Assembly: GCF_017355885.1 (NCBI RefSeq)
Contig: NZ_JAFEUU010000002.1
Location: forward strand, 248,001-312,000
Reading direction: 5' to 3'
DNA from: Sabulicella rubraurantiaca
GTDB lineage: Bacteria; Pseudomonadota; Alphaproteobacteria; Acetobacterales; Acetobacteraceae
Length of the DNA stretch: 64,000 nucleotides
This document shows, in pieces, positions 1 to 64,000 of this stretch. Both the position numbers and the translations under genes were made by a program. Under the pieces are notes generated by a model that ran no database searches, was not told where the DNA came from, and saw only the letters and a program-made list of their open reading frames with translations. Position 1 is the stretch's first letter. Each line of letters starts with the position of its first letter.

Positions 1-1534
1 CGCGGCGCATCTCAGCGCTGGACATGGAGACGCTGTCCTCGAGCGCCACGCGGGCGCCGCGGGCGCGCAGGCGCCAACCCTGGCCGCCGGGCAGGCGCAT
101 CAGCACGCCGCCTTCTTCCTCCTGCAAGGTGGCGGTCACCGACGGGTGCAGGTGGAACCGCACCACGGAGGCGACGCCGGCGCCGGGGAAGGGTTCCAGC
201 ATGTCCTCGCCGCGCAGATCGTCGCCGCTCTCGCTCAGGTAGAGGCGGCGGCGATGCACCACGCCATGGGTGCGGCGATAGCCGTCATGGCTCGCCTCCA
301 GCCATTGCGCGCCGCTCGCCTCCTGGCGCTCGATCTCCACGCGCTCGGGGCGGCGGTTCAGCCCTTCCTCGCGCAGTTCGGCGCTATTGGTGTCGGCAAG
401 GGTCAGGGTGGAATGGGCGGCGGTGGAGCGCATCGCGTCGCGCCAGGCGGGGTCCCCGGCCGGCACGGCGCCGCAATTCACGATCAGCTTGTCACGACCG
501 ACCGACATCTCGAAGGACAGCGTGCCCGCATGGGCAAGGCGGTCGGCGCCGCGCGGCAGGCCGGTCGCCGGGTCGGCCGGGCGGGGCGGCGGCGGCCCGC
601 CGCAATCGGCGATCACCAGCGTCCGGCCCGAGGCCAGACGGTGGAACCCCGTCTCCTCGAGCAGCATGGGGGCGCGGCCGCGCGCTTGGCCCTGGGCCAG
701 CACCACGTCCACCGTGGCTGGCGGCTCCTCCCGCGTCGCGTTGAACAGGGCCAGCGTGCCGTCGCCGTGGCGGAACAGGCGCAGCGCCTGGCCCGCGCGC
801 TCCAGCGCCGCCGTCAGCTGCGGCGGAACGGCGATGCTGCACCCGGTCAGCATGTTGCGGATCTCGATCAGGTCCTGCAGCGCCAGGAACTGCACGGCGG
901 GCGAACGCTCCACATGGCCGCCATCGGGATGGAATTGCCGCTCCAACTCGCCAGGCAGGAAGCGCAGGGCGCGGAGGAGCCAGCCTTCCTCCTCCAGTGC
1001 GATGGAGGCAGCGACCACGCCCTTCAACGCCAGCAGCGCGCCGCGATGCGCGGCTTCCTCCGGCAGGGCGGCGGCAAGGTTGCGGCCATCCAGGGCAAGG
1101 CGCTGCATCAGCGCGCGGCGGAACCCATCCTCCGCCGTCTCGGCGAAGAAGTCCCAGTGGCCGAGCCAAGCGCAGACGCGCGCCCCGGCCACTTCCGGCG
1201 CCTCGGCCAGCGCCTCGCGCGCGCCGCGGGCCAGCCAGTCCTCGGCCAGGTCGCGCGCGGCGACGCGTGCGGCATCGGTGCCCAGCATCCGCAGGTCGCG
1301 CAGCCAGGTGTAGCCATGCAGCGCGGCGCGCCAGCGCACCGGACCGCGCGAGGCGTCCCAGCCGCCCAGGGGGCGCGCCGTGCCTGCCACCTCCAGCTCG
1401 CCGCGCAGGATACGCGCGCCGCGCTGCGCGTCGCCGGGCCAAAGGTCGCGGAAGGCGCGGGCCGGGTTGTCCGGCACGCGCACAGGCTTCAGCCGCGACA
1501 GGACACGGCGGGCGTTGCGGAACATGTCGCTCAT
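1..1534 (-). CDS. Heparinase II/III family protein (C-terminus cut by window edge)
   Basis: An open frame runs from ATG at 1534 to the window edge with no stop (511 codons), so the protein is incomplete at its C-terminus. The N-terminal half is helical and reads like the alginate-lyase-like toroid of heparinase II/III proteins (AWLGHWDFFAE, then ERSPAVQFLALQDLIEIRNM). The second half is beta-rich (HAGTLSFEMSVG, then STAAHSTLTLADTNSAE), which matches the family's C-terminal sheet domain. Such proteins are predicted polysaccharide lyases, but many alphaproteobacterial members have no known substrate. The gene starts 2 bp after the rpe stop, so the two are probably co-transcribed. The start is supported by this tight spacing. 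The family call is good; the enzymatic activity is inferred. Confidence 0.8.
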   Translation of the reverse strand, partial: MSDMFRNARRVLSRLKPVRVPDNPARAFRDLWPGDAQRGARILRGELEVAGTARPLGGWDASRGPVRWRAALHGYTWLRDLRMLGTDAARVAARDLAEDWLARGAREALAEAPEVAGARVCAWLGHWDFFAETAEDGFRRALMQRLALDGRNLAAALPEEAAHRGALLALKGVVAASIALEEEGWLLRALRFLPGELERQFHPDGGHVERSPAVQFLALQDLIEIRNMLTGCSIAVPPQLTAALERAGQALRLFRHGDGTLALFNATREEPPATVDVVLAQGQARGRAPMLLEETGFHRLASGRTLVIADCGGPPPPRPADPATGLPRGADRLAHAGTLSFEMSVGRDKLIVNCGAVPAGDPAWRDAMRSTAAHSTLTLADTNSAELREEGLNRRPERVEIERQEASGAQWLEASHDGYRRTHGVVHRRRLYLSESGDDLRGEDMLEPFPGAGVASVVRFHLHPSVTATLQEEEGGVLMRLPGGQGWRLRARGARVALEDSVSMSSAEMRR

Positions 1535-1536
1535 GC

Positions 1537-2193
1537 TCAGGCGCTCTCCCTGAGGGCGGCTATGGCCTCGGCGTAGTCGGGGGCGCCGAAGACGGCGGTG
1601 CCGGCCACCAGCACGTCGGCCCCGGCCTCCCGGCACAGCGGCGCCGTCTCGCGCGTCACGCCGCCATCCACCTGCAGGGCGATGTCGCGCCCTGACTCGG
1701 CGATCATCCGCCGCAGCGTGGCGATCTTGCCGAGCTGGGCGCGGAGGAAGGACTGCCCGCCGAAGCCGGGATTGACCGTCATCACCAGGATGAGGTCCGT
1801 GAGGTCGAGCACATGGGCCACGCTTTCCACCGGCGTCGCCGGGTTCAGCACCACGCCGGGGCGGCAGCCCAGGGCGCGGATGGTTTGCAGGGAGCGATGC
1901 AGGTGCGGCCCCGCCTCCGGATGGAGGGAGATCCACTGCGCGCCTGCCTCGGCGAAAGCGGCAAGGAAGGGATCGGCCGGGGCGATCATCAGGTGCACGT
2001 CGAAGGGCATCGCCGCCGCCGGGCGCAGCGCCTTCACCAGCCCCGGACCGTAGGAGATGTTGGGGACGAAGTGCCCGTCCATGATGTCAAGGTGCAGCCA
2101 GTCCGCGCCCGCCCGCTCCACCGCGCGCACTTCCTCACCCAGTCGGGTGAAGTCGGCGGCCAACAGGGAAGGTGCGATGCGGGTGGGGTTCAT
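1537..2193 (-). CDS. rpe: Ribulose-phosphate 3-epimerase
   Basis: This 218-residue protein is the usual length for the enzyme that interconverts D-ribulose 5-phosphate and D-xylulose 5-phosphate in the pentose phosphate and Calvin cycles (cytosolic TIM barrel). Visible family motifs include APSLLAADF at the N-terminus, the metal and catalytic segment LHLDIMDGHFVPN near residue 35, VMTVNPGFGGQ near 138 and the second catalytic Asp in VDGGV near 174. It is the first gene of the pair with the heparinase-like protein, with only 2 bp between them. No regulatory signal is evident upstream. Confidence 0.96.
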   Translation of the reverse strand: MNPTRIAPSLLAADFTRLGEEVRAVERAGADWLHLDIMDGHFVPNISYGPGLVKALRPAAAMPFDVHLMIAPADPFLAAFAEAGAQWISLHPEAGPHLHRSLQTIRALGCRPGVVLNPATPVESVAHVLDLTDLILVMTVNPGFGGQSFLRAQLGKIATLRRMIAESGRDIALQVDGGVTRETAPLCREAGADVLVAGTAVFGAPDYAEAIAALRESA

Positions 2194-2239
2194 GCCGTCC
2201 AGTTGCGCGGGAAGGCGGCAAGGGCCGCATGCGTGACCC

Positions 2240-3307
2240 CTACCCCAAGCCGAGGGGATTGAAAACTCTCCCGCAGCCTTGCGGCAGCCGGGTCAGGCGC
2301 GCCCCCAGCCCCAGCAGACCGGGCAGGAACCGCGCCAGCGCCACGGCCGGCAGCCCCATCCCGGCCAGCAGAAGGCGCGCGCGGCGCATCTGCCCGCCCA
2401 CGTCGCGGCGCAGCGCTGCATGGAACGCAGGCGCCCCCCCGCCCAGCATGGAGGCGGCGAGCAGTCCGGAATGTAGCGCGATCGCCATGCCATCCCCGGT
2501 GAAGGAGGGAGTGACGGCGGCCTGGTCGCCCAGGCGGAACACCACCTCGCCGGGTGCAGGCGCGTGCAGGTGCCCGTAGGGGACGCGCGCCACGGCCAGC
2601 GGCTTCGGCCAGAGCGGCACCGCCCCTTCCAGCCGGGAGGCGAGCAGGGAGCCCGGCGGGGCAGGCACTGCCAGATCGCCGCCTTCCCTCAGCCAGCACA
2701 GATTGGCCGTGCCGTTTTCCACCAGTTGCAGCCCGGCATAGCCGTCCGGGAGAAGGTGAAGCTCCACATGGCCGTCCAGCGCCCGCGCCTGATCGCGGCG
2801 CAGCGCGAAATGCAGCTTGCCGCCCAGCATGGGCCGCCCTTTCTGGCGCTTCCAGCCGCGCAGCCCGTGCTTGCCGGTGGCGAGCAGGGTGCGCTCCGCC
2901 GCGAGGATCTCGCCGCCTTCCAGCCGCGCCTCGCCTGCGGGGGACAGGCCCCGCACGCGGACGCCACGCCGCACGGTGGCGCCGGCCACCGAAGCGGCGT
3001 CCAGCAATGCCGCGTCCATGCGGCGGCGCGACAGGCCGAAGGCGCGGAAGGGCAGCGTGCCCGCAGCGTCCCAACGCCCAGCGGCCAGACGCACCCGCTC
3101 CACCGGCGCGCCGCCCAGCGCCGCGGGCGGGAGGCCGAGGCGGGTGAGCGCCTCGGCGGCCTCGGCGGAGAGGAATTCGCCGCAGACGGCGTGGCGCGGC
3201 GCCGTTTCGCGCTCCAGCACCGAAACGCGGCGGCCCAGCCGCGCCAGGGCGAGGGCGGCTGCGGCACCTGCAGGGCCGCCACCCACCACCAGCACCTCAG
3301 GCCGCAT
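2240..3307 (-). CDS. FAD-dependent oxidoreductase, geranylgeranyl-reductase-like, of the type III PKS cluster
   Basis: The protein has 355 residues. It opens with a dinucleotide-binding Rossmann motif (VVGGGPAGAAAALALARLG, residues 6-24) and an acidic residue closing the second strand (VLE). A CGEF segment follows near residue 42, and a second FAD motif, RLGDQAAVTPSFTGDGMAIA, lies near 262-281. This is the pattern of the geranylgeranyl reductase / aromatic hydroxylase flavoprotein group. The start overlaps the end of the methyltransferase gene by 11 bp, so it is the third gene of the PKS operon. By analogy with the flavoprotein hydroxylase of Streptomyces srsABC it may oxidise the polyketide ring; a reductive role on an acyl chain is the alternative. 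Confidence 0.78.
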   Translation of the reverse strand: MRPEVLVVGGGPAGAAAALALARLGRRVSVLERETAPRHAVCGEFLSAEAAEALTRLGLPPAALGGAPVERVRLAAGRWDAAGTLPFRAFGLSRRRMDAALLDAASVAGATVRRGVRVRGLSPAGEARLEGGEILAAERTLLATGKHGLRGWKRQKGRPMLGGKLHFALRRDQARALDGHVELHLLPDGYAGLQLVENGTANLCWLREGGDLAVPAPPGSLLASRLEGAVPLWPKPLAVARVPYGHLHAPAPGEVVFRLGDQAAVTPSFTGDGMAIALHSGLLAASMLGGGAPAFHAALRRDVGGQMRRARLLLAGMGLPAVALARFLPGLLGLGARLTRLPQGCGRVFNPLGLG

Positions 3308-3983
3308 GTGTCCCGACGCCCCAGCGGAAGGGGAAATGCCAGGTGATCTCGGCCCTCACCCCGGCGCGGTCCAGCAGCGCCTGCCATTCCGCCCGCGTCA
3401 GGGCGCGGCGGACCGAGATGGGGCCGTCATGCCGCACCAGCCGGTTCACCCCGGGCCAGCGAAAAGCGAGGCGCAGGAAATGCTCCGGCAGCCAGTGACG
3501 ATGGAGGTCATTCACGAACCAGCCGAGCCGCGCCATGCCCTGCATCCGCTGCAGCAGGGCGATGATGGCCTCGTTCTCGAGGTGATGGGCGAAGAGGGCG
3601 CTGATGACCGCGTCGGGCCGGTCGGGCGGTGTCCAGGACAGGGCATCCGCCGTCACCCACTGGATGGGCATGCCGGGCGGCGTGGCCTCGGCGGCGGCGC
3701 GTGCCGCCATGGGATTGAGGTCGAGCCCGATCAGATGCGCCTCGACGCCGCGCGACGCCGCCCATCGGGCGATGCGGCGCAGCATGTCGCCACCGCCGGA
3801 GCCGAGGTCGAGCACGGAGATGCTGCGCCTTTCGCCCACCAGCCGTGCCAGCCAGCGCAATGTCGGGCGGTGGCCGAGTGAAAGGCCGTTGATCGCGTCA
3901 AGCTGGCGCAGGCAGTCGCGAAATTCCGCGTAGGACAGGAATTCCCCGTCCATCAGTTCGGCTTCGTGGGAACGCCCGCTCAC
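3297..3983 (-). CDS. Class I SAM-dependent methyltransferase of the type III PKS cluster
   Basis: This 228-residue protein carries the SAM-binding motif I VLDLGSGGGDML near residue 70, followed by an acidic strand end (LIGLDLNPMA) and a motif III-like DAVISALFAHHL. I chose GTG at 3983 because it overlaps the PKS stop as GTGA and has GAGG at the right distance; ATG at 3953 is an alternative that removes ten residues. The placement directly after a type III PKS and before a flavoprotein suggests O- or C-methylation of the PKS product, as in srsB or bpsB loci. The target atom cannot be read from the sequence. Confidence 0.8.
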   Translation of the reverse strand: MSGRSHEAELMDGEFLSYAEFRDCLRQLDAINGLSLGHRPTLRWLARLVGERRSISVLDLGSGGGDMLRRIARWAASRGVEAHLIGLDLNPMAARAAAEATPPGMPIQWVTADALSWTPPDRPDAVISALFAHHLENEAIIALLQRMQGMARLGWFVNDLHRHWLPEHFLRLAFRWPGVNRLVRHDGPISVRRALTRAEWQALLDRAGVRAEITWHFPFRWGVGTHAA

Positions 3984-5035
3984 GCTGCCTCGCGGAACAG
4001 GAGGCTTTCCACCCCCACGCCCGGCCCGAAACCGAGGCCGATGCCGCGCCGCCCCTGCCCCGCCTCCTCCATCATGCGGGCGAGCACGAACATCACCGTC
4101 GCCGAGGACATGTTGCCGAAATCGTGCAGCACCTCGCGCGAGGCGGCGAGGGCGGCGTCGCGCAGCCCCAGCGAGAGCTGCACCGCGTCCAGGATGGAGC
4201 GCCCGCCCGGATGCACCGCCCAGAGCGGGAATTCCTCCTGCCTGGCCTGGCCCAGCAGCGCGGCGAGGTGCTCCGGCAGGTGCGACAGGATGGTGGCGGG
4301 GACCTGCCCGGACAGCCCCATGTCGAAGCCATCGTCGCCGATATGCCAGGTGATGAGGTCCATGGAATCCGGAAGCGTCACCTGGCTGAAGCGCTCCAGC
4401 TCCACCCCCCTCGGCTCGGCGCTGACGAGGCTGGCTGCGCAGCCATCGCTGAACAGCATGAAGCACAGGGCCTGGGCGAGACTGTCGGTTTCCTGGAAGT
4501 GCAGCGTGCAGAGTTCCAGGTTCAGCACCAGCACCCGCGAGGCCGGTTCCGAGCGGACAATGTGGCGCGCCAGCTTCAGCGCGTGGAAGGCGGCGTTGCA
4601 GCCCATGAAGCCGATGACGCTTCGTTCCACCGAAGGGTCCAGCCCGCAATGCGCGATCAGGCGCTGGTCCAGCCCCGGCGCCTCGAACCCCGTGCAAGAG
4701 ACGAGGAGGAGATGCGTCACCCCCACCCGCCAGTCGCGCCCCAGCCGTTCCCCCAGCGATTCCAGCGCCGCCTCCGCGAGGGGCAGCGCGTCCTGGCGAT
4801 AGCGCGCCATGCGCTCGGCGGTCGTCGGGAAGCGGCCGGGGATGTAGAACCGGTCGGACAGTTCGCCGCGCAGGAAGGACCAGCGATGCGCGATGCCGGA
4901 GCGTTCCGCCATGCGGACGAAAAGCTGGCGGTCGCGCTCCGTCCGCAGGAGTGTCGGGGCATGCGCCAGGAAGCGCTCGTGCACGTCATGCGGGGGCGTG
5001 GCCGTGCCGATCGCATTCAGGAAGACAGGGGGCAT
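3980..5035 (-). CDS. Type III polyketide synthase (chalcone/stilbene synthase family)
   Basis: The protein has 351 residues from ATG at 5035; an in-frame upstream extension to 5110 is not conserved-looking and would run through the P450 start. The complete catalytic triad of the family is visible: Cys146 in GFMGCNAAF, His275 in WAVHPGGRS and Asn308 in DFGNMSSAT. These ketosynthases extend an acyl-CoA starter with malonyl-CoA and cyclise the chain, typically giving alkylresorcinols or alkylpyrones in bacteria. The gene leads an operon with a methyltransferase (GTGA overlap) and an FAD enzyme, and diverges from a fatty-acid P450 across only 40 bp. The starter unit and the cyclisation mode are unknown. 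Confidence 0.93.
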   Translation of the reverse strand: MPPVFLNAIGTATPPHDVHERFLAHAPTLLRTERDRQLFVRMAERSGIAHRWSFLRGELSDRFYIPGRFPTTAERMARYRQDALPLAEAALESLGERLGRDWRVGVTHLLLVSCTGFEAPGLDQRLIAHCGLDPSVERSVIGFMGCNAAFHALKLARHIVRSEPASRVLVLNLELCTLHFQETDSLAQALCFMLFSDGCAASLVSAEPRGVELERFSQVTLPDSMDLITWHIGDDGFDMGLSGQVPATILSHLPEHLAALLGQARQEEFPLWAVHPGGRSILDAVQLSLGLRDAALAASREVLHDFGNMSSATVMFVLARMMEEAGQGRRGIGLGFGPGVGVESLLFREAA

Positions 5036-5075
5036 GGGAGGGTGAACGTGCCCGCGCCTGGGGCGTTGGCGGTGG

Positions 5076-6308
5076 GTGATTCCCCGCGACCCCTCTCCCG
5101 AAAGTGGCATCGCCGTCCTGCGCGAAGGCTATGACTTCATCCCCTCGCGAAGCCGCCGCTTCGGCTCCGACATCTTCGTGGCGCGCGTGATGGGGCGGGA
5201 GGTCACCTGCATGACAGGGGCGGAGGCGGCGGCTCAATTCTACACCCCCAGGCGCTTCACGCGGCAGGGCGCCCTGCCCGCCACTACCTTCTCGCTGATC
5301 CAGGATTTCGGCAGCGTCATGGCCCTGGATGGCGAGGATCATCGCCACCGCAAGGCGCTGCTGCTTTCCATCCTGGCGCCCGAGGCGCTGGGCCGCCTCC
5401 CCGGCCTGACCGAGCATCATTGGCGCCGCGCCGCCGCCCGATGGGCACGGGAGGCCGAGGTCTCGCTCTTCGACGCGGCGCATGAGCCGCTGACCGCCGC
5501 CATCACCGAATGGGCCGGGCTCGCCCTGCCGCCCGAGGAGGTGCGCCAGCGGGCGGGCGAGTTCCGCGACATGGTGGAGGGCACCGGTTCGGTCGGGCCG
5601 CGCAACTGGCGGGGCCATTGGCAGCGCCGCCGCACCGAGCGCTGGGCGCGCGGCGTGATCCAGGGCATCCGCGACGGCCGGGTCGGCCTGGCCCCGGGCA
5701 GCGCCGCCGCCTCGATCGCCGCGCATCGCGACCGGGACGGGCGGCTCCTGGATGTCGTCACCGCCGGGGTGGAGCTGATCAACATCCTGCGCGCCACCGT
5801 CGCCAATGCGCGCTGGGCCATGTTCATCGCCCTGGCGCTGCACGAGAACCCAGAATGGCGCGAGCGCCTGGCGGACGAGGAATGGGTAGACCCCTTCGTG
5901 CAGGAGGTGCGACGCCTCTACCCCTTCATCCCCTTCATGGGCGGCATCGTGCGCCAGCCCTTCCGCTGGCGCGGCCATGATTTCCGCGAGGGCGACTGGG
6001 TGCTGCTCGACCTGTTCGGCACGGGGCGCGACCCAGCGGCGTGGGAGGAGCCCGACAAATTCCGCCCGGAACGCTGGCGCGGCGCGGATTGGAAGACGCA
6101 GCCGGGCTTCGTCCCGCATGGCGGCGGAGAGCATGCCATGACGCATCGCTGCCCGGGCGAATGGGTGACGGTGGAGCAGATGAAGGTCATCGCCCGGCTG
6201 ATGGCGCGCGACATCCGGTGGGACGTACCGCCCCAGGATCTTTCCCTCCCGCCCGGCCGGATGCCCGCCCTGCCCCGGTCGCGCTTCCGCATCCGGGTCC
6301 GGCCATGA
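5076..6308 (+). CDS. Cytochrome P450, CYP152-like fatty acid hydroxylase/peroxygenase
   Basis: This protein of 410 residues aligns by eye along its whole length with CYP152 enzymes such as Bacillus P450BSbeta. The haem loop is PHGGGEHAMTHRCPGEW with the thiolate ligand Cys359. The I-helix segment ELINILRATVA keeps the carboxylate-binding Arg239, but the next residue is Ala where the family normally has Pro. The residue matching Gln85/His85 of the well-studied enzymes is Met82 (VMALDGEDH). CYP152 enzymes use hydrogen peroxide to hydroxylate or decarboxylate fatty acids. The start is GTG at 5076, 40 bp from the divergent PKS start; no better in-frame start exists nearby. The two substitutions make the reaction outcome uncertain. 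Confidence 0.9.
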   Translation: MIPRDPSPESGIAVLREGYDFIPSRSRRFGSDIFVARVMGREVTCMTGAEAAAQFYTPRRFTRQGALPATTFSLIQDFGSVMALDGEDHRHRKALLLSILAPEALGRLPGLTEHHWRRAAARWAREAEVSLFDAAHEPLTAAITEWAGLALPPEEVRQRAGEFRDMVEGTGSVGPRNWRGHWQRRRTERWARGVIQGIRDGRVGLAPGSAAASIAAHRDRDGRLLDVVTAGVELINILRATVANARWAMFIALALHENPEWRERLADEEWVDPFVQEVRRLYPFIPFMGGIVRQPFRWRGHDFREGDWVLLDLFGTGRDPAAWEEPDKFRPERWRGADWKTQPGFVPHGGGEHAMTHRCPGEWVTVEQMKVIARLMARDIRWDVPPQDLSLPPGRMPALPRSRFRIRVRP

Positions 6309-6757
6309 GTGACCCCTTCGACCTCGCGCGCTTCGTTGCGGCACAGGAGGGGGTGCTGGACCGGGCGCGGGCGGAATTGCGGACGGGCGCCAAGCGCTCC
6401 CACTGGATGTGGTTCGTATTCCCGCAGCTTCGCGGGCTTGGGCAGAGCGAGATGGCGCATCGCTATGGCATCGCCTCGATGGACGAGGCGCAGGCCTATC
6501 TCGCGCATCCCCAGCTGGGGCCGCGGCTGCTGGATTGCACGGCGCTCGCCCTGGCAGCGCCGGCCGCTTCCGCGCACGCGCTGTTCGGTTCGCCCGATGA
6601 CATGAAGTTCCGCTCCTGCATGACGCTCTTCGCGCGGGTGCATCCCGGCCCGTCCCTGTTCGAGGAGGCGCTGGCGCGGTTCTTCGAGGGCAAGCCCGAC
6701 TCGCGCACCCTGGCGCTGCTGGGCGGTTCCGTCACCCCGGCTGGGGGGCGAGGTTGA
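6305..6757 (+). CDS. DUF1810 family protein
   Basis: This is a 150-residue cytosolic protein starting at an ATG that overlaps the P450 stop as ATGA, so it is translationally coupled to the P450. It shows the family signature KRSHWMWFVFPQLRGLG near residue 35 and DDMKFRSCMTLFA near residue 100. The family is widespread (YpsA-like calpastatin annotations occur) but has no established biochemical role. Its 3' end overlaps the convergent secreted-protein gene by 26 bp. The coupling to the P450 may be incidental. Confidence 0.85.
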   Translation: MSDPFDLARFVAAQEGVLDRARAELRTGAKRSHWMWFVFPQLRGLGQSEMAHRYGIASMDEAQAYLAHPQLGPRLLDCTALALAAPAASAHALFGSPDDMKFRSCMTLFARVHPGPSLFEEALARFFEGKPDSRTLALLGGSVTPAGGRG

Positions 6758-7052
6758 AGAAGCGGCATTGCAGCCCCTCGCCGAGCAGGTGGAACACCGC
6801 CCCGCCGCGCGCGGTGACGCGCAGTCCGGCAGGGGTGCCGCCGGGGCCGGGCGACAGGAACTCGGCAGTGGAGACGAGCCCGACCTCGTAGTCACCGAGG
6901 GTTGGTGTCATGCAGCGCACGTAGCACTCCACCTGCCCAGGGCAGGCGTAGCGCGACGGCGCCGGCGGTGCGCCCTGCGGCGGCGACAGGGCGGGCTGGG
7001 CGAAGGCGAGTCCCGGCCAGACGGCCAGGGCGAGGATGGCGTTGCGCGTCAT
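6732..7052 (-). CDS. Hypothetical secreted protein
   Basis: This is a 106-residue protein whose start at 7052 is chosen because it begins a clear signal peptide (MTRNAILALAVWPGLAFAQ, cleavage after AFA). Upstream in-frame sequence is Arg-rich and not protein-like. The mature part is short, with four cysteines (YACPGQVECYVRCM and LQCRFFN) that could form disulfides in the periplasm. I do not recognise a family. It lies tail to tail with DUF1810 (26 bp overlap) and 57 bp downstream of the DUF486 gene on the same strand. Confidence 0.6.
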   Translation of the reverse strand: MTRNAILALAVWPGLAFAQPALSPPQGAPPAPSRYACPGQVECYVRCMTPTLGDYEVGLVSTAEFLSPGPGGTPAGLRVTARGGAVFHLLGEGLQCRFFNLAPQPG

Positions 7053-7109
7053 GGGCGTGCTCCCTGGGCGCCGATTCTCTCCCCTCCGCACCCTCATGGG
7101 CAAGAAAGA

Positions 7110-7454
7110 TCAGTCCACGGGCAGGAAGATGAACCCCACCGCCGCGACCAAGCAGACCATGGCGGCGAAATAGGTCCAGCGCAGCGGCTCGCCCAGCATC
7201 ACGACGGAGAAGGCGGCGAAGACGGCGAGGGTGATCACCTCCTGCATCACCTTGAGCTGTTGTCCCGTCACCCCGCCCGCATAGCCGATCCGGTTGGCCG
7301 GCACGGCGAGGCAGTATTCGAAGAAGGCGATTCCCCAGGAGATCAGGATGGCGGCGACGAGCGGCCAAGGTTTCCGGAGGTGCCAATACCAGGCGACCGT
7401 CATCAGGACGTTGGAACCGAGGAGCAACAGGGCGGTGGAAAGCAGCGGCGGCAT
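7110..7454 (-). CDS. DMT family inner-membrane protein, DUF486
   Basis: The protein has 114 residues and four predicted membrane helices. The segments LRKPWPLVAAILISWGIAFFEYCLAVPANRIGY and QLKVMQEVITLAVFAAFSVVMLGE are typical of DUF486 proteins, which resemble half of an EamA/DMT transporter. ATG at 7454 is preferred to GTG at 7460 because an AGGG element sits at a normal distance. Substrate is unknown for the family. No operon partner is obvious beyond the downstream secreted protein. Confidence 0.85.
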   Translation of the reverse strand: MPPLLSTALLLLGSNVLMTVAWYWHLRKPWPLVAAILISWGIAFFEYCLAVPANRIGYAGGVTGQQLKVMQEVITLAVFAAFSVVMLGEPLRWTYFAAMVCLVAAVGFIFLPVD

Positions 7455-7657
7455 GGCCACACCCTGCCGCTTTGGGGCGCTTCCGTCACGATCTCATCTT
7501 GCGGCGCGGAATCAGCTGGCCCTACCCTATCCGTGGTGGTGAATCGCGCTGTGTTCTCCCAAACCTTGTGGGTTGGGCGTCGTTTGGAAGAAAGAACAGC
7601 CGTTCGCGCCCGCCTTGCCGGGCTGGGCCGGGGGGCGTCATGAGGGGAGTGCCGCGC

Positions 7658-8161
7658 ATGTCCGGACTGCTCGTGGAATCCACCGAACACCTCTCCAACC
7701 CGCTCGACGTGCTGGAGCAGATCGTCATCGCCAATGACTGGACCTTCGAGCGCCGCTCGGATGGCGAGATGGCGGCCGAGGCTCCCGGCCAGTGGTGCAA
7801 CTACACGCTGTTCTTCTCCTGGGCGCCCGAGATCAGCGCCATGCACTTTTCCTGCGCCTTCGAGGCGAAGGTGCCGGAGGCGCGCCGCGCCCCGCTCTTC
7901 GAACTGCTTGCCCGCGCCAACGAGAAGCTGTGGATCGGCCATTTCGGCCTGGAGAGCGAGGAAGGCACGCCGGTCTTCCGCCACTCCGTGCTCCTGCGCG
8001 GCGCGTCCGGCGCCTCGGCCGAATCGCTGGAGGACATGGTGGATATCGCCCTGACCGAGTGCGAGCGCTTCTTCCCCGCCTTCCAGTTCGTGCTCTGGGG
8101 CGGCAAGGCGCCGGCCGAGGCGCTGGACGCCGCAATGCTGGACTGCGTCGGCGAGGCCTGA
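7658..8161 (+). CDS. YbjN domain-containing protein
   Basis: This is a 167-residue protein with the YbjN fold pattern: NPLDVLEQIVIANDWTFERR, WCNYTLFFSWAPEISAMHFSCAF and the closing helix LEDMVDIALTECERFFPAFQFVLWGGKAP. YbjN proteins are chaperone- or regulator-like and usually dispensable; the precise role is not known. The start at 7658 is chosen over 7640 because GAGGGGAG lies just upstream. The gene is monocistronic and is followed by a GC-rich inverted repeat. Confidence 0.85.
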   Translation: MSGLLVESTEHLSNPLDVLEQIVIANDWTFERRSDGEMAAEAPGQWCNYTLFFSWAPEISAMHFSCAFEAKVPEARRAPLFELLARANEKLWIGHFGLESEEGTPVFRHSVLLRGASGASAESLEDMVDIALTECERFFPAFQFVLWGGKAPAEALDAAMLDCVGEA

Positions 8162-8166
8162 GCAAG

Positions 8167-8188
8167 GGGGCGCACCCGCGCCCCTCTA
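8167..8188 (+). terminator. Possible intrinsic terminator after the YbjN gene
   Basis: A perfect 7-bp GC-rich inverted repeat (GGGGCGC at 8167-8173, GCGCCCC at 8178-8184) with a 4-base loop lies 5 bp after the YbjN stop. Only a weak T-rich tail follows (TCTATC), so termination efficiency is uncertain. Confidence 0.45.
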
Positions 8189-8295
8189 TCCTCCCATAAG
8201 CTTCCCTTCGCTGCGGCAGTGGGACCATGCCGCTTCAGGGGAAACCGTGCCATGTCTCCGCGTGTTGGCTCCTACATCGGGACACGGAGGCAGTG

Positions 8296-9669
8296 GTGTT
8301 GCGGCGCAGGGAACTGACCCTCGCGGCCTGGGCGGGGGCGGGTCTTCCCCTGGGCGCGCGCGGGGCGATGCCCGAATCGGATTTCGCGTCGCAGGCTCGG
8401 ATTCTGGCGGACCGCCCCTTTGTCCCGCCCGACTCCGAACTGCCCGAAGCGCTGCGCCGCCTAGACTATGATGGGTATCGCCGGCTGATCTTCCTCAGCC
8501 CGGCTCCGCAACTGGGCGCCTTCCGCGCCATGCCCTTCCATCGCGGCTATCTGTTCCCCAAGCGCATCGAGATCGCGCTGAAGCAAGGCGGCGTGGCGCG
8601 GCCATGGCCTTACGATCCCGCCGCGTGGCAGGACGCGCCGCCCGGGCTTCCGGAGATCGGCTACGCCGGCTTCCGTCTGCTCTCCGAACTTAACGCGCCC
8701 GGACGTTGGGATGAGGTGGTGTCCTTCCTGGGCGCCTCCTATTTCCGCGCCCTGGGGCGGGGCCACGCCTATGGCATCTCCGCCCGCGCCGTCTCCGTCG
8801 GACTGGCCACCGACGCGGAGGAGTTCCCGCTCTTCCGCGCCTTCCGCATCGGCGGTGGCGCGGAGGAGGCGCAGGTGGAGGCGCTGCTGGACGGGCCGAG
8901 TCTCGCCGGTGCCTTCCGCATCCTGGTTCGCCCTGGCTCGCCCACGGTAACGGAGCTTCACGCCACCCTGTTCCCGCGCCGGCAGATGGACGGGCTGGGC
9001 CTCGCAGCCTTCTCCTCCATGTTCTGGTTCAGCGGCGCATGGCCCGGCGATCCGCGTCCCGCCGTGCATGACAGCGACTCCCTGCTGTTCGAGACGGCAG
9101 CGGGCGAGCGAGTCCTGCGGCCCCTGCGCAACCCGGCGGCGCCGCTGGTGACCGACATCCCGCTCGCCTCGCCACGCGGCTTTGGCCTGTTGCAGCGGCG
9201 TCGCGGTGCGGCGGCGTTCGGGGATGCCGAGGCGCGCTACGGCCATCGCCCTTCGCTCTGGGCCGAGCCGATCGGCGATTGGGGCGAAGGCACGTTGCGC
9301 CTGTTCGAGATGCCGGCGCGCGACGAGTATCACGACAACGTCGCGCTGGCCTGGCAGCCAACCAACCCACCCGGCCCGGGCGAGGCCTTCCGCACCGCCT
9401 GGCGCCTCCATTGGGCCGACGACGCGCCGCCGCGCCCCGGCCTGGCACGCATCGCTGAGGCGTCGCGCGACGACGGCACGGTGCGGCTGCGCTTCATCGG
9501 CGCTCGCCTCAATGACGCCATACCGGTGACCCAATCGGCGGAGATCATCCACTTCAAAGCGGCGCCTGGTGAGGCGTCGCTGGCCCTGCGCCCGCATGGC
9601 GCGGCACGGGCCTTCCTGGCGCGCGACGGGCGCGCCTTGTCCGAGACATGGTGGGGAGACCCCGCATGA
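8296..9669 (+). CDS. opgG: Periplasmic glucan biosynthesis protein OpgG/OpgD family
   Basis: The protein has 457 residues from GTG at 8296; ATG at 8227 is a possible but less likely start because the signal would be displaced. GGAGG ends 5 bp upstream of the chosen start. The N-terminus (LRRRELTLAAWAGAGLPLGARG) looks like a twin-arginine export signal. Family segments include RRLDYDGYRRLIF, GASYFRALGRGHAYGISARAVS and YHDNVALAWQPTNP. OpgG shapes the beta-glucan backbone made by OpgH into osmoregulated periplasmic glucans. Its stop overlaps the opgH start as ATGA. Whether it is OpgG or OpgD cannot be decided without alignment. Confidence 0.92.
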   Translation: MLRRRELTLAAWAGAGLPLGARGAMPESDFASQARILADRPFVPPDSELPEALRRLDYDGYRRLIFLSPAPQLGAFRAMPFHRGYLFPKRIEIALKQGGVARPWPYDPAAWQDAPPGLPEIGYAGFRLLSELNAPGRWDEVVSFLGASYFRALGRGHAYGISARAVSVGLATDAEEFPLFRAFRIGGGAEEAQVEALLDGPSLAGAFRILVRPGSPTVTELHATLFPRRQMDGLGLAAFSSMFWFSGAWPGDPRPAVHDSDSLLFETAAGERVLRPLRNPAAPLVTDIPLASPRGFGLLQRRRGAAAFGDAEARYGHRPSLWAEPIGDWGEGTLRLFEMPARDEYHDNVALAWQPTNPPGPGEAFRTAWRLHWADDAPPRPGLARIAEASRDDGTVRLRFIGARLNDAIPVTQSAEIIHFKAAPGEASLALRPHGAARAFLARDGRALSETWWGDPA

Positions 9670-11453
9670 ACATGATGACCCGGCGTGGCGCGACCCCACC
9701 GGAGGCGAAGCTGGCGATGCCCGAGCAGCGCTTCGACCGGGGGCGTCTGCGGGCGCATCCCGCCGCGCCCGGCCTCGTCGCGCGGCGCGCCGGGGTGGTG
9801 GGCGGCACGACGGGTCTGACCGGCTTCGCAGGATGGGAGATGGCGGCAGCGCTGGGCAGCGATGGCTGGCAGGGGCCCGATTTCCTTGCCCTGCCCATCT
9901 TCCTCGTTCTCTTCGCGCGGCTGGCGCTCTCGGCCTGCTCCTTCGTGGCGGGCATGCTGCACCGTCCCGCTCCGCCGCTGCATGCCGGCCCGCTGCGCAG
10001 CCGCACCGCGCTGCTGTTTCCCATGCACAACGAGGAAACGGCGCGCGTCTTCGGCACGGCGGATGCAATGCGCGAGGCGCTGCTGGCGCGCGGCATCGCG
10101 GCGCATTTCGACATCTTCCTGCTCAGCGACAGCACCGACCCGGCGCGGCAGGCACGCGAAGCGGAGGCGGCGCGACGTCTCTCCCTGCTCCATGCCGGAG
10201 GCGTGTTCTATCGCCGCCGCCCGGCCAATGCCGGGCGCAAGGCCGGCAACATCGCCGACTGGGTGCGGCGCCATGGTGGCGCCTATGAGCATTTCGTGAT
10301 CCTGGATGCGGACAGCGTCATGGCGGCGGCGACGCTGCACCGCCTGGCCGCCGCGATGGAGGCTGATGCGCGTGCCGGTCTGATCCAGACCCTGCCGACG
10401 CTGGTGGGCGGCACCACGCTCTTTGCCCGCATGCAGCAATGGGCGGCGCGGATGCACGGGCCGGGCATCGCGCGCGGCCTCGCCGCCTGGCATGGCGAGG
10501 CGGGCAATTACTGGGGCCACAACGCGATCATCCGCACCCGCGCCTTCGCCGAAGCCGCGGGCCTGCCCAACCTCCCCGGCCGCAAGCCCTTCGGCGGCGA
10601 GATCATGAGCCACGACTTCGTGGAGGCCGCGCTGCTGCGCCGGGCCGGTTGGGGCGTCCATCTCTGGTCCGAGCCCAGCGGCTCGCACGAATCCGGCCCG
10701 CCGACGCTGGGCGCGGCGGTGCTGCGCGACCGGCGCTGGTGCCAGGGCAATCTGCAGCACGCCGCGCTGCTCGGCGCCGCCGGGCTGCACCCGCTGTCGC
10801 GGCTGCACCTGCTGGACGGCATCCTGGCCTATGCCGCCTCGCCGCTCTGGCTCCTCCTGCTCGGGACGGCGGCGCTGCAGGCGGCGTTCGGCCTAGCCCA
10901 GGCCGGGCCGGGGCTGCTGGCGCTGACCATGGCGCTGCTGCTGCTGCCCAAGCTGCAGGGGCTGCGCGAGCCGGCCAACGCGCTGCGCGAATTCGGGCTG
11001 ACCACGCTGCTCGCTCCGCTCGGTATGGTGACGCAGACGCGGCAGATCCTGGACATCCTGTCGGGTCGGGATTCCGGCTGGGCGGCGCAGGGACGCGAGG
11101 CGGCCATGCCTTCCTGGCGCCAGGCGCTGCGGGAGCATGCACCGCACATGGCGACCGGCGCGGCGCTGCTGCTGCCCTCCCTCGTTGCGCCGGCCGCCCT
11201 GCCCTGGCTGCTGCCCGTGTCGCTGCCCTTGCTGACGGCGCCCGCCCTTGCGCGTTTCGTCGCGCGCCCTTTTCCCGGTGCCGCCTTCCGGACGCAGGAG
11301 GAGGCGCATCCCTCGCCGCTGTTGCGCCGCGCCGCGACGCTGCGCCGCGCTTGGCAGCTTGAGTTGCGGGAGGCGCCCGCCCTGGGCCTGCCCGCCTCGC
11401 CACGCCCGGCCCCGGCCATCGCGGTGGAGCAGCAGGAGGCCCTGGCGGCCTAG
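9666..11453 (+). CDS. opgH: Glucans biosynthesis glucosyltransferase
   Basis: This 595-residue inner-membrane enzyme is the beta-1,2-glucan polymerase of periplasmic glucan synthesis. It has two N-terminal membrane segments (residues about 40-105) and a cytosolic GT2 domain with LLSDSTDP, the DXD-type metal site ILDADSVM, GEIMSHDFVEAALLRRAGW and the acceptor-site motif RRWCQGNLQH. A C-terminal membrane bundle follows. It is shorter than E. coli OpgH (847), lacking most of the extended N-terminal region, which is common in alphaproteobacteria. ATG at 9666 overlaps the opgG stop by 4 bp, giving a two-gene operon. Confidence 0.95.
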   Translation: MNMMTRRGATPPEAKLAMPEQRFDRGRLRAHPAAPGLVARRAGVVGGTTGLTGFAGWEMAAALGSDGWQGPDFLALPIFLVLFARLALSACSFVAGMLHRPAPPLHAGPLRSRTALLFPMHNEETARVFGTADAMREALLARGIAAHFDIFLLSDSTDPARQAREAEAARRLSLLHAGGVFYRRRPANAGRKAGNIADWVRRHGGAYEHFVILDADSVMAAATLHRLAAAMEADARAGLIQTLPTLVGGTTLFARMQQWAARMHGPGIARGLAAWHGEAGNYWGHNAIIRTRAFAEAAGLPNLPGRKPFGGEIMSHDFVEAALLRRAGWGVHLWSEPSGSHESGPPTLGAAVLRDRRWCQGNLQHAALLGAAGLHPLSRLHLLDGILAYAASPLWLLLLGTAALQAAFGLAQAGPGLLALTMALLLLPKLQGLREPANALREFGLTTLLAPLGMVTQTRQILDILSGRDSGWAAQGREAAMPSWRQALREHAPHMATGAALLLPSLVAPAALPWLLPVSLPLLTAPALARFVARPFPGAAFRTQEEAHPSPLLRRAATLRRAWQLELREAPALGLPASPRPAPAIAVEQQEALAA

Positions 11454-11460
11454 CGCCTGC

Positions 11461-12387
11461 TCAGCAGAAGGGCAGGCGCAGTCCCGCCTCGCGCCACGGC
11501 ATGGCGGCGAGGCGGCCCGTGGTGCTGAGGGTAATGTAGGCGGTGCGGAGATCCGGTCCGCCGAAGCAGATATTGGTCGGCATCGGCTCGGGCATCGGCA
11601 CCACGTCCAGGATCTCGCCGGTCGGGGAGACGGTCGTGATCTCGCCGCTCACCAGCGTCGCCACCACGATGTTGCCCTCTGCCGTGACGGCGAGGCTGTC
11701 GAGACGCCGGAAGCCAGGGAACTGGCACAGGAGATGCCCGCCATGCGGGCTGGGCCAGGGCGACTTGCGCAGCTTGCCCGGGCCGAGGATGTCGAAGCCC
11801 CAGAGGCGCCCCGTCTCCGTCTCCGCGACATAGAGCGTCTCGCCATCCGGGCTGATGCCGATGCCATTGGCGCCACCCGGCACCGGATGCGCCGCCTCCA
11901 CGATGGCGCTGCCATCCAGCGCCCCCCAGTAGACTGCGCCATGGTCGCGGTCGCGTGCACGCACCTTGCCGAGGTCGCTGAACCAGAACCCGCCCTTGCC
12001 GTCGAGCTGGAGGTCGTTCGGTCCCTTCAGCCTGTGATCGCCGCAGCGGTCATAGAGGGTGCGGACGCTCCCCGATGCAATGTCGATGACCTCGATCCGT
12101 CCCCCCGAATAATCGGCGGACTGGCCGGTCGGGCGCAGGAAGCCCGGCTCCTCATGCCAGGAGAAGCCGCCATTGTTGCAAAGGATGAGGGTGTTGTCGG
12201 GTCCGAGGGCGAGGCCGTTCGGCGCGCCCACGACCTCCGCGATGGTGGATTTCGTGCCGTTCGGCGCCACGCGGGTGACGCGGCCGCCGCCTACCTCCAC
12301 CAGGGCGATGCTGCCATCGGGCATCGCGACCGGGCCTTCGGGGAATCGTAGCCCGTCAGCCAGAATCCGCATCTCCTTGGTCGGCAT
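11461..12387 (-). CDS. SMP-30/gluconolactonase/LRE family protein
   Basis: This 308-residue beta-propeller protein has typical segments GLRFPEGPVAMPDGSIALVEVGGGRV, GAPNGLALGPDN and KGPNDLQLDGKGGFWFSDLG, followed by NGIGISPDGETLYVAET. These contain the Glu, Asn and Asp residues that bind the metal in gluconolactonases. The likely reaction is hydrolysis of a sugar lactone or a related ester. GAGG precedes the ATG at 12387. It converges with opgH (8 bp apart) and diverges from the FAA hydrolase gene, with which it may share a regulator and a pathway for a sugar-derived acid. Substrate is unknown. Confidence 0.88.
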   Translation of the reverse strand: MPTKEMRILADGLRFPEGPVAMPDGSIALVEVGGGRVTRVAPNGTKSTIAEVVGAPNGLALGPDNTLILCNNGGFSWHEEPGFLRPTGQSADYSGGRIEVIDIASGSVRTLYDRCGDHRLKGPNDLQLDGKGGFWFSDLGKVRARDRDHGAVYWGALDGSAIVEAAHPVPGGANGIGISPDGETLYVAETETGRLWGFDILGPGKLRKSPWPSPHGGHLLCQFPGFRRLDSLAVTAEGNIVVATLVSGEITTVSPTGEILDVVPMPEPMPTNICFGGPDLRTAYITLSTTGRLAAMPWREAGLRLPFC

Positions 12388-12537
12388 TCCTCGTCCCCTC
12401 CCCGGTTTCGTTGCGAGGAAAGGATGCGACGCGGCGCGGGCTCTGGCTACCCGCTGCGAAATCGCGGCCGGAGGCTTGCCAAGCCCGGCGTCCCGCCCTT
12501 CCCTCTCGGCACGCAACGAACATCCTGGAGATCGTCC
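12388..12537. other. 150-bp divergent intergenic region between the lactonase and FAA hydrolase genes
   Basis: This is the only space available for promoters of two divergently read genes. I see no clear sigma-70 boxes or palindromic operator; the GC content makes motif reading unreliable. A GGAG precedes the FAA hydrolase start. Confidence 0.4.
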
Positions 12538-13428
12538 ATGCCCACCCGCCTTGTGTCCTTTGAAGCCGGGGGCGTCGCGCGCGCCGGCGCCCTGCTGGGC
12601 GAGGAAGAGGTGCTCGACCTCGCGGCCGCCGGCCTGCCCTACGAAGACATGCAGTCGGTGGTGGAAGGCGGCGCGGGGGCGCTCTCGGCGATTCGCGCGG
12701 CGCTGAAGAACCCCGCCGCCGGGGCGCGCCGCAAGCTCTCCGAGGTGAAGCTGCTCGCCCCTCTGCCCCGGCCACGCCGCAACGTGTTCTGCGTCGGCCG
12801 CAACTACATGGATCACGTGGCGGAAGGCGACCGCACGCGCGGCATCCAGAACAGCGAGCTGCCGAAATATCCGCAATTCTTCACCAAGGCCCCCGAATGC
12901 GTGATCGGCCCGGAGGAGATGATTCCCGATCACGGCGCGGCCGGCGTGACCAAGTGGCTGGATTACGAGGCGGAACTCACCCTTGTGATTGGCCGCCCCG
13001 GGCGAGACATCCAGCCGGGCGACGCGCTGTCCCATGTCTTCGGCTGGACGCTGGCCAATGACGTGACCGGCCGCGACCTCCAGCGCCGCTATGGTCAGTG
13101 GTTCAAGGGCAAGTCGCTCGACCGCTCCTGCCCGATGGGGCCGTGGATCATCCCGGCCGATGAACTGGACGCCTCCGATCTCGCCATCCGCCTCACCGTG
13201 AATGGCGAGCAGCGGCAGTCGAGCCGCACCAGCAAGATGATCTTCGACATCGGGCAGATCATCCACCACCTGTCACTGGGCTTCACGCTGCTGCCCGGGG
13301 ATCTGGTGATGACCGGCACACCGGAGGGCGTCGGCTACGCCATGCAGCCGCCGCAGGTGCTGAAGGCGGGCGACGTGGTGGAGATCGAGGTCGAGGGAAT
13401 CGGGCGCCTCCGCAACGGAGTCGCCTGA
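12538..13428 (+). CDS. Fumarylacetoacetate hydrolase family protein
   Basis: The protein has 296 residues with the FAH core: NVFCVGRNYMDHVAE, then the metal-binding region LDYEAELTLVIGRPGR (Glu-x-Glu) and GWTLANDVTGRDLQRR, then the closing GDLVMTGTPEGVGYAM. These enzymes are magnesium-dependent and cleave C-C bonds or decarboxylate or hydrate 2-oxo acids; members next to gluconolactonase genes often act on 2-keto-3-deoxy sugar acids. Start ATG at 12538 follows a GGAG box. The xylanase gene begins 2 bp after its stop, so the two are co-transcribed. Confidence 0.9.
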   Translation: MPTRLVSFEAGGVARAGALLGEEEVLDLAAAGLPYEDMQSVVEGGAGALSAIRAALKNPAAGARRKLSEVKLLAPLPRPRRNVFCVGRNYMDHVAEGDRTRGIQNSELPKYPQFFTKAPECVIGPEEMIPDHGAAGVTKWLDYEAELTLVIGRPGRDIQPGDALSHVFGWTLANDVTGRDLQRRYGQWFKGKSLDRSCPMGPWIIPADELDASDLAIRLTVNGEQRQSSRTSKMIFDIGQIIHHLSLGFTLLPGDLVMTGTPEGVGYAMQPPQVLKAGDVVEIEVEGIGRLRNGVA

Positions 13429-13430
13429 GC

Positions 13431-14531
13431 GTGACGGGACGCCGCGCGGCGCTGGGGCTTGGCCTCCTCGCCGGCGCGGCGCCCTGCGCCATGGCGCAGG
13501 GACGGCCCACCCTGCGCGAGGCAGCGCGGGCGCGCGGCCTCGTCTTCGGCACGGCGGTGCAGAGCCAGGTTCTGGTTGGTGATGCCGGTCTGCGCACCCT
13601 CGCCCAGCGTGAGGCGGAGCTTTGGGTCCCGGCCTGGGAGGCGAAGTGGGGTCCGCTCCAGCCCGAGGAGGGACGGTTCGAATTCGCGCCGCTGCGCGCC
13701 ATCCTCCAGCAGGCACATCCGTCCGCCCAGCGCCTGCGCGGCCATTGCCTGGTCTGGCACGAGGCCAATCCGCCCTGGCTGGAAGCCGCTTTGGCGGAAG
13801 GCCCGGCCCGCGCCCGCCGCGTGCTGGAGGAGCATTTCCGCGTGGTGCTGGGCACCACCGCCCCGGCGATGCGCGACTGGGACGTGGTGAACGAGATCAT
13901 CGCCAACCCGCCCGGCAGCGACAATCCCAGTCCCTCACCCGGCGATCTGCGCGACACGCCCTGGCTGCGCGCCCTGGGGCCCGGCTATGTGGAAATCGCC
14001 CTGCGCACGGCGCGGCAGATGGACCGCACGCTGCGCCTGACGCTCAACGATTATGGCGTCGAGGCCGATACACCCTGGGCGGCGGAGAAGCGCGCACGGC
14101 TGCTGCGCCAGGTGCGCGCCCTGCTGGACCGCGGCACGCCGCTCGATGCCATCGGCATCCAGGCCCATCTGCAGATGCGCGAACCCTTCCGGCCCGAGCC
14201 CTTCATTGCCTTCTGCCAGGAAATGCGAAGCATGGGCCTCGCCGTACTGGTGACGGAGCTGGACATTCGCGAGCCGGACGTGCTGGCGCCGAGTGTGGAG
14301 GCGCGCGACCAAGCGGTGGCGGAGTATGTCAGGCGCTTCGTGGGCGCGGCGCTCGCGGGCGGGGTCAGGACGGTTCTGACCTGGGGCCTCGCGGACCGCG
14401 AATCCTGGCTGGTTTCGACGCCCGCCGTGGCGCGCGCGGATGGCGCGACAACGCGCGGCCTGCCCTTCGACGACGCGCTTCGGCCCAAGTCTTTCCGCGA
14501 CGCGCTGCTGGACGCCTTCGCGCGCGCCTAG
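13431..14531 (+). CDS. GH10 endo-1,4-beta-xylanase, Tat-exported
   Basis: This 366-residue protein has an RR-containing signal peptide (TGRRAALGLGLLAGAAPCAMAQ) and a single GH10 barrel. The acid/base is Glu155 in DWDVVNEII and the nucleophile is Glu276 in VTELDIREPD; GHCLVWH, LNDYGVE and GIQAHLQM are further family marks. It cleaves beta-1,4-xylan or related glycans outside the cytoplasm. Start is GTG at 13431, 2 bp after the FAA hydrolase stop. No carbohydrate-binding module is present. Its stop TAG shares the palindrome CTAG with the stop of the convergent acetyltransferase gene. With a lactonase and FAA hydrolase beside it, sugar-acid or pentose breakdown is plausible. Confidence 0.9.
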   Translation: MTGRRAALGLGLLAGAAPCAMAQGRPTLREAARARGLVFGTAVQSQVLVGDAGLRTLAQREAELWVPAWEAKWGPLQPEEGRFEFAPLRAILQQAHPSAQRLRGHCLVWHEANPPWLEAALAEGPARARRVLEEHFRVVLGTTAPAMRDWDVVNEIIANPPGSDNPSPSPGDLRDTPWLRALGPGYVEIALRTARQMDRTLRLTLNDYGVEADTPWAAEKRARLLRQVRALLDRGTPLDAIGIQAHLQMREPFRPEPFIAFCQEMRSMGLAVLVTELDIREPDVLAPSVEARDQAVAEYVRRFVGAALAGGVRTVLTWGLADRESWLVSTPAVARADGATTRGLPFDDALRPKSFRDALLDAFARA

Positions 14532-15115
14532 AGGGGGCGTGCCGGCACCCCGCCGACGCGCGCGCCAGGCGGCACGTCGGTGGCAACGGCGGCGCCCGCC
14601 GCGATCACCGCCCCCTCGCCCACGACAACGCCAGGCGCCACCACGGCCCCTGCGCCCACCAGCGCACGGGCGCCGATGTGCGCGCCGCCGCAGATGATGG
14701 AACCGGGCGCGAGATGCGCGCCCTCATCCAGCACCGAGTCGTGCTCGACGATGGCGCCGGTATTCACCAGGACGAGGCGTCCGACCCGCGCGCAGGCGCC
14801 CAGCACGGCGCGCGGCATGATCACAGCGCCCTCCTCCAGCACAGCGCTGCGGGCGCGAATGGCGGAAGGATGCAGCAGCACCGGCAGCGCCGCGTCGAGC
14901 CTCGCCGCAGCGGCGAGGCGGGTGGCGTTGTCGCCCAGCGCGAGCAGCAGCGCGCCGCCATCATGTGCCGCCTCGCCGCCCAGCACAGGCAGGCCGAGCA
15001 TGTTGGGCAGGGGCGCGCGGGCATCCAGGAAGCCGCGGACTTCGAAGCCCGCGTCGCGCGCCGCCTCGCACACCGCGCGCCCATGCCCGCCCGCACCCAG
15101 GATCGTCACGCGCAT
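14528..15115 (-). CDS. NeuD/PglD-type sugar O-acyltransferase
   Basis: The protein has 195 residues: an N-terminal Rossmann-like domain (VTILGAGGHGRAVCEAARDAGF) and a C-terminal left-handed beta-helix of hexapeptide repeats (VNTGAIVEHDSVLDEGAHLAPGSIICGGAHIGARALVGAGAVV). The catalytic His in EHDSVL is present. Such enzymes acetylate amino sugars or sialic-acid-like sugars with acetyl-CoA. No other glycan-assembly gene lies beside it, so the acceptor is unknown. Its terminal codon overlaps the xylanase stop by 4 bp on the opposite strand. Confidence 0.86.
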   Translation of the reverse strand: MRVTILGAGGHGRAVCEAARDAGFEVRGFLDARAPLPNMLGLPVLGGEAAHDGGALLLALGDNATRLAAAARLDAALPVLLHPSAIRARSAVLEEGAVIMPRAVLGACARVGRLVLVNTGAIVEHDSVLDEGAHLAPGSIICGGAHIGARALVGAGAVVAPGVVVGEGAVIAAGAAVATDVPPGARVGGVPARPL

Positions 15116-15159
15116 CCCCTCAGCTTCCTTCCCAGCCTGTCCCGTGTAGTCTCGCCGCC

Positions 15160-16695
15160 ATGCGTGATCTGGATCTCCTGCGCCTCGAACGGCGCGTCGG
15201 GCTGATGCTGGCCCCGCTGGCGGGCAAGCCCGGCGCGGCGGTGGGGGTAGCGCGGGGCGGCGCGCTGCTGCTGCGCCGCTCGGGCGGCCTCGCCTCCGTC
15301 GAGCACGACATTCCGATCGGGCCGGACACCGCCTTCCGTATCGCCTCCGTGTCCAAGCACGTCACCTGCGCCGCGCTGCTGCTGCTGGAGCGCGAGGGGC
15401 GGCTTTCCCTGGCGGACCCGGTGGGGAAATACCTGCCGCACCTCCCCGAATCGCTGCGGAGCATCCGCCTGGACCTGCTGGCGCGCAACGCCTCGGGCGT
15501 GCGGGACATGTTCGACCTGCTGCGCCTCGGCGGGGCCGACCTGTCCCTGTCGGTGAGCGAGGCGGAGCTGGATGCCGCCATCGCCCGCGCCACTGGGCTG
15601 AACTTCGCCCCCGGCTCACGCTTCCTCTACAGCAACACCGGTTTCCGCTGGCTGGGGCAGGTGGTGGAGCGCGTCTCGGGCGAGGCACTGGCCGAGTTCC
15701 TGCGCAAGCGCATCTTCGCGCCGCTCGGCATGACGCGCACGGCGCATACGCCGGACCTGCTGGTGCCCGTGCCGGGTCTGGCGACCGGCTACCTCGCCGA
15801 TGGACGGCGTGCTCCGCACGGGCTGCCGCTGGGCGGCGAGGGCGGCCTCGCCTCCACCGTGGAGGATCTGGCGCTGTGGTCGCGCGGCCTCGCGCGCGCG
15901 GCGCTGGGCGAGGGAATGGAAGCAGCGCTCTCCGCCATGGCGCCCTTCACCGGCGGCGCCAGCAACCGCTACGCGCTGGGGCTGGAGAACGAGGCTTGGC
16001 GCGGCCTGGCCCTGGTCGGGCATGGCGGGCTGTGGCCCGGGTACAAATCCGCGCTGCTGCGCCTGCCCTCCCGCGCGCTGACCGTGATCGTGCTGGCGAA
16101 TTCCGCCGCGCTGGATCCGGGGCGCATGGCCTTCGAGGTGATGGAGGCGGCGCTGGAGGGCGATGGCGCGCTCGCCCCCGCGCCGGAGATACCGTCCCGC
16201 GACGGGCTGGCCGGGCGCTGGATCAGCATGGATACCGGCTTGTCCCTGGACATCGCCGAGGACGGGACGGCGCGCATGCATGGCGTGCCCTTCGCCCTGC
16301 TGCCCGGTGAGGGCGGGCGCTGGGTGGCGCGGCGCGGCGCCTTTCCCTTCAGCATCCTGCCCCGGCACGGCGAGGCGCTGGAGGTGGAGCTGGATGCGGG
16401 CACGGTGGTGCGCTTCGAGCGCGCACCGGGTGGCCCCCTGCCCGCGCTGGACGGCAGCTGGTCCTCCGCCGAGCTAGGCGCGGAATGGCGCATCGAGGGC
16501 GAGGCCGTCGAGGTCAGCGGCCCGTTGCGCAGCGGCGCGCGTTGGCGGCTGGAGGCGCTGGCGCCGGGCTTCCTGCGCCTGCACATGCCTTCGGTCCTGT
16601 TCGATGCCTGGGCCGACCTCATCCCCGATGCCGGGGGGACCCGCCTCACGGTGAATAGCGGGCGGGTCCGAGGCCTGGTGATGGAGAGGCGCTGA
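15160..16695 (+). CDS. D-aminopeptidase-like serine hydrolase (peptidase S12)
   Basis: This 511-residue protein has a beta-lactamase/DAP domain with Ser63-x-x-Lys66 (SVSK), Tyr157 in YSN and His288-Gly-Gly. This spacing and total length closely match D-aminopeptidase of Ochrobactrum anthropi (about 520 residues, Ser62, Lys65, Tyr153, His287). After residue about 345 come the two small beta-barrel domains characteristic of that enzyme (GLAGRWISMDTGLSLDIAEDG and PALDGSWSSAELGAEWRIEG). The predicted role is release of N-terminal D-amino acids from peptides. There is no signal peptide, so it is likely cytosolic. It could also be a generic serine hydrolase; specificity needs enzymology. Confidence 0.82.
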   Translation: MRDLDLLRLERRVGLMLAPLAGKPGAAVGVARGGALLLRRSGGLASVEHDIPIGPDTAFRIASVSKHVTCAALLLLEREGRLSLADPVGKYLPHLPESLRSIRLDLLARNASGVRDMFDLLRLGGADLSLSVSEAELDAAIARATGLNFAPGSRFLYSNTGFRWLGQVVERVSGEALAEFLRKRIFAPLGMTRTAHTPDLLVPVPGLATGYLADGRRAPHGLPLGGEGGLASTVEDLALWSRGLARAALGEGMEAALSAMAPFTGGASNRYALGLENEAWRGLALVGHGGLWPGYKSALLRLPSRALTVIVLANSAALDPGRMAFEVMEAALEGDGALAPAPEIPSRDGLAGRWISMDTGLSLDIAEDGTARMHGVPFALLPGEGGRWVARRGAFPFSILPRHGEALEVELDAGTVVRFERAPGGPLPALDGSWSSAELGAEWRIEGEAVEVSGPLRSGARWRLEALAPGFLRLHMPSVLFDAWADLIPDAGGTRLTVNSGRVRGLVMERR

Positions 16696-16701
16696 GGCGC
16701 C

Positions 16702-16938
16702 TCAGCCCATCTGTTTCTGCAGCTTGGACCGCGCCTCGCTGGCGCTCATCTGCAGCGTGATCTTGCCGCCCTCGGTGGACTGCACGGCGGAAAGCGGCAG
16801 GGTGTGGTGATGCCCGGCGTGATGCGGGTCGCTGTCCTTGGTTAGCTTGATGCGGTCGCCCTCGACCTTGTCCACGCGGCCGACCAGCCCGCCATCGCTG
16901 CCCAGGATCTCCATGTGCTCGGTGATGCCGTGAATCAT
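16702..16938 (-). CDS. DUF2171 domain protein
   Basis: This 78-residue protein is nearly all one PRC-barrel-like DUF2171 domain: IHGITEHMEILGSDGGLVGRVDKVEGDRIKLTKDS, then a His-rich HHAGHHHTLPLSAV. Homologues are small cytosolic proteins of unknown function, common in Acetobacteraceae. A GGAGGAGA box lies upstream of the ATG at 16938. It is followed upstream by a diverged relative at 16987-17208. Confidence 0.85.
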   Translation of the reverse strand: MIHGITEHMEILGSDGGLVGRVDKVEGDRIKLTKDSDPHHAGHHHTLPLSAVQSTEGGKITLQMSASEARSKLQKQMG

Positions 16939-16986
16939 CCTTCGTCTCCTCCTGCGGGACCCTGAGGGGAAACGCGGATGCGGCGC

Positions 16987-17208
16987 TCAGGCTTCCAGCA
17001 GGGGGGCCTCGGCGGGCGGCATCAGCAGGGTGGGCCGCGTCCCGTCCATCGTCGCCGCCGCCGAAAGCGGCCAAAGGTGATGGCGCCCGGCGGAATCCCG
17101 CGTCAGCTTCATGTGCCGCCTTTCCTGCCGGCTCACGTGGCCGAGCATGCGCGCCTCGCCGCCAAGCATGGGAAGGGCTGGGTGGATGCGGGCGGCGAGC
17201 AGGGCCAT
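16987..17208 (-). CDS. Diverged DUF2171-like small protein
   Basis: This 73-residue protein starts at ATG 17208 with AAAGGAAC upstream. It shares the order MLGHVSRQERRHMKLTRDSAGRHHLWPLSAA with the DUF2171 protein next to it (GLVGRVDKVEGDRIKLTKDSDPHH...LPLSAV), so it is probably a tandem duplicate that has drifted. The first third lacks the usual ITEHMEI start. Function unknown. Confidence 0.6.
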   Translation of the reverse strand: MALLAARIHPALPMLGGEARMLGHVSRQERRHMKLTRDSAGRHHLWPLSAAATMDGTRPTLLMPPAEAPLLEA

Positions 17209-17248
17209 GGGCGTTCCTTTTTTCTGTCTGAAAGGAACGCCCGCGACT

Positions 17249-18460
17249 TCAGGAAGATGCCAAAGCATCCATCGCGGCTTGCACGCCGCCCTTGGCATGC
17301 GGCACCCCCGCGAGGCCCAGCGCCATCTCCACCGCACCGAGCGTGCCCAGGATCATCGGCTCGTTCAGGTCGCCCAGGTGGCCGATGCGGAACACCTTGC
17401 CCGACAGCTTGTTGAGGCCGCCGCCGGTGGAAACGTTGAACCGCTCCAGCGCGATCTTGCGCACCGCCTCGGCGTCAAAGCCCTGCGGCATCAGCACGGC
17501 GGTGACGCTGTCCGACACGCGTTCCGGGTTCTGGCAGAAAAGCTGCGGGCCGTTATTGCCCGACCAGTGGTTCACGCAGGCGCGCACCGCCTTCGCCAGC
17601 CGGGCATGGCGGGCGAAGACGTTCTCCAGCCCCTCCTCGTCCAGCATCAGCCGCAGCGCTTCCTGCAAGCCGTAGAACAGCGTGACTGGGACAGTGCCGA
17701 CGAAGCTCTTCTGCCGGCGCGCCAGCATCTCGGTCCAGTCGAAGTAATGCTTTGGATGCCTGGAGGCGCGATGCGCCGCCATCGCCTTCTCCGAGGCGCC
17801 GGTGAAGGAGAAGCCGGTGGGCAGCATCAGCCCCTTCTGCGAGCCGCCGACGCAGACATCCACGCCCCACTCATCCATGCGGAAGTCGAAACAGCCGAGC
17901 GAGGAGATGGTGTCCGCCATCAGCAGCGCCGGGTGCTTCACCTCGTTCAGGATGGCGCGCACCTGCTCGATCGGCAGGCGCGTGCCGGCCGCCGTCTCGT
18001 TGTGGACGCAGCATACCGCCTTGATGTCGTGCGACGTGTCGGCGGCGAGCGCCTCACGGATCTTCGCCATCTCGATGCCGCGGCGCCAGTCGGCCTCCAG
18101 CAACGTCACACGCAGGCCGAGCGCCTTCGCCATCTTCGCCCAGGAGTCCGAGAAATGCCCCGTCTCGGGAATCAGCACGTGGTCGCCGGGCGAGAGTGTG
18201 TTGACCAGCGACGCCTCCCAGGCGCCGTGGCCGGAGGCGGTATACATGAACAGGTGCTGCTTCGTCTTCAGCACCTTCTTCAGCCCCTCCACGCAGGCGT
18301 CATAGACGGCCAGGAAGGCAGGGTCGTTGAAGTCCACGCTGGCCCGCGCGGTGGCGAGCAGCACGGAATCGGGGATATTGGTCGGCCCCGGATTCGCGAA
18401 GAACAAGCGCCCGCGCGCCACCGGGCGTGCGGGCTTCACCTGCGGCATTCCGTCCATCAT
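17249..18460 (-). CDS. Serine/alanine--glyoxylate aminotransferase family protein
   Basis: The protein has 403 residues and belongs to the class V PLP aminotransferases. It shows NPGPTNIPDSVL, the substrate-binding YTASGHGAWEASLVNTL, the cofactor aspartate in LLMADTISSLGCFDF and the PLP lysine in GGSQKGLMLPTG. Family members transfer an amino group from serine, alanine or ureidoglycine to glyoxylate. It is the last gene of an operon after a Bug-type binding protein, an unknown protein and an Ldh-type dehydrogenase. Serine-glyoxylate aminotransferase is most likely by sequence; the ureidoglycine variant (PucG type) is possible given the dehydrogenase partner. Confidence 0.88.
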   Translation of the reverse strand: MMDGMPQVKPARPVARGRLFFANPGPTNIPDSVLLATARASVDFNDPAFLAVYDACVEGLKKVLKTKQHLFMYTASGHGAWEASLVNTLSPGDHVLIPETGHFSDSWAKMAKALGLRVTLLEADWRRGIEMAKIREALAADTSHDIKAVCCVHNETAAGTRLPIEQVRAILNEVKHPALLMADTISSLGCFDFRMDEWGVDVCVGGSQKGLMLPTGFSFTGASEKAMAAHRASRHPKHYFDWTEMLARRQKSFVGTVPVTLFYGLQEALRLMLDEEGLENVFARHARLAKAVRACVNHWSGNNGPQLFCQNPERVSDSVTAVLMPQGFDAEAVRKIALERFNVSTGGGLNKLSGKVFRIGHLGDLNEPMILGTLGAVEMALGLAGVPHAKGGVQAAMDALASS

Positions 18461-18508
18461 TCGGCGTTCCTCTGGTCGCCGACAGTCAAGCGCGGAATGC
18501 CTGGGGCA

Positions 18509-19492
18509 TCAACGCTCCAGCCGGACGCCGGTGCGCTGCACCACCTCCTGGTACTTGCGGACCTCGGATTGCAGGAAGTCGCGCGCCACCTCGGGGGTGT
18601 TGGGGCCGGTCCAGGCGGTGACGCCAGCCGTGAGCAGCCGCTCCACCACCGGCGCCTCGCCCACCGTCGTCACCAGGGCGCGGTTGAGCTGCGCCAGCAC
18701 GGCCGGCGGCAGGCGCGGCGGGGCGATGATCATGTTCCAGGTCGTCATCTCGAAGCCCGGCAGCGCGGACTCGGCCAGGGTCGGGATCTCAGGGAAGGAG
18801 GGGAAGCGCTCGCGGCTCGTCACGGCCAGGCCATGCACCAGCCCACTCCGCACCTGCCCGGCCGCGGAGGCGAGCACGGCGACGCCGAACTGCCCCTCGC
18901 CCTGGTGGATGGCCGTCAGCATCAGCCCACCCGAGCGGTAGGGGATATGGGTGAAGCGCGCCCCCAGCGTGGCGGCCAGCATCTCCACCGCGAGATGCGG
19001 GATCGAGCCGACGCCGGAGGTGGCGTAGCTGAGCTCATCCGGGCGGGAGGAGCGAAGGCGCTGGATCACCTCGTTCGGCGAGCGGCCCGGGAAGTTCGGG
19101 TTGGTGACGAGGATCAGCGGCGCCGTGCCGACCATCCCGATCTGGGTGAAGTCGGCGACCGGGTCGAAGGGCGTGCCGCCCTGCAGCGCGGCGGGTGCGA
19201 TGGCGTGGCTCGACACCTCGATCAGCATGATGGTGTGGCCATCCGGCGCCTGCCGCCGCAGCCAGTCCGCCGCGACCGTGCCGGAGGCGCCGGGCCGGTT
19301 CTCTACCACCATGCGCGCATTGTTGCCCAGATTGGCCGCGAAGCGCTCAGAGATCAGGCGCGAGGCGATATCGGTGGACCCACCAGGGGCAAAGCCGGTG
19401 ACGAGGGTGATGGGCCGCTCGGGAAAGGATTGCGCCACGGCCAGAACGGGCGCGAGCAGGATCGAGAGGCCGGCGAGGAGCCAGGACCGCAT
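18509..19492 (-). CDS. Bug/TctC-type tripartite tricarboxylate transporter substrate-binding protein
   Basis: This 327-residue periplasmic protein has a signal peptide ending at AVAQ (residue 21). The mature protein begins FPERPITLVTGFAPGGSTDIASRLI, the hallmark of the Bug family, followed by VVENRPGASGTVAADWL and the GVGSIPHLAVEML segment. These proteins bind carboxylates in the periplasm and are commonly orphan, as here, because no TctAB membrane genes lie nearby. It is in the middle of an operon with an aminotransferase and a dehydrogenase, which suggests an organic-acid ligand related to glyoxylate or a 2-hydroxy acid. Confidence 0.9.
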   Translation of the reverse strand: MRSWLLAGLSILLAPVLAVAQSFPERPITLVTGFAPGGSTDIASRLISERFAANLGNNARMVVENRPGASGTVAADWLRRQAPDGHTIMLIEVSSHAIAPAALQGGTPFDPVADFTQIGMVGTAPLILVTNPNFPGRSPNEVIQRLRSSRPDELSYATSGVGSIPHLAVEMLAATLGARFTHIPYRSGGLMLTAIHQGEGQFGVAVLASAAGQVRSGLVHGLAVTSRERFPSFPEIPTLAESALPGFEMTTWNMIIAPPRLPPAVLAQLNRALVTTVGEAPVVERLLTAGVTAWTGPNTPEVARDFLQSEVRKYQEVVQRTGVRLER

Positions 19493-19570
19493 CTAGGAAA
19501 TCTCCCTTGGTTCTTCGTGTTGCACGGAGCAAAGCGGCCTTCGCCGCCCCGCGCAACCCGGAAAGGGCGA

Positions 19571-20233
19571 TCAGTCCGGCCGGGGGCCGAGCAGATTGTG
19601 GTCCAGCACCGCGCGCCAGACGCGCACGGCGAAGCCCGGCTGGGCCGCCATCGCGCGCAGCGCCGCGGCATCCTCCTCCGCGACGGGCGAGAGCTGCGGC
19701 AGCGCCTCCGTGGGGGGCGGCAGGATGCGCGTGGGTTTGCCCAGCAGGGCTTCCACCACCTCGTCGGAGATCGGGGCCAAAGCGCCGCAGGTCATGTGCG
19801 CGCCGCCGGTCGCCATCAGCCGCCCGGCGAAGCCGACGCCGAAGCACATCTCCTTCGCCAGCGCCGTGTCCTCGACGCGCAGCGACGTGCCGGTCAGCAT
19901 GTCCGTCGCCGCGACGCCACCCTCCGGATGGCGGCCCTCGACGCGGAATAGGGTGAAGCGCGCCTCCTGCAGCGCCGCCAGCACCTCCGCCTCCGCCGCG
20001 TCCTCATGCGGCAGCTTCGCCTCGCGCTCCAGGGCGGAGGTATGATCCCCCACCGGGCTGAACACGCCGAGGTCGAGCACGAGCTGGAACTGCGCCTCGT
20101 TGCGGAACAGCACCTCGTTGCCGCGCCACAGGCCAAGGGCACGGGCCTGGCTCGCCGCGCTGGCGCGCGGGATGCGGCGCGACGCGGCGGAAAGCAGGCG
20201 CCCCCGCGCCGCGGCACGCTCCTCCATCGTCAC
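19571..20233 (-). CDS. Conserved hypothetical protein in the Ldh-Bug-aminotransferase operon
   Basis: This 220-residue protein is cytosolic by appearance. I do not recognise a named domain. The reading frame is well behaved, with alternating helix and strand segments such as ARFTLFRVEGRHPEGGVAATDMLTG and KEMCFGVGFAGRLMATGGAHMTCGALAPI. Its ATG overlaps the stop of the upstream Ldh-type gene as ATGA, which argues for coupled translation and a role in the same process. It has no signal peptide or membrane segment. Confidence 0.7.
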   Translation of the reverse strand: MTMEERAAARGRLLSAASRRIPRASAASQARALGLWRGNEVLFRNEAQFQLVLDLGVFSPVGDHTSALEREAKLPHEDAAEAEVLAALQEARFTLFRVEGRHPEGGVAATDMLTGTSLRVEDTALAKEMCFGVGFAGRLMATGGAHMTCGALAPISDEVVEALLGKPTRILPPPTEALPQLSPVAEEDAAALRAMAAQPGFAVRVWRAVLDHNLLGPRPD

Positions 20234-21309
20234 GGGGCGGGCACGCCGAGGCTAGCGGCGGTGTCGCAGATGCTCTTCCACGTCTCGGGCGTCAGCGGCA
20301 CGCCGGACACATGGCGTGCGGCGCGGCGGGTGTTCTCCACCTCGCCGGGCACCAGCACCGGCTCGTCGGGATTGATCGGGCGGCAGGACTTCACCCACTC
20401 GACATAGTCGCGCGCGGCCTGCTGGAACGAGGCCTCGGTGCCGAAATGCTTCGCCGAGAGATGGATGGAGAGCAGCCCGTTGCTGATCCGCCCCCGCTCC
20501 TTCACCGGGCCGGAGGTGCCGTTGCCGGTCAGGCAGCCCGCCAGCATCTCGCACATGAAGGCAAGGCCGGAGCCCTTGTGGTCGCCGAAGGCGCGGATGG
20601 CGCCGGTGCCGCCGCCCGGCGTGCGCGGCCCGACCGGCGCGTAATCGCCGTAGAGGGTGCGCGGGTCGGAGGACATCTGGCCATCCGCCGTCACCAGCGC
20701 GTTGGCCGGCAGCTTCTTGCCGCCATTGCTCGCCACCAGCACCTTGCCCTCGGCCACCAGCGAGGTGGCGAAGTCGAGGATCACCGGCCCCTCGGGCAGC
20801 GGGATGCCGACGGAGAAGGGCGCGGTGGAGAAGCGCCGCTCCACGCCCCCGAAGGGCGCGACGAGGACGGAGCCGGCGACGTTGACGAAGTGGATGGAGA
20901 TCAGCCCCTCCGCGGCTGCCATCTCCGAATAGTCGCCGAGGCGGCCGAGATGGCCGGAATTGCGCAGCGCCATGATGCAGGCGCCGTGCTCCTTGGCGCG
21001 GGCGATGGCGAGGCGCGTGGCCTGCTCCGTCACCACCTGGCCAAAGCCGAACTTGCCGTCCACCACCAGGAAGCCGCCACCATCCGTCACCACCTCGGCC
21101 TGCTGCCCGGCGATGACGTAGCCGGCGCGCAGCCATTCGATGTAGCGCGGCACCCGGTCCACCCCGTGGCTGTCATGCCCGGCGAGGTTGGCGCCGACCA
21201 GGTGGTTGCTGATGCGCGCCGCCTCGGCCGGGGCGCAGCCCGCCGCCTCGAAGATGCGCGTGACGAAGGATTCGAGCTGGGCGACCGGAATGTGGGTGGT
21301 GGGCGACAC
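20230..21309 (-). CDS. Ldh family oxidoreductase (malate/L-lactate/ureidoglycolate dehydrogenase type)
   Basis: The protein has 359 residues from GTG at 21309; the longer frame from 21414 starts with Arg-rich noncoding-like sequence. The family's conserved stretch GHDSHGVDRVPRYIEWL near residue 45 carries the catalytic His. NSGHLGRLGDYSEMAA and GDHKGSGLAFMCEMLAGCL are the NAD(P)H-binding and substrate regions. These enzymes oxidise 2-hydroxy acids using NAD(P). It is the first gene of the operon ending with the glyoxylate aminotransferase, so glycolate, ureidoglycolate or a sugar-derived hydroxy acid is plausible. Substrate cannot be fixed from sequence. Confidence 0.9.
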   Translation of the reverse strand: MSPTTHIPVAQLESFVTRIFEAAGCAPAEAARISNHLVGANLAGHDSHGVDRVPRYIEWLRAGYVIAGQQAEVVTDGGGFLVVDGKFGFGQVVTEQATRLAIARAKEHGACIMALRNSGHLGRLGDYSEMAAAEGLISIHFVNVAGSVLVAPFGGVERRFSTAPFSVGIPLPEGPVILDFATSLVAEGKVLVASNGGKKLPANALVTADGQMSSDPRTLYGDYAPVGPRTPGGGTGAIRAFGDHKGSGLAFMCEMLAGCLTGNGTSGPVKERGRISNGLLSIHLSAKHFGTEASFQQAARDYVEWVKSCRPINPDEPVLVPGEVENTRRAARHVSGVPLTPETWKSICDTAASLGVPAP

Positions 21310-21446
21310 GGCGTGGAGTTTCCCCTTTTGGCTGCCGCGAAACTGCCCCCCAGGCCTCGCGCCGTCCAGACCCGGGCGGGATGCTTGACGCGGCGCGGAC
21401 ACGCCGCGCAGCATCCGACTGCCGGAATGACGGGGGACCTGACGCG

Positions 21447-22277
21447 ATGCGCGCCTTCATCCTGCTTGCCCTTTTTCTGGCCTCGCCGGCCCTGGCCCAG
21501 CCCGACCCGGAGCTGGTGCGCCGGGGCGAGGCGCTGGTGAACGGCATCGCCGCCTGCGGCAATTGCCACACTCCCAAGGGCCCGCAGGGCGACCTGCCGG
21601 GGATGGGGCTGGCCGGCGGGCTGGTGATCGAGGAGCCGGGGCTGTTCCGCGCCGTCACCAGCAACATCACCCCCGACCGCGAGACGGGGCTCGGCACCTG
21701 GACCGACGAGCAGATCATCGTCGCGATCCGCGAGGGGCGGCGGCCCGACGGGCGGCTGCTCGGCCCACCCATGCCCTTCCAGTTCTACCGCGACCTCGGC
21801 GACGCGGAGATGCGCGCCATCGTCGCCTACCTCCGCACCGTGCCGGCGGTGCGCAATCCGGTCGCCGCTTCCTCCTTCTCCATGCCGCTGCCACCCGCCT
21901 ATGGACCGCCCGTGGAATCCGTCACGCCGCGTCTCGCCACGGCGGAGGAGCGCGGCGCCTACCTCGCCGGGCCAGTGGGGCATTGCATGGATTGCCACAG
22001 CCCGATGGGCGCGAACGGGCAGCGCGACCTGTCGCGTGCGGGTCAGGGCGGGCCGCCGATCGCCGGGCCGCTCGGCCCGGTCGCGCCGCCCGACATCACC
22101 CCGGCCCGCCTCCACGACTGGAGCGACGCGGAGATCGCGCGCGCCATCCGGGAAGGCGTGTCCCGCGACGGGCGGCGTCTCGCACCCCCCATGGCCTTCG
22201 CCAATTACGCGCGGATTCCGGAGGGGGAGATGCGCGACCTGATCGCCTATCTCCGCGCCCTGCCGCCGTCGCGCTGA
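21447..22277 (+). CDS. Periplasmic dihaem cytochrome c
   Basis: This 276-residue protein has a signal peptide (RAFILLALFLASPALAQ) and two haem-binding CXXCH sites: CGNCH near residue 33 and CMDCH near residue 182. Downstream methionines (LLGPPMPF and LAPPMAFANY) are candidate sixth ligands. The two halves look like an internal duplication of one mono-haem cytochrome c domain, as in the cytochrome subunits of alcohol or aldehyde dehydrogenases. No dehydrogenase gene is next to it, so the electron partner is unknown. Start 21447 is set by the signal peptide. Confidence 0.9.
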   Translation: MRAFILLALFLASPALAQPDPELVRRGEALVNGIAACGNCHTPKGPQGDLPGMGLAGGLVIEEPGLFRAVTSNITPDRETGLGTWTDEQIIVAIREGRRPDGRLLGPPMPFQFYRDLGDAEMRAIVAYLRTVPAVRNPVAASSFSMPLPPAYGPPVESVTPRLATAEERGAYLAGPVGHCMDCHSPMGANGQRDLSRAGQGGPPIAGPLGPVAPPDITPARLHDWSDAEIARAIREGVSRDGRRLAPPMAFANYARIPEGEMRDLIAYLRALPPSR

Positions 22278-22313
22278 CCGTCGGGAGCGGGCCGCCGACG
22301 AGCGTCGCCCGGC

Positions 22314-23381
22314 TCAGCCCGCCTCGCGTCCCAGCGTGGATTGGCGCCCGAGCGAGGCGCCAAGCCCCTCCAGCCACGTCTCCGCGGCGCGGGAACCCAG
22401 ACCGTGCAGCCGGATCAGCGCGCCCCATTCCGGGTCCAGCTTGCTGCCGGGGCGCAGGCGGATGTCATCCTCCGATGCCGCAATGCGGTGCAGGCGCAGC
22501 CGCTTCACCCGGGCGAAGAAGGGGTTGCGGAATTCGTGGTCCTCGCCCTCCGCCACCAGCGCCTCGCGCAGCAGGGCGAGGCCGCGCATGTCCCGCACCA
22601 GCCCGGCATTGAAGGTGACCTCGTTCAGCCGGGCCATGATGGCATCCGTGTCGCGCGGCACCGCCTCCCGCCGGGGTGGGTTGAGCTGCACCAGCAGCAA
22701 GTCGTCCGCCCCCGCCTCGTGCAGGAGAGGGAAGAGCGGTGGGTTGGCCAGGTAGCCGCCATCCCAGTAGGCGTTGCCCTCGATCTCCACCGCCTGGAAC
22801 AAATTAGGCAGGCAGGCCGAGGCCATCACCGCCTCCGCCGTGAGCTCCGCATTGCGGAAGAGCCGCATCTCGCCGGAGCGAAGGTCGGTCGCGGCGATGA
22901 GCAGGCGCGGTGACTCGGCGGCACGCAGCCGCGCGAAGTCCACGGAGTCGCGCAGGATGTCGAGGAGCGGATTCAGGTTCAGCGGGTTGAACTGGTAGGG
23001 CGAGGGATTGCCCGCCATCGTCTGGAGCGCCGCCGCCCAGGGCGCCACAAAGAGCCGCATCGCCGCCTCCCCGGTCCAGACGAGGCCGGGCGGGAACACC
23101 GCCGCGAAGGGGGTGCGGAAGGGAGAGTGGCGGCGCGCGGCGCGGCTGATCCGCTTCCAGAAGCGCCACAGCGCGGAGCGGGCACCCGCCGCGCCGCCGC
23201 TCAGCCAGCCATCGGCCAGCACCACCGCGTTCATGGCCCCCGCGCTGGCACCGCTGATGCCGCTGACCTCGATCCGCTCATCCAGCAGGCGATCCAGCAC
23301 GCCCCAGGTGAAGGCGCCATGCGCGCCTCCGCCTTGCAGGGCGAGGTCGAGCCGGACGGGCCTGGGCGCCGCTCGGGCCAT
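22314..23381 (-). CDS. Patatin-like phospholipase family protein
   Basis: This 355-residue protein shows the oxyanion glycine-rich loop LALQGGGAHGAFTWGVLD at residues 13-30, the nucleophile Ser in GISGASAGAMNA and the catalytic Asp in WDGGYLANPPL. These form the Ser-Asp dyad of patatin lipases, which release fatty acids from membrane lipids. There is no signal peptide. It is transcribed alone, convergent with the cytochrome c gene. A storage- or membrane-lipid turnover role is likely. Confidence 0.92.
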   Translation of the reverse strand: MARAAPRPVRLDLALQGGGAHGAFTWGVLDRLLDERIEVSGISGASAGAMNAVVLADGWLSGGAAGARSALWRFWKRISRAARRHSPFRTPFAAVFPPGLVWTGEAAMRLFVAPWAAALQTMAGNPSPYQFNPLNLNPLLDILRDSVDFARLRAAESPRLLIAATDLRSGEMRLFRNAELTAEAVMASACLPNLFQAVEIEGNAYWDGGYLANPPLFPLLHEAGADDLLLVQLNPPRREAVPRDTDAIMARLNEVTFNAGLVRDMRGLALLREALVAEGEDHEFRNPFFARVKRLRLHRIAASEDDIRLRPGSKLDPEWGALIRLHGLGSRAAETWLEGLGASLGRQSTLGREAG

Positions 23382-23453
23382 GGGGACCTCCTCTGGGCCG
23401 AAACAGGTGACGGGAGATTCTTCCGTTGGGGCGGCACGCCCCTCAACTGGCCT

Positions 23454-24167
23454 TCAGCGACGACGGGGCCGGGGTGCGGGCAGCATGATCTGGCCGGAGC
23501 CGCGCAACGCCGGGATGTCGCGTATCGGCCCCTGGCCGGGCCGATCCAGCCTCTCGCCCGAGCGGGCCAATTCGCTGGTGAAGAAGGAGCGCGGCGTCAT
23601 CCGCACCGCGACGCGCGACAGCGACCAAGGCGAGGCCTCGACTTCCCGCTCGCCCTTCGCGCCGGTTCCGCCGTGGCGCCGGTCCCAGAGCCGCACCTCG
23701 CCCGTGTCGAGGTGCAGCCAGGTGGGGTAGAGCCCGACGCCGCCTGCTTTCATCGCCACGGCGCGGTCCATTGCCTCGCCCAGCTTGCGGCCGGGCAGCC
23801 ACAGATCGAGGGCGCGGGCGGAGAGATGCTGGCTGTCCGGCGCGCCGCCGACCAGCGCATTAGTGGCCGGGGTGCGATAGCCGGAAAGGCAGGACACCTC
23901 CGCCACCCGCACCGTCGTCGTCAGGCGCCAGAGCAGGTCGAGCAGCGCGGGGTCGAAGGAGCGGGACTGGCCGGTCCGGTGATCGGCCATGACGGTGGAG
24001 AAGGCGGCCACGGCCGCGGGGTCGAATTCATCGCCGGACTTGAAGGGGCCGCGGAACCACTGGCCGGTATGGACGAATTGCACGGCGAGGCGTCGCACCT
24101 CCTCCGCACGCAGGATGCGGGGGCAAGCCAGGGCCGAAAGGCCCAGCACCCATGCGCGTCGCTGCAT
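23454..24167 (-). CDS. YcbK/DUF882-type murein endopeptidase-like protein (peptidase M15 fold)
   Basis: The protein has 237 residues with a short export signal (QRRAWVLGLSALACPRILRAEE). The DUF882 core follows: VQFVHTGQWFRGPF, CLSGYRTPATNALVGGAPDSQHLSARALDLWLPG and TWLHLDTGEVRLW. The His and Asp in SQHLSARALD and the His in LHLD form the expected zinc site of M15 peptidases such as MepK. It probably cleaves peptidoglycan cross-links in the periplasm. The C-terminal extension after residue 165 is basic and not recognised. Confidence 0.86.
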   Translation of the reverse strand: MQRRAWVLGLSALACPRILRAEEVRRLAVQFVHTGQWFRGPFKSGDEFDPAAVAAFSTVMADHRTGQSRSFDPALLDLLWRLTTTVRVAEVSCLSGYRTPATNALVGGAPDSQHLSARALDLWLPGRKLGEAMDRAVAMKAGGVGLYPTWLHLDTGEVRLWDRRHGGTGAKGEREVEASPWSLSRVAVRMTPRSFFTSELARSGERLDRPGQGPIRDIPALRGSGQIMLPAPRPRRR

Positions 24168-24257
24168 CTTCTCTCCCTTCCGCCCGGGCGTGGGTACGCG
24201 AGGCGCGGCTAGGCGCCGCCCCCGGTGCGCAACGCCGGAGGCAGGGTCCGGGTTGCG

Positions 24258-25358
24258 CTACAAAACCCTTCCGGATTGCGGGTCCAGCAGGTGCATGTTG
24301 GCCAGATCGGCGGTCAGGCGCAAAGGCTGCCCCGGCGCGGCGGGGATTGTGGGGTCCAGGCGGGCGCAAAGGTCGCGCGTGCCATCCATGTGGAAATGCA
24401 CCAGCGTCTCCATGCCCATCGGCTCGATCACCTCCGGCACCACCTCAAGATCCGCATAGGTGGCCCGGCCCTGCCGGGTCTCGGTCAGGTGCTCGGGCCG
24501 GATGCCGAACAGCACCTCCCTGCCCCCTTGGGCGCGGTAGCGGTCCGAGCGCTCAGCCGGGATGGGGAGGAGGATGTCGCCGGGCAGGCGGAGGTTCAGC
24601 GCGCCACTCGCGGGCTCGATCCGTGCCGGGATGAAGTTCATCGCAGGGCTGCCGATGAAACCGGCGACGAACCGCGTGGCCGGGCGGTGATAGAGTTCCT
24701 GCGGCGGGCCCACCTGCTCGATGATGCCGCCATTCATCACCACCACGCGGTCGGCCAGGGTCATCGCCTCCACCTGATCGTGGGTGACGTAGACGGTGGT
24801 GGTGCGGACGGTCTGGTGCACCTTCTTGATCTCGGTGCGCATCTGCACGCGCAGCTTGGCATCGAGGTTGGAGAGCGGCTCGTCGAACAGGAAGACCTTG
24901 GGGTCGCGCACGATGGCGCGGCCCATGGCGACGCGCTGCCGCTGCCCGCCCGACAGCGCCTTGGGCTTGCGGTCGAGGAGCTGCGTGATGTCCAGGATGC
25001 GCGCCGCCTCCATCACCCGGCGCTGGATCTCGTCCTTGCGGAACTTCCGCAGGGTGAGGCCGAAGGCCATGTTGTCGAACACGGTCATGTGCGGATAGAG
25101 CGCGTAGTTCTGGAACACCATGGCGATGTCGCGGTCGCGCGGCGGGATGTCGTTCACCACCGTGCCGCCGATGCTGATCTCGCCGCCCGTGATGTCCTCC
25201 AGCCCCGCGATCATCCGTAGCGTGGTGGATTTGCCGCAGCCCGAGGGGCCGACCAGCACCACGAACTCATGGTCCGCGATCTCCAGGTCGATGCCCTTCA
25301 CGGCCTGGACGCCGCCCTCATATTCCTTGACGAGCCGGCGGAGGGTGACTTGCGCCAT
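24258..25358 (-). CDS. Sugar-type ABC transporter ATP-binding protein (UgpC/MalK family)
   Basis: This 366-residue protein has Walker [10 protein letters not shown] at residues 37-45, the signature [19 protein letters not shown], Walker [16 protein letters not shown] and the switch His in [12 protein letters not shown]-terminal OB-type regulatory domain (residues about 240-366, with FGIRPEHL) is typical for CUT1 importers. It is the last of four genes after the binding protein and two permeases; 6 bp separate it from the second permease stop. Confidence 0.94.
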
Positions 25359-25364
25359 ATGTTC

Positions 25365-26261
25365 TCAGCCCTTCGTTGCGCCGGCCGTCAGGCCCGCGAC
25401 GTAGTAGTCCATGAGGAAGGCGTAGACGACGACAGGCGGCAGCGCCGCGAGCAGCGCCCCGGCCATGAGCTGCCCCCAGGCGAAGGTATCGCCGCGGATC
25501 AGCTGCGACACCACGCCGATGGTCAGCGGCATCTCGTCCGGCCGCGTGATGAAGGCGGTGGGATAGACGAAGGCCGCCCAGGAGACGGTGAAGGCGAAGA
25601 TCGTCGCGGCGATGATGCCGGGCAGCGCCACCGGGATGAAGATGCGCCATAGCATCTGCAGCCAGCCCGCGCCGTCGATCAGCGCCGCCTCGTCCAGCTC
25701 CTTCGGGATGGAGGCGAAGTAGCCAATCATGATCCAGGTGCAGAAGGGCACGGTGAGCGTCGGATAGACCAGCACCAGCCCCCAGATGGAGTTCAGCAGC
25801 CCCAGCCCGCCGACGATCTGGTAGAGCGGAATGAAGAGCAGCGTGTCCGGCACGAGGTAGGTGAGGAACACCCCTGTCGCGAGCCATTGCGAACCCCAGA
25901 AGCGCATGCGGGACAGGGCGAAGGCGGCGGGGATGGAGATAAGCATGGTCACGACGACCACGAGCAGCGTCACCAGGATGCTGTTCCAGAAGAAGCCCCG
26001 GAACATCTCATTGCCCAGGATGGCGGCGAAGTTCTCCAGCGTCGGGTCGCGGACGATCCAGGGATTGCCGTTCAGGTCGGCGATCTCCGCGCTGGTCTTC
26101 AGCGCGGTGATCAGCATGTAGAAGGGCGGGGCCAGCATGACGATGGCCGCGATGACGAGCGACACATAGGCGCTCCACAGCGCCCAGCGCCGCTCGGCCC
26201 GCAGCGAGCCCGCCTTGTGGAACAGCCCATGCCCGGCGCGGGGGGCAGCGGTCGCGCTCAT
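25365..26261 (-). CDS. Carbohydrate ABC transporter permease (MalG type)
   Basis: The protein has 298 residues and six predicted membrane helices. The EAA loop that contacts the ATPase reads PKELDEAALIDGAGWLQMLWRIFIPVALPG near residue 185. It forms the membrane channel with the partner permease, whose stop overlaps its ATG at 26261 by 4 bp. The sequence is normal for the CUT1 family. The substrate is unknown. Confidence 0.93.
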   Translation of the reverse strand: MSATAAPRAGHGLFHKAGSLRAERRWALWSAYVSLVIAAIVMLAPPFYMLITALKTSAEIADLNGNPWIVRDPTLENFAAILGNEMFRGFFWNSILVTLLVVVVTMLISIPAAFALSRMRFWGSQWLATGVFLTYLVPDTLLFIPLYQIVGGLGLLNSIWGLVLVYPTLTVPFCTWIMIGYFASIPKELDEAALIDGAGWLQMLWRIFIPVALPGIIAATIFAFTVSWAAFVYPTAFITRPDEMPLTIGVVSQLIRGDTFAWGQLMAGALLAALPPVVVYAFLMDYYVAGLTAGATKG

Positions 26262-27205
26262 GCGCCGATCTCCTTGGTGCGCTCGTTGATGCCGCGCAGC
26301 ACGAAGAAGGCGATGACGGCCAGCAGCGGGAACATGAACAGCGATACGGCGGCGCCGCGCGGAATGTTGCCGGACAGGACACCGACCTGAAATGCGTAGG
26401 AGGCGAAGACGTGCGTCAGGTCGCGCGGCCCGCCATTGGTCAGCACACGGACGATGTCATAGTTGGCGAAGGTAACGATGAGCGAGAACAGCACCGTGAT
26501 GGAGATGATGTTCCGCATCATCGGCAGGGTGACATACCGCAGGCGCTGCCAGCCCGTCGCGCCGTCGATATCCGCCGCCTCGTAAAGCTGGTCCGGCACC
26601 GATTTCAGCGCCGCGAGATACATGATCATGAAGAAGGGCGCGCCGTACCAGACGTTCACGATGATGACGGAGATGCGCGCCCACCACATCTCGCCGAGCC
26701 AGGGCACGGGCGGCACGGAGAAGATGGCAAGCAGCCAGTTGATGCTGCTGTAGGACGGCTCGAACATCCACCACCAGCCGAGGGTGGAGAGCGCGGGCGG
26801 GATCACCCAGGGCACCAGCAGCATGCCGCGCCATACGCGCTGCCCCTTGGAGGGGATGTGGTGCAGCATGTGCGCCAGCCAGAAGCCGATCAGCGCCTTC
26901 AGGATCACGGCGGTGATGGCGAAGAAGCAGGATTGCCAGATCACCATCCGGAACGTGTCGTTCTCGAGCAGGATCGCGTAGTTCTCCAGCCCGATGAAGG
27001 CGGTCATCCGCCGGTTCAGCGTGGACAGGTAGATGGCGTAGGCCGCCGGCCAGGCCACCAGCCCGCCGATCACGGCCAGGAGCGGAAGGGTGAGCAGGAA
27101 GGCGATGGTCGATCTGCGCCGCGCCATCTTCTGCAAGGTGGTGGGCGGGGTGGCCCGCGGCGCGATGACGGGCGCGGCGTGGGCGATGGTGGCGTCACTG
27201 GCCAT
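26258..27205 (-). CDS. Sugar ABC transporter permease (MalF type)
   Basis: This 315-residue protein has six or seven membrane helices and the EAA loop PDQLYEAADIDGATGWQRLRYVTLPMMRN near residue 205. It pairs with the MalG-type subunit; the genes overlap as ATGA. It starts 55 bp after the binding-protein gene. The N-terminal region of about 30 residues is polar and cytosolic. Confidence 0.93.
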   Translation of the reverse strand: MASDATIAHAAPVIAPRATPPTTLQKMARRRSTIAFLLTLPLLAVIGGLVAWPAAYAIYLSTLNRRMTAFIGLENYAILLENDTFRMVIWQSCFFAITAVILKALIGFWLAHMLHHIPSKGQRVWRGMLLVPWVIPPALSTLGWWWMFEPSYSSINWLLAIFSVPPVPWLGEMWWARISVIIVNVWYGAPFFMIMYLAALKSVPDQLYEAADIDGATGWQRLRYVTLPMMRNIISITVLFSLIVTFANYDIVRVLTNGGPRDLTHVFASYAFQVGVLSGNIPRGAAVSLFMFPLLAVIAFFVLRGINERTKEIGA

Positions 27206-27259
27206 CCGCGTTCCTCTTGGTCAGACGGAGGCAGGGCACCGCCCTGCCCCCTTCGCCGC

Positions 27260-28609
27260 TCAGCCGCGGCGCATGTTGTTGATCTCGCGCTCGAGCCAGC
27301 CGAGGGCCTGCTCGATCGTCTCGCCGCCCTGGGCGACACGCGCGATGACCTTGGTGTTCAGCGCCTGGATGTACATCTGGCTCGCCAGCTCGGCGGGCGC
27401 GGGCGCGAAGGCGATGGACGGGCGCGCGTCGTGGTGCGGCTTCAACGGGTAGTTGTAGAGGGTGCCGACGGGCGGCCCCTCCGTCTCCCACACCTTGAAG
27501 TCGCTCATCGTGGCGAAGGGCGGGATGTCGTAGCCGTTGGAGGTGTTGGTCGTCGCCTCCGCGCTGTCCCGCTCGGTAAGGAATTCCAGCAGGTTCTTCG
27601 CGGCGGTCTTGTTGCGGCCGAAGCTCCAGATGCCGCTGTTCCAGGGCAGGTAGGCGAGGAAGCGCCCCTGCGGGCCGGAGGGCATGGGGATGGTCCAGCA
27701 CTTCTCCGCCACCTGCGGCGCGTCGCGCTTCGCCACCGCCCAGGCGGAGGGCGGGTTGAACACCAGCGCGGAGCGGCCGGAGATCAGCGCGCGGTTGTTG
27801 GAGGCGTCGTCCCAGGCCCAGACGTCGTTAGGCAGGAAGCGTGCCAGCCGCACGGCATAGTCCATCACCTGCCGGAGCTGCTGGTTATTGCGGATGGTCG
27901 GGTTGCCGCGCTCATCGGTGACGCGCGCGCCGTAGGAGGCGAAAAGGGCGCCGACCCAGTCCACCGCGTCGGTGAACTGGCCCATGGGCAGGCCGAAGGG
28001 CACGTTGGCGCGGTGGCATGCCTCGGCGGCGCGAAGGAAGGTTTCCCAGGTCCAGTCGTCGGCACCCGGGCCCTTTCGGTTCTCCGCCGGCCACATGGCG
28101 CGCACGTCCAGCCCCGCATGTTCCTGCAGCAGGTCGAAGCGGCACAGCGCCGGCTTGTTCTGCGTGCCGGAGGTAGCAGGGATGGCGCGCCAGCCGCCGC
28201 GATGCTTCGCCAGGTACTCGGCCACCTGGTTGGCCGGGCCGTACTTGGCGATCAGCCGGTTCATCACGTCATCCACCGGCTCCAGCTGGTCGGCATAGGT
28301 GCCGACATCCCAGGGCGAGAGCGAGATGATGTCGTGGCCCGAACGGCTCTGCGCCTGGGCGGCAGCGGTGAGCTGAAGCTGATTGCCGGTCGTGTTGATG
28401 AAGTCGAGCTGGACGTTGACGCGGTTGCGCTCGCCCCACTGCCCGCACAGCTGCCGAAGGGCGCCATTGCCGGTGGGGACCCAGTGGTCCCAGAAGGCGC
28501 AGCGCAGCGTGGTGGTGGCCTGGCCGAAGACGGCCGGGGCGTGCAACCCTGCAACGAGTCCCGCGCCGGCGGCCAATACGCCGCGGCGGGGCAGAGACGT
28601 GTCTGCCAT
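27260..28609 (-). CDS. Extracellular solute-binding protein of a CUT1 ABC importer
   Basis: This is a 449-residue periplasmic protein. The N-terminus ADTSLPRRGVLAAGAGLVAGLHAPAVFGQ resembles a twin-arginine signal with cleavage after FGQ or VFG. The mature part has the family-1 binding protein layout, with W- and Y-rich ligand regions and a C-terminal MYIQALNTKVIARVAQGGETIEQAL helix. It leads the four-gene importer operon and diverges from the DauA-like oxidoreductase across 116 bp. Ligand could be a sugar, polyol or amine compound. Confidence 0.9.
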   Translation of the reverse strand: MADTSLPRRGVLAAGAGLVAGLHAPAVFGQATTTLRCAFWDHWVPTGNGALRQLCGQWGERNRVNVQLDFINTTGNQLQLTAAAQAQSRSGHDIISLSPWDVGTYADQLEPVDDVMNRLIAKYGPANQVAEYLAKHRGGWRAIPATSGTQNKPALCRFDLLQEHAGLDVRAMWPAENRKGPGADDWTWETFLRAAEACHRANVPFGLPMGQFTDAVDWVGALFASYGARVTDERGNPTIRNNQQLRQVMDYAVRLARFLPNDVWAWDDASNNRALISGRSALVFNPPSAWAVAKRDAPQVAEKCWTIPMPSGPQGRFLAYLPWNSGIWSFGRNKTAAKNLLEFLTERDSAEATTNTSNGYDIPPFATMSDFKVWETEGPPVGTLYNYPLKPHHDARPSIAFAPAPAELASQMYIQALNTKVIARVAQGGETIEQALGWLEREINNMRRG

Positions 28610-28725
28610 CCCGAACTTCCTCCTGTATCATCATGCGGTCTTGCGCCGCTGCCTGAAGCTTAGGCACCGCGCGTGGCGCCGCGCAACCGCCTTGCCGCCC
28701 CCCGCCCGTGGCCTAGGATGAAAGC

Positions 28726-29832
28726 ATGGACATGCACCGCTTCGATGCGCTGGTGATCGGCGCCGGAATGGCCGGCGCCACGGCTGCCGCCCACCTCGCC
28801 CCCACGCACCGCGTCGCCCTGCTGGAAGCGGAGGAAAGCGCAGGCTTCCACGCCACCGGCCGCTCCGCCGCGATCTGGATCCTCAACTATGGCAACACGG
28901 ATGTCCGCATCCTGACGGGCGCGTCACGCGCCTTCTTCGAGGATTCGCCCGAAGGGTTCGGCCCCCTCGCCCACAAGCGTGCCATCCTCTCCCTCGCGCC
29001 GCCCGACCAGATGGAGGCGATGGAGCAGATGCTGCGCGTCGGCATGGGGCTGACCCCGATCACGGTCGCGGAGGCCAAGGAATTGGTGCCGGCGATCCGC
29101 GACGGCTATGCCGAGGCGGCGCTGATCGAGCGCGACGCCTTCGACATCGACGTCGCGGCGCTGCACCAGGGTTTCCTGCGGCAGGTGAAGGCGGCGGGGG
29201 GCGCGCTGGAGTTGCGCCGCCGCACGGGCCGCGTCTGGCGCGAGGGCGGCGAGTGGCGCGCCGAGACCTCGGGCGGCAGCATCTTCGCCGCGCCGGTCGT
29301 GGTGAACGCCGCCGGGGCCTGGGGCGACGTGGTGGCGCGCAACGCGGGGTTGCGCCCGCTCGGCCTCCAGCCCAAGCGCCGCACCGCCTGCATCGTGGAC
29401 CCCGCACCCTACACCAGCACCGACTGGCCGCTGGTCGGCGACGTGATCCATAGCTGGTACGCGCGGCCGGAGGCACGGTCCAAGCTGATGGTCAGCCCGG
29501 CCGACGAGACGGATAGCGAGCCCACTGATGCCCAGCCCGACGAGTACGACGTGGCCGTGGCGGTGGACCGAATGCAACAGGGCCTCGCCATCGAGGTGAA
29601 GCGGGTTGAGCATAAATGGGCCGGGCTGCGGACCTTCGCCCCCGACCGCTCGCTCTGCATCGGCGAGGGGGAGGAGCGCGGCTTCTTCTGGATGTGCGGC
29701 CAGGGCGGCTACGGCATCCAGACCGCGCCGGGGGCGGGGCGCCTCATTGCCGCGCTGGTGCGCGGGTCGGCGCCGGACCCAGATGTTGCCCCCGCCGTCG
29801 GGCCGGTGGACCCGAAGCGCTTCGCGGGGTGA
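28726..29832 (+). CDS. FAD-dependent oxidoreductase, D-arginine dehydrogenase-like (DAO family)
   Basis: This 368-residue protein has an N-terminal FAD motif (ALVIGAGMAGATAAAHLA, LLEAEE). The segment ESAGFHATGRSAAIWILNYG follows, which is close to the active-site loop of Pseudomonas DauA, and the C-terminal FWMCGQGGYGIQTAPGAGRL closes the FAD site. DauA-type enzymes oxidise broad D-amino acids to 2-oxo acids without oxygen. It diverges from the ABC importer operon, so the two may serve uptake and oxidation of the same amine compound. Substrate specificity is inferred only. Confidence 0.85.
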   Translation: MDMHRFDALVIGAGMAGATAAAHLAPTHRVALLEAEESAGFHATGRSAAIWILNYGNTDVRILTGASRAFFEDSPEGFGPLAHKRAILSLAPPDQMEAMEQMLRVGMGLTPITVAEAKELVPAIRDGYAEAALIERDAFDIDVAALHQGFLRQVKAAGGALELRRRTGRVWREGGEWRAETSGGSIFAAPVVVNAAGAWGDVVARNAGLRPLGLQPKRRTACIVDPAPYTSTDWPLVGDVIHSWYARPEARSKLMVSPADETDSEPTDAQPDEYDVAVAVDRMQQGLAIEVKRVEHKWAGLRTFAPDRSLCIGEGEERGFFWMCGQGGYGIQTAPGAGRLIAALVRGSAPDPDVAPAVGPVDPKRFAG

Positions 29833-29863
29833 CGCAACGCATCCTTGCCGCGTTGGGGAGGGT

Positions 29864-30487
29864 ATGAAACAGGCGCTCCGCAACCGGTTCATCTTCTTCT
29901 CCCTGCCTGGCGGCGCAGTCATCTGGGGCCTCGTATCCCTCACTGGGCTGTCGGGCACGGACGGGCTGATGATCGGCTGGATCGCCCATGTGGTCGCGCA
30001 CGCCACCTGGGCCTGGAAGCACCTGGGCTGCGCCACGCCCGAGGCGATGCGCGAAAGGACGCGGCGCCTGGGCCAGGGTCGCGGCACGGTCCTCGCCATC
30101 GCCCTGCTGGCGGCGGCGGTGGCGGGCGGCACGGTGGTCGCGGAGCTGATAATGGAGAAGAACGCCGCGATCTGGGAACGAGTGCTGGCCGTGCTGACCA
30201 TCATCTCGGCCTGGGCGCATGTGCAACTGCTCTTCGCGCAGGAATACGCGCACGAATACTGGGAGGAGGATCGCGGCATCGACTTCCCCGGCGGCGACGG
30301 CACGCCGGAGTTCACCGAGTTCCTCTACGTCGCCACCATGGTCGGCACGGCGGGTCAGGTGAGCGACACGCCGACCAACAAGCCGGACATGCGAAGGCTG
30401 GTGATGACCCACGCCCTCGTTTCCTTCGCCTTCAACGCCGTGATCCTGGCGGTGACGCTGGAGGTGCTGGGCAACCTCGCGGGCTAG
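29864..30487 (+). CDS. DUF1345 family membrane protein
   Basis: The protein has 207 residues and four or five membrane helices. The family's conserved end is clear: FTEFLYVATMVGTAGQVSDTPTNKPDMRRLVMTHALVSFAFNAVILAVTLEVL. DUF1345 has no established function. Start ATG 29864 follows GGGGAGGG, 31 bp after the oxidoreductase stop, so co-transcription is likely. Its stop TAG shares the palindrome CTAG with that of the convergent DUF1028 gene. Confidence 0.86.
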   Translation: MKQALRNRFIFFSLPGGAVIWGLVSLTGLSGTDGLMIGWIAHVVAHATWAWKHLGCATPEAMRERTRRLGQGRGTVLAIALLAAAVAGGTVVAELIMEKNAAIWERVLAVLTIISAWAHVQLLFAQEYAHEYWEEDRGIDFPGGDGTPEFTEFLYVATMVGTAGQVSDTPTNKPDMRRLVMTHALVSFAFNAVILAVTLEVLGNLAG

Positions 30488-31131
30488 CCCGCGGCTGCCT
30501 CCAGCGCCCGGGCCAGGAACAATTCGGCCATGGGTTCATAGGCCTCCCAGGTTGCGCGCAGCGCGGCCAGGGGATGCGGCGAGAAATCCACGCGCAGATC
30601 CACGTCGGGAAACACGTGCGGCCCTTGCACGCGCAGCGCGGCGGAGACGAGTGGCGCGCCCTCGCCGCCCGCCGCCTCCCCTGCCTCCAGCGCGCGCAGC
30701 AGGCGCTCGGCCATGGCTTCGTCCGGCGCGGCCAGCGCGGCGTCGAGCATGGCGCGCGGCACGCGGTCATTGGCCAGGATATTGCCGATGGCGACGCATC
30801 CCGGCCCCTCGGCGGAAGCAAGCACGCCACGGATGGACGGACCGGTGAAGTGCGCGGTGCGCCCCGCTGCATCCAGCACCGCCACTTGCCGCCATTGCCG
30901 GTGCGGCGAGGTGGCGACGAGCGCCGCCACCGCTTCCTCTGCCGTGCATCCCGAAGCGAGCAGCGCCAGTCCACGTGGGCCGAGGCGCATGTCGGTGCGC
31001 GCCTGGGTCAGCACCGCCCCCTGCCCTGCGGCCGTCCACGGCACGCGCGCTCCCACGGCGGGCGAAGAGGTCGTGACGGCGGCACCGAAGGCGCCCGTGC
31101 GCGGGCAATGGATCAGCAGGGAGAAGGTCAT
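30484..31131 (-). CDS. DUF1028 family (Ntn-hydrolase-like) protein
   Basis: This 215-residue protein has the DUF1028 pattern: MTFSLLIHCPRTGAFGAAVTTSSPAVGARVPWTAAGQGAVLTQARTD, then DAAGRTAHFTG and GCVAIGNILAN. The family has an Ntn-hydrolase-like fold and is repeatedly found beside peptide or amino-acid import and hydrolase genes, but its reaction is unknown. It is divergent from the amino-acid ABC operon with 113 bp between starts, which supports a common pathway. Confidence 0.86.
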   Translation of the reverse strand: MTFSLLIHCPRTGAFGAAVTTSSPAVGARVPWTAAGQGAVLTQARTDMRLGPRGLALLASGCTAEEAVAALVATSPHRQWRQVAVLDAAGRTAHFTGPSIRGVLASAEGPGCVAIGNILANDRVPRAMLDAALAAPDEAMAERLLRALEAGEAAGGEGAPLVSAALRVQGPHVFPDVDLRVDFSPHPLAALRATWEAYEPMAELFLARALEAAAG

Positions 31132-31244
31132 GACGCCCTCGTGTCGCACCGCAGCAGGGCTTGCGGGAGTTGAAACGCCAGACCTAGACTTCGCCATGCT
31201 GACGAGCAAGGCACGCGGAGCCACGTTCCGCACCCTCAGGCCCC

Positions 31245-32081
31245 ATGCTGCCTGACGCGCGGACGCTTCGCGTGGTGCAGCGGCGGCGGCCCGGCCGTTG
31301 GCTCGCCACGATCCTCGTCCTCGCGCTGCTCGCGCTCGTCATCCGCGCCTTTGCCCTGGGGCAGATCGAATGGTCGGTGGTGGGCGAATACATGACCGCG
31401 CCCGTCATCCTCGCGGGGCTGGTGAACACGCTGGTGATGACGGTCTGCGCCATGGCGCTTGGCCTCGCGCTCGGCGTGCTGGCGGCGGTGATGAGCATGT
31501 CGCCCAACCCGGTGATGGTGGGCGTGGCGAAGTTCTACATCTGGTTCTTCCGCGGCACGCCGCTGCTGCTGCAGCTGCTCCTGTGGTTCAACCTCGCGCT
31601 GATCTTCCCGCGCCTCGGCATTCCCGGCTTGTTCGAGGCGCGGACGGTGGACGTCATCACGCCCTTCGTCGCCACCTGGCTCGGACTGGGCATCAACCAG
31701 GGGGCCTATACGGCCGAGGTGGTGCGCTCCGGCATCCTGTCCGTGGACCGGGGCCAGGCGGAGGCGGCGCAGGCGGTGGGGATGACGCGCATCCAGGCCA
31801 TGTTCCGCATCGTGCTGCCGCAGGCGCTGCGCGTGATCGTGCCGCCCGTGGGCAACGAGGTGGTGAGCATGGTGAAGCTCACCTCCGTCGCCAGCGTGAT
31901 CCAGTTCTCCGAGATCCTGCGCAACGCGCAGACCATCTACTACGCCAATGCCCGGGTGATCGAGCTGCTGATCGTCGCCGCGGCCTGGTACCTCGCGGCG
32001 GTGACGGTGCTGTCCCTGTTCCAGGCCATGCTGGAACGGCGGCTGGCGCGCGGCGTCTCGACGGCGGGCCGCCCCGCATGA
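31245..32081 (+). CDS. Polar amino acid ABC transporter permease
   Basis: The protein has 278 residues with five predicted membrane helices. The EAA loop reads [34 protein letters not shown] near residue 170, and [13 protein letters not shown] is typical of HisM/GlnP-type permeases. It is the first gene of a six-gene operon; the next gene overlaps it as ATGA. It probably works as a homodimer because only one permease gene is present. Confidence 0.93.
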
Positions 32082-32851
32082 GCGAAGCGATGCCCATGGT
32101 GGCGGTGCGCCACCTGTCCAAGTCCTTTGGCGCTGTGAAGGCCCTCACCGATGTCAGCCTGGACGTGGCGAAGGGCGAGGTGGTGTGCCTGCTCGGCCCA
32201 TCCGGCTCGGGCAAGTCCACGCTGCTGCGCTGCGTGAACCACCTTGAAAAGCCGGATGCCGGCGCGGTCTGGCTGAACGGGGAGCTGATCGGCTACCGGA
32301 GGGAGGGTGACCGGCTGCTTGAGCTGCCCGACCCGCAGGTGGCGCGGCAGCGGCGGCGCTTCGGCATGGTGTTCCAGCGCTTCAACCTGTGGCCGCACAG
32401 GACGGCCTTGCAGAACGTCATGGAAGGTCCGCTGCGAGTCGGACGCCGCCCGGCTCGCGAGGCGCGAGAGCGGGCCGAGGCGCTGCTGGCCCGAGTTGGC
32501 CTCGCGGACAAGGCCGATGCCTGGCCGGCACAGCTTTCGGGCGGGCAGCAGCAGCGCGTCGGCATCGCGCGCGCCCTCGCCATGGAGCCGGAGGTCATGT
32601 TGTTCGACGAGCCGACCTCCGCCCTCGACCCCGAGCTGGTTGGCGAGGTGCTGGCGGTGATGCGCGACCTGGCACGCAGCGGCATCACCATGATGGTGGT
32701 CACGCACGAGGTGGGCTTCGCGCGCGAGGTCGCGGACCGGGTCGTGTTCATGGATGCGGGCACGGTGGTCGAGGAAGGACCGGCCGCGCAGGTGCTGGGC
32801 CAGCCGCGCCAGGCCCGCACCCGAGCCTTCCTGTCCGCCGTGCTGGCCTGA
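32078..32851 (+). CDS. Amino acid ABC transporter ATP-binding protein
   Basis: This 257-residue protein has Walker [10 protein letters not shown], signature [19 protein letters not shown], Walker [21 protein letters not shown] and the His switch VTHEVGFA. This is the GlnQ/HisP class. The insertion [22 protein letters not shown] between Walker A and the Q-loop is common in HisP-like members. ATG overlaps the permease stop. Confidence 0.94.
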
Positions 32852-32868
32852 AATCGAGGAGACCGAGG

Positions 32869-33717
32869 ATGTTCCACCGAATCCGATGCCGTGCAGCCGC
32901 CCTGCTGGGCGCGGCACTGCTGCTCGCCCCGCTTGCCGCCATGGCGCAGGACCGCATCGCCCTGCCGGACCGCATCCGCCGCGCCGGCAAGATCATCGTC
33001 GCCACCTATCCGAATTACCCGCCGCTGACCTACCGCGACCCGCAGACCAATGCCCGGCTTGGCTTCGACGTGGAGCTGACGGAGGCGATCGGGCGGGAAC
33101 TGGGGGTGGCGGTGGAGTGGCAGGAAATGCCCTTCGTGCAGTTCTTTCCTTCACTGCAGACGGGGCGGATCGACCTCGCCATCGATGGCATTTCCGACCT
33201 GCCCGCGCGGCGCGGGCCGCTCGACTTCGTGAACTACCTCCGCACCGGGGCGCAGTTCATGACACTGGACCGCAACGCCGAGATTCGGCAGCCCACCGAT
33301 CTGTGCGGCAAGCGCGTCGGCGCCAGCCGTTCCACCAACTGGCCGCGCAACATCGAGGCGTGGTCGCAGGAGAATTGCGTGGCGCAGGGCCGCCCCGCCA
33401 TTACGGTCGTCGGCACCGAGGGTTCGGTGGATGCGCGCACCCAGCTTCGCACCGGGCGCATCGACGGCTCCGTCCAGGGCAATGAGACCATGGGCTGGCT
33501 GATGCGGCAGGAGCCGGGCGTGTACCGCACCCTGGGCGAGCCCTTCACCGAGAACCTGACGGGGATTCCCGTCGCCTCCTCCGAACCGCAGCTGCGCGAC
33601 GCGGTGAAGACGGCGCTGGAGCGGCTGCTGGCCAACGGCACTTACCGAGAGCTGCTCCGCAAGCACGGGCTGGAGGCGAACGCGCTCTCCGCCATCACGG
33701 TCAACGCGGGGCGCTGA
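32869..33717 (+). CDS. Periplasmic amino-acid-type substrate-binding protein
   Basis: This 282-residue protein has a signal peptide (RCRAAALLGAALLLAPLAAMAQD). The family-3 binding domain follows: KIIVATYPNYPPLTYRDPQTNARLGFDVELTEAIG, then LQTGRIDLAIDGISDLPARR. It delivers the ligand to the permease encoded two genes upstream. Two cysteines (DLCGKRV and ENCVAQG) may form a disulfide. Start 32869 has GGAG upstream. The ligand is probably a zwitterionic or N-acylated amino compound. Confidence 0.92.
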   Translation: MFHRIRCRAAALLGAALLLAPLAAMAQDRIALPDRIRRAGKIIVATYPNYPPLTYRDPQTNARLGFDVELTEAIGRELGVAVEWQEMPFVQFFPSLQTGRIDLAIDGISDLPARRGPLDFVNYLRTGAQFMTLDRNAEIRQPTDLCGKRVGASRSTNWPRNIEAWSQENCVAQGRPAITVVGTEGSVDARTQLRTGRIDGSVQGNETMGWLMRQEPGVYRTLGEPFTENLTGIPVASSEPQLRDAVKTALERLLANGTYRELLRKHGLEANALSAITVNAGR

Positions 33718-33720
33718 GTC

Positions 33721-34974
33721 ATGGCGGATGCGACGCGCGCTTCCCTGCTCCGGCGTCTCGACGATGAGCGGGAGGGGCTGATCGCCTTCCTGCAGGGTTT
33801 CCTGCGCGCCCGCTCCGCCAACCCACCGGGCGACACCACGGAGGCCGCAACCTTCCTGGGCGACTGGCTGGACAAGCAGGGTGCGCCCTGGCGGATCGCC
33901 GCTGCCAAGCCGCACCTCCCCAACATCGTCGGGAGCTTCGAGGGGGCGCGGCCGGGGCGGCACCTCGTGCTCAACGGCCATATCGACGTCTTCCCGCCGC
34001 TGGACGAAAGCGGCTGGTCGGGCGAGCGGCGCGACGGAAGGATCTTCGGCCGCGGCGCCTCCGACATGAAGGCGGGCACCGCGGCAGGCGTCATCACCTA
34101 TGCCTGGCTGCATGGGCTGCGCGCCGAGCTGGGCGGGCGGCTCACCCTCACCGCCGTGTCGGACGAGCAGACGGGTGGCGAGTTCGGCACGCGCTGGCTG
34201 TTCGAGACGATGCGCAACGAGGTGCTGGGCGATTGCTGCCTGAATGGCGAGCCCTCGGGCCTCAACAACGTGCGCTTCATGGAGAAGGGCACGCTGCGCG
34301 TCATCGTCACCATCCGCGCGCCGGGCGGGCATGGCGGCTACCCGCATCTGTCGCGCAACCCGGTCAAGATCGCAGCGCAGATGATCGCGGAGTTCGAGCG
34401 GCGCTTCCACATGCGCGAGACCGTGCTGCCCGAAGCCGTCTCGCGCGCGCTGACGACGCCGGAGGCGGTGGCGGTGCTGGAAGCCGGAATGGGTGCCGGC
34501 GCGGCGGAGGTCGTGCGCCGCATGACCTTCAACCCCGGCGTGATCCAGGGCGGGTTGAAGGTGAACCAGATCCCGCATGAATGCCGCTTCGAGGTGGATC
34601 TCCGCATCCCCGTCGGCATCGACCGCGACGCGGTGCTGGAGGAGGTGACGGAGGTCTGCGCCGCGCACGAGGCGGAGTTCTCGGTCGTCCACAGCCACTC
34701 CTACCCGGGCAGCATGGCCGATCCGGAGAGCGAGATGATGCGCATCATCCAGGACAATGCGGAGGCTGCCACCGGGCGGCGCCCGGTGCCCATGTCCTCG
34801 CTTGGTGGCTCGGATAGCCGCTACTGGCGCTATGAGGGCGTGCCCGCCTATCTCTACGGTCCCTCGCCGGTTTCCATGGGGCGTGGCGACGAGAACGTGA
34901 CGGAGGAGGAGTACCTCGCCGTGGTGCGGGTCCATCTGCTCTCCGCCTATGACTATTTGCGCGCGGGGAACTGA
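33721..34974 (+). CDS. M20 family metallohydrolase (ArgE/DapE type)
   Basis: This 417-residue protein shows metal-site motifs HLVLNGHIDVFPP near residue 82, GRGASDMKAGTAAGV near 102 and SDEQTGGEFGT (catalytic Glu) near 143. The lid domain then carries GGHGGYPHLSRNPV. These enzymes remove acyl or carbamoyl groups from amino acids using two zinc ions. It begins 3 bp after the binding-protein gene. The likely job is deacylation of the imported compound before the PLP enzyme acts. Confidence 0.92.
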   Translation: MADATRASLLRRLDDEREGLIAFLQGFLRARSANPPGDTTEAATFLGDWLDKQGAPWRIAAAKPHLPNIVGSFEGARPGRHLVLNGHIDVFPPLDESGWSGERRDGRIFGRGASDMKAGTAAGVITYAWLHGLRAELGGRLTLTAVSDEQTGGEFGTRWLFETMRNEVLGDCCLNGEPSGLNNVRFMEKGTLRVIVTIRAPGGHGGYPHLSRNPVKIAAQMIAEFERRFHMRETVLPEAVSRALTTPEAVAVLEAGMGAGAAEVVRRMTFNPGVIQGGLKVNQIPHECRFEVDLRIPVGIDRDAVLEEVTEVCAAHEAEFSVVHSHSYPGSMADPESEMMRIIQDNAEAATGRRPVPMSSLGGSDSRYWRYEGVPAYLYGPSPVSMGRGDENVTEEEYLAVVRVHLLSAYDYLRAGN

Positions 34975-34975
34975 G

Positions 34976-35914
34976 ATGTTCAACCTGCATGCCCTGGAGG
35001 AGGCGGAGAAGCTGGTGCGCCGCTTCTTCCCCGCCACGCCGCAATACAACTGGCCGCTGCTGGAAGCGCGCACAGGGTGCGAGGTGTGGGTCAAGCACGA
35101 GAACCACACCCCCACCGGCGCCTTCAAGGTGCGTGGTGGGCTGGTCTACATGGACGGGCTGCACTCGCGCGGGGTCATCACCGCCACGCGTGGCAATCAC
35201 GGCCAGTCCCTCGCCTATGCCGGGGCGCGCTACGGCGTCCCGGTCACCATCGTCGTGCCGCACGGCAACAGCCGCGAAAAGAACGCCGCGATGCGCGCAC
35301 TGGGCGCGACGCTGATCGAGCACGGCACCGATTTCGACGAGGCGCGGGTGGAGGCGCAGCGCCTGGCGGAACAGGACGAGCTGGATTTCGCCCCCTCCTT
35401 CGCGGAACCGCTGGTGCGTGGCGTCGCCACCTATGCGCTGGAGCTGCTGCGCGGCATTCCGGTGCCGGATGCGCTCTACGTGCCCATCGGCCTCGGCTCA
35501 GGCATCTGCGGCTGCATCATGGCGCGCGACCTCTTGGGGCTTTCGACCGAGATCATCGGCGTGCAGAGCACGGGGGCGGATGCCTATGCGCGCTCCTTCC
35601 GCGAGGGGCGCGTGGTGGAGACGGAGCGGGCGGACACGAAGGCGGACGGCATGGCGACGCGCGTGCCGGACCCGGCGGCGCTGGAGATCATCCGGCGTGG
35701 CGCCTCGCGCATCGTCACCGTCACGGATGACGAGGTGCGCGACGCCATCCGCGCCTATTGGCAGGACACGCACAACCTCGCCGAGGGGGCGGGCGCCGCG
35801 CCGCTGGCCGCGCTGATGCAGGAACGCGATGCGATGAAGGGCCGCCGCGCCGCGGTGATCCTGTGCGGCGGCAATATCGACCTCGACCTGTTCCGGGATT
35901 GGGTGCTCCCATGA
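34976..35914 (+). CDS. Threonine dehydratase-like PLP enzyme (EutB-like)
   Basis: The protein has 312 residues and the fold-type II PLP lysine in TPTGAFKVRGG near residue 46. A cofactor-binding TRGNHGQSLAYAG follows, then the phosphate loop PIGLGSGICGCIMAR. It resembles catabolic threonine dehydratase and EutB of hydroxyectoine utilisation, with no ACT regulatory domain. It would deaminate a beta-hydroxy or diamino acid released by the upstream hydrolase. Start ATG 34976 is 1 bp after the M20 stop. Confidence 0.88.
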   Translation: MFNLHALEEAEKLVRRFFPATPQYNWPLLEARTGCEVWVKHENHTPTGAFKVRGGLVYMDGLHSRGVITATRGNHGQSLAYAGARYGVPVTIVVPHGNSREKNAAMRALGATLIEHGTDFDEARVEAQRLAEQDELDFAPSFAEPLVRGVATYALELLRGIPVPDALYVPIGLGSGICGCIMARDLLGLSTEIIGVQSTGADAYARSFREGRVVETERADTKADGMATRVPDPAALEIIRRGASRIVTVTDDEVRDAIRAYWQDTHNLAEGAGAAPLAALMQERDAMKGRRAAVILCGGNIDLDLFRDWVLP

Positions 35915-37050
35915 TCATCCGCCACGTGCGGCCCTGGGGCGGCGCGCCTTGCGACATCGCGCTGGAGGGCGACCGCATCGCCGCCATTACGCCATCCGCC
36001 GCGAAGGGCCCGTCTCTGCTGGCGCTGCCCGGGCTGGTGGAAGGGCATTGCCACCTCGACAAGACATTCTGGGGCCGGCCCTGGTGGCGCAACGAGGTGG
36101 GGCCGCGGCGCGAGGACCGCATCGCCAATGACCGCGTGGCGCGCCGGTCGCTCGACCCACGCCGGGAAGGCCGCGCCCTGGCGGAGGAGCATCTGCGGAA
36201 CGGCACGACGCGGCTGCGCTCCCACGTGGATATCGACGACGATTCCCGGCTGCGCCACGTCGAGGCGCTGCTGGCGCTGCGCGAGGAGATGCGCGGGCGG
36301 GTAGAGATCCAGCTCGTCGCCTTTCCGCAGGCCGCCATTCTCCGCACCCCGGGCTGCGAGGAATGGATGGACGAGGCGCTGCGGATGGGGTGCGACGCGG
36401 TGGGCGGTCTCGACCCCTCCGTCATCGACCGCGACCCGGTGGGGCATCTGGACGCGGTGTTCCACCTCGCCGAGCGGCACGGCAAGCCCGTGGATATCCA
36501 CCTGCACGAGCCGGGCGAGCTGGGCGCCTTCGCGCTGGAACTGGTGGCGGAGCGGACGCGGGCCTTGTCCATGAAGGGGCGCGTCACGGTGAGCCACGCC
36601 TTCGCGATGGGCGAGGTCGCACCCGACCGCGCCGCCGCGCTCTACGCGCTGCTGGCGGAAACGGGGGTTGCGCTCTGCACCTCGGCGCCTGCCTACCGGG
36701 CGACGCCCTCGGTGCGGCGCGCGCGCGAGGCCGGGGTGGTGCTCTTCGCCGGCAACGACAACATCCGCGACGGCTGGAACCCCGCCAATGCGCCGGACAT
36801 GCGCGAGCGGGCCGAAGCGGTGGCGCTGAAGAACGATTTCCGCCGCGACGACGAGGTGGAATGGGCGCTGGAGGCCGTCTCCACCCTCGGCGCGCAAGGC
36901 TGCGGCTTCGCGGATTACGGCTTGGCGCCCGGCGCCCGCGCCGACATCGTGCTGCTGGACGCCGACACGCCGGCCGAGGCGGTGGTGAGCCGCGACCGCC
37001 CCATCCGCGTCATCAGCCACGGACGGGAGATTCCCCTCACCCGCTCCTGA
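35911..37050 (+). CDS. Cytosine-deaminase-like metal-dependent amidohydrolase
   Basis: This 379-residue protein has amidohydrolase metal ligands GLVEGHCHLDKTFWG near residue 47, VDIHLHEPGELGAF near 193, SHAFAMG near 224 and AGNDNIRDGWNP near 278. The HCHLDKT form is typical of CodA-like deaminases and related hydrolases of cyclic amides. The ATG overlaps the PLP-enzyme stop as ATGA, so it ends the six-gene operon. It may open or deaminate a cyclic precursor. Substrate is unknown. Confidence 0.9.
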   Translation: MIIRHVRPWGGAPCDIALEGDRIAAITPSAAKGPSLLALPGLVEGHCHLDKTFWGRPWWRNEVGPRREDRIANDRVARRSLDPRREGRALAEEHLRNGTTRLRSHVDIDDDSRLRHVEALLALREEMRGRVEIQLVAFPQAAILRTPGCEEWMDEALRMGCDAVGGLDPSVIDRDPVGHLDAVFHLAERHGKPVDIHLHEPGELGAFALELVAERTRALSMKGRVTVSHAFAMGEVAPDRAAALYALLAETGVALCTSAPAYRATPSVRRAREAGVVLFAGNDNIRDGWNPANAPDMRERAEAVALKNDFRRDDEVEWALEAVSTLGAQGCGFADYGLAPGARADIVLLDADTPAEAVVSRDRPIRVISHGREIPLTRS

Positions 37051-37173
37051 CGCCTCACCGACCGCTGCCCTCCGGTTGGCGCGCGGGCTTTGCCCGCGCA
37101 ACGGGGCGGAGCGCTCAGGACGAAGCGACGAAGACCGGAGCCCTCGCGAAAATGCGAAGCGTTTTCGTGGGGA

Positions 37174-37596
37174 TCAAATGATCTGGTAGCGCGCCCGCGC
37201 CGCGCGCTCGATGGCGCCGGCGATGAGGCGGTCCAGTTCCAGCCCGATGCGAAGCTGCTGCAGGAAAACCAGCTCGCTCTCCGTCGCCTCGCCATCCGCC
37301 GCCGCCACGTCGCAGGCGAGGAGGTAGGCGGTTTCGCGCAGGCGCATCGGCAGCGCATCGCGGATCAGGTCCAGCGCGCGGTCCAGCCCGTCCCCTGCGG
37401 CCAGGAGCGGCAGGCAGGCCTCCGTCGCCTCGTCCACCTCCTGCGCGTCCACCCCCGCAAAGGCCGGCAGGTCGCGCACCAGCCCGGTCATGCGCCGCAG
37501 CTCGGCCTCGTCGATATGCGCGCCGGACGCCGCCATGAACAGCATGGAACAGAGCAGGGCCTGGTGGGGGGTTAATTGGTCGGGAATGGCGTTCAT
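37174..37596 (-). CDS. TerB-like protein
   Basis: This 140-residue all-helical protein shows the TerB pattern: QALLCSMLFMAASGAHIDEAELRRM with an acidic metal-binding turn, and YLLACDVAAADGEATESELVFLQQLRIGLELD. TerB-fold proteins bind metal and are linked to tellurite resistance or membrane stress, but single-domain members have no proven role. Its ATG overlaps the helicase stop as ATGA, so it is translated with the helicase. Confidence 0.85.
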   Translation of the reverse strand: MNAIPDQLTPHQALLCSMLFMAASGAHIDEAELRRMTGLVRDLPAFAGVDAQEVDEATEACLPLLAAGDGLDRALDLIRDALPMRLRETAYLLACDVAAADGEATESELVFLQQLRIGLELDRLIAGAIERAARARYQII

Positions 37597-40397
37597 CCCG
37601 GATTCTCTCCTCGTTCGGTGCCGTAACCCTCCAACAGAGCGCGAGTTTCACGGATCGCCTCGGCCAGGGGGACGCGGCGCGGCACCACGCCTTCCGGCAG
37701 GGCGGCGAGGACGCGTGACGGGGCGGCGCGGTCCAGCAGGACGAAGACGCCCCGGTCATCGGCGCGGCGCACGAGGCGCCCAAAGGCTTGGCGCAGCCGG
37801 TGCCGCGCCTCGGCATCGTCGTGGTTCTGCGGGTGGCCGCCGGAGAGGTGCAAGCGCCGCTCGCGGTTCAGGATGGTGCGGCGCGGCCAGGGCACGCGGT
37901 CGAAGACCAGGAGGCGCAGGGAGCGGCCGGGCACGTCCACCCCGTCGCGCATGGCATCCGTGCCGAGAAGGCAGGAATCCTCCTCGGCGCGGAAGACGTC
38001 CACCAGCGTCGCATTGTCCATCGCATCCACGTGCTGGGCGTAGAGCGGCAGGCCGGCGGCCTCCAGCGGCGGGGCGATGCGGCGCGCCACCTCGCGCAGT
38101 CGGCGTATGGCGGTGAAGAGGCCGAGGGCCCCGCCCCCCGCCGCCAGGAACAGGTCGCGCATCGCGCCGCTCACTTGCCCGGCCATGCGCGTGTCCACGT
38201 CGGTGACGACGAAGGCGCGGGTGTTGCGCGCGTAGTCGAAGGGGCTGGGCACAGCGGCGCGGATGGCGGGCGCCGGCAGGTGGACGGCGCCGGTGCGCGC
38301 CTCCGCCTCGCGCCAGGCCGCCTCGGGGTCATTGCGGCGGGCAGCGTCGGTGAGGGTGGCGCTGGTGACCAGCAGCCCGTGCGCCGGCGCGGCCACCACC
38401 TGGGCGAAGGGGATGGTCGGGTCCAGCCAGTGCCGGTGCAGCCCGGCATCCCAGTCGCGCCCGTCGCGGCGGTCGAGCTGCAGCCAGTCCACCATCACCG
38501 GGCGCGTGCCCGACTCCGGCGCGGGGGCGGCGAGCGTGCCCAGCATGCCGCGCCACGCGGCGAGCGGACTGAGGGCGCGGCGCTCGATCCCACCCATCGC
38601 GGTTTCCAGCCGGATCCGCTCCCCTGCATCCATCGTGCCGGAATCCTCCTCCTCCAGCCGGGCGCGCAGCCGGTCGCGCAGCGTGGTGAGCGGGGTTTCC
38701 AGCCCTTCCAGCGCCCGGCGCAGGGCGTCGCCGGCCTCGGCCAGCGCCTCGCCGACCGGATGGAGGTCGCATTCGAGGGAATAGACCCCGTCATCCTGCG
38801 GCACCCGCGCCAGCACCTGGGCGCGCACGGCATGAAGGAAGACCTCCGCCGGGTTGGGGGCGAGTGGCGCCTCGTCGCCGATGCGGCTGAACCAGCCGGA
38901 GGTCGGCAGGGCGGTGCGGGCGGCGTGCAGTGCGGCTTCCAGCGGCGGCAGGAGATCAGGGATGTCGCCGGCCAATTCCTCGATGCGGGCGCGCAGCCCC
39001 TTGGCGCGCGAACGCCCACCCTCCGCGCCCAGCAGCCAGCGGCGAAGCTCCAGCGCCTCCACCCCCGACAGTGCAGCGGAAAAGGCGTTGTCCGCGGCGT
39101 CGAAGATGTGGTGCCCCTCGTCGAAGACGAAGCGCGTGGGGCGCCCATCCTCGCCGCCACCGGTGGCGGCCTGCACCATCACCAGCGCGTGGTTCGCCAC
39201 GACGAGGCGGGCGTGGCGGGCACGGCGGATCGAGTGCTCGACGAAGCATTTCTTGTAGTGCGGGCAGGCGGAGCGGATGCACTCGCCGCGCCGGTCGGCG
39301 AAGCCCGCCAGCGTGCCGGGCGGAAAGAGTTCCAGCAGCCAACCCGGGAAGTCCCCGCCCTGGATGTCGCCGTCGCGCGTGGCCGAGGCCCAGCGCGCTA
39401 CGAGGGCGAGCGGCAGCGCCATGCCGCGCATCCCGGCCTGGCCGAGGGATTCATCGAAGTTCAGCAGGCAGAGATAGTTCTCGCGCCCCTTGCGGATGGC
39501 AACGCGGCTGCGCCGCTCCTCCGGGTCGGGGAAGAGCCGCGCGAGCTCGCCGTCGATCTGGCGCTGGAGATTGCGGGTGAAGGTGGACAGCCAGACCGGC
39601 GCACCGTTGCGCTCAGCCCAGAGCGAGGCCGGGGCGATGTAGCCCAGCGTCTTGCCCGTGCCCGTCCCCGCCTCGGCCAGGACAAGCTGCGGCGCGCCTT
39701 CTGCCTCGCGCGGGGCGAAGGCCGCCGCGGCGGCGGAGGCGAAGTCGGCCTGTTGCGGACGCTGCTCGGCGACGCTGCCCAGCATCTCCGCGAGGCGGCG
39801 GCGGGCATCGGCCGGGGAGACGGCGTGCGAAGCAGGGGGCGGCGGTGGGCCGGTCTCCTCCCATTCCGGCAGGCGGCGCCAGACTTTCAGCGCGTCGCGT
39901 GTCGCCTTCATTCCGGTCTGGCCGAGGGCGGCCAGCACGCTTTCCGCCCAAGGCCAGGCGATGGCGTCGCGCAGATGCGCGGCGATGGCGGCAGCGCCTC
40001 GCCCGGCCTCCGTCCCTGCGAGGCGCGACAGGCGGCGCAGCAGCGCCCCGGCGAGTTCGGGCAGCAGGATGGCGGCTGCCTCGTCATCCGCCGGCACGGG
40101 CAGGTCCAGCGCCAGTGCGAGGCCGCGTGGGGTCGGTGGCGCGGGCTCGGCCGGGCAGACGAAGGCGAAGAGCTCCAGCAGGTCCAGCGCCTCCTCGAAA
40201 GGCGGGAGGTCGAGGCGGCGCGCCGTGGCCGGCGCGTGGACCAGCAGCGGCGCGGCCTGTTCCGCCAGGGCATGGGCGACCGAAGCCGCCCCCAGCACGC
40301 GGACCTCCCCTTCCGTGGAGAGGAGGGTGGCACGGCCAAAGGCGGCAACAAGGGAAGGCGCCTCGGGCAGAAGGAGGCGGGGGGCGGGAGATGCCAT
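37593..40397 (-). CDS. DinG-like ATP-dependent DNA helicase with iron-sulfur cluster
   Basis: This is a 934-residue XPD/DinG-type superfamily 2 helicase. Walker A is AEAGTGTGKT at residues 241-250. Four cysteines at 310, 373, 378 and 384 (YLC and GECIRSACPHYKKCF) match the 4Fe-4S cluster site. The DEAH-type box is FDEGHHIFDAADN near residue 425. C-terminal motifs include TSATLT, LLGTDAMRDGVDVPG and RHRLRQAFGRLVRR. An N-terminal region of about 200 residues precedes the helicase core; its first part resembles an exonuclease-like or accessory domain but I see no catalytic set. It probably unwinds R-loops or damaged forks. TerB-like gene is coupled downstream. Confidence 0.92.
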   Translation of the reverse strand: MASPAPRLLLPEAPSLVAAFGRATLLSTEGEVRVLGAASVAHALAEQAAPLLVHAPATARRLDLPPFEEALDLLELFAFVCPAEPAPPTPRGLALALDLPVPADDEAAAILLPELAGALLRRLSRLAGTEAGRGAAAIAAHLRDAIAWPWAESVLAALGQTGMKATRDALKVWRRLPEWEETGPPPPPASHAVSPADARRRLAEMLGSVAEQRPQQADFASAAAAAFAPREAEGAPQLVLAEAGTGTGKTLGYIAPASLWAERNGAPVWLSTFTRNLQRQIDGELARLFPDPEERRSRVAIRKGRENYLCLLNFDESLGQAGMRGMALPLALVARWASATRDGDIQGGDFPGWLLELFPPGTLAGFADRRGECIRSACPHYKKCFVEHSIRRARHARLVVANHALVMVQAATGGGEDGRPTRFVFDEGHHIFDAADNAFSAALSGVEALELRRWLLGAEGGRSRAKGLRARIEELAGDIPDLLPPLEAALHAARTALPTSGWFSRIGDEAPLAPNPAEVFLHAVRAQVLARVPQDDGVYSLECDLHPVGEALAEAGDALRRALEGLETPLTTLRDRLRARLEEEDSGTMDAGERIRLETAMGGIERRALSPLAAWRGMLGTLAAPAPESGTRPVMVDWLQLDRRDGRDWDAGLHRHWLDPTIPFAQVVAAPAHGLLVTSATLTDAARRNDPEAAWREAEARTGAVHLPAPAIRAAVPSPFDYARNTRAFVVTDVDTRMAGQVSGAMRDLFLAAGGGALGLFTAIRRLREVARRIAPPLEAAGLPLYAQHVDAMDNATLVDVFRAEEDSCLLGTDAMRDGVDVPGRSLRLLVFDRVPWPRRTILNRERRLHLSGGHPQNHDDAEARHRLRQAFGRLVRRADDRGVFVLLDRAAPSRVLAALPEGVVPRRVPLAEAIRETRALLEGYGTERGENPG

Positions 40398-40484
40398 GGA
40401 GCCGGGGTTATGCGCCGCGCCAACCGGGCGGCCAAGCCAGGCGTTGCTCGCGGACCGTATTCGTTTTCATTGAAAGGCCGCGCC

Positions 40485-40994
40485 ATGGCTTCGAGCATCC
40501 AGGAAACCTATGTCACCGGGCTGAAGAATGCCCATGCCTTGGAAACCCAGGCGGTCCAGCTCCTGTCCCGCCAGCTGGAGCGGATTGAATCCTATCCCGA
40601 GATGGCGGCGAAGATCCGCGAGCATCTGGCCGAGAGCGAGGAGCAGGCGAAGCGGCTGGAGCAGCTGCTGGAGCGGCACGGCACCAGCCATTCCATGCTG
40701 AAGGACTTCGTCACCGGGCTGACTGGCAACGTGGCCGCCCTGGCCCATGCGCCGATGCAGGACGAGGTGATCAAGAACACCTTCGCCAACTTCGCCTTCG
40801 AGCATTTCGAGATCGCGGCCTATCGCTCGCTGATCGCGCTGGCCCAGGCGGCGGGCGACAACCAGGCCATCCCGGTGCTGCAGCAGAGCCTCGCCGAGGA
40901 AGAGAAGACTGCGCAGTGGATCGGCGAGCGCATCGAGAAGATCACGCTCGAATACGCGCAGCGCGAGGCGGCAGGGATGAAGGCGGGGATCTGA
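40485..40994 (+). CDS. Ferritin-like YciE/YciF family protein (DUF892)
   Basis: This 169-residue protein is a four-helix bundle with carboxylates in the right places: YVTGLKNAHALETQAVQLLSRQ, HLAESEEQAKRLEQLL, NFAFEHFEIAAYRSL and SLAEEEKTAQWIGERI. DUF892 proteins are ferritin-like and are often induced by stress or osmotic shock. It is monocistronic, divergent from the helicase with 87 bp between them. Start ATG 40485 has AAAGG upstream. Confidence 0.87.
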   Translation: MASSIQETYVTGLKNAHALETQAVQLLSRQLERIESYPEMAAKIREHLAESEEQAKRLEQLLERHGTSHSMLKDFVTGLTGNVAALAHAPMQDEVIKNTFANFAFEHFEIAAYRSLIALAQAAGDNQAIPVLQQSLAEEEKTAQWIGERIEKITLEYAQREAAGMKAGI

Positions 40995-41016
40995 TCCCCC
41001 GCCTTTGGGCGCGGCG

Positions 41017-41409
41017 TCAGCGGCAGATGCAGGCGACGGAGGAGATCCGGTCGTTCCATTGGCCGCCGAAATAGGAGACGTTCCAGCCGGTGTCCCTACC
41101 GTGCCACTCCGCCGAGCGGCCCTGGCCTTCGGCATGTTCCCAGATGCGCAATGTGCAGCGTGGAGGGACATAGGCCGAGGAGATCGAGTCGTTGCGGCTG
41201 GGTCGGTAGCTCCACGCATTGCTGCTGACCCGGCCCGGATTGTTGAAGCTGACCCGGTCGCCGTTGGCGATCCGGAGCCTTCTCCCCTGCATGTCCCGGT
41301 GCTCATACAGCTCGCAATAAGCCTGACGGTATTCTCCGGTCCGGAGGCCTTGCGCGAAGGCAGGCGCGGCAACGAGAAGCAGGGCGATTATGGCGGATGC
41401 ACGAAGCAT
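41017..41409 (-). CDS. Secreted beta/gamma-crystallin-like protein (peptidase inhibitor I36 type)
   Basis: This 130-residue protein has a signal peptide (LRASAIIALLLVAAPAFAQ) that sets the start at 41409. The mature part carries crystallin-like repeats: CELYEHRDMQGRRLRI...NDSISSAYV and CTLRIWEHAEGQGRSAEW...WNDRISSVAC. Each has the Tyr-xxx-Gly corner and the N/D-x-S-S calcium-site pattern. Four cysteines are present. It is likely an exported calcium-binding or inhibitor protein of unknown target. Confidence 0.72.
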   Translation of the reverse strand: MLRASAIIALLLVAAPAFAQGLRTGEYRQAYCELYEHRDMQGRRLRIANGDRVSFNNPGRVSSNAWSYRPSRNDSISSAYVPPRCTLRIWEHAEGQGRSAEWHGRDTGWNVSYFGGQWNDRISSVACICR

Positions 41410-41474
41410 GGGGCTTCTCCCTAGAGAAGGCGGCACCCGGCCCATGCATCCTCATTTCGTGCCCTAGCATCCTG

Positions 41475-42275
41475 TCAAGCGGAATCCGGCGAAGGGAGCG
41501 AGGGCGCTGCCGCCACCTCCTCCCGCGCCACCCCTGCCTCCTCCAGCACGGCCCAGGCTTCCGCCGCGTTCGCGACGAAGCTCACCAGGTCGATATCCTC
41601 CGGCGAGATCACGCCCGCCTCGACCAGCGCCTCCCAGTTGATGATCCGGCGCCAGTATTCCGCATCCACCAGAACGATGGGCGTGGGCCGCATGCGACCG
41701 GTCTGGCGGAGGGTCAGCAGCTCGAACAACTCGTCCAGCGTTCCGAAGCCGCCGGGGAACACCACAAGCGCGTTCGCCCGCATCGCCAGGTGGAACTTGC
41801 GGATGGCGAAGTAGTGGAACTGGAAGGTGAGGTCCGGCGTGGTGTAGCGGTTGGGCGCCTGCTCGTGCGGCAGGCGGATGTTGAAGCCGACCGAAGGCGC
41901 ACCGGCCTCACGCGCGCCGCGGCTTGCCGCTTCCATGATGCCGGGGCCGCCACCCGTCGCGATCACGTTGTCGCGCACCCCATCGCTGTTGCGCAGCGCG
42001 CCGCCGCGTTCCGACGCGATCCGTCCGAAGCGCCGGGCCTCCTCGTACCAGGCCGCATGGCCGCCGGTTCCGCCCTCCCGCACGCGAGCGCCGCCGAACA
42101 CCACGATGGTGGAGCGCACGCCCCAGGCCAGCAGGGCCTCCTCCGTCTTCTTGTACTCCATCTGCAGGCGCATCCCGCGCATGGAGTCTCCCAGCAGGAA
42201 GTCGCGGTCGAACATCGCGAGGCGGTAGCTGGGGCCGGGCCGTGAAGGGCGGGCGGGACGGGGCTTTCGTGACAT
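41475..42275 (-). CDS. LOG family protein (TIGR00730-like, cytokinin riboside phosphoribohydrolase type)
   Basis: The protein has 266 residues with the family's two signature motifs: GGGPGIMEAASRGA near residue 105 and the phosphate-binding PGGFGTLDELFELLTLRQTG near 172. The key Arg in the LRQTGR stretch is also present. LOG proteins hydrolyse nucleoside monophosphates at the base. ATG at 42275 is preferred over GTG at 42281 because AAGGGAG is placed well for it. It is oriented away from the tRNA gene and marks the left flank of the integrated element. Confidence 0.9.
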   Translation of the reverse strand: MSRKPRPARPSRPGPSYRLAMFDRDFLLGDSMRGMRLQMEYKKTEEALLAWGVRSTIVVFGGARVREGGTGGHAAWYEEARRFGRIASERGGALRNSDGVRDNVIATGGGPGIMEAASRGAREAGAPSVGFNIRLPHEQAPNRYTTPDLTFQFHYFAIRKFHLAMRANALVVFPGGFGTLDELFELLTLRQTGRMRPTPIVLVDAEYWRRIINWEALVEAGVISPEDIDLVSFVANAAEAWAVLEEAGVAREEVAAAPSLPSPDSA

Positions 42276-42452
42276 GGACACTCCCTTGGCGGTGGCGCGG
42301 TGTCACCGCCGCACCGATCGAACGCGCAGGGAGGGCGTGGGTGGGCCTTCGGATGGGACCGGCTACTTGGTCACTGAGATCAGTTCTGGCGGGGAGGGTT
42401 TTCCTGGCCGCTTTCGCCCCGACCGGGCGGTGTGGTATGGGCCTGAGCGGGC

Positions 42453-42529
42453 GTCTCCGTAGCTCAGCAGGATAGAGCACCAGATTCCTAATCTGGGGGC
42501 CGTGGGTTCGAATCCCGCCGGGGACACCA
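42453..42529 (+). tRNA. tRNA-Arg (anticodon CCT), element attachment site
   Basis: This 77-base gene folds as a standard cloverleaf. The acceptor stem pairs GTCTCCG with CGGGGAC (one G-U), the D stem is GCTC/GAGC, the anticodon stem CCAGA/TCTGG encloses TTCCTAA (anticodon CCT, reading AGG), and the T arm carries GTTCGAATC. The 3' CCA is encoded. The last 17 bases are duplicated at 50421, showing that the gene is the integration site of the downstream element and was left intact. Confidence 0.97.
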
Positions 42530-42532
42530 TCT
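42513..42532. repeat. attL: left 20-bp direct repeat of the integrated element
   Basis: The sequence TCCCGCCGGGGACACCATCT covers the 3' end of tRNA-Arg(CCT) plus three downstream bases. An identical copy lies at 50421-50440. The bases on either side differ between the copies, so the repeat is exactly bounded. This is the pattern left by tyrosine-integrase recombination into a tRNA gene. Confidence 0.93.
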
Positions 42533-42630
42533 CCTAAAAACTGAGCAATTTCAGTCGATTACAGGGCAGGTTTGCGAATAGGTGTAGCCTTGCGTTACAC
42601 CCCTAGCGTTACATCTGGACCCGCTAGCCG

Positions 42631-44172
42631 ATGCCTCATCGCCTGCTCCGTCGCGGCCTCACTTGGTACGTTCGATATGCCGTGCCGAAGGACCGATGGC
42701 GCGACGTAGGGCGGATCGAGAAGGCGGCTGGAGGTGAGCGGAGAGAGATCGTCCGCACGCTGAGCACTTCCGATCATCGCGTGGCGGAAAGCCGTCGAGA
42801 CACCGCGGTCGCCGCCATCGTCTCTAACCTCAATCGCCGGCTGGAACACGCAGGCTTAGCCCCACTGACCGACTGGAAGGCGGATTGGGCTGACCGTGCC
42901 GAGTCCCGCCGTATCACTCTGGAGAGTGCCAGGGGCTTCCTGACGGAAAACGAGTTGATGGCGGGGTATGAGGAAGGCGAGACGCCACGCGACCGGGTGC
43001 TAGATGACATTCGAGAGGATGCCACGAAGCTGGCCCATCAGGTCGGCGCAGAGGCGGCTAATGCATTCTTTGCGGCTGCCACTGGAAAGTCCGCCAGCGT
43101 TGGCGTCGTGGCTGATGACTGGTTGGCGGACCTGGAGAAGCGTCGGACACGCCCGAAGGCACTGACGGGACACCGTGCGGCCTTGGCGCTGCTTGCGGCC
43201 TTCCTCAAAGAGCGCCACCACATGCCCAGCCTACGAGCTACGCCCTTCGCCCTGGTGACGCCTCGCGTTGCCGCCGAGTTTGTGGATTGGCGTGGCTCCC
43301 AGCCCTCCAGCAAGCGCGCTGGGAAGACCGTGAGTGCCGCAGCGATCCGCCGTGAGTTGTCCACCTTCCGGGGCGTATGGACCCGCGCACGGACCCGTGA
43401 GGAGACGACGCTGGACCCCTGGCGTGAGGTGTCTCCTCCCCTGCCCAGCCGCCATGCCGACACAGAGGACGATGACGCCACGAAGCGTCCCTACAGCCTG
43501 GAGGAACTGCTGGCCTTCTTTGCGGCTCCCCTGGAGGCATGGGCACCAAGCGGCAAGGGGTACGGCACCGCACTCCGGGATGCTGCCGCACTAGCGGTCC
43601 TAACCGGGTGCCGCATGAGCGAGGTGGCAGGGCTGGAGGTTCGCGACGTGTCAGCCGGGAGGGACGCCTTCACCATACGCCGCGGGAAGTCCGCCAACGC
43701 AGCGCGAGAGGTGCCCCTAGGAGAGACCGCACGGATGGTCCTGCGGGCGCGTATGGCGAAGCTGCCGAATGACGCCCCGCCCTCAAGCTCGCTGTGGCCC
43801 GAAGTTCCATCCGCCGAGAAGGGAAAACTCATGTCTGCCCGCTTCCCGGCCATCCGGCGTCGCATCATGCAGGACGCTGGGCTGGACGTTCCGCTCCACG
43901 CGACTGACTTTCACAGCTTCCGCCGGACGTTCGCGCAGTTCGGGCGAGATGCCATGAACGAAGGCGGGGGAGAGGTGACCGAGAGTTTGCTGGGGGCGCT
44001 CATGGGACACCGCGAGCGGACCTTGGCGCTGCGGACCTACGCACCGGGCGTGTTGCAACGGCACCTGGAGCGCGCCGTAGCGGCCATCGAACAGCAGGGC
44101 ATCCCGGCTGCGCTGCGAGAGGCACTGCGGGAACGGTATGGGGGGGCGCTAGTGGTTGAAGCACCAGGCTGA
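42631..44172 (+). CDS. Tyrosine-type site-specific integrase
   Basis: This 513-residue recombinase has an N-terminal arm and SAM-like domain (residues about 1-270) and a C-terminal catalytic domain. The catalytic set is complete: Arg328 in TGCRMSEVAGLEV, the beta-strand Lys near 353 in IRRGKSANA, His428-x-x-Arg431 in DFHSFRRTF, His460 in MGHRERTL and the nucleophile Tyr470 in LRTYAP. The opening RRGLTWYVRYAVP is the DUF6538-type N-terminus. It reads away from the tRNA attachment site and would catalyse integration and excision of the element. Start ATG 42631. Confidence 0.95.
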   Translation: MPHRLLRRGLTWYVRYAVPKDRWRDVGRIEKAAGGERREIVRTLSTSDHRVAESRRDTAVAAIVSNLNRRLEHAGLAPLTDWKADWADRAESRRITLESARGFLTENELMAGYEEGETPRDRVLDDIREDATKLAHQVGAEAANAFFAAATGKSASVGVVADDWLADLEKRRTRPKALTGHRAALALLAAFLKERHHMPSLRATPFALVTPRVAAEFVDWRGSQPSSKRAGKTVSAAAIRRELSTFRGVWTRARTREETTLDPWREVSPPLPSRHADTEDDDATKRPYSLEELLAFFAAPLEAWAPSGKGYGTALRDAAALAVLTGCRMSEVAGLEVRDVSAGRDAFTIRRGKSANAAREVPLGETARMVLRARMAKLPNDAPPSSSLWPEVPSAEKGKLMSARFPAIRRRIMQDAGLDVPLHATDFHSFRRTFAQFGRDAMNEGGGEVTESLLGALMGHRERTLALRTYAPGVLQRHLERAVAAIEQQGIPAALREALRERYGGALVVEAPG

Positions 44173-44246
44173 ACCTTCCGCCAGATGCTTTGACTCGGGT
44201 TCAGACCCAGGGTCCGCGGCGCCGCCACCACTAGCCCGTTATGAAC

Positions 44247-44687
44247 TTAAGGCCGGGAGCCTTGGCTTGCTTGTGCCGTCAGGAGGCGAAGCAAGAGTTT
44301 CTGAACATCCCGCCCCGCGAGTGGCTTGGGGATCAGCGGCCAGTCAGGAAAGCGCAACCGCGTGGCGTCAAGGCGCTCGCCGGTTGCGAGTACCGTTGGC
44401 ACGTTCCGGCGCCTGAGTTCCGCAAGCAACTCCCTATGGCCCTGCTCGTCAGCAATATCGGCATCCACGAGTGCCGCTGCGGGGTTGCGCTGCGCAATCT
44501 CTGTGAGGGCGTCTTTAACATGCAGGCAGGGACCGACTACCTCAAAGCCCTGCCCAACTAGGCGACTTGCGATGAAGGCTCCAATAACCGGCAAACCTTC
44601 CAATATAAGAATACGGCTTTCAGACAGTTCAACCCTGCCAGCCTCCAAGTCAAAGTCGCGCCACTGTGAGGACTGACTACCATCCAT
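44247..44687 (-). CDS. Orphan receiver-domain (response-regulator-like) protein
   Basis: This 146-residue protein consists of a single CheY-like receiver after about 25 residues. SRILILEGLPVIGAFIASRLV is beta1/alpha1, AALVDADIADEQGHREL holds the phosphoacceptor Asp, VPTVLATGE is beta4 and PLIPKPLAGRD gives the conserved Lys. The acidic pair usually found after beta1 is Glu-Gly here, so magnesium binding may be altered. No output domain or kinase gene is present in the element. ATG 44687 is chosen over GTG 44732 because GGAG is well placed. The role is unknown; it could intercept a host phosphorelay. Confidence 0.75.
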   Translation of the reverse strand: MDGSQSSQWRDFDLEAGRVELSESRILILEGLPVIGAFIASRLVGQGFEVVGPCLHVKDALTEIAQRNPAAALVDADIADEQGHRELLAELRRRNVPTVLATGERLDATRLRFPDWPLIPKPLAGRDVQKLLLRLLTAQASQGSRP

Positions 44688-44963
44688 AGGCTGAACTCCG
44701 TGATACCTAAGCGTATAAGTCGACTTCTCCACTAGGAACCTCAGCGTTCACACTTGAATGCAGAACTTCTGCGCGGCGTGATTGTTTTCAGAGCCTGCAA
44801 CTCATCGGCCAGAGGGTCAACCAGCCGGACAGCGTGGCGCTGGGCTTGCTGCATCGGTGTGTAGGTTTGATGGGAGAGCCTCCAGGCGCCCTAGCGCGAA
44901 TTGGCCAGCCTTCCCTAATTGCGGGGCGGGCAGCAGACTCACCTTTCAACCGGGAGCCACGCC

Positions 44964-45158
44964 ATGCTTGTCCTGTCGTTTCTCTGGTCGCTGACTTGGA
45001 GGCTGCTGCTGGCCGCCGGCCTCTACGCAGGTTGGATGGTCCTTGCTCTGACGAACGGGGCGACGAACGAAGAAGCCAACGCCTCTGTCGCCGTCGTGGT
45101 GCCCATCGCTTTGGCGGTGCTCTGGGCCGTGTGGACCTACCTCCCCAGAACGAGGTGA
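44964..45158 (+). CDS. Small two-helix membrane protein of the element
   Basis: This 64-residue protein begins at ATG 44964 with GGGAG upstream. Two hydrophobic helices are visible (MLVLSFLWSLTWRLLLAAGLYAGWMVLAL and VAVVVPIALAVLWAVWTYL), joined by the polar turn TNGATNEEANA. It ends with PRTR. No family is recognised. It is read opposite to the genes on both sides. Confidence 0.6.
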   Translation: MLVLSFLWSLTWRLLLAAGLYAGWMVLALTNGATNEEANASVAVVVPIALAVLWAVWTYLPRTR

Positions 45159-45358
45159 CGAACGGAAGATTGTGCTTCTGACTGGCGCCAATCACACCAC
45201 CCCTGGAAGCCCCTAGGACTCGCAAGGAGTCATTCAGGAAGCCGGGCAGTAGGATGGGCGCGGCGAGACATCACAGGGGCCTGTACGGGCTTCCTGCGGA
45301 CTCCTGGGGGCACGCCCAGGCTTTCCCTGGGCTGCTGGTTATGTCTGCTTCAGGCCGC

Positions 45359-45970
45359 TCACTGAAGATTCTGTGTGCCGCCGCTTTCAGGCAAGTGGCT
45401 GAACTGCATGGTCCTGCGCATCTCGTCCAGCACCTCCTTCTGCTGCCGAAGGCCCTCCCGCAATTCGTCTGCATCGGCTCGCAGGCGCTCAGCCTCGATG
45501 CGGCTGGCTTCCGCAAGCTGCCTGATCTCCTCGGTTAGGCGGCTCGCCTCCTCTCGGGCAATCCGCACGTCTTCGGCGGCCGAGCGTGCCGCCTCCGCTA
45601 TGCCACGGAGTTCCTCGCCAGACCGGCGTCCTTCCTCCGAGATGACGCGCTGCTCCTCTGAGACCATGCGCTCAGCTTCAGCCGTCCAATGCCGATTGGC
45701 TGCCGCCTCTCGACGGTGTTCCGCGCTCTCGCGCCTTGCTTCAGCTGCCTTCCGGTCAGCTTCCGCGCTCCCTAGTTCGTCGCGGTGGTCGTTCGCCATA
45801 GTGGCCTCCGTCCAGATCCGATTGGATGCGTCGTTCAGCCGCCGCGACGCGAAAACGGCCTTTGTACTGGCCTCCAGAAGCCGACGCGATTCGGCCAGGC
45901 GTTCCCCGGTGAGACGCAACCGAGCCTGGAGGGCGGTCAGCAAGGCATCCCTGTCGTCGCGGTCTGCCAT
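45359..45970 (-). CDS. Long coiled-coil protein of the element
   Basis: This 203-residue protein is almost entirely a charged alpha helix rich in Ala, Glu and Arg. Repeated short units such as AESRR, AEARRESAEHRREAA, SEEQRVISEEGRR and AEASRIEAERLRADADE recur at about seven-residue spacing. GGAGGTGAGA precedes ATG 45970, an excellent ribosome site, so it is very likely translated. It resembles no named family to me; coiled coils of this sort often act as scaffolds or partners. A 541-bp gene-free leader separates it from the polymerase-like gene on the same strand. Confidence 0.65.
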   Translation of the reverse strand: MADRDDRDALLTALQARLRLTGERLAESRRLLEASTKAVFASRRLNDASNRIWTEATMANDHRDELGSAEADRKAAEARRESAEHRREAAANRHWTAEAERMVSEEQRVISEEGRRSGEELRGIAEAARSAAEDVRIAREEASRLTEEIRQLAEASRIEAERLRADADELREGLRQQKEVLDEMRRTMQFSHLPESGGTQNLQ

Positions 45971-46512
45971 TCTCACCTCCACCCTTTGCGGCTTAAAGCC
46001 CAGAACGGGTCATCCAGTTTGCCGCACGTACCCGCCCCGTACGCCAACCCCTAGGTCTGACGTGGAGGCTTTACGGTGTTCGCCTGGCGCTAGGTGTCGG
46101 CACGAGGAGGAGCCCAAAAGGGCAGGTAGTGTGGCTACCCCCCGTTCGAGGCGGGGGGGGGCCTCAATCCGACTGAGCCTTTGCCCCGCACCTCGTCTGA
46201 GGGACTAGCCGCTCCCTCGAAGCAAGCGCATTGGGCACCCATGAGCCGACCGCGGGTCACGGCCTGCTGCTGGGCTTGGTGCCGTACCACCAGCTTACCG
46301 GGTGGCTCACTATCTCCCTACCTATGGGACAACTGGGCGATTACCCATAGAGCCCACTCGTAGTCGCTCTAAGCCTCCCCTTAAGCCGGTGCAGAGGGAT
46401 GGACTACTGAGAGTCCACACCCCTACGTCCTCTGGGAGTCACCTTCAGCTTACCCGAGGGCATGTGCAGAGGAGTGAACCACGGTAAGTCAAACCGTGGT
46501 CCTCCTGTTGGG
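45971..46512 (-). other. 541-bp hairpin-rich gene-free region inside the element
   Basis: No credible protein frame is present on either strand. Several perfect inverted repeats are visible: CTATGGG/CCCATAG (46322-46328, 46344-46350), ACCACGGT/ACCGTGGT (46478-46485, 46493-46500), GGACT/AGTCC (46401-46405, 46412-46416), and a C-run/G-run hairpin with a TTCGAGG loop at 46138-46158. It lies between two same-strand genes. It could be a structured leader, a non-coding RNA or a replication or transfer origin; I cannot choose between these. Confidence 0.5.
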
Positions 46513-47832
46513 CTAACAGTGGGTCTCCACCTTCACCGCCCCCTCGACACCCACGACGCGTCGGAAGGCGGACACCATGACCTCCTTCGCTGTCTCGACA
46601 TGGTGCATACCCACCGCCACCGCGTCGTGCTGGGGCAGAGCGACAACCCCAAGCCGCTGAAAGTCACCTAGGGCCAGCAGCAATGCGTCTGACTCCACAC
46701 GCTGGGCCTTTAGGTTGAACCCTGTACCAGCCACCCGGGCTACCGGTGGGAGTGCATCGAAGATGCGGCGCTGAATGTCCGGCCATCGGTCGCGAGAGGC
46801 GAAGTGAACCCGAGTGTCCTGCGGGAACCGGCTAAGGGCCTTGTAGGAGGAGAGCAGCGCGTTCACGACCATCTTCGCCCCCTCTCTGGTGCCTGGAAGC
46901 CCGGCGTAGAGATCGCCCTCCGGCGGCTCCTGACCAGCCATAGCGAAGGCAATGCGCGGCCAGGCGCTTGACCAGTCCACGAACGCTACAGGCGCCCCTT
47001 CGATCCGCAGGCGGGACAGCCGGTCATCCCGCTTCATGTTAATCCAGAAGCCCCCTGCCAGCCTGCCCCCCAGCGTAAAGTCCGGGGAGGAGGGCACACC
47101 GGGAGGCGCCCGGTTGAACACGCGGATCATGGAGCGGCGCCCCGTGTCCACCCAAGGCCCACCTGGTGCCACGTCCAAGGGCGCATCCCGTAGCCAAGCA
47201 TTGAGCGTCACCATTTGGCGCCGCATGGCGTAGGTGGCTGGGGTGTCCACATACTCGATGGACGGTCCGCGTTCCCCCTTGTTCGGATTGTAGCCCCGAA
47301 GGTGAATCACTTCGTCCCCCTCGACCGTCTCCACGTCCTCCAACGTGACGCCATGAGCCTCCACCAACGCGGCAAACAGGGGAGTTGGTGCCAGCGTCGA
47401 GAGACGCCCTGGACGGCCGGGAGTCCTCACGATGTACTCCCCAGCAACCAACAGATCGGCCGCGGTACGCAGCATCTCGGGTGGAAGGGGTGACGGCTCG
47501 TAACGTGAGACTTTGGCGGCCCGCTGGGGGTTCGCGAGAGACAGCGCCAAGCCCTCCAAGTAGCCACCCACAACGGTCGTCGCTAGGCCCGCGCCAAGTG
47601 CTCCCAGGACGCGCTTCCAGGACTCTACAGCGGTCTTCCGGCGCGCCCGCACCCTGCCCCCATGGCTGCGCTCCAGGGAGTCTAGAAGCGCCTCTAAGGC
47701 CGTCCTGAAGGCTTCTCCGCTGTCGCCTCCCAAGGTCCGGTGCGGAGAGAACCATGCCTCCCGGGGCGGCTCTATGGCAGGGCTGGCGATGGCTTCGTGG
47801 TGGTTACTAAGCACGGCTTCAGGTTCAAACAT
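46513..47832 (-). CDS. Element-encoded protein with family A polymerase-like palm motifs
   Basis: The protein has 439 residues from ATG 47832, with GGAGG 7 bp upstream. I recognise no annotated family, but three ordered motifs resemble those of family A DNA polymerases. Motif A-like VDWSSAWPRIAFAMAG (Asp286, Arg293) is followed by GDLYA, as DIH follows in PolA. Motif B-like TREGAKMVVNALL holds Arg316-x3-Lys320. Motif C-like LPQHDAVAV holds His402-Asp403. Before them come a helical region (residues about 40-130), a TPGRPGRLSTL segment, and FNRAP...GGRLAGGFWINM. Motif spacing is compressed relative to PolA, and no exonuclease domain is seen. It may be a replication or repair protein of the element; the polymerase link is my inference. 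Confidence 0.6.
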   Translation of the reverse strand: MFEPEAVLSNHHEAIASPAIEPPREAWFSPHRTLGGDSGEAFRTALEALLDSLERSHGGRVRARRKTAVESWKRVLGALGAGLATTVVGGYLEGLALSLANPQRAAKVSRYEPSPLPPEMLRTAADLLVAGEYIVRTPGRPGRLSTLAPTPLFAALVEAHGVTLEDVETVEGDEVIHLRGYNPNKGERGPSIEYVDTPATYAMRRQMVTLNAWLRDAPLDVAPGGPWVDTGRRSMIRVFNRAPPGVPSSPDFTLGGRLAGGFWINMKRDDRLSRLRIEGAPVAFVDWSSAWPRIAFAMAGQEPPEGDLYAGLPGTREGAKMVVNALLSSYKALSRFPQDTRVHFASRDRWPDIQRRIFDALPPVARVAGTGFNLKAQRVESDALLLALGDFQRLGVVALPQHDAVAVGMHHVETAKEVMVSAFRRVVGVEGAVKVETHC

Positions 47833-47972
47833 CCGGTGGCCTCCAAACGGCAAGAAGCCCGCGCGGGGTGAACCGGCGGGCTGGGCGGTTTCGTCATTAC
47901 CGTCTTGGAAATCGTCCTGGGTTGCGACCCTTCTGCCGTCGTTCGTAGCTTCTCTCTAAATGAGAATCGCTC

Positions 47973-48722
47973 TCAAGTAGGATACTTCCCGCAAGCTGCC
48001 TGTCCGTTCTGAGGGTTTTGCCCATCGGAAATGCGAGCAAGCACTCGGCGCACTGCTGTTGCGGTCCAGGAGCCATCCCTGGGCGTGGGCATTCCTTCGG
48101 CTTCTAGGGTCCGGGCGATCTCATGGAGGCTGGCACCCTGCTCTCGCAGAGCCAGCAAACGCGGGGCAAGCAGATGGGCATGGTTGGAGGCAGCCCGTTG
48201 CCGGACCTCTAGGCTGCGCTGGGCGCCCTGGAGGCGTTCTTTGGCAGAGGGTGGACGTTGGCCCTCCCTAAGCCCTCCAAGCTTCTTCCCGCGTGTCTTA
48301 GCGGCTGCCAGAGCGGCCTTAGTGCGCGCGGAGACGGCCCGTGCTTCCTCCTCCGCGACCAGCGCCATGACGCCCACTGTGAGGCGGTTCGCGTGAGGCA
48401 TGTCCGCCGCAACGAAGTCCACTTCGGCTTTCTGAAGACCTAGCAGGAAGTGAGCATCGCGCGACAGGCGGTCCAGCTTGGCGATAAGCAGGGTGGCACC
48501 CGTAGCCCGACACTTTGCCAACGCCTTGTCCAACTGGGGGCGTGACGTCGTGCGACCGCTCTCGACCTCCACAAAGACCGGGAGGAGGAGGTGCCCGCCG
48601 TGGCTGCTCAGATGGTTGCGGATGGCCTCCTGCTGGGCCTCCAGGCCGAGACCGCTTCGTCCCTGCTTCGCGGTGCTGACGCGGGCATAGGCGACGAATA
48701 GGCGGGGCATTGAGGCGGCCAT
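47973..48722 (-). CDS. Serine recombinase (resolvase/invertase family)
   Basis: This 249-residue protein has the resolvase catalytic domain. The nucleophile Ser16 is in AYARVSTAKQ, the regulatory stretch GLGLEAQQEAI follows, LIAKLDRLSRDAHFL holds the active-site Arg cluster, and VGVMALVAEEEARAVSARTKAAL forms the long helix. A C-terminal helix-turn-helix (LREQGASLHEIARTLEAEGM) completes it. It could resolve dimers, invert DNA or assist excision. ATG 48722 is chosen because AGGAG lies 6 bp upstream; upstream ATG or GTG codons lack this. Confidence 0.9.
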   Translation of the reverse strand: MAASMPRLFVAYARVSTAKQGRSGLGLEAQQEAIRNHLSSHGGHLLLPVFVEVESGRTTSRPQLDKALAKCRATGATLLIAKLDRLSRDAHFLLGLQKAEVDFVAADMPHANRLTVGVMALVAEEEARAVSARTKAALAAAKTRGKKLGGLREGQRPPSAKERLQGAQRSLEVRQRAASNHAHLLAPRLLALREQGASLHEIARTLEAEGMPTPRDGSWTATAVRRVLARISDGQNPQNGQAACGKYPT

Positions 48723-48951
48723 CAGCGACTCCTGGGTTCCAATTATGACACCCTGAGTCCCCGCAACATACCATGTCAATAGCAGTCAACGAACATTGAC
48801 ACTACCTGACAAGGTCTGGAGGCAGGCAGACGGACCCCACACTCCGCTTCAGCATGACTACTTCTGGAAGTTGTAATTCTCAATCCTGAGTTGTAGGACC
48901 GCCCTCAGCTCGAAAAGACGGCTTTACGAAGGCAGAGGAACCCGCAGCCCA

Positions 48952-49200
48952 GTGGCACGTTTGGTCAACCTTAACAGCCGCCCTGTTTTCGCGCTCAGAT
49001 CTGCTTTGCGGGCCTTAGCCTCCCTCGTTTGGGTCATTCTATTGCGTTTCCTAGCTGGCTCAGCACTGCTCAGCTTCCTAGCCCTAGCTTATCTCGCAAA
49101 GCACCTACTCGGGATCGATGTTGTCCCTGGAGTGGACATGGTCCCAGACGAAGATATCGAGGCATTAATTGAGGGGCTGTTCTCTCTGATAGGCCTCTGA
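48952..49200 (+). CDS. Possible small membrane protein
   Basis: An 82-codon frame starts at GTG 48952 with only a weak upstream purine stretch. It encodes a hydrophobic helix pair (ALRALASLVWVILLRFLAGSALLSFLALAYLAKHLL) followed by an acidic tail (VPGVDMVPDEDIEALIEGLFSLIGL). The amphipathic, acidic C-terminus reads like a genuine protein, but no family or neighbour supports it. Confidence 0.4.
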   Translation: MARLVNLNSRPVFALRSALRALASLVWVILLRFLAGSALLSFLALAYLAKHLLGIDVVPGVDMVPDEDIEALIEGLFSLIGL

Positions 49201-49723
49201 GGCTGCTACGGACCTGGGTACAGCTTTTTTGGGGTGAATGCCTACTTCGGCAAGCCGGACCCCAATTATGTCTTCAATAAAGGAGGAGACGCTGGTTGCG
49301 CCCTACTGACCTTGCTGCACACCTCTCCCAGCCCGCCGCAGGACGTCACGAAGCCAGCCAACAGACCCCCACCCGTCAAAGCCAATCGACTTCAAAAAAA
49401 GGGTTAAAGGTTGTTCTTGTTGTTCAGACCCCCCGCCCCCTTTCAGAACACTAGGGCAAACAGGGGGGTACGTTTTGAAGTACCGGGGGATTCAGCCGCG
49501 GGGCACCACTCGCCCGCCTCGCCGCTTATCTAAGGCCGCTGGTGGCCGGCCACGAACGCGCAGACGAATAAGCGGCCCTGGAGATGGTGGCGGTGTGACA
49601 GCCTTCTAGCGGATGAAACCGGACGCTTAATACCCACCAGACCATGGCTGCTCTCGCCCCTTGTCGGCGCCTCCGCCTTGCGGCCCTGGGCTTTCCGTCA
49701 GCGAAGCGGTGGTTATCCTTGCA
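49201..49723. other. Gene-free 520-bp region of the element
   Basis: I find no convincing gene. The stretch includes an AT-richer patch around 49386-49425 with an A7 run and TTGTT repeats, followed by C- and G-runs (49429-49442, 49463-49469) and a short GTAC...GTAC repeat at 49468-49483. Such composition could mark an origin or promoter region, but nothing decisive is visible. Confidence 0.35.
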
Positions 49724-50158
49724 TCACGCGCGAGGTGCCGCAGCTTCGTAGACCGTGGCGTCCTCCGGCAGGATCACCCAGGACTGCTTGCTCCGCGTGA
49801 ACAGATGCAGTGTCGGCCGCAACCACGACGTGTCGTCCAGCGTGCCGCCGCGGACGTGGCGGATGGAGCCCGGCGGTTCCGTTCCGGGCTTCACGCCGCC
49901 GCAAAGCCAGACCCCGCAGTCTGGGCACACCCACCGCGTTTTGGCGCGCCCGCTCTCGGTGACGCCGCCCGGCACCGGCCGTAGTTCCTTCCCAGTCACC
50001 CGGAACGCCTCGCCCGGAACCGAGACGCCGATCGAAAACGCACTGGTCGTCACGCGCTGGCAGTCAGTGCAGTGGCAGGCGTACACGCGGGTCGGCGCGT
50101 GCGTGATCTCGTAGCGAACGGCCCCGCACACGCAGCCGCCTGTCATTGGCAGTTTCAC
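49724..50158 (-). CDS. GFA family protein (glutathione-dependent formaldehyde-activating-like)
   Basis: This 144-residue protein has the GFA zinc sites: GGCVCGAVRYEI, ACHCTDCQRVT and CPDCGVWL, giving seven cysteines in the family's arrangement. The SIGVSVPGEAFRVTG segment is also typical. Members bind zinc and are annotated as S-hydroxymethylglutathione synthase or carbon-sulfur lyases, mostly without proof. GTG 50158 is chosen because GGAG lies 7 bp upstream; ATG 50146 is the alternative. It is the last gene before the right attachment repeat. Confidence 0.88.
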   Translation of the reverse strand: MKLPMTGGCVCGAVRYEITHAPTRVYACHCTDCQRVTTSAFSIGVSVPGEAFRVTGKELRPVPGGVTESGRAKTRWVCPDCGVWLCGGVKPGTEPPGSIRHVRGGTLDDTSWLRPTLHLFTRSKQSWVILPEDATVYEAAAPRA

Positions 50159-50741
50159 GGGTCGGCTCCTCTTGCGCAGGCCGCATCTCATCCGTGGTGA
50201 CCTGAAAAATCAACGGCTCAAGACCCGGTCCCCACCCAGACCCAACTTAAGCCGTGGTCTGGCTGCTCATCGTTTTGCTATTCATCGCGCACCGCGCAGT
50301 GGCGGCTTATGAGAAGGGGCGCAGGACTTAGCGGTAGTAACGCAGCGGTACAAGGCCAGCGTTACAGATAACCAATTGATATTGTTTACTTTTATCCCAA
50401 ACCTTACCTCTATCGTCCCCTCCCGCCGGGGACACCATCTTCAAAGACTAAAAGCATTGGTGAACCGGCAGGTTCTTTGGAGTTGCAGCGGATTCGATGC
50501 TGCCCTGCCCTTGCGTGGCCAGCAATTGCGCCTGAGAGGATCAGCGACGGCCGACAAGCAGCCGGGTCACCCATCCAAGGCACGATCGCCACCTCTTGTG
50601 TCAGGGGGTGACGGATTTCTTTACGTCGCATAGCAACGTTGGCCGTCTCCGCGTCGCAAGTCTTTGACGCGCCACAAGAAATCGCTCCGGCACAGATGTT
50701 GCTGAGAGGCGAAGTAAAGTGGCGAAGGGGACCCTGGCTCA
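50159..50741. other. Gene-free junction region containing attR
   Basis: No gene is supported between the GFA gene and the MerR gene. The right attachment repeat lies at 50421-50440, so the left part belongs to the element and the right part to the original chromosome. Weakly AT-rich sequence surrounds 50370-50410. Small frames here have no ribosome site or recognisable product. Confidence 0.5.
50421..50440. repeat. attR: right 20-bp direct repeat of the integrated element
   Basis: TCCCGCCGGGGACACCATCT is identical to the tRNA-Arg 3' end at 42513-42532. Upstream of the repeat no tRNA body is present, confirming that this is the displaced copy and not a second gene. Flanking bases on both sides differ from those at attL. 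Confidence 0.93.
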
Positions 50742-51131
50742 ATGAATATCGGCGAAGCGGCCCGACGCAGTGGGGTAAACGCCAAGATGATCCGGCATTA
50801 TGAGTCGATCGGCTTGGTGCAGTCTGGCCGGCACGTCAACAAGTACCGGGTCTACACGGAGCACACCGTGGCGAAGCTGCGCTTCATCAGGCATGCACGC
50901 GAACTCGCCATGCCGCTCGCAGAGGTGAGAGCACTGCTCAGTCTTTGGGGCTGCGACGCGACCCCAGAGGAAGTGCGGAGGCGAGCAGCGGCGGAGATCA
51001 AGCGGCTTGAGGGCAAGGCGGTCTCGCTGCAAGCCATGGCGACAGCGCTTCGCAACCTCTTCGAAACGACAGCGGAAGAGCGGCCGGACGCACCTCATTT
51101 CGAAGAAGCGGAACTCTCTGCTGCCATCTAA
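50742..51131 (+). CDS. MerR family regulator, CueR-like but lacking a metal-ligand cysteine
   Basis: The protein has 129 residues. Its DNA-binding part MNIGEAARRSGVNAKMIRHYESIGLV is close to CueR/HmrR regulators, followed by the dimer helix EVRRRAAAEIKRLEGKAVSLQAMATALRNLF. In CueR the C-terminal loop has two metal-binding cysteines, the second in a DCPIL-like motif; here the matching stretch reads DAPHF and no cysteine is near. The only cysteine is in LWGCDAT near residue 67. Metal sensing is therefore doubtful. No copper ATPase or chaperone gene is beside it. Confidence 0.85.
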   Translation: MNIGEAARRSGVNAKMIRHYESIGLVQSGRHVNKYRVYTEHTVAKLRFIRHARELAMPLAEVRALLSLWGCDATPEEVRRRAAAEIKRLEGKAVSLQAMATALRNLFETTAEERPDAPHFEEAELSAAI

Positions 51132-51568
51132 GGCCTGTTGCCGATGGGACCAGTGTCGAGCCACGCCTTCGAGCGAAGCACGAGGCTTTGGTGGAGCACT
51201 CGGTCTAGGGGAAGGTCATATCCGGTGAACTAGGGCGCATCCTTGTGTTGCGAGAAGGGGCGATCCTCACGCCGAGTTGTTGAGCGACGCTCTTGCGCGG
51301 CGGCCGCCGAGAATTTGGGGGCGCGAGCGTGGCCGGATCGTAGACCGATTGCGCCTTGAAGCAGACCTGCGGGTCCCTGCCCGTCCGCCTGCTCCCTAAA
51401 AGCGTCATCGCCGGCGATATGCTGATGCGTCCTTTCTAAAGCCTATCGCGCAGTTGGTTCGGCGGCCGGTCTCCGCCGCGGCGCGGGCCGCATCAAGCCA
51501 AGCGGAGGCAGCCATGGAGGAGTAAGGTTGGTCTTGGGCGGGCCCTCTGGCCTGCGGAAGGTGCGCTC
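51132..51568. other. Gene-free 437-bp region
   Basis: Only short Arg- and Pro-rich frames occur, with no ribosome site. The stretch has the look of decayed sequence. I see no insertion-sequence ends or other repeats. Confidence 0.4.
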
Positions 51569-51889
51569 ATGTCGGAAGCCGAGTTGCGGAACCTAGACCG
51601 CCTCGAAGCCGAGGCCGCGAAATGGGCCTACTCGATGCTCTTCAGCGAGCCGCTGAAGCTGATCGCAGCGGCGGTCGGCCAAGGTCCGGTCGTCGGTGGA
51701 ATGCTCTCGCTCATCACCGCCGCGCAGATACTGGGTTATATTTATCTCGCGGGCCGCGTTGGAGCGGCCGGTGGCATCACGAAAATCACACACCTTGAGC
51801 CGCTGCGCTTCGCCGCAATTCTGGCTTATGCCCTTTATGTGGGGCTGTTCTTTGGTCACTTCGTCGTGCAGCCCTTGCTTGGCGCCTAG
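51569..51889 (+). CDS. Hypothetical membrane protein
   Basis: This 106-residue protein starts at ATG 51569 with GGAAGG upstream. The N-terminal part is amphipathic (SEAELRNLDRLEAEAAKWAYSM), followed by three hydrophobic stretches (LKLIAAAVGQGPVVGGMLSLI, AAQILGYIYLAGRVGAAGG, LRFAAILAYALYVGLFFGHFVVQPLL). It is probably an inner-membrane protein. No family recognised. Confidence 0.6.
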   Translation: MSEAELRNLDRLEAEAAKWAYSMLFSEPLKLIAAAVGQGPVVGGMLSLITAAQILGYIYLAGRVGAAGGITKITHLEPLRFAAILAYALYVGLFFGHFVVQPLLGA

Positions 51890-52355
51890 CACTTTCCTTC
51901 GGCACCGCGCAGAGACATGCCGGCAGCTACCGCTTCCTTACCCATGGCCGGATCAGCGGCGCGGCGGTGCCATCGCGCGGAACTGGGTGCCGGTGAACGA
52001 ATGCGCTTCGAGCGAAACGGGGCGGGCTTCATGGAGCGATGAAGCCGCCTGTCGTTCCAGCATTTTCTCGTCGCATTCTCAAATCTGCCTTTCCCAGGGT
52101 TGTTGGTTCGAGGAACAGCTACGCCCTTCCATCACCTTGAAGCGGCAGGACGTGCCTTCACCAAGAGGCCCGTCGACTGTTCTGCCCGGCGCAGCGAGCG
52201 AACAATACGGTTGAGCCCGTCGCGGCCATGAGATCATCGCTACGCAAAATTCTCTCGACCTTGCAACTGACCGCAATGTCAGCAACCTATGCGACAGCCA
52301 GCGGACTCTCACCGCTTCTCGCCATAATCATTTGAATGTAAAAGAAATTTTTCCT
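51890..52355. other. Gene-free region upstream of the PEP-CTERM gene
   Basis: No supported gene. The final 35 bases before the sigma-54 promoter are AT-rich (TTTGAATGTAAAAG and AAATTTTT), in contrast with the GC-rich surroundings. Enhancer or integration-host-factor sites for the promoter would be expected within this stretch, but I cannot assign one. Confidence 0.45.
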
Positions 52356-52373
52356 TGGCACGCCTCTTGCTTG
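52356..52373 (+). promoter_or_regulatory. Sigma-54 (RpoN) promoter of the PEP-CTERM gene
   Basis: The sequence TTGGCACGCCTCTTGCTT matches the sigma-54 consensus TGGCACG-N4-TTGC with no mismatch. The GG (52358-52359) and GC (52370-52371) elements are 12 bases apart, as required. The predicted start of transcription is near 52383, leaving a 60-base leader before the ATG at 52445. Sigma-54 control of PEP-CTERM genes by the PrsK/PrsR system is known in other bacteria. Confidence 0.85.
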
Positions 52374-52444
52374 GAAGGAAATGCACCCGTTACGCCGGGT
52401 GTGCCGGTGGTCCCACTGGGCCAGCACAAAGAGGAAAACAAAAG

Positions 52445-53077
52445 ATGCAGATTCTGAAGCAAGCGGTACTGGGCCTCGCTCTTCTGGCGGCGCCTGTGGC
52501 GGTGCATGCCGCACCCCTGACGGGCTCGATCGACTTCGGTGGCCTGTTCCAGGGCGTCGACGGCAGCGGCACCAATGTCCGCCTCGCCGACGCCGTGGCC
52601 GTCGCCTTCTGCGCCAACGTGGTCGGCAACTGCGTCACCGGCGCGGGCGGCGCCTTCACCGTGGACGCGGTCAGCACCGGCAGCAACATGCCCGTCTCGG
52701 TGGGCGATGTCGGCACCATCCAGGACTTCAACTTCGCCGCCTTCGCGGGCCCGATCGCCAACTTCTTCACGGTGGGCGGCCTGTCCTTCGACCTGAGCGC
52801 GATCACCGCGACGCAGTTCACCGTCCCGCCCCTGCCCCCGGGCACCAGCCCCACCGACTACCTCTTGATCAGCGGCGTCGGCACGCTGCGGGCGGCGGGC
52901 TTTGATCCCACGCCTGGCACCTTCACCTTCTCCGGCCAGACCGATGGCGTGAACCTCACGGGCACCTTCACCTTCTCCGGTGGCGCGGCGGCGCTTCCGG
53001 TGCCCGCGCCGGCCGGTCTTGCCCTGCTGGGCGCTGGCCTGCTCGGCCTCGGCCTCGTCCGACGCAAGGCCGCCTGA
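52445..53077 (+). CDS. PEP-CTERM/VPxPA-CTERM sorting-domain protein
   Basis: This 210-residue exported protein has a signal peptide (QILKQAVLGLALLAAPVAVHAA). The central part is beta-rich, low in charge and rich in Gly, Thr and Ala. The C-terminus LPVPAPAGLALLGAGLLGLGLVRRKAA has the motif, hydrophobic helix and basic end of an exosortase sorting signal (VPxPA form). It is expected to be cleaved and attached at the cell surface or released into the extracellular matrix. The start at 52445 is fixed by the signal peptide. It is driven by a sigma-54 promoter and ends at a hairpin terminator. Exosortase genes are not in the window. Confidence 0.88.
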   Translation: MQILKQAVLGLALLAAPVAVHAAPLTGSIDFGGLFQGVDGSGTNVRLADAVAVAFCANVVGNCVTGAGGAFTVDAVSTGSNMPVSVGDVGTIQDFNFAAFAGPIANFFTVGGLSFDLSAITATQFTVPPLPPGTSPTDYLLISGVGTLRAAGFDPTPGTFTFSGQTDGVNLTGTFTFSGGAAALPVPAPAGLALLGAGLLGLGLVRRKAA

Positions 53078-53105
53078 CACTTCTTCGTCAGAGGCCACAT
53101 GACAG

Positions 53106-53138
53106 CGCTCCGGTCCCACAAGGGCCGGAGCGTTTCTT
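53106..53138 (+). terminator. Intrinsic terminator after the PEP-CTERM gene
   Basis: An 8-bp perfect stem (CGCTCCGG at 53106-53113, CCGGAGCG at 53125-53132), extended by CCC/GGG around a bulge, is followed by TTTCTT. It sits 28 bp after the stop and may also serve the convergent gene at 53153. Confidence 0.8.
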
Positions 53139-53152
53139 GAGACCGCAGAAAT

Positions 53153-53755
53153 TCAGGACGTCTCTGCTCGATGGATCGTGCCCCCATCAAGCGTCGCCGG
53201 TGCCAGCGCCTCCGCAGCCTGCCTTGGCCCGACGCTGTCCGCGTCCTGCTGGCCGCCTCGCTCCTGGCTTGGCTCGTCATTCTGACATGGGGGCTGGTGG
53301 CTGAGCGCTGATGTGCGCATCCTTGGCGCTCGGCGGGCTTCGAAGTGCAGCGAGGTGCGCTTCGGATCACCACCTTCGGCAACTGCTCGAACCGCTGTCG
53401 TGCACCACCGCAAATGAATAGACGCTGAGTTCGCATTCATGGTGCGCGCGAATTGGTATCCTTGAGTGGCGCTGGGGTAGAGGTGCTTCGAGGCGAAGCT
53501 GTAGTCGATCGACTGGACATCGTTTGGGAAGTTCTCGGACGAAAAACCGAAGGCGACTTTTCCGGCATCCTGGTTGCGCAAGTAGATGACGAAGAACCGC
53601 GTTCCCGCAGGAATGAGGCCATGATCCGGCGAGGTATAATAATGGATGTTGTAAGAAACGGGGACGATGCGGCCCGCACACTCGATCTGCTGCGCCGAGG
53701 CAGGCGCCGCGGACATCGCGGCGGTGAGTGCGCAAAGGGCGGCGGCTCTCGTCAT
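53153..53755 (-). CDS. Hypothetical exported protein
   Basis: The frame has 200 codons from ATG 53755, chosen because a signal peptide follows (TRAAALCALTAAMSAAPASAQQ). The next 120 residues read as a compact beta-rich domain (VPVSYNIHYYTSPDHGLIPAGTRFFVIYLRN, GKVAFGFSSENFPND). From about residue 140 the sequence becomes Arg/Gln-rich and unlike a folded domain, so the natural C-terminus may be disordered or the frame may have lost an earlier stop. No family is recognised. Confidence 0.55.
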   Translation of the reverse strand: MTRAAALCALTAAMSAAPASAQQIECAGRIVPVSYNIHYYTSPDHGLIPAGTRFFVIYLRNQDAGKVAFGFSSENFPNDVQSIDYSFASKHLYPSATQGYQFARTMNANSASIHLRWCTTAVRAVAEGGDPKRTSLHFEARRAPRMRTSALSHQPPCQNDEPSQERGGQQDADSVGPRQAAEALAPATLDGGTIHRAETS

Positions 53756-54020
53756 GGGCGTTCCCTCCAACTCCCACAGCATTGGGCCTCCGGGCGAGCC
53801 TGACCTATCGCGGGCAGCGGGCGCGCCCATCGCTGCATCCCCCTTTGCGATCAGGACGTCGATATGACGCTCGCCGAGCGCGGCACTGAGAAGAGGCGCA
53901 TCATTCGTCCCGTTCGCCTGCACCCGTGGCGCAGACAGGGTCGGTAACCTCGCAGAGAAGTAACTTGCTGGCTCTCACGGCGCGCCAGCATGCTCGGTGC
54001 CCTTGTGGGAGGCACAAGAG

Positions 54021-54224
54021 ATGACTGTGGAGCGAACGATCCTTCTCGTCGTGGGGCTGGTCGTGCTGGGCAGCGTGCTGCTTGCGGCCCTGCACGACAT
54101 TCGCTGGCTGTGGCTGACCGGCGCCATGGGCGCGCATCTGATCCAGGCTTCCTTCACCGGCCTTTGCCCTGTGGTGATGGCGCTCAAGCGGATGAACCTC
54201 CCCTCCCGCGCTGGCTTCGCCTGA
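54021..54224 (+). CDS. DUF2892 (YgaP-like) inner membrane protein
   Basis: This 67-residue protein opens MTVERTILLVVGLVVLGSVLLAAL and ends with WLWLTGAMGAHLIQASFTGLCPVVMALKRM, the typical DUF2892 two-helix pattern with the conserved TGLCP turn. The family is often fused to or paired with rhodanese domains. GGGAGG lies upstream of ATG 54021. The next membrane-protein gene follows 34 bp later. Confidence 0.82.
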   Translation: MTVERTILLVVGLVVLGSVLLAALHDIRWLWLTGAMGAHLIQASFTGLCPVVMALKRMNLPSRAGFA

Positions 54225-54258
54225 AGCCGGCACAAAGCCGTTCCGTCCAGGCGGAGCC

Positions 54259-54675
54259 ATGCGAGGCTTCCTCCGTCTGCTCAAGCATGTCGTCGTGCTG
54301 GGACCGCTCGCTGTCTACTATCTGTACTTTCGCGACTTCATCCCAGGCGGCGGCCCTCAGGGTGGCGAGGCCGTTTTCTCGTTGATGCTGCTCCACGCCA
54401 CGATCCTGCTCGGGATCGCGACGTGGAGCGCTGTCAGGCTTCTTGGGGCTCGCCGTCGGATCGGGCTGCGCCGCGCCTTGCTCGGGGGCATCGCTGTGAT
54501 CGGGGCCACATTGCTCGCCATCGGGCTCGGCTTCTGGCTCGTCAATGACATCTCGCTCGCGTCATCCGGCATCGGAACCTATGAGATCGCGCTCAGGCTC
54601 CTGACATGCGTGATGGTGTTCTACGGGGCGAACCTCTGGGCGGAACAGGTGGTGCGTCGCGGCAGGGGCGCGTGA
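54259..54675 (+). CDS. Hypothetical four-helix membrane protein
   Basis: This 138-residue protein has hydrophobic segments VVVLGPLAVYYLYF, AVFSLMLLHATILLGIATWSAV, GGIAVIGATLLAIGLGFWLV and LRLLTCVMVFYGANLWAEQVV. It is probably co-transcribed with the DUF2892 gene. I recognise no family and see no catalytic motif. Confidence 0.62.
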   Translation: MRGFLRLLKHVVVLGPLAVYYLYFRDFIPGGGPQGGEAVFSLMLLHATILLGIATWSAVRLLGARRRIGLRRALLGGIAVIGATLLAIGLGFWLVNDISLASSGIGTYEIALRLLTCVMVFYGANLWAEQVVRRGRGA

Positions 54676-54723
54676 TCGCGTAGGCGGCGATAGCCGATGC
54701 CCCCGGCTGCCGCGGGCGGTTTG

Positions 54724-55152
54724 TCAGATGTCCGGATCCTGGGTGGCACTGCGGCCGTAGGCACGGCTTGAAACATCACCGGTGCGCAGATCCGGGTCGC
54801 CGCCCCCGGCGCCCTCGAGATGCGACTTCAGGCTCTGCAACGCGGCCTCGGCGCTGAACCTAGCGGCGTCCTCCGGCGTCTCGGGTCCGGTGGGATCAGC
54901 TGCCAGCGCAGTGTCGCGTTCAAGGTGCAGCGTCAGCCTCGTCACCCCTTCGATTTCCTGAACCCGCCATTCCCCGGCAGGGTCGAAGGACCAGCGCACC
55001 GTGCCGGCAGCGTGGTCGCTTTCCAGCCCGTCCCCCGGCAGTTCCGTTTCCTCGCGGCGAAGATGCGTCAGCCAGTCACACAGGTGGGTGGGGTCGGCCA
55101 GATAGGCAAAGACCTCGGTGGCCGGGCGGGCGATGGTGATCTGCTGCTCCAT
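54724..55152 (-). CDS. SRPBCC-fold protein (polyketide cyclase/START-like)
   Basis: The protein has 142 residues. MEQQITIARPATEVFAYLADPTHLCDWLTHLRREE is the standard N-terminal strand and helix of the SRPBCC fold, and GEWRVQEIEGVTRLTLHLERD continues the sheet. The final 25 residues are polar and disordered-looking. A role in lipid binding or stress response is typical but not provable here. The longer frame upstream of 55152 is Arg-rich and not protein-like, so ATG 55152 is preferred. Confidence 0.72.
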   Translation of the reverse strand: MEQQITIARPATEVFAYLADPTHLCDWLTHLRREETELPGDGLESDHAAGTVRWSFDPAGEWRVQEIEGVTRLTLHLERDTALAADPTGPETPEDAARFSAEAALQSLKSHLEGAGGGDPDLRTGDVSSRAYGRSATQDPDI

Positions 55153-55424
55153 TCCCGCGCAACGTGACGCAAAGGAGGCGGTTGCGGCGAAGCCCAGCCC
55201 GCGCCGGTACGACCACCGCCCGCTGCCCGGCGGGAGGTGATGCGCAAGCCCGGCGCGGGATCTGGCCCTGCTCACGGTCCATTTCCGTGCCCCCCGGGGA
55301 CGGATAACGGCTCTCCGGCGCCAGACGTATCGCAACCAAACGGCCAGCCGAGCGCGCCGCTCGCCACCTTCCCTTTTTTGCAGTCTAAGGTCAAACTTTC
55401 GACATTTTACGACCTTCAAGAGGA

Positions 55425-55703
55425 ATGGAAGGAAATGCGACGCCGGAACGCCGTCGTGCGGTCCGCAAAACCATGATCAGCGGTGGCCGCATCGTGGCCG
55501 GCGGCGTTTCCGACGGTTGCGTGGTGCTCGACATGTCGGAGTGCGGCGCTCGCATCCACCTGCTGACCGCCCGCACGGCGCCAGAGAAGGCCGTCCTGCA
55601 CCTGCCCGGCGGCGTCGTCCGAAAAGCCTGCTGTCGCTGGCAGCGCGAGGCGGTGGCTGGCTACGAGTTCTGCCTGGACGCCAAGGAGTCCGGCGCCGCC
55701 TGA
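55425..55703 (+). CDS. PilZ domain protein
   Basis: This 92-residue protein shows the c-di-GMP-binding pattern of PilZ: ERRRAVRK with the Arg pair near the N-terminus, then LDMSECGARIHL matching the D/N-x-S-x-x-G motif. The short length means the domain stands alone. It probably binds c-di-GMP and regulates surface behaviour; partner unknown. It converges with the aminotransferase gene 4 bp downstream. Confidence 0.82.
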   Translation: MEGNATPERRRAVRKTMISGGRIVAGGVSDGCVVLDMSECGARIHLLTARTAPEKAVLHLPGGVVRKACCRWQREAVAGYEFCLDAKESGAA

Positions 55704-55707
55704 ACCC

Positions 55708-57500
<1,793 letters not shown>

Positions 57501-57621
57501 GAACCGACGGCACGGGTTGAGCCGCGAGCCGTCCCGGTGCGTCCCGGGACGGAAGCGTGGCGGCCGCGCGGCGCAAGCGGCGGCGAAGCATTCAAGGACG
57601 CAGATACGGGATAGAGACAGC

Positions 57622-59046
57622 ATGGCGATGAATTCCTCCGAAGCCGTCTCCAAGGTCATGGACATGATCAAGGAGAACAGCGTGGAGTACGTGGACTTCC
57701 GGTTCACCGACCCGCGCGGCAAGTGGCAGCACACGGCGCAGCACGTCTCGACGATCGAGCCTGAGATCTTCGAGGAAGGCATCATGTTCGACGGCTCTTC
57801 CATCGGCGGGTGGAAGGCGATCAACGAGTCCGACATGATCCTGATGCCGGACGCCGACAGCGCCTGCATGGATCCGTTCGCCGCCAAGCCGCAGCTGATC
57901 CTGTTCTGCGACATCTACGAGCCGTCCACGGGCCAGCGCTACAACCGCGACCCGCGCTCCACCGCCAAGAAGGCCGAGGAGTACCTGAAGAGCACGGGCA
58001 TCGGCGACACCGCCTTCTTCGGCCCCGAGGCCGAGTTCTTCGTGTTCGACAACGTGAAGTTCGGCACGGGCGGCAATTTCGGCACCTACCACCTCGACTC
58101 CATCGAGGGTCCGGGCGCGTCCATGAAGGACTACCCCGAGGGCAACATGGGCCACCGCCCGGGCGTGAAGGGCGGCTACTTCCCGGTGAACCCGGTGGAC
58201 TCCGAGGTGGACCTGCGCGCCGAGATGCTCTCGACCATGATCGAGATGGGCGTCGAGGGCGAGAAGCACCACCACGAGGTGGCGCAGAGCCAGCATGAGC
58301 TGGGCACGAAGTTCGGCACGCTGGTCCGCCAGGCGGACCACATGCAGATCTACAAGTACGTGATCCACAACGTCGCGCACAGCTACGGCAAGACCGCGAC
58401 CTTCATGCCGAAGCCGATCTACGGCGACAACGGCTCGGGCATGCACGTGCACCAGTCCATCTGGAAGGACGGCAAGCCGGTCTTCGCAGGCAACGGCTAT
58501 GCCGACCTCTCCGAGATCGCGCTGTACTACATCGGCGGCATCATCAAGCACGCCAAGGCGCTGAATGCCTTCACCAACCCGTCCACCAACTCCTACAAGC
58601 GCCTGATCCCGGGCTTCGAGGCGCCCGTGCTGCTGGCCTATTCGGCCCGCAACCGCTCCGCCTCCTGCCGCATCCCCTACGCGACGAGCCCGAAGGCGAA
58701 GCGCGTCGAGGTGCGCTTCCCCGACCCGACGGCGAACCCCTACCTCGCCTTCGCGGCGATGCTCATGGCCGGGCTCGACGGGATCAAGAACAAGATCCAC
58801 CCGGGCGACGCCATGGACAAGGATCTGTACGACCTGCCGCCGGAGGAGCTGAAGGGCATCCCGACGGTGTGCGGATCGCTGCGTGAGGCGCTGGGCGCGC
58901 TGGAAGCCGACCACGACTTCCTGCTGGCCGGTGACGTGTTCAGCAAGGACCAGCTCGAGAGCTACATCGAGCTGAAGTGGCAGGAGGTGTACCGCTTCGA
59001 GCACACCCCGCACCCGGTCGAGTTCGAGATGTACTACTCCTGCTGA
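57622..59046 (+). CDS. glnA: Type I glutamine synthetase
   Basis: This protein of 474 residues ligates glutamate and ammonia using ATP in the cytosol. Visible motifs: [10 protein letters not shown] near 55, [13 protein letters not shown] near 133 (metal ligands), [15 protein letters not shown] near 272 and [23 protein letters not shown] near 330. The adenylylation Tyr is in [12 protein letters not shown] near 399, marking the GlnE-regulated form. Two in-frame ATG codons (57622, 57628) are possible starts. It forms an operon with glnB and ends at a very strong hairpin terminator. Confidence 0.98.
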
Positions 59047-59057
59047 GGCAGGACCCG

Positions 59058-59088
59058 CCGGCGGCCTTCGGGCCGCCGGTTTTTTTTT
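59058..59088 (+). terminator. Strong intrinsic terminator after glnA
   Basis: A perfect 9-bp GC stem (CCGGCGGCC at 59058-59066, GGCCGCCGG at 59071-59079) closed by a stable TTCG tetraloop is followed by nine T. It lies 11 bp after the glnA stop. This is a textbook rho-independent terminator. Confidence 0.96.
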
Positions 59089-59260
59089 GCCCTCAGGCGC
59101 CGGGCGCGGCCTCCGGCCGCTTGGCTTTCGCCGCGCACCAGTAGCGCTGGCTGAAATGTTGGTCTGGCGGCGCCGGCCGCCTTGCGGCCGGATGGATGCC
59201 GATAGTGTCTCGGTTCTACTCCATCACGCCTCTATCGAGAGACGGGCTCTACCGCAGAGG

Positions 59261-59431
59261 CTAATGCGCCTCGTTCGCGTCGAAGTGCCGCTTCACCACG
59301 CCATAGGCCATCAGCAGGCCGAAGATGCCCATCAGCCCCCCGAAGGTGGCGAGGTAGCCCTCTGCTGCGGCGGTGGTGAACAGGCCCAGCAGGGCGATCA
59401 GCGCATAGAAGATCAGGAAGAAGGCGGGCAT
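59261..59431 (-). CDS. Small membrane protein at the end of the cco cluster
   Basis: A 56-residue frame starts at ATG 59431, 3 bp after the ccoS stop. It has two membrane helices (PAFFLIFYALIALLGLFTTAAAEG and ATFGGLMGIFGLLMAYGVVKRHF) and ends DANEAH. The tight spacing to ccoS and the clean hydrophobic pattern support translation as the last gene of the operon. I do not recognise a named family; it may help oxidase assembly. Confidence 0.7.
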   Translation of the reverse strand: MPAFFLIFYALIALLGLFTTAAAEGYLATFGGLMGIFGLLMAYGVVKRHFDANEAH

Positions 59432-59434
59432 GGT

Positions 59435-59596
59435 TCAGCGTCCCTTTCGCGGGGTTTCGGTGTCGTCGAACAGGATGCGGGCGGCGGCGCCGTCCAGATC
59501 CTCGTACTGGCCGGAGCGCATGGCCCAGAGGAAGCCGAGCAGCCCCAGCCCTCCGAGGAACAGCGCCACGGGAATCAGGTACACCAGGATGTCCAT
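59435..59596 (-). CDS. ccoS: cbb3-type cytochrome oxidase assembly protein CcoS
   Basis: This 53-residue protein begins with a single membrane helix (MDILVYLIPVALFLGGLGLLGFLWAMRSGQYEDLDGAAARIL), the exact pattern of CcoS/FixS, including the GQ(Y/F)xDLDGxAxRIL motif. CcoS is needed for cofactor insertion into CcoN. Its ATG overlaps the ccoI stop as ATGA. Confidence 0.95.
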   Translation of the reverse strand: MDILVYLIPVALFLGGLGLLGFLWAMRSGQYEDLDGAAARILFDDTETPRKGR

Positions 59597-61890
59597 CAAT
59601 CCGCCCTCCCGGCGCGCAGCGAGTTGCCGATGACGATGAGCGAGGAGGAGGCCATCACCAGCGCCGCGATCAGCGGCGTGGCATAGCCCGCGATCGCCAC
59701 CGGCACCGCGACCACATTGTAGGCGAAGGCGAATCGGATGTTCTGCCGCGCCAGGCGCTGCGCCCGGCGTGCCACGTCGATCGCCTCCGCCAGCGGCAGC
59801 AGCCCGCCGCCGCGCAGCACCACGTCGCTCGCCGCCTGGGCGAGGTCGGTCCCCTCGCCCGGCGCAGCGCCGATATGGGCGGCCGCGAGGGCAGCTGCGT
59901 CGTTGATGCCGTCGCCCACCATCAGCACGCGCCGCCCCTCGGCACGCAGCGCGGCGATGCGCGCGGCCTTGGCCTCGGGCGTCGCGCCGGCGGTCCAGTC
60001 GGCGATGCCGGCCTCGGCGGCGATGCGCGCCACCACGTCCTCGCCGTCGCCGGAGAGCAGCGCGACGGAAAGCCCGGCGCGGCGCAGCGCCACCACCGCG
60101 TCCTTGGCATCCGCGCGCAGCCCGTCCTCGAAGCGGAACACGACCGGCGCGTGGCCCGGGCGGGTGAAGTGCAGCGCCATGCCTCCGGCATCGGGGACGC
60201 CGCAGAAGGCGGCGGAGCCGAGGCGCGCGCCCTCCGCCTCCATGCCCTGGCCGGGATGTTCCACCGCGCCCGCGGCCGGGCGGGCACCGGGGCGGGCGTG
60301 GGACAGCGCAACGGCGAGGGGATGGCGGCTGGCAGCGGCCAGCGCGGTGGCGGCAGCAAGGTCGGAGGCAGCCCATCCGCCGGGGAGGAGGCGCGGCTTG
60401 CCCTCGGTCAGCGTGCCCGTCTTGTCCAGCACCGCGTGGTCGGCGGCGGCAAGGCGCTCCAGCGCCGTCTCGCTCGCCACCAGCACGCCGCGCCGGAACA
60501 GCGCACCCACGGCGACGACCTGCACCGCCGGCACGGCGATGGCGAGGCCGCAGGGGCAGGTGATGATCAGCGCCGCGACGGCGGGCACCAGCGCGTCCTG
60601 CCAGGAGGCGCCGCCCAGCACCATCCAGCCGACGAAGGTCAGCAGCGAGACGACATGCGCGACGGGGATGTAGAAGCGTGCCGCCCGGTCGGCGAGCGAG
60701 GCCCAGCGGCCGCGCGCCTGCTCCGCCCGCTCCAGCAGCCGCGCCATGGCGGCGAGGGATCCATCGGCGGCGGCAGCGGTCACGCGCGCCACGAAGGGCG
60801 CGCCCATATTCACCGCGCCGGCTGGCAACGCCCCGTCGCGCGCGAAGGAGCGCGGCAGGCTCTCGCCCGTGGTGGCGGCGGTGTCCAGCAGCGCCTCGCC
60901 ATCCTCCAGCGCCGCGTCGAGGCGAAGGCGCTCGCCGGTGGCGACCAGGATGCGCGCGCCGGGCGCGACGCGATCCACCGGGACGGGATGCGCCTCGCCC
61001 AGCACCGTCACGCTGCCTTCCTGCAAGGCCAGGAGTTCGGCGACGGATTGCCGCGCCTTGCGCCGCGCCGCACGGTCCAGCACTCGCCCAGCGAGCATCA
61101 GCGCCAGAAGCGCCGTAGCGCCGTCATACCAGGTGTAGTCGCCGTTCCGCAGCGTCTCGGAGAGCGACATGGCGGTGGTGAGCAGGATGCCCAGCGACAC
61201 CGCGCAATCCATGTTGAGCCGCCCCCCGCGCAGCCCGTTCCAGGCCGAGCGGAAGAGCGGGATGCCGGCGACCGCGACGGTCGGCAGGCCGATCAGCGCC
61301 GCCAGCCAGTGCATCAGGTGGCGGGTCTGCGGCCCCATATCTTCGCCCCCCGCCCAGACGGCGACGGAAACGAGCATCACGTTCATGGCGCCGAAGGCGG
61401 CGATGCCCAGAGCGCGCAGCATCTCGCGCCCCTCCGAATCCTCGGTCGCCCGCATGCAGGCCGGCGAGAAGGGGGCAACGCGGAAGCCCAGCCGCGCCAC
61501 GAGGCCGGCGAGGTGGTTGGCGAGTTCCGCCTCGCCCACCCAGGTGATGATGAGGCGACGCGTGGAGAGATTGGCGCGGGCGCGGCGCACTTCCGGCGCG
61601 GCGGCGAGGGCCTGTTCCACCAGCCAGATGCAGGCGCCGCAGGTAAGCCCGGCGACCATCAGCTCCAGCGTCCAGGCCCCCTGCCCTTCCGCGCGCGCCA
61701 GCGGGGCGAAGTCGGTTTGCGGCGCCTCGGCGGGGCGCAGTTCGCCCGCGGCGGCCTCGCGTCGCCGGTAGAAGGCGTCGAGCCCCAGCCCGGCCACCAG
61801 CTCATGCGCGCCTTCGCAGCCGGCGCAGCAGAAGCGCGTCGGCGAAGGGGCGCCGCAATGGGCGCAGACGGGGGCAGCAACGAGGTTCAC
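59596..61890 (-). CDS. ccoI: Copper-translocating P-type ATPase CcoI/FixI
   Basis: This protein of 764 residues supplies copper to the cbb3 oxidase. An N-terminal cysteine cluster (CAHCGAPSPTRFCCAGC) is followed by a heavy-metal-binding loop GLTCGACIW, eight membrane helices with the CPC metal site (IITCPCGLAIAVP), the phosphorylated Asp in DKTGTLTEGKP, and GDGINDAAAL. GTG 61890 is chosen because it overlaps the ccoH stop as GTGA; the upstream frame to 61962 is read from within ccoH. CcoS is coupled downstream. Confidence 0.94.
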   Translation of the reverse strand: MNLVAAPVCAHCGAPSPTRFCCAGCEGAHELVAGLGLDAFYRRREAAAGELRPAEAPQTDFAPLARAEGQGAWTLELMVAGLTCGACIWLVEQALAAAPEVRRARANLSTRRLIITWVGEAELANHLAGLVARLGFRVAPFSPACMRATEDSEGREMLRALGIAAFGAMNVMLVSVAVWAGGEDMGPQTRHLMHWLAALIGLPTVAVAGIPLFRSAWNGLRGGRLNMDCAVSLGILLTTAMSLSETLRNGDYTWYDGATALLALMLAGRVLDRAARRKARQSVAELLALQEGSVTVLGEAHPVPVDRVAPGARILVATGERLRLDAALEDGEALLDTAATTGESLPRSFARDGALPAGAVNMGAPFVARVTAAAADGSLAAMARLLERAEQARGRWASLADRAARFYIPVAHVVSLLTFVGWMVLGGASWQDALVPAVAALIITCPCGLAIAVPAVQVVAVGALFRRGVLVASETALERLAAADHAVLDKTGTLTEGKPRLLPGGWAASDLAAATALAAASRHPLAVALSHARPGARPAAGAVEHPGQGMEAEGARLGSAAFCGVPDAGGMALHFTRPGHAPVVFRFEDGLRADAKDAVVALRRAGLSVALLSGDGEDVVARIAAEAGIADWTAGATPEAKAARIAALRAEGRRVLMVGDGINDAAALAAAHIGAAPGEGTDLAQAASDVVLRGGGLLPLAEAIDVARRAQRLARQNIRFAFAYNVVAVPVAIAGYATPLIAALVMASSSLIVIGNSLRAGRAD

Positions 61891-62348
61891 GGCAGGACGA
61901 GGCGTTGCCGGATGTCGAGGTGGCGCCCATCGCCGGTGGAGACGCGGCCGCGCAGCTCCCACTGGCCGGCGCGCAGCGCCTCCGGCGGGGTGAGGGCGAA
62001 GCGGCCGCGTGCGGCGACGGTGCCGATCGCGACGCGCTCGCCATCAAGCGGTCGCAGCATTTCCGCTTCCAGAATTCCGTTGACGGGAAAGCCCGCGGCA
62101 TCCGTCACCGTGACGGCGATTTCGCCATCCGCCTGCGCCACGCGCGCCGTCCAGCCCAGCGCGTCCTGGCGGCGGCCTTCCTCGATGACGTGGTTATAGG
62201 CGCGGCCGCGATCATAGGCGCGGCCGGTGGTGACGCCGGTGAAGGTGCCGACCGCGGAGGTGATCAGCACCGCGTTCACCGCCACCACCACGCCCATGCC
62301 GCCCACGAAGACCCAGGGGATCCAGCGGCTCTTGCGTTCGGTGCTCAT
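61887..62348 (-). CDS. ccoH: FixH/CcoH family protein
   Basis: This 153-residue protein has one N-terminal membrane helix (IPWVFVGGMGVVVAVNAVLITSAV) and a periplasmic beta-sandwich with GWTARV, TVTDAAGFPVNG and GQWELRGRV. This is the FixH fold, involved in late assembly of the cbb3 oxidase. It overlaps ccoG by 4 bp upstream and ccoI by GTGA downstream. Confidence 0.93.
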   Translation of the reverse strand: MSTERKSRWIPWVFVGGMGVVVAVNAVLITSAVGTFTGVTTGRAYDRGRAYNHVIEEGRRQDALGWTARVAQADGEIAVTVTDAAGFPVNGILEAEMLRPLDGERVAIGTVAARGRFALTPPEALRAGQWELRGRVSTGDGRHLDIRQRLVLP

Positions 62349-63832
62349 GGGTGCGGTCCCAGGAAGGCCGAGGTGGCGCTGGCCTGGACGCGGCCCTCTG
62401 CGTCCAGCAGGCGGAAGGTAACCTCCACCCGCTCCGGCAAGCGGAGCGAGGGCGGCGCGGAAACGAAGGCGCGGTAGGAGGCGATGGCGTCCGGCCGCGC
62501 ATGCAGCAGGGGCCGCCCCTGCGGGTCATGTGGCGCCTCTGGTACCATCAGCGAAAGATCCGCAGGACCACGGATTTCGAGGGTCAGGGTTCCGCCCTCG
62601 CGCAGCTTGTTGGCGAGCTTCAGCGTGTAGGCGTTGCGGATGCCGCCATTGGAGAGCCGCACGAAGAGCGGCGCGCGGTCGGGCAGCACGGAGATGGTCA
62701 GCGTCTCCCGCAGCATCCATGCGCCGAGCATCAGCGCCGCCACGGCGCCAAGCGCGCCGGCATAGATCAGCGTGCGGACGCGCAGGAAGTTCGGCGCCCG
62801 GCGTGCCGCCATTCCCGCCTCGCGCCGCGCCGGACCGGGCTCCATGCCCTTCGTCGCGGCGGTGGAGGCAGCGAGGTTGGACAGGGTCTCGAAGGCGATC
62901 AGCCCCTTCTCGCGGCCCAGCCTTCCCATCACGTCGTCGCAGGCGTCGATGCACAGGCCGCAGCCGATGCATTCGAGCTGCTGGCCGTCGCGGATGTCGA
63001 TGCCGGTGGGGCAGACATGGACGCAGGCCTTGCAGTTCACGCAATCGCCCGCCGCCGCGTCGCTCGGCTTTCCGCGCCGCTCGCCGCGCCATTCGCGATA
63101 GGTGACGACGAGGGAGTTCTCGTCGAGCATGGCGCCCTGGATGCGCGGCCAGGGGCACATATAGGTGCAGACCTGCTCGCGTGCCCCGCCGGCCAGCAGC
63201 CAGGTCGTGCCGGTGAACAGGGCGAAGAAGCCATAGACGGTGAGGCCGGCCTCACCGGCCAGCATCTCGCGCGTCAAGGTCGGCGCGTCGTTGAAATACA
63301 TGATCCAGGCGCCGCCCGTGGCCATGGCGATGAACAGCCAGGCGGCGTGCTTCACCGTCTTCTTGCGCCACCACACGACGTTGCGCGGGCCGGCATCCAG
63401 CTTGATGCGGGCGTTGCGGTCGCCCTCCACCTTGCGCTCGACCCACTGGAACAGGTCGGTCCAGACGGTCTGCGGGCAGGCGAAGCCGCACCAGACGCGG
63501 CCGAAGAGCGAGGTGGCCGCGAAGAGACCGATCGCGGCCAGGATCAGCAGGCCGACGAGGTAATAGACTTCCTGCGGCCAGATCTCGATCGGGCCGAGGA
63601 AGAGGCGCGCATGGGCCATGTCGACCAGCACCGCCTGGTCGGGCACGCCCGGCCCGCGGTCCCAGCGCAGCCAGGGAACGGCGTAGTAGAGGCCGAGCAG
63701 CAGGAAGAGCACGGTCCACTTGGCACGCCGCACCGGCCCGGCGACCGCGCGCGGCTGCACCTTGACGTGGGAGGCGTAGAGGGAGGGCAGCGCCGCCCCC
63801 TCGATCTTCCGCTCGGCCTGCATCATGCCCAT
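62345..63832 (-). CDS. ccoG: Cytochrome c oxidase accessory protein CcoG
   Basis: This 495-residue inner-membrane protein has several membrane helices before and after two 4Fe-4S motifs of bacterial ferredoxin type: CVNCKACVHVCP and CIGCGLCIDACDDVM. FACPQTVWTDLFQWVERKVEGDRNARIKLD and YMCPWPRIQGAMLDENSLVVTY are the family's conserved cytosolic stretches. CcoG is a cupric reductase that helps deliver copper to the oxidase. It starts 12 bp after the ccoP stop. Confidence 0.95.
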   Translation of the reverse strand: MGMMQAERKIEGAALPSLYASHVKVQPRAVAGPVRRAKWTVLFLLLGLYYAVPWLRWDRGPGVPDQAVLVDMAHARLFLGPIEIWPQEVYYLVGLLILAAIGLFAATSLFGRVWCGFACPQTVWTDLFQWVERKVEGDRNARIKLDAGPRNVVWWRKKTVKHAAWLFIAMATGGAWIMYFNDAPTLTREMLAGEAGLTVYGFFALFTGTTWLLAGGAREQVCTYMCPWPRIQGAMLDENSLVVTYREWRGERRGKPSDAAAGDCVNCKACVHVCPTGIDIRDGQQLECIGCGLCIDACDDVMGRLGREKGLIAFETLSNLAASTAATKGMEPGPARREAGMAARRAPNFLRVRTLIYAGALGAVAALMLGAWMLRETLTISVLPDRAPLFVRLSNGGIRNAYTLKLANKLREGGTLTLEIRGPADLSLMVPEAPHDPQGRPLLHARPDAIASYRAFVSAPPSLRLPERVEVTFRLLDAEGRVQASATSAFLGPHP

Positions 63833-63844
63833 CGCGCGGTTCCC

Positions 63845-64000
63845 TTACTCGCCGCCGCCCAGCGAGTGGACGTAGAGGGTGAGCATGTTCACCACCGCCG
63901 GGTCGAGGCGCCCCTGCCAGGAGGGCATCACGCCCGCGCGGCTATAGGCGATGGTGCGCATGATCGCGGCCTTGTCGCCGCCGAACAGCCAGATGCGGTC
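63845..64000 (-). CDS. ccoP: cbb3 oxidase subunit CcoP, C-terminal end (cut by window edge)
   Basis: The last 51 codons of a frame entering from the right edge end at TAA 63845. They read DRIWLFGGDKAAIMRTIAYSRAG, then MPSWQGRLDPAVVNMLTLYVHSLGGGE, matching the end of the second haem domain of CcoP, with the Met haem ligand in VMPSW. The rest of ccoNOQP should lie beyond the window. Confidence 0.9.
   Translation of the reverse strand, partial: DRIWLFGGDKAAIMRTIAYSRAGVMPSWQGRLDPAVVNMLTLYVHSLGGGE

Follow-up and report, generated by a model that had tools for sequence, protein, structure and literature searches.

A small element integrated in a tRNA-Arg gene of the alphaproteobacterium Sabulicella rubraurantiaca encodes a 439-residue polymerase that has a family A palm with its catalytic set intact, belongs to the divPolA2 family, and is accompanied by a tyrosine integrase in this and in every one of the other small elements that could be delimited in bacterial tRNA genes. 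The reading preferred here, to which a probability of about one half is given, is that the polymerase is probably active and copies its element after excision; catalysis, a DNA product and replication are what we infer beyond the computed fold, family and element boundaries. The DNA analysed (the window) is a stretch of 64,000 nt from contig NZ_JAFEUU010000002.1 (positions 248,001 to 312,000), and coordinates are counted from its first letter (Table 1).

Table 1. Features of the polymerase gene and of the element that carries it
Feature	Position in window	Strand	Basis or remark
Integrative element, 7.9 kb	42513..50440	.	bounded by att repeats
tRNA-Arg(CCT), integration site	42453..42529	+	ARAGORN
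attL, 20-nt core at tRNA 3' end, TCCCGCCGGGGACACCATCT	42513..42532	+	exact repeat
Tyrosine integrase, DUF6538-like N terminus	42631..44172	+	PF00589 E 4.7e-13; reads away from tRNA
ORF with weak response-regulator receiver match, inside element	44247-44732		
divPolA2-family polymerase gene	46513..47832	-	ORF, 439 aa; phrog_4756 match
Palm/fingers region, ~residues 173-439	46516..47316	-	VIA-align, mostly from ~residue 173 to C terminus
Motif C, H402-D403	46624..46629	-	99%/100% conserved; aligned with PolA motif C by hhalign
O-helix R316-x3-K320 (motif B)	46873..46887	-	99%/100% conserved; helix 316-328 in model
D307-x-Y309 (PolA DIH; T7-type RNAP DIY)	46906..46914	-	97%/99% conserved; DIY in six T7-type RNAPs
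Trp291, steric-gate position (motif A +5)	46960..46962	-	Glu in PolA; His in 73% of divPolA2-family homologues
Motif A catalytic Asp286	46975..46977	-	invariant, n=176; aligned with Taq motif A
GGR motif, residues 255-257 (equivalent of PolA TxTGR, RNAP DxxGR)	47062..47070	-	G256, R257 invariant, n=176
N-terminal domain, ~residues 25-215, in place of thumb and exonuclease	47188..47760	-	AlphaFold2 of this part alone
Serine recombinase (resolvase)	47973..48779	-	PF00239 E 1.3e-26; directly upstream of polymerase, same strand
GFA-family (glutathione-dependent formaldehyde-activating type) enzyme, cargo	49724-50191		
attR, exact copy of 20-nt core	50421..50440	+	exact repeat

The gene and its conserved motifs

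The open reading frame runs on the minus strand from an ATG at 47832 to a stop at 46513; a TTG in the same frame, at 47853, is an alternative start that would give 446 residues. An initial annotation, made from the letters of the window, had pointed to segments resembling the palm motifs of family A enzymes, and each of them was found in the translation at the residues it had named: VDWSSAWPRIAFAMAG with D286, GDLYA with D307/Y309, TREGAKMVVNALL with R316/K320 and LPQHDAVAV with H402/D403. That these are not chance matches is argued by their conservation in 176 aligned homologues, among which G256, R257, R271, D286, K320 and D403 are invariant, H402, R316 and Y309 are 99% conserved and D307 is 97% conserved. 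Identity to the query in this alignment is mostly 15-45%, and retention of the catalytic residues at such low identity implies strong selection on the catalytic set; the palm is thus being selected rather than decaying. The proposed catalytic trio of PolA type, Asp286, Lys320 and Asp403, accordingly holds up, and neither aspartate varies in any homologue aligned. Two more motifs of the plan common to family A and single-subunit polymerases, GGR at residues 255-257 and R271, had been overlooked.

The relationship to PolA is within reach of profile methods. The best match of a ten-member family profile among all PDB sequences is Taq Pol I (E 0.0036), the GR motif and motifs A and C being aligned in register, and comparison of the family with 15 bacterial PolA sequences by hhalign, the HMM-HMM comparison that the annotation had suggested, aligns 200 columns (E 3e-5, probability 73). 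Neither the query nor nine homologues matched anything in Pfam or NCBIfam, DNA_pol_A (PF00476) being absent at E values up to 1, and the sole PHROGs match of the query is to a family of unknown function.

The fold

The AlphaFold2 model (95 sequences) has a mean pLDDT of 89 and a pTM of 0.87. Structures of DNA polymerase I type head the list of its PDB matches by Foldseek (E 8.9e-7), and the Z-scores from VIA-align are 11.9 over 230 residues with apPOL, 11.8 with Bst, 11.6 with Taq and 11.2 with T7 DNA polymerase. The family A palm that had been conjectured from motifs is therefore present in the predicted fold, and the model and the PDB alignments bear out the further supposition that the 439-residue protein has no exonuclease domain. 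No T7-type RNA polymerase is among the PDB matches listed by Foldseek and VIA-align, a result with which kinship to those enzymes remains compatible.

Most of the PDB alignments begin at about residue 173; what precedes is a globular domain that replaces the thumb and folds on its own when modelled alone (pLDDT 85, pTM 0.75). A Foldseek search with this domain gave nothing significant, its leading rows being mainly MarR-type regulators with E values of about 0.16 and above, and its best VIA Z-score, 7.0, is with eS19, the winged helices of Fur and LmrR scoring lower. With low confidence the modelled domain may be called winged-helix-like; given a Foldseek result short of significance and a best Z of 7.0, the term describes the shape and does not establish homology.

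An active site between two kinds of polymerase

Three positions bear on the choice of substrate in Taq, Klenow and the T7 enzymes: motif A +5, the eighth residue after the O-helix lysine, and the residue that follows the His-Asp of motif C. At the first, the steric-gate Glu is absent, with Trp in the query, His in 128 of the 176 homologues and H, N, F or W as the substitutes overall. At the second, the O-helix Tyr has given way to Ser (S328) in the query and to Asn in 123 of 176, Tyr being kept in 2 of 176. At the third, the Glu of the PolA set is Ala in the query (HDA) and Ser in 80% of members (HDS). To this is added DxY in place of the PolA DIH, the six T7-type RNA polymerases compared having DIY. 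Judged by these residues, the layout of the active site is between the DNA and the RNA polymerase kinds, and as both the steric-gate Glu and the O-helix Tyr of DNA polymerases are absent, DNA as the product is not assured. The description 'PolA-type' thus stands for the fold, meaning palm and catalytic set, but does not extend to substrate choice, W291 being there instead of Glu and S328 instead of Tyr.

Could divPolA2 then be a single-subunit RNA polymerase, or an RNA primase, that transcribes genes of the element or phage, with the winged-helix-like domain reading the promoter? Like the T7-type enzymes (PF00940), the family has DxY, a GR motif, no Glu gate and, in most members though not in the query, HDS; hhalign aligns the two around motif C (82 columns, E 7e-5), and two of ten members weakly match phrog_414, an RNA polymerase family (E 0.1). 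But Tyr639, which in T7 RNA polymerase selects ribose, has Asn as its equivalent in most members and S328 in the query, the protein is half the size with a different N domain, and the profile match is confined to motif C whereas that with PolA covers the whole palm. The leading PDB matches, by fold and by sequence, are moreover all DNA polymerases. On balance an RNA polymerase is rather unlikely, though it is a reading that the authors who named the family had already considered (PMC11348598). Bacterial Pol I (PF00476) for its part shares motifs A, B and C, the GR motif and the fold with divPolA2, which differs in being without exonuclease, recognised thumb or Glu gate, in having DxY and not DIH and HDS, HDA or HDG and not HDE, and in the missing Pfam match.

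A family known from phages

divPolA2 comes from a 2024 study, which reported it in phages only (Yutin et al. 2024, Virol J 21:200, PMC11348598). Its carriers, barbaviruses and others, sometimes have two or three paralogues and already encode another replicative polymerase; its N domain, without detectable relatives, is a non-homologous replacement of thumb and exonuclease, and the role suggested was that of a DNA polymerase for repair or else of an RNA polymerase (PMC11348598). The element polymerase is, on its sequence matches, a member of this family: an HMM built without phage sequences matches AUR84708, the divPolA2 representative that had been modelled, with 121 bits over residues 20-423 of 430, and ORF100 of Vibrio phage ICP1 with 140 bits. 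Since AUR84708 is matched over nearly its full length, the minimal polymerase that the initial annotation had taken for a new type is one already described. The name divPolA2 was met only in that paper and its preprint, in a literature search of incomplete coverage, and no published activity measurement was found for any member of the family.

What the element protein shares with the phage family is near-full-length homology, a palm without exonuclease, an unrelated N domain and its standing as an extra polymerase beside a regular one: the host genome carries its own polA (at C36), so the element-borne enzyme is an additional one. The published family is phage-only, whereas here it sits beside a tyrosine integrase in bacterial elements integrated in tRNA genes. 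That setting appears to be new, and the new content is this bacterial context together with the active-site layout.

How widely relatives are found depends on the query. The window protein as sole query found them in 6 of 100 related genomes, a count that includes its own, and a single-protein scan of species-genome contigs gave no match, as did a scan of viral contigs with one alphaproteobacterial protein. A ten-member alignment matched 30 of the 385 genomes from the class, 24 of the 398 from the phylum and 27 of the 299 from the order, and scans with one subset alignment gave 358 stretches in the species-genome collection and 48 loci in viral contigs. In a tree of 126 members, some of whose terminal branches are long and of unsure placement, phage and bacterial sequences are interleaved (11 label changes, at least 8 of them forced by supported branches), with the window protein in a purely bacterial clade of 11.

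Near the phage copies there are PolA-like and DnaB-like genes, so divPolA2 is not the sole polymerase of these phages, and with another replicative polymerase in its phage carriers the function of divPolA2 need not be bulk replication. Three phage contigs of 88-93 kb from IMG/VR have two copies each (L091+L105, L100+L113 and L094+L114). The ICP1 member, ORF100 (L235:5536-7203, 555 aa), is annotated as a conserved hypothetical protein. Weak homologues of 452 residues in four 1.4 Mb genomes of one alphaproteobacterial family (L035:940-2295, L036:1396-2751, L037:1396-2751 and L038:931-2286) have lost the GR, R-x3-K and HD motifs and are possibly an inactivated or repurposed derivative.

The element in tRNA-Arg

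'Element protein', as the gene product had been called, proved apt: the gene lies within an att-bounded element of 7.9 kb that also encodes a tyrosine integrase. Apart from the genes in Table 1 the element has small ORFs, and nothing convincing by way of defence cargo was seen in it. Five relatives within the genus have the left flank and the orthologous tRNA-Arg conserved, followed by downstream sequences that differ and have no homology to the window element, which is thus a variable insertion; a clean empty site with the two flanks joined was not obtained from these five. In all of them (L261, L262, L263, L264 and L266) the tRNA-Arg(CCT) locus lies by a helicase gene, and this locus may be an integration hot spot. 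On the inner side of each att site, at 42592-42613 and 50345-50366, are imperfect subterminal repeats with GCGTTACA, possible arm-binding sites of the integrase.

A class of tRNA-integrated elements

Of the bacterial divPolA2 loci, 37 are flanked by 4.5 kb or more on either side; a tyrosine integrase lies within 4.5 kb at 30 of them and a serine recombinase at 13. With about 2 integrases per Mb, as estimated from 31 genomes of the class, some 2.5% of such neighbourhoods (a proportion of about 0.025) would hold an integrase by chance. On viral contigs the counts are one of 25 loci for each type of recombinase. A tRNA gene is present at 26 of 31 loci scanned, and 20 of these 26 have a second, exact copy of its 3' end (17-58 nt), which with the window gives 21 delimited elements, of 4.8-10.6 kb, in genes for tRNA-Cys, Ser, Ala, Val, Met, Tyr, Leu, Pro and Arg. 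Integrase and divPolA2 are in all 21 and a serine recombinase in 10, the other genes being variable. Having served to find the loci, the polymerase is constant by construction; no such bias underlies the association with integrases, tRNA sites and exact repeats. Other clusters shared among elements seem to be shadows antisense to the integrase and polymerase reading frames, except for one, present in four elements, which is apparently a type III restriction-modification gene.

Tyrosine recombination requires no DNA synthesis, a point that, with the host's own supply of Pol I and the location of phage members mostly away from integrases, tells against divPolA2 being a repair or gap-filling polymerase of integration, excision or recombination and not an element replicase. 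The strong integrase association and the frequency of serine recombinases would fit such a role, as would the variable neighbourhoods and the one to three paralogues in phages that have other replicative polymerases (PMC11348598); even so, we regard it as unlikely.

Restriction-modification or other predicted defence genes are often part of the cargo in the elements examined, which includes nSTAND3-Mrr (PDC-S73), type I, type IIG and type III restriction-modification and an ABC-3C/DUF2326 pair. One small element (L195:9281-12142) has an ABC-3C-type pair made up of a CTD10 protein and a DUF2326 protein (PDC-M68B). With such company, might the polymerase be itself a defence protein, for instance a polymerase-based anti-phage effector in the manner of the defence reverse transcriptases? 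This is highly improbable, because the polymerase is constant where the defence cargo varies, no PADLOC-DB model is matched by the query or nine homologues, and phages, ICP1 with its ORF100 included, carry divPolA2 themselves.

What might the polymerase do?

The evidence favours a part for the polymerase in maintaining the element, most likely through nucleic-acid synthesis that is specific to the element and follows its excision. In the scheme envisaged, the integrase would excise the element at the att repeats, and the N-terminal winged-helix-like domain would recognise element DNA and so give specificity. In the palm, D286 and D403 would act with two metals, R316 and K320 of the O-helix would bind the triphosphate, and the GR arginine would hold the template-primer. 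The extrachromosomal element might then be copied, whether for replication, priming or gap filling, before it is re-integrated or transferred.

Pipolins are integrative elements that have att repeats at a tRNA gene and encode recombinases and a primer-independent family B polymerase of their own (PMC7385651). They are the nearest functional analogy for the divPolA2 elements, with which they have in common the tRNA site, att direct repeats, a recombinase, a hallmark polymerase and flexible cargo. The differences are that pipolins have piPolB where the divPolA2 elements have a family A fold, so that by the piPolB criterion these fall outside the pipolins, and that the divPolA2 elements are small (4.8-10.6 kb for the 21 found) and occupy many different tRNA genes. 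In the smallest divPolA2 elements a look that was not exhaustive identified no primase, helicase or origin. With no primase recognised there and a sugar gate that is not PolA-like, a primer-free start is worth considering. A bolder form of the replicative reading, possible but doubtful, would make the elements a new class of self-synthesising carriers of defence genes that integrate in tRNA genes, the family A counterpart of pipolins, in which divPolA2 would be a primer-independent primase-polymerase with His/Asn for the Glu/Tyr sugar gate, guided by its winged-helix-like domain.

Perspective

That many alphaproteobacteria have divPolA2 next to an integrase on a small element provides a tractable setting for a family known from phages. 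A minimal version, some 5 kb long and reduced to a single integrase gene, the polymerase gene and a pair of att sites, would be amenable to a laboratory host, and the ICP1 homologue, ORF100, is a second experimental route to the family. For the wider biology of mobile elements, what emerges suggests that the pairing of a polymerase with an integrase extends beyond the enzymes of family B, and for the enzymes themselves it suggests one active-site layout that is intermediate between those of DNA and RNA polymerases.
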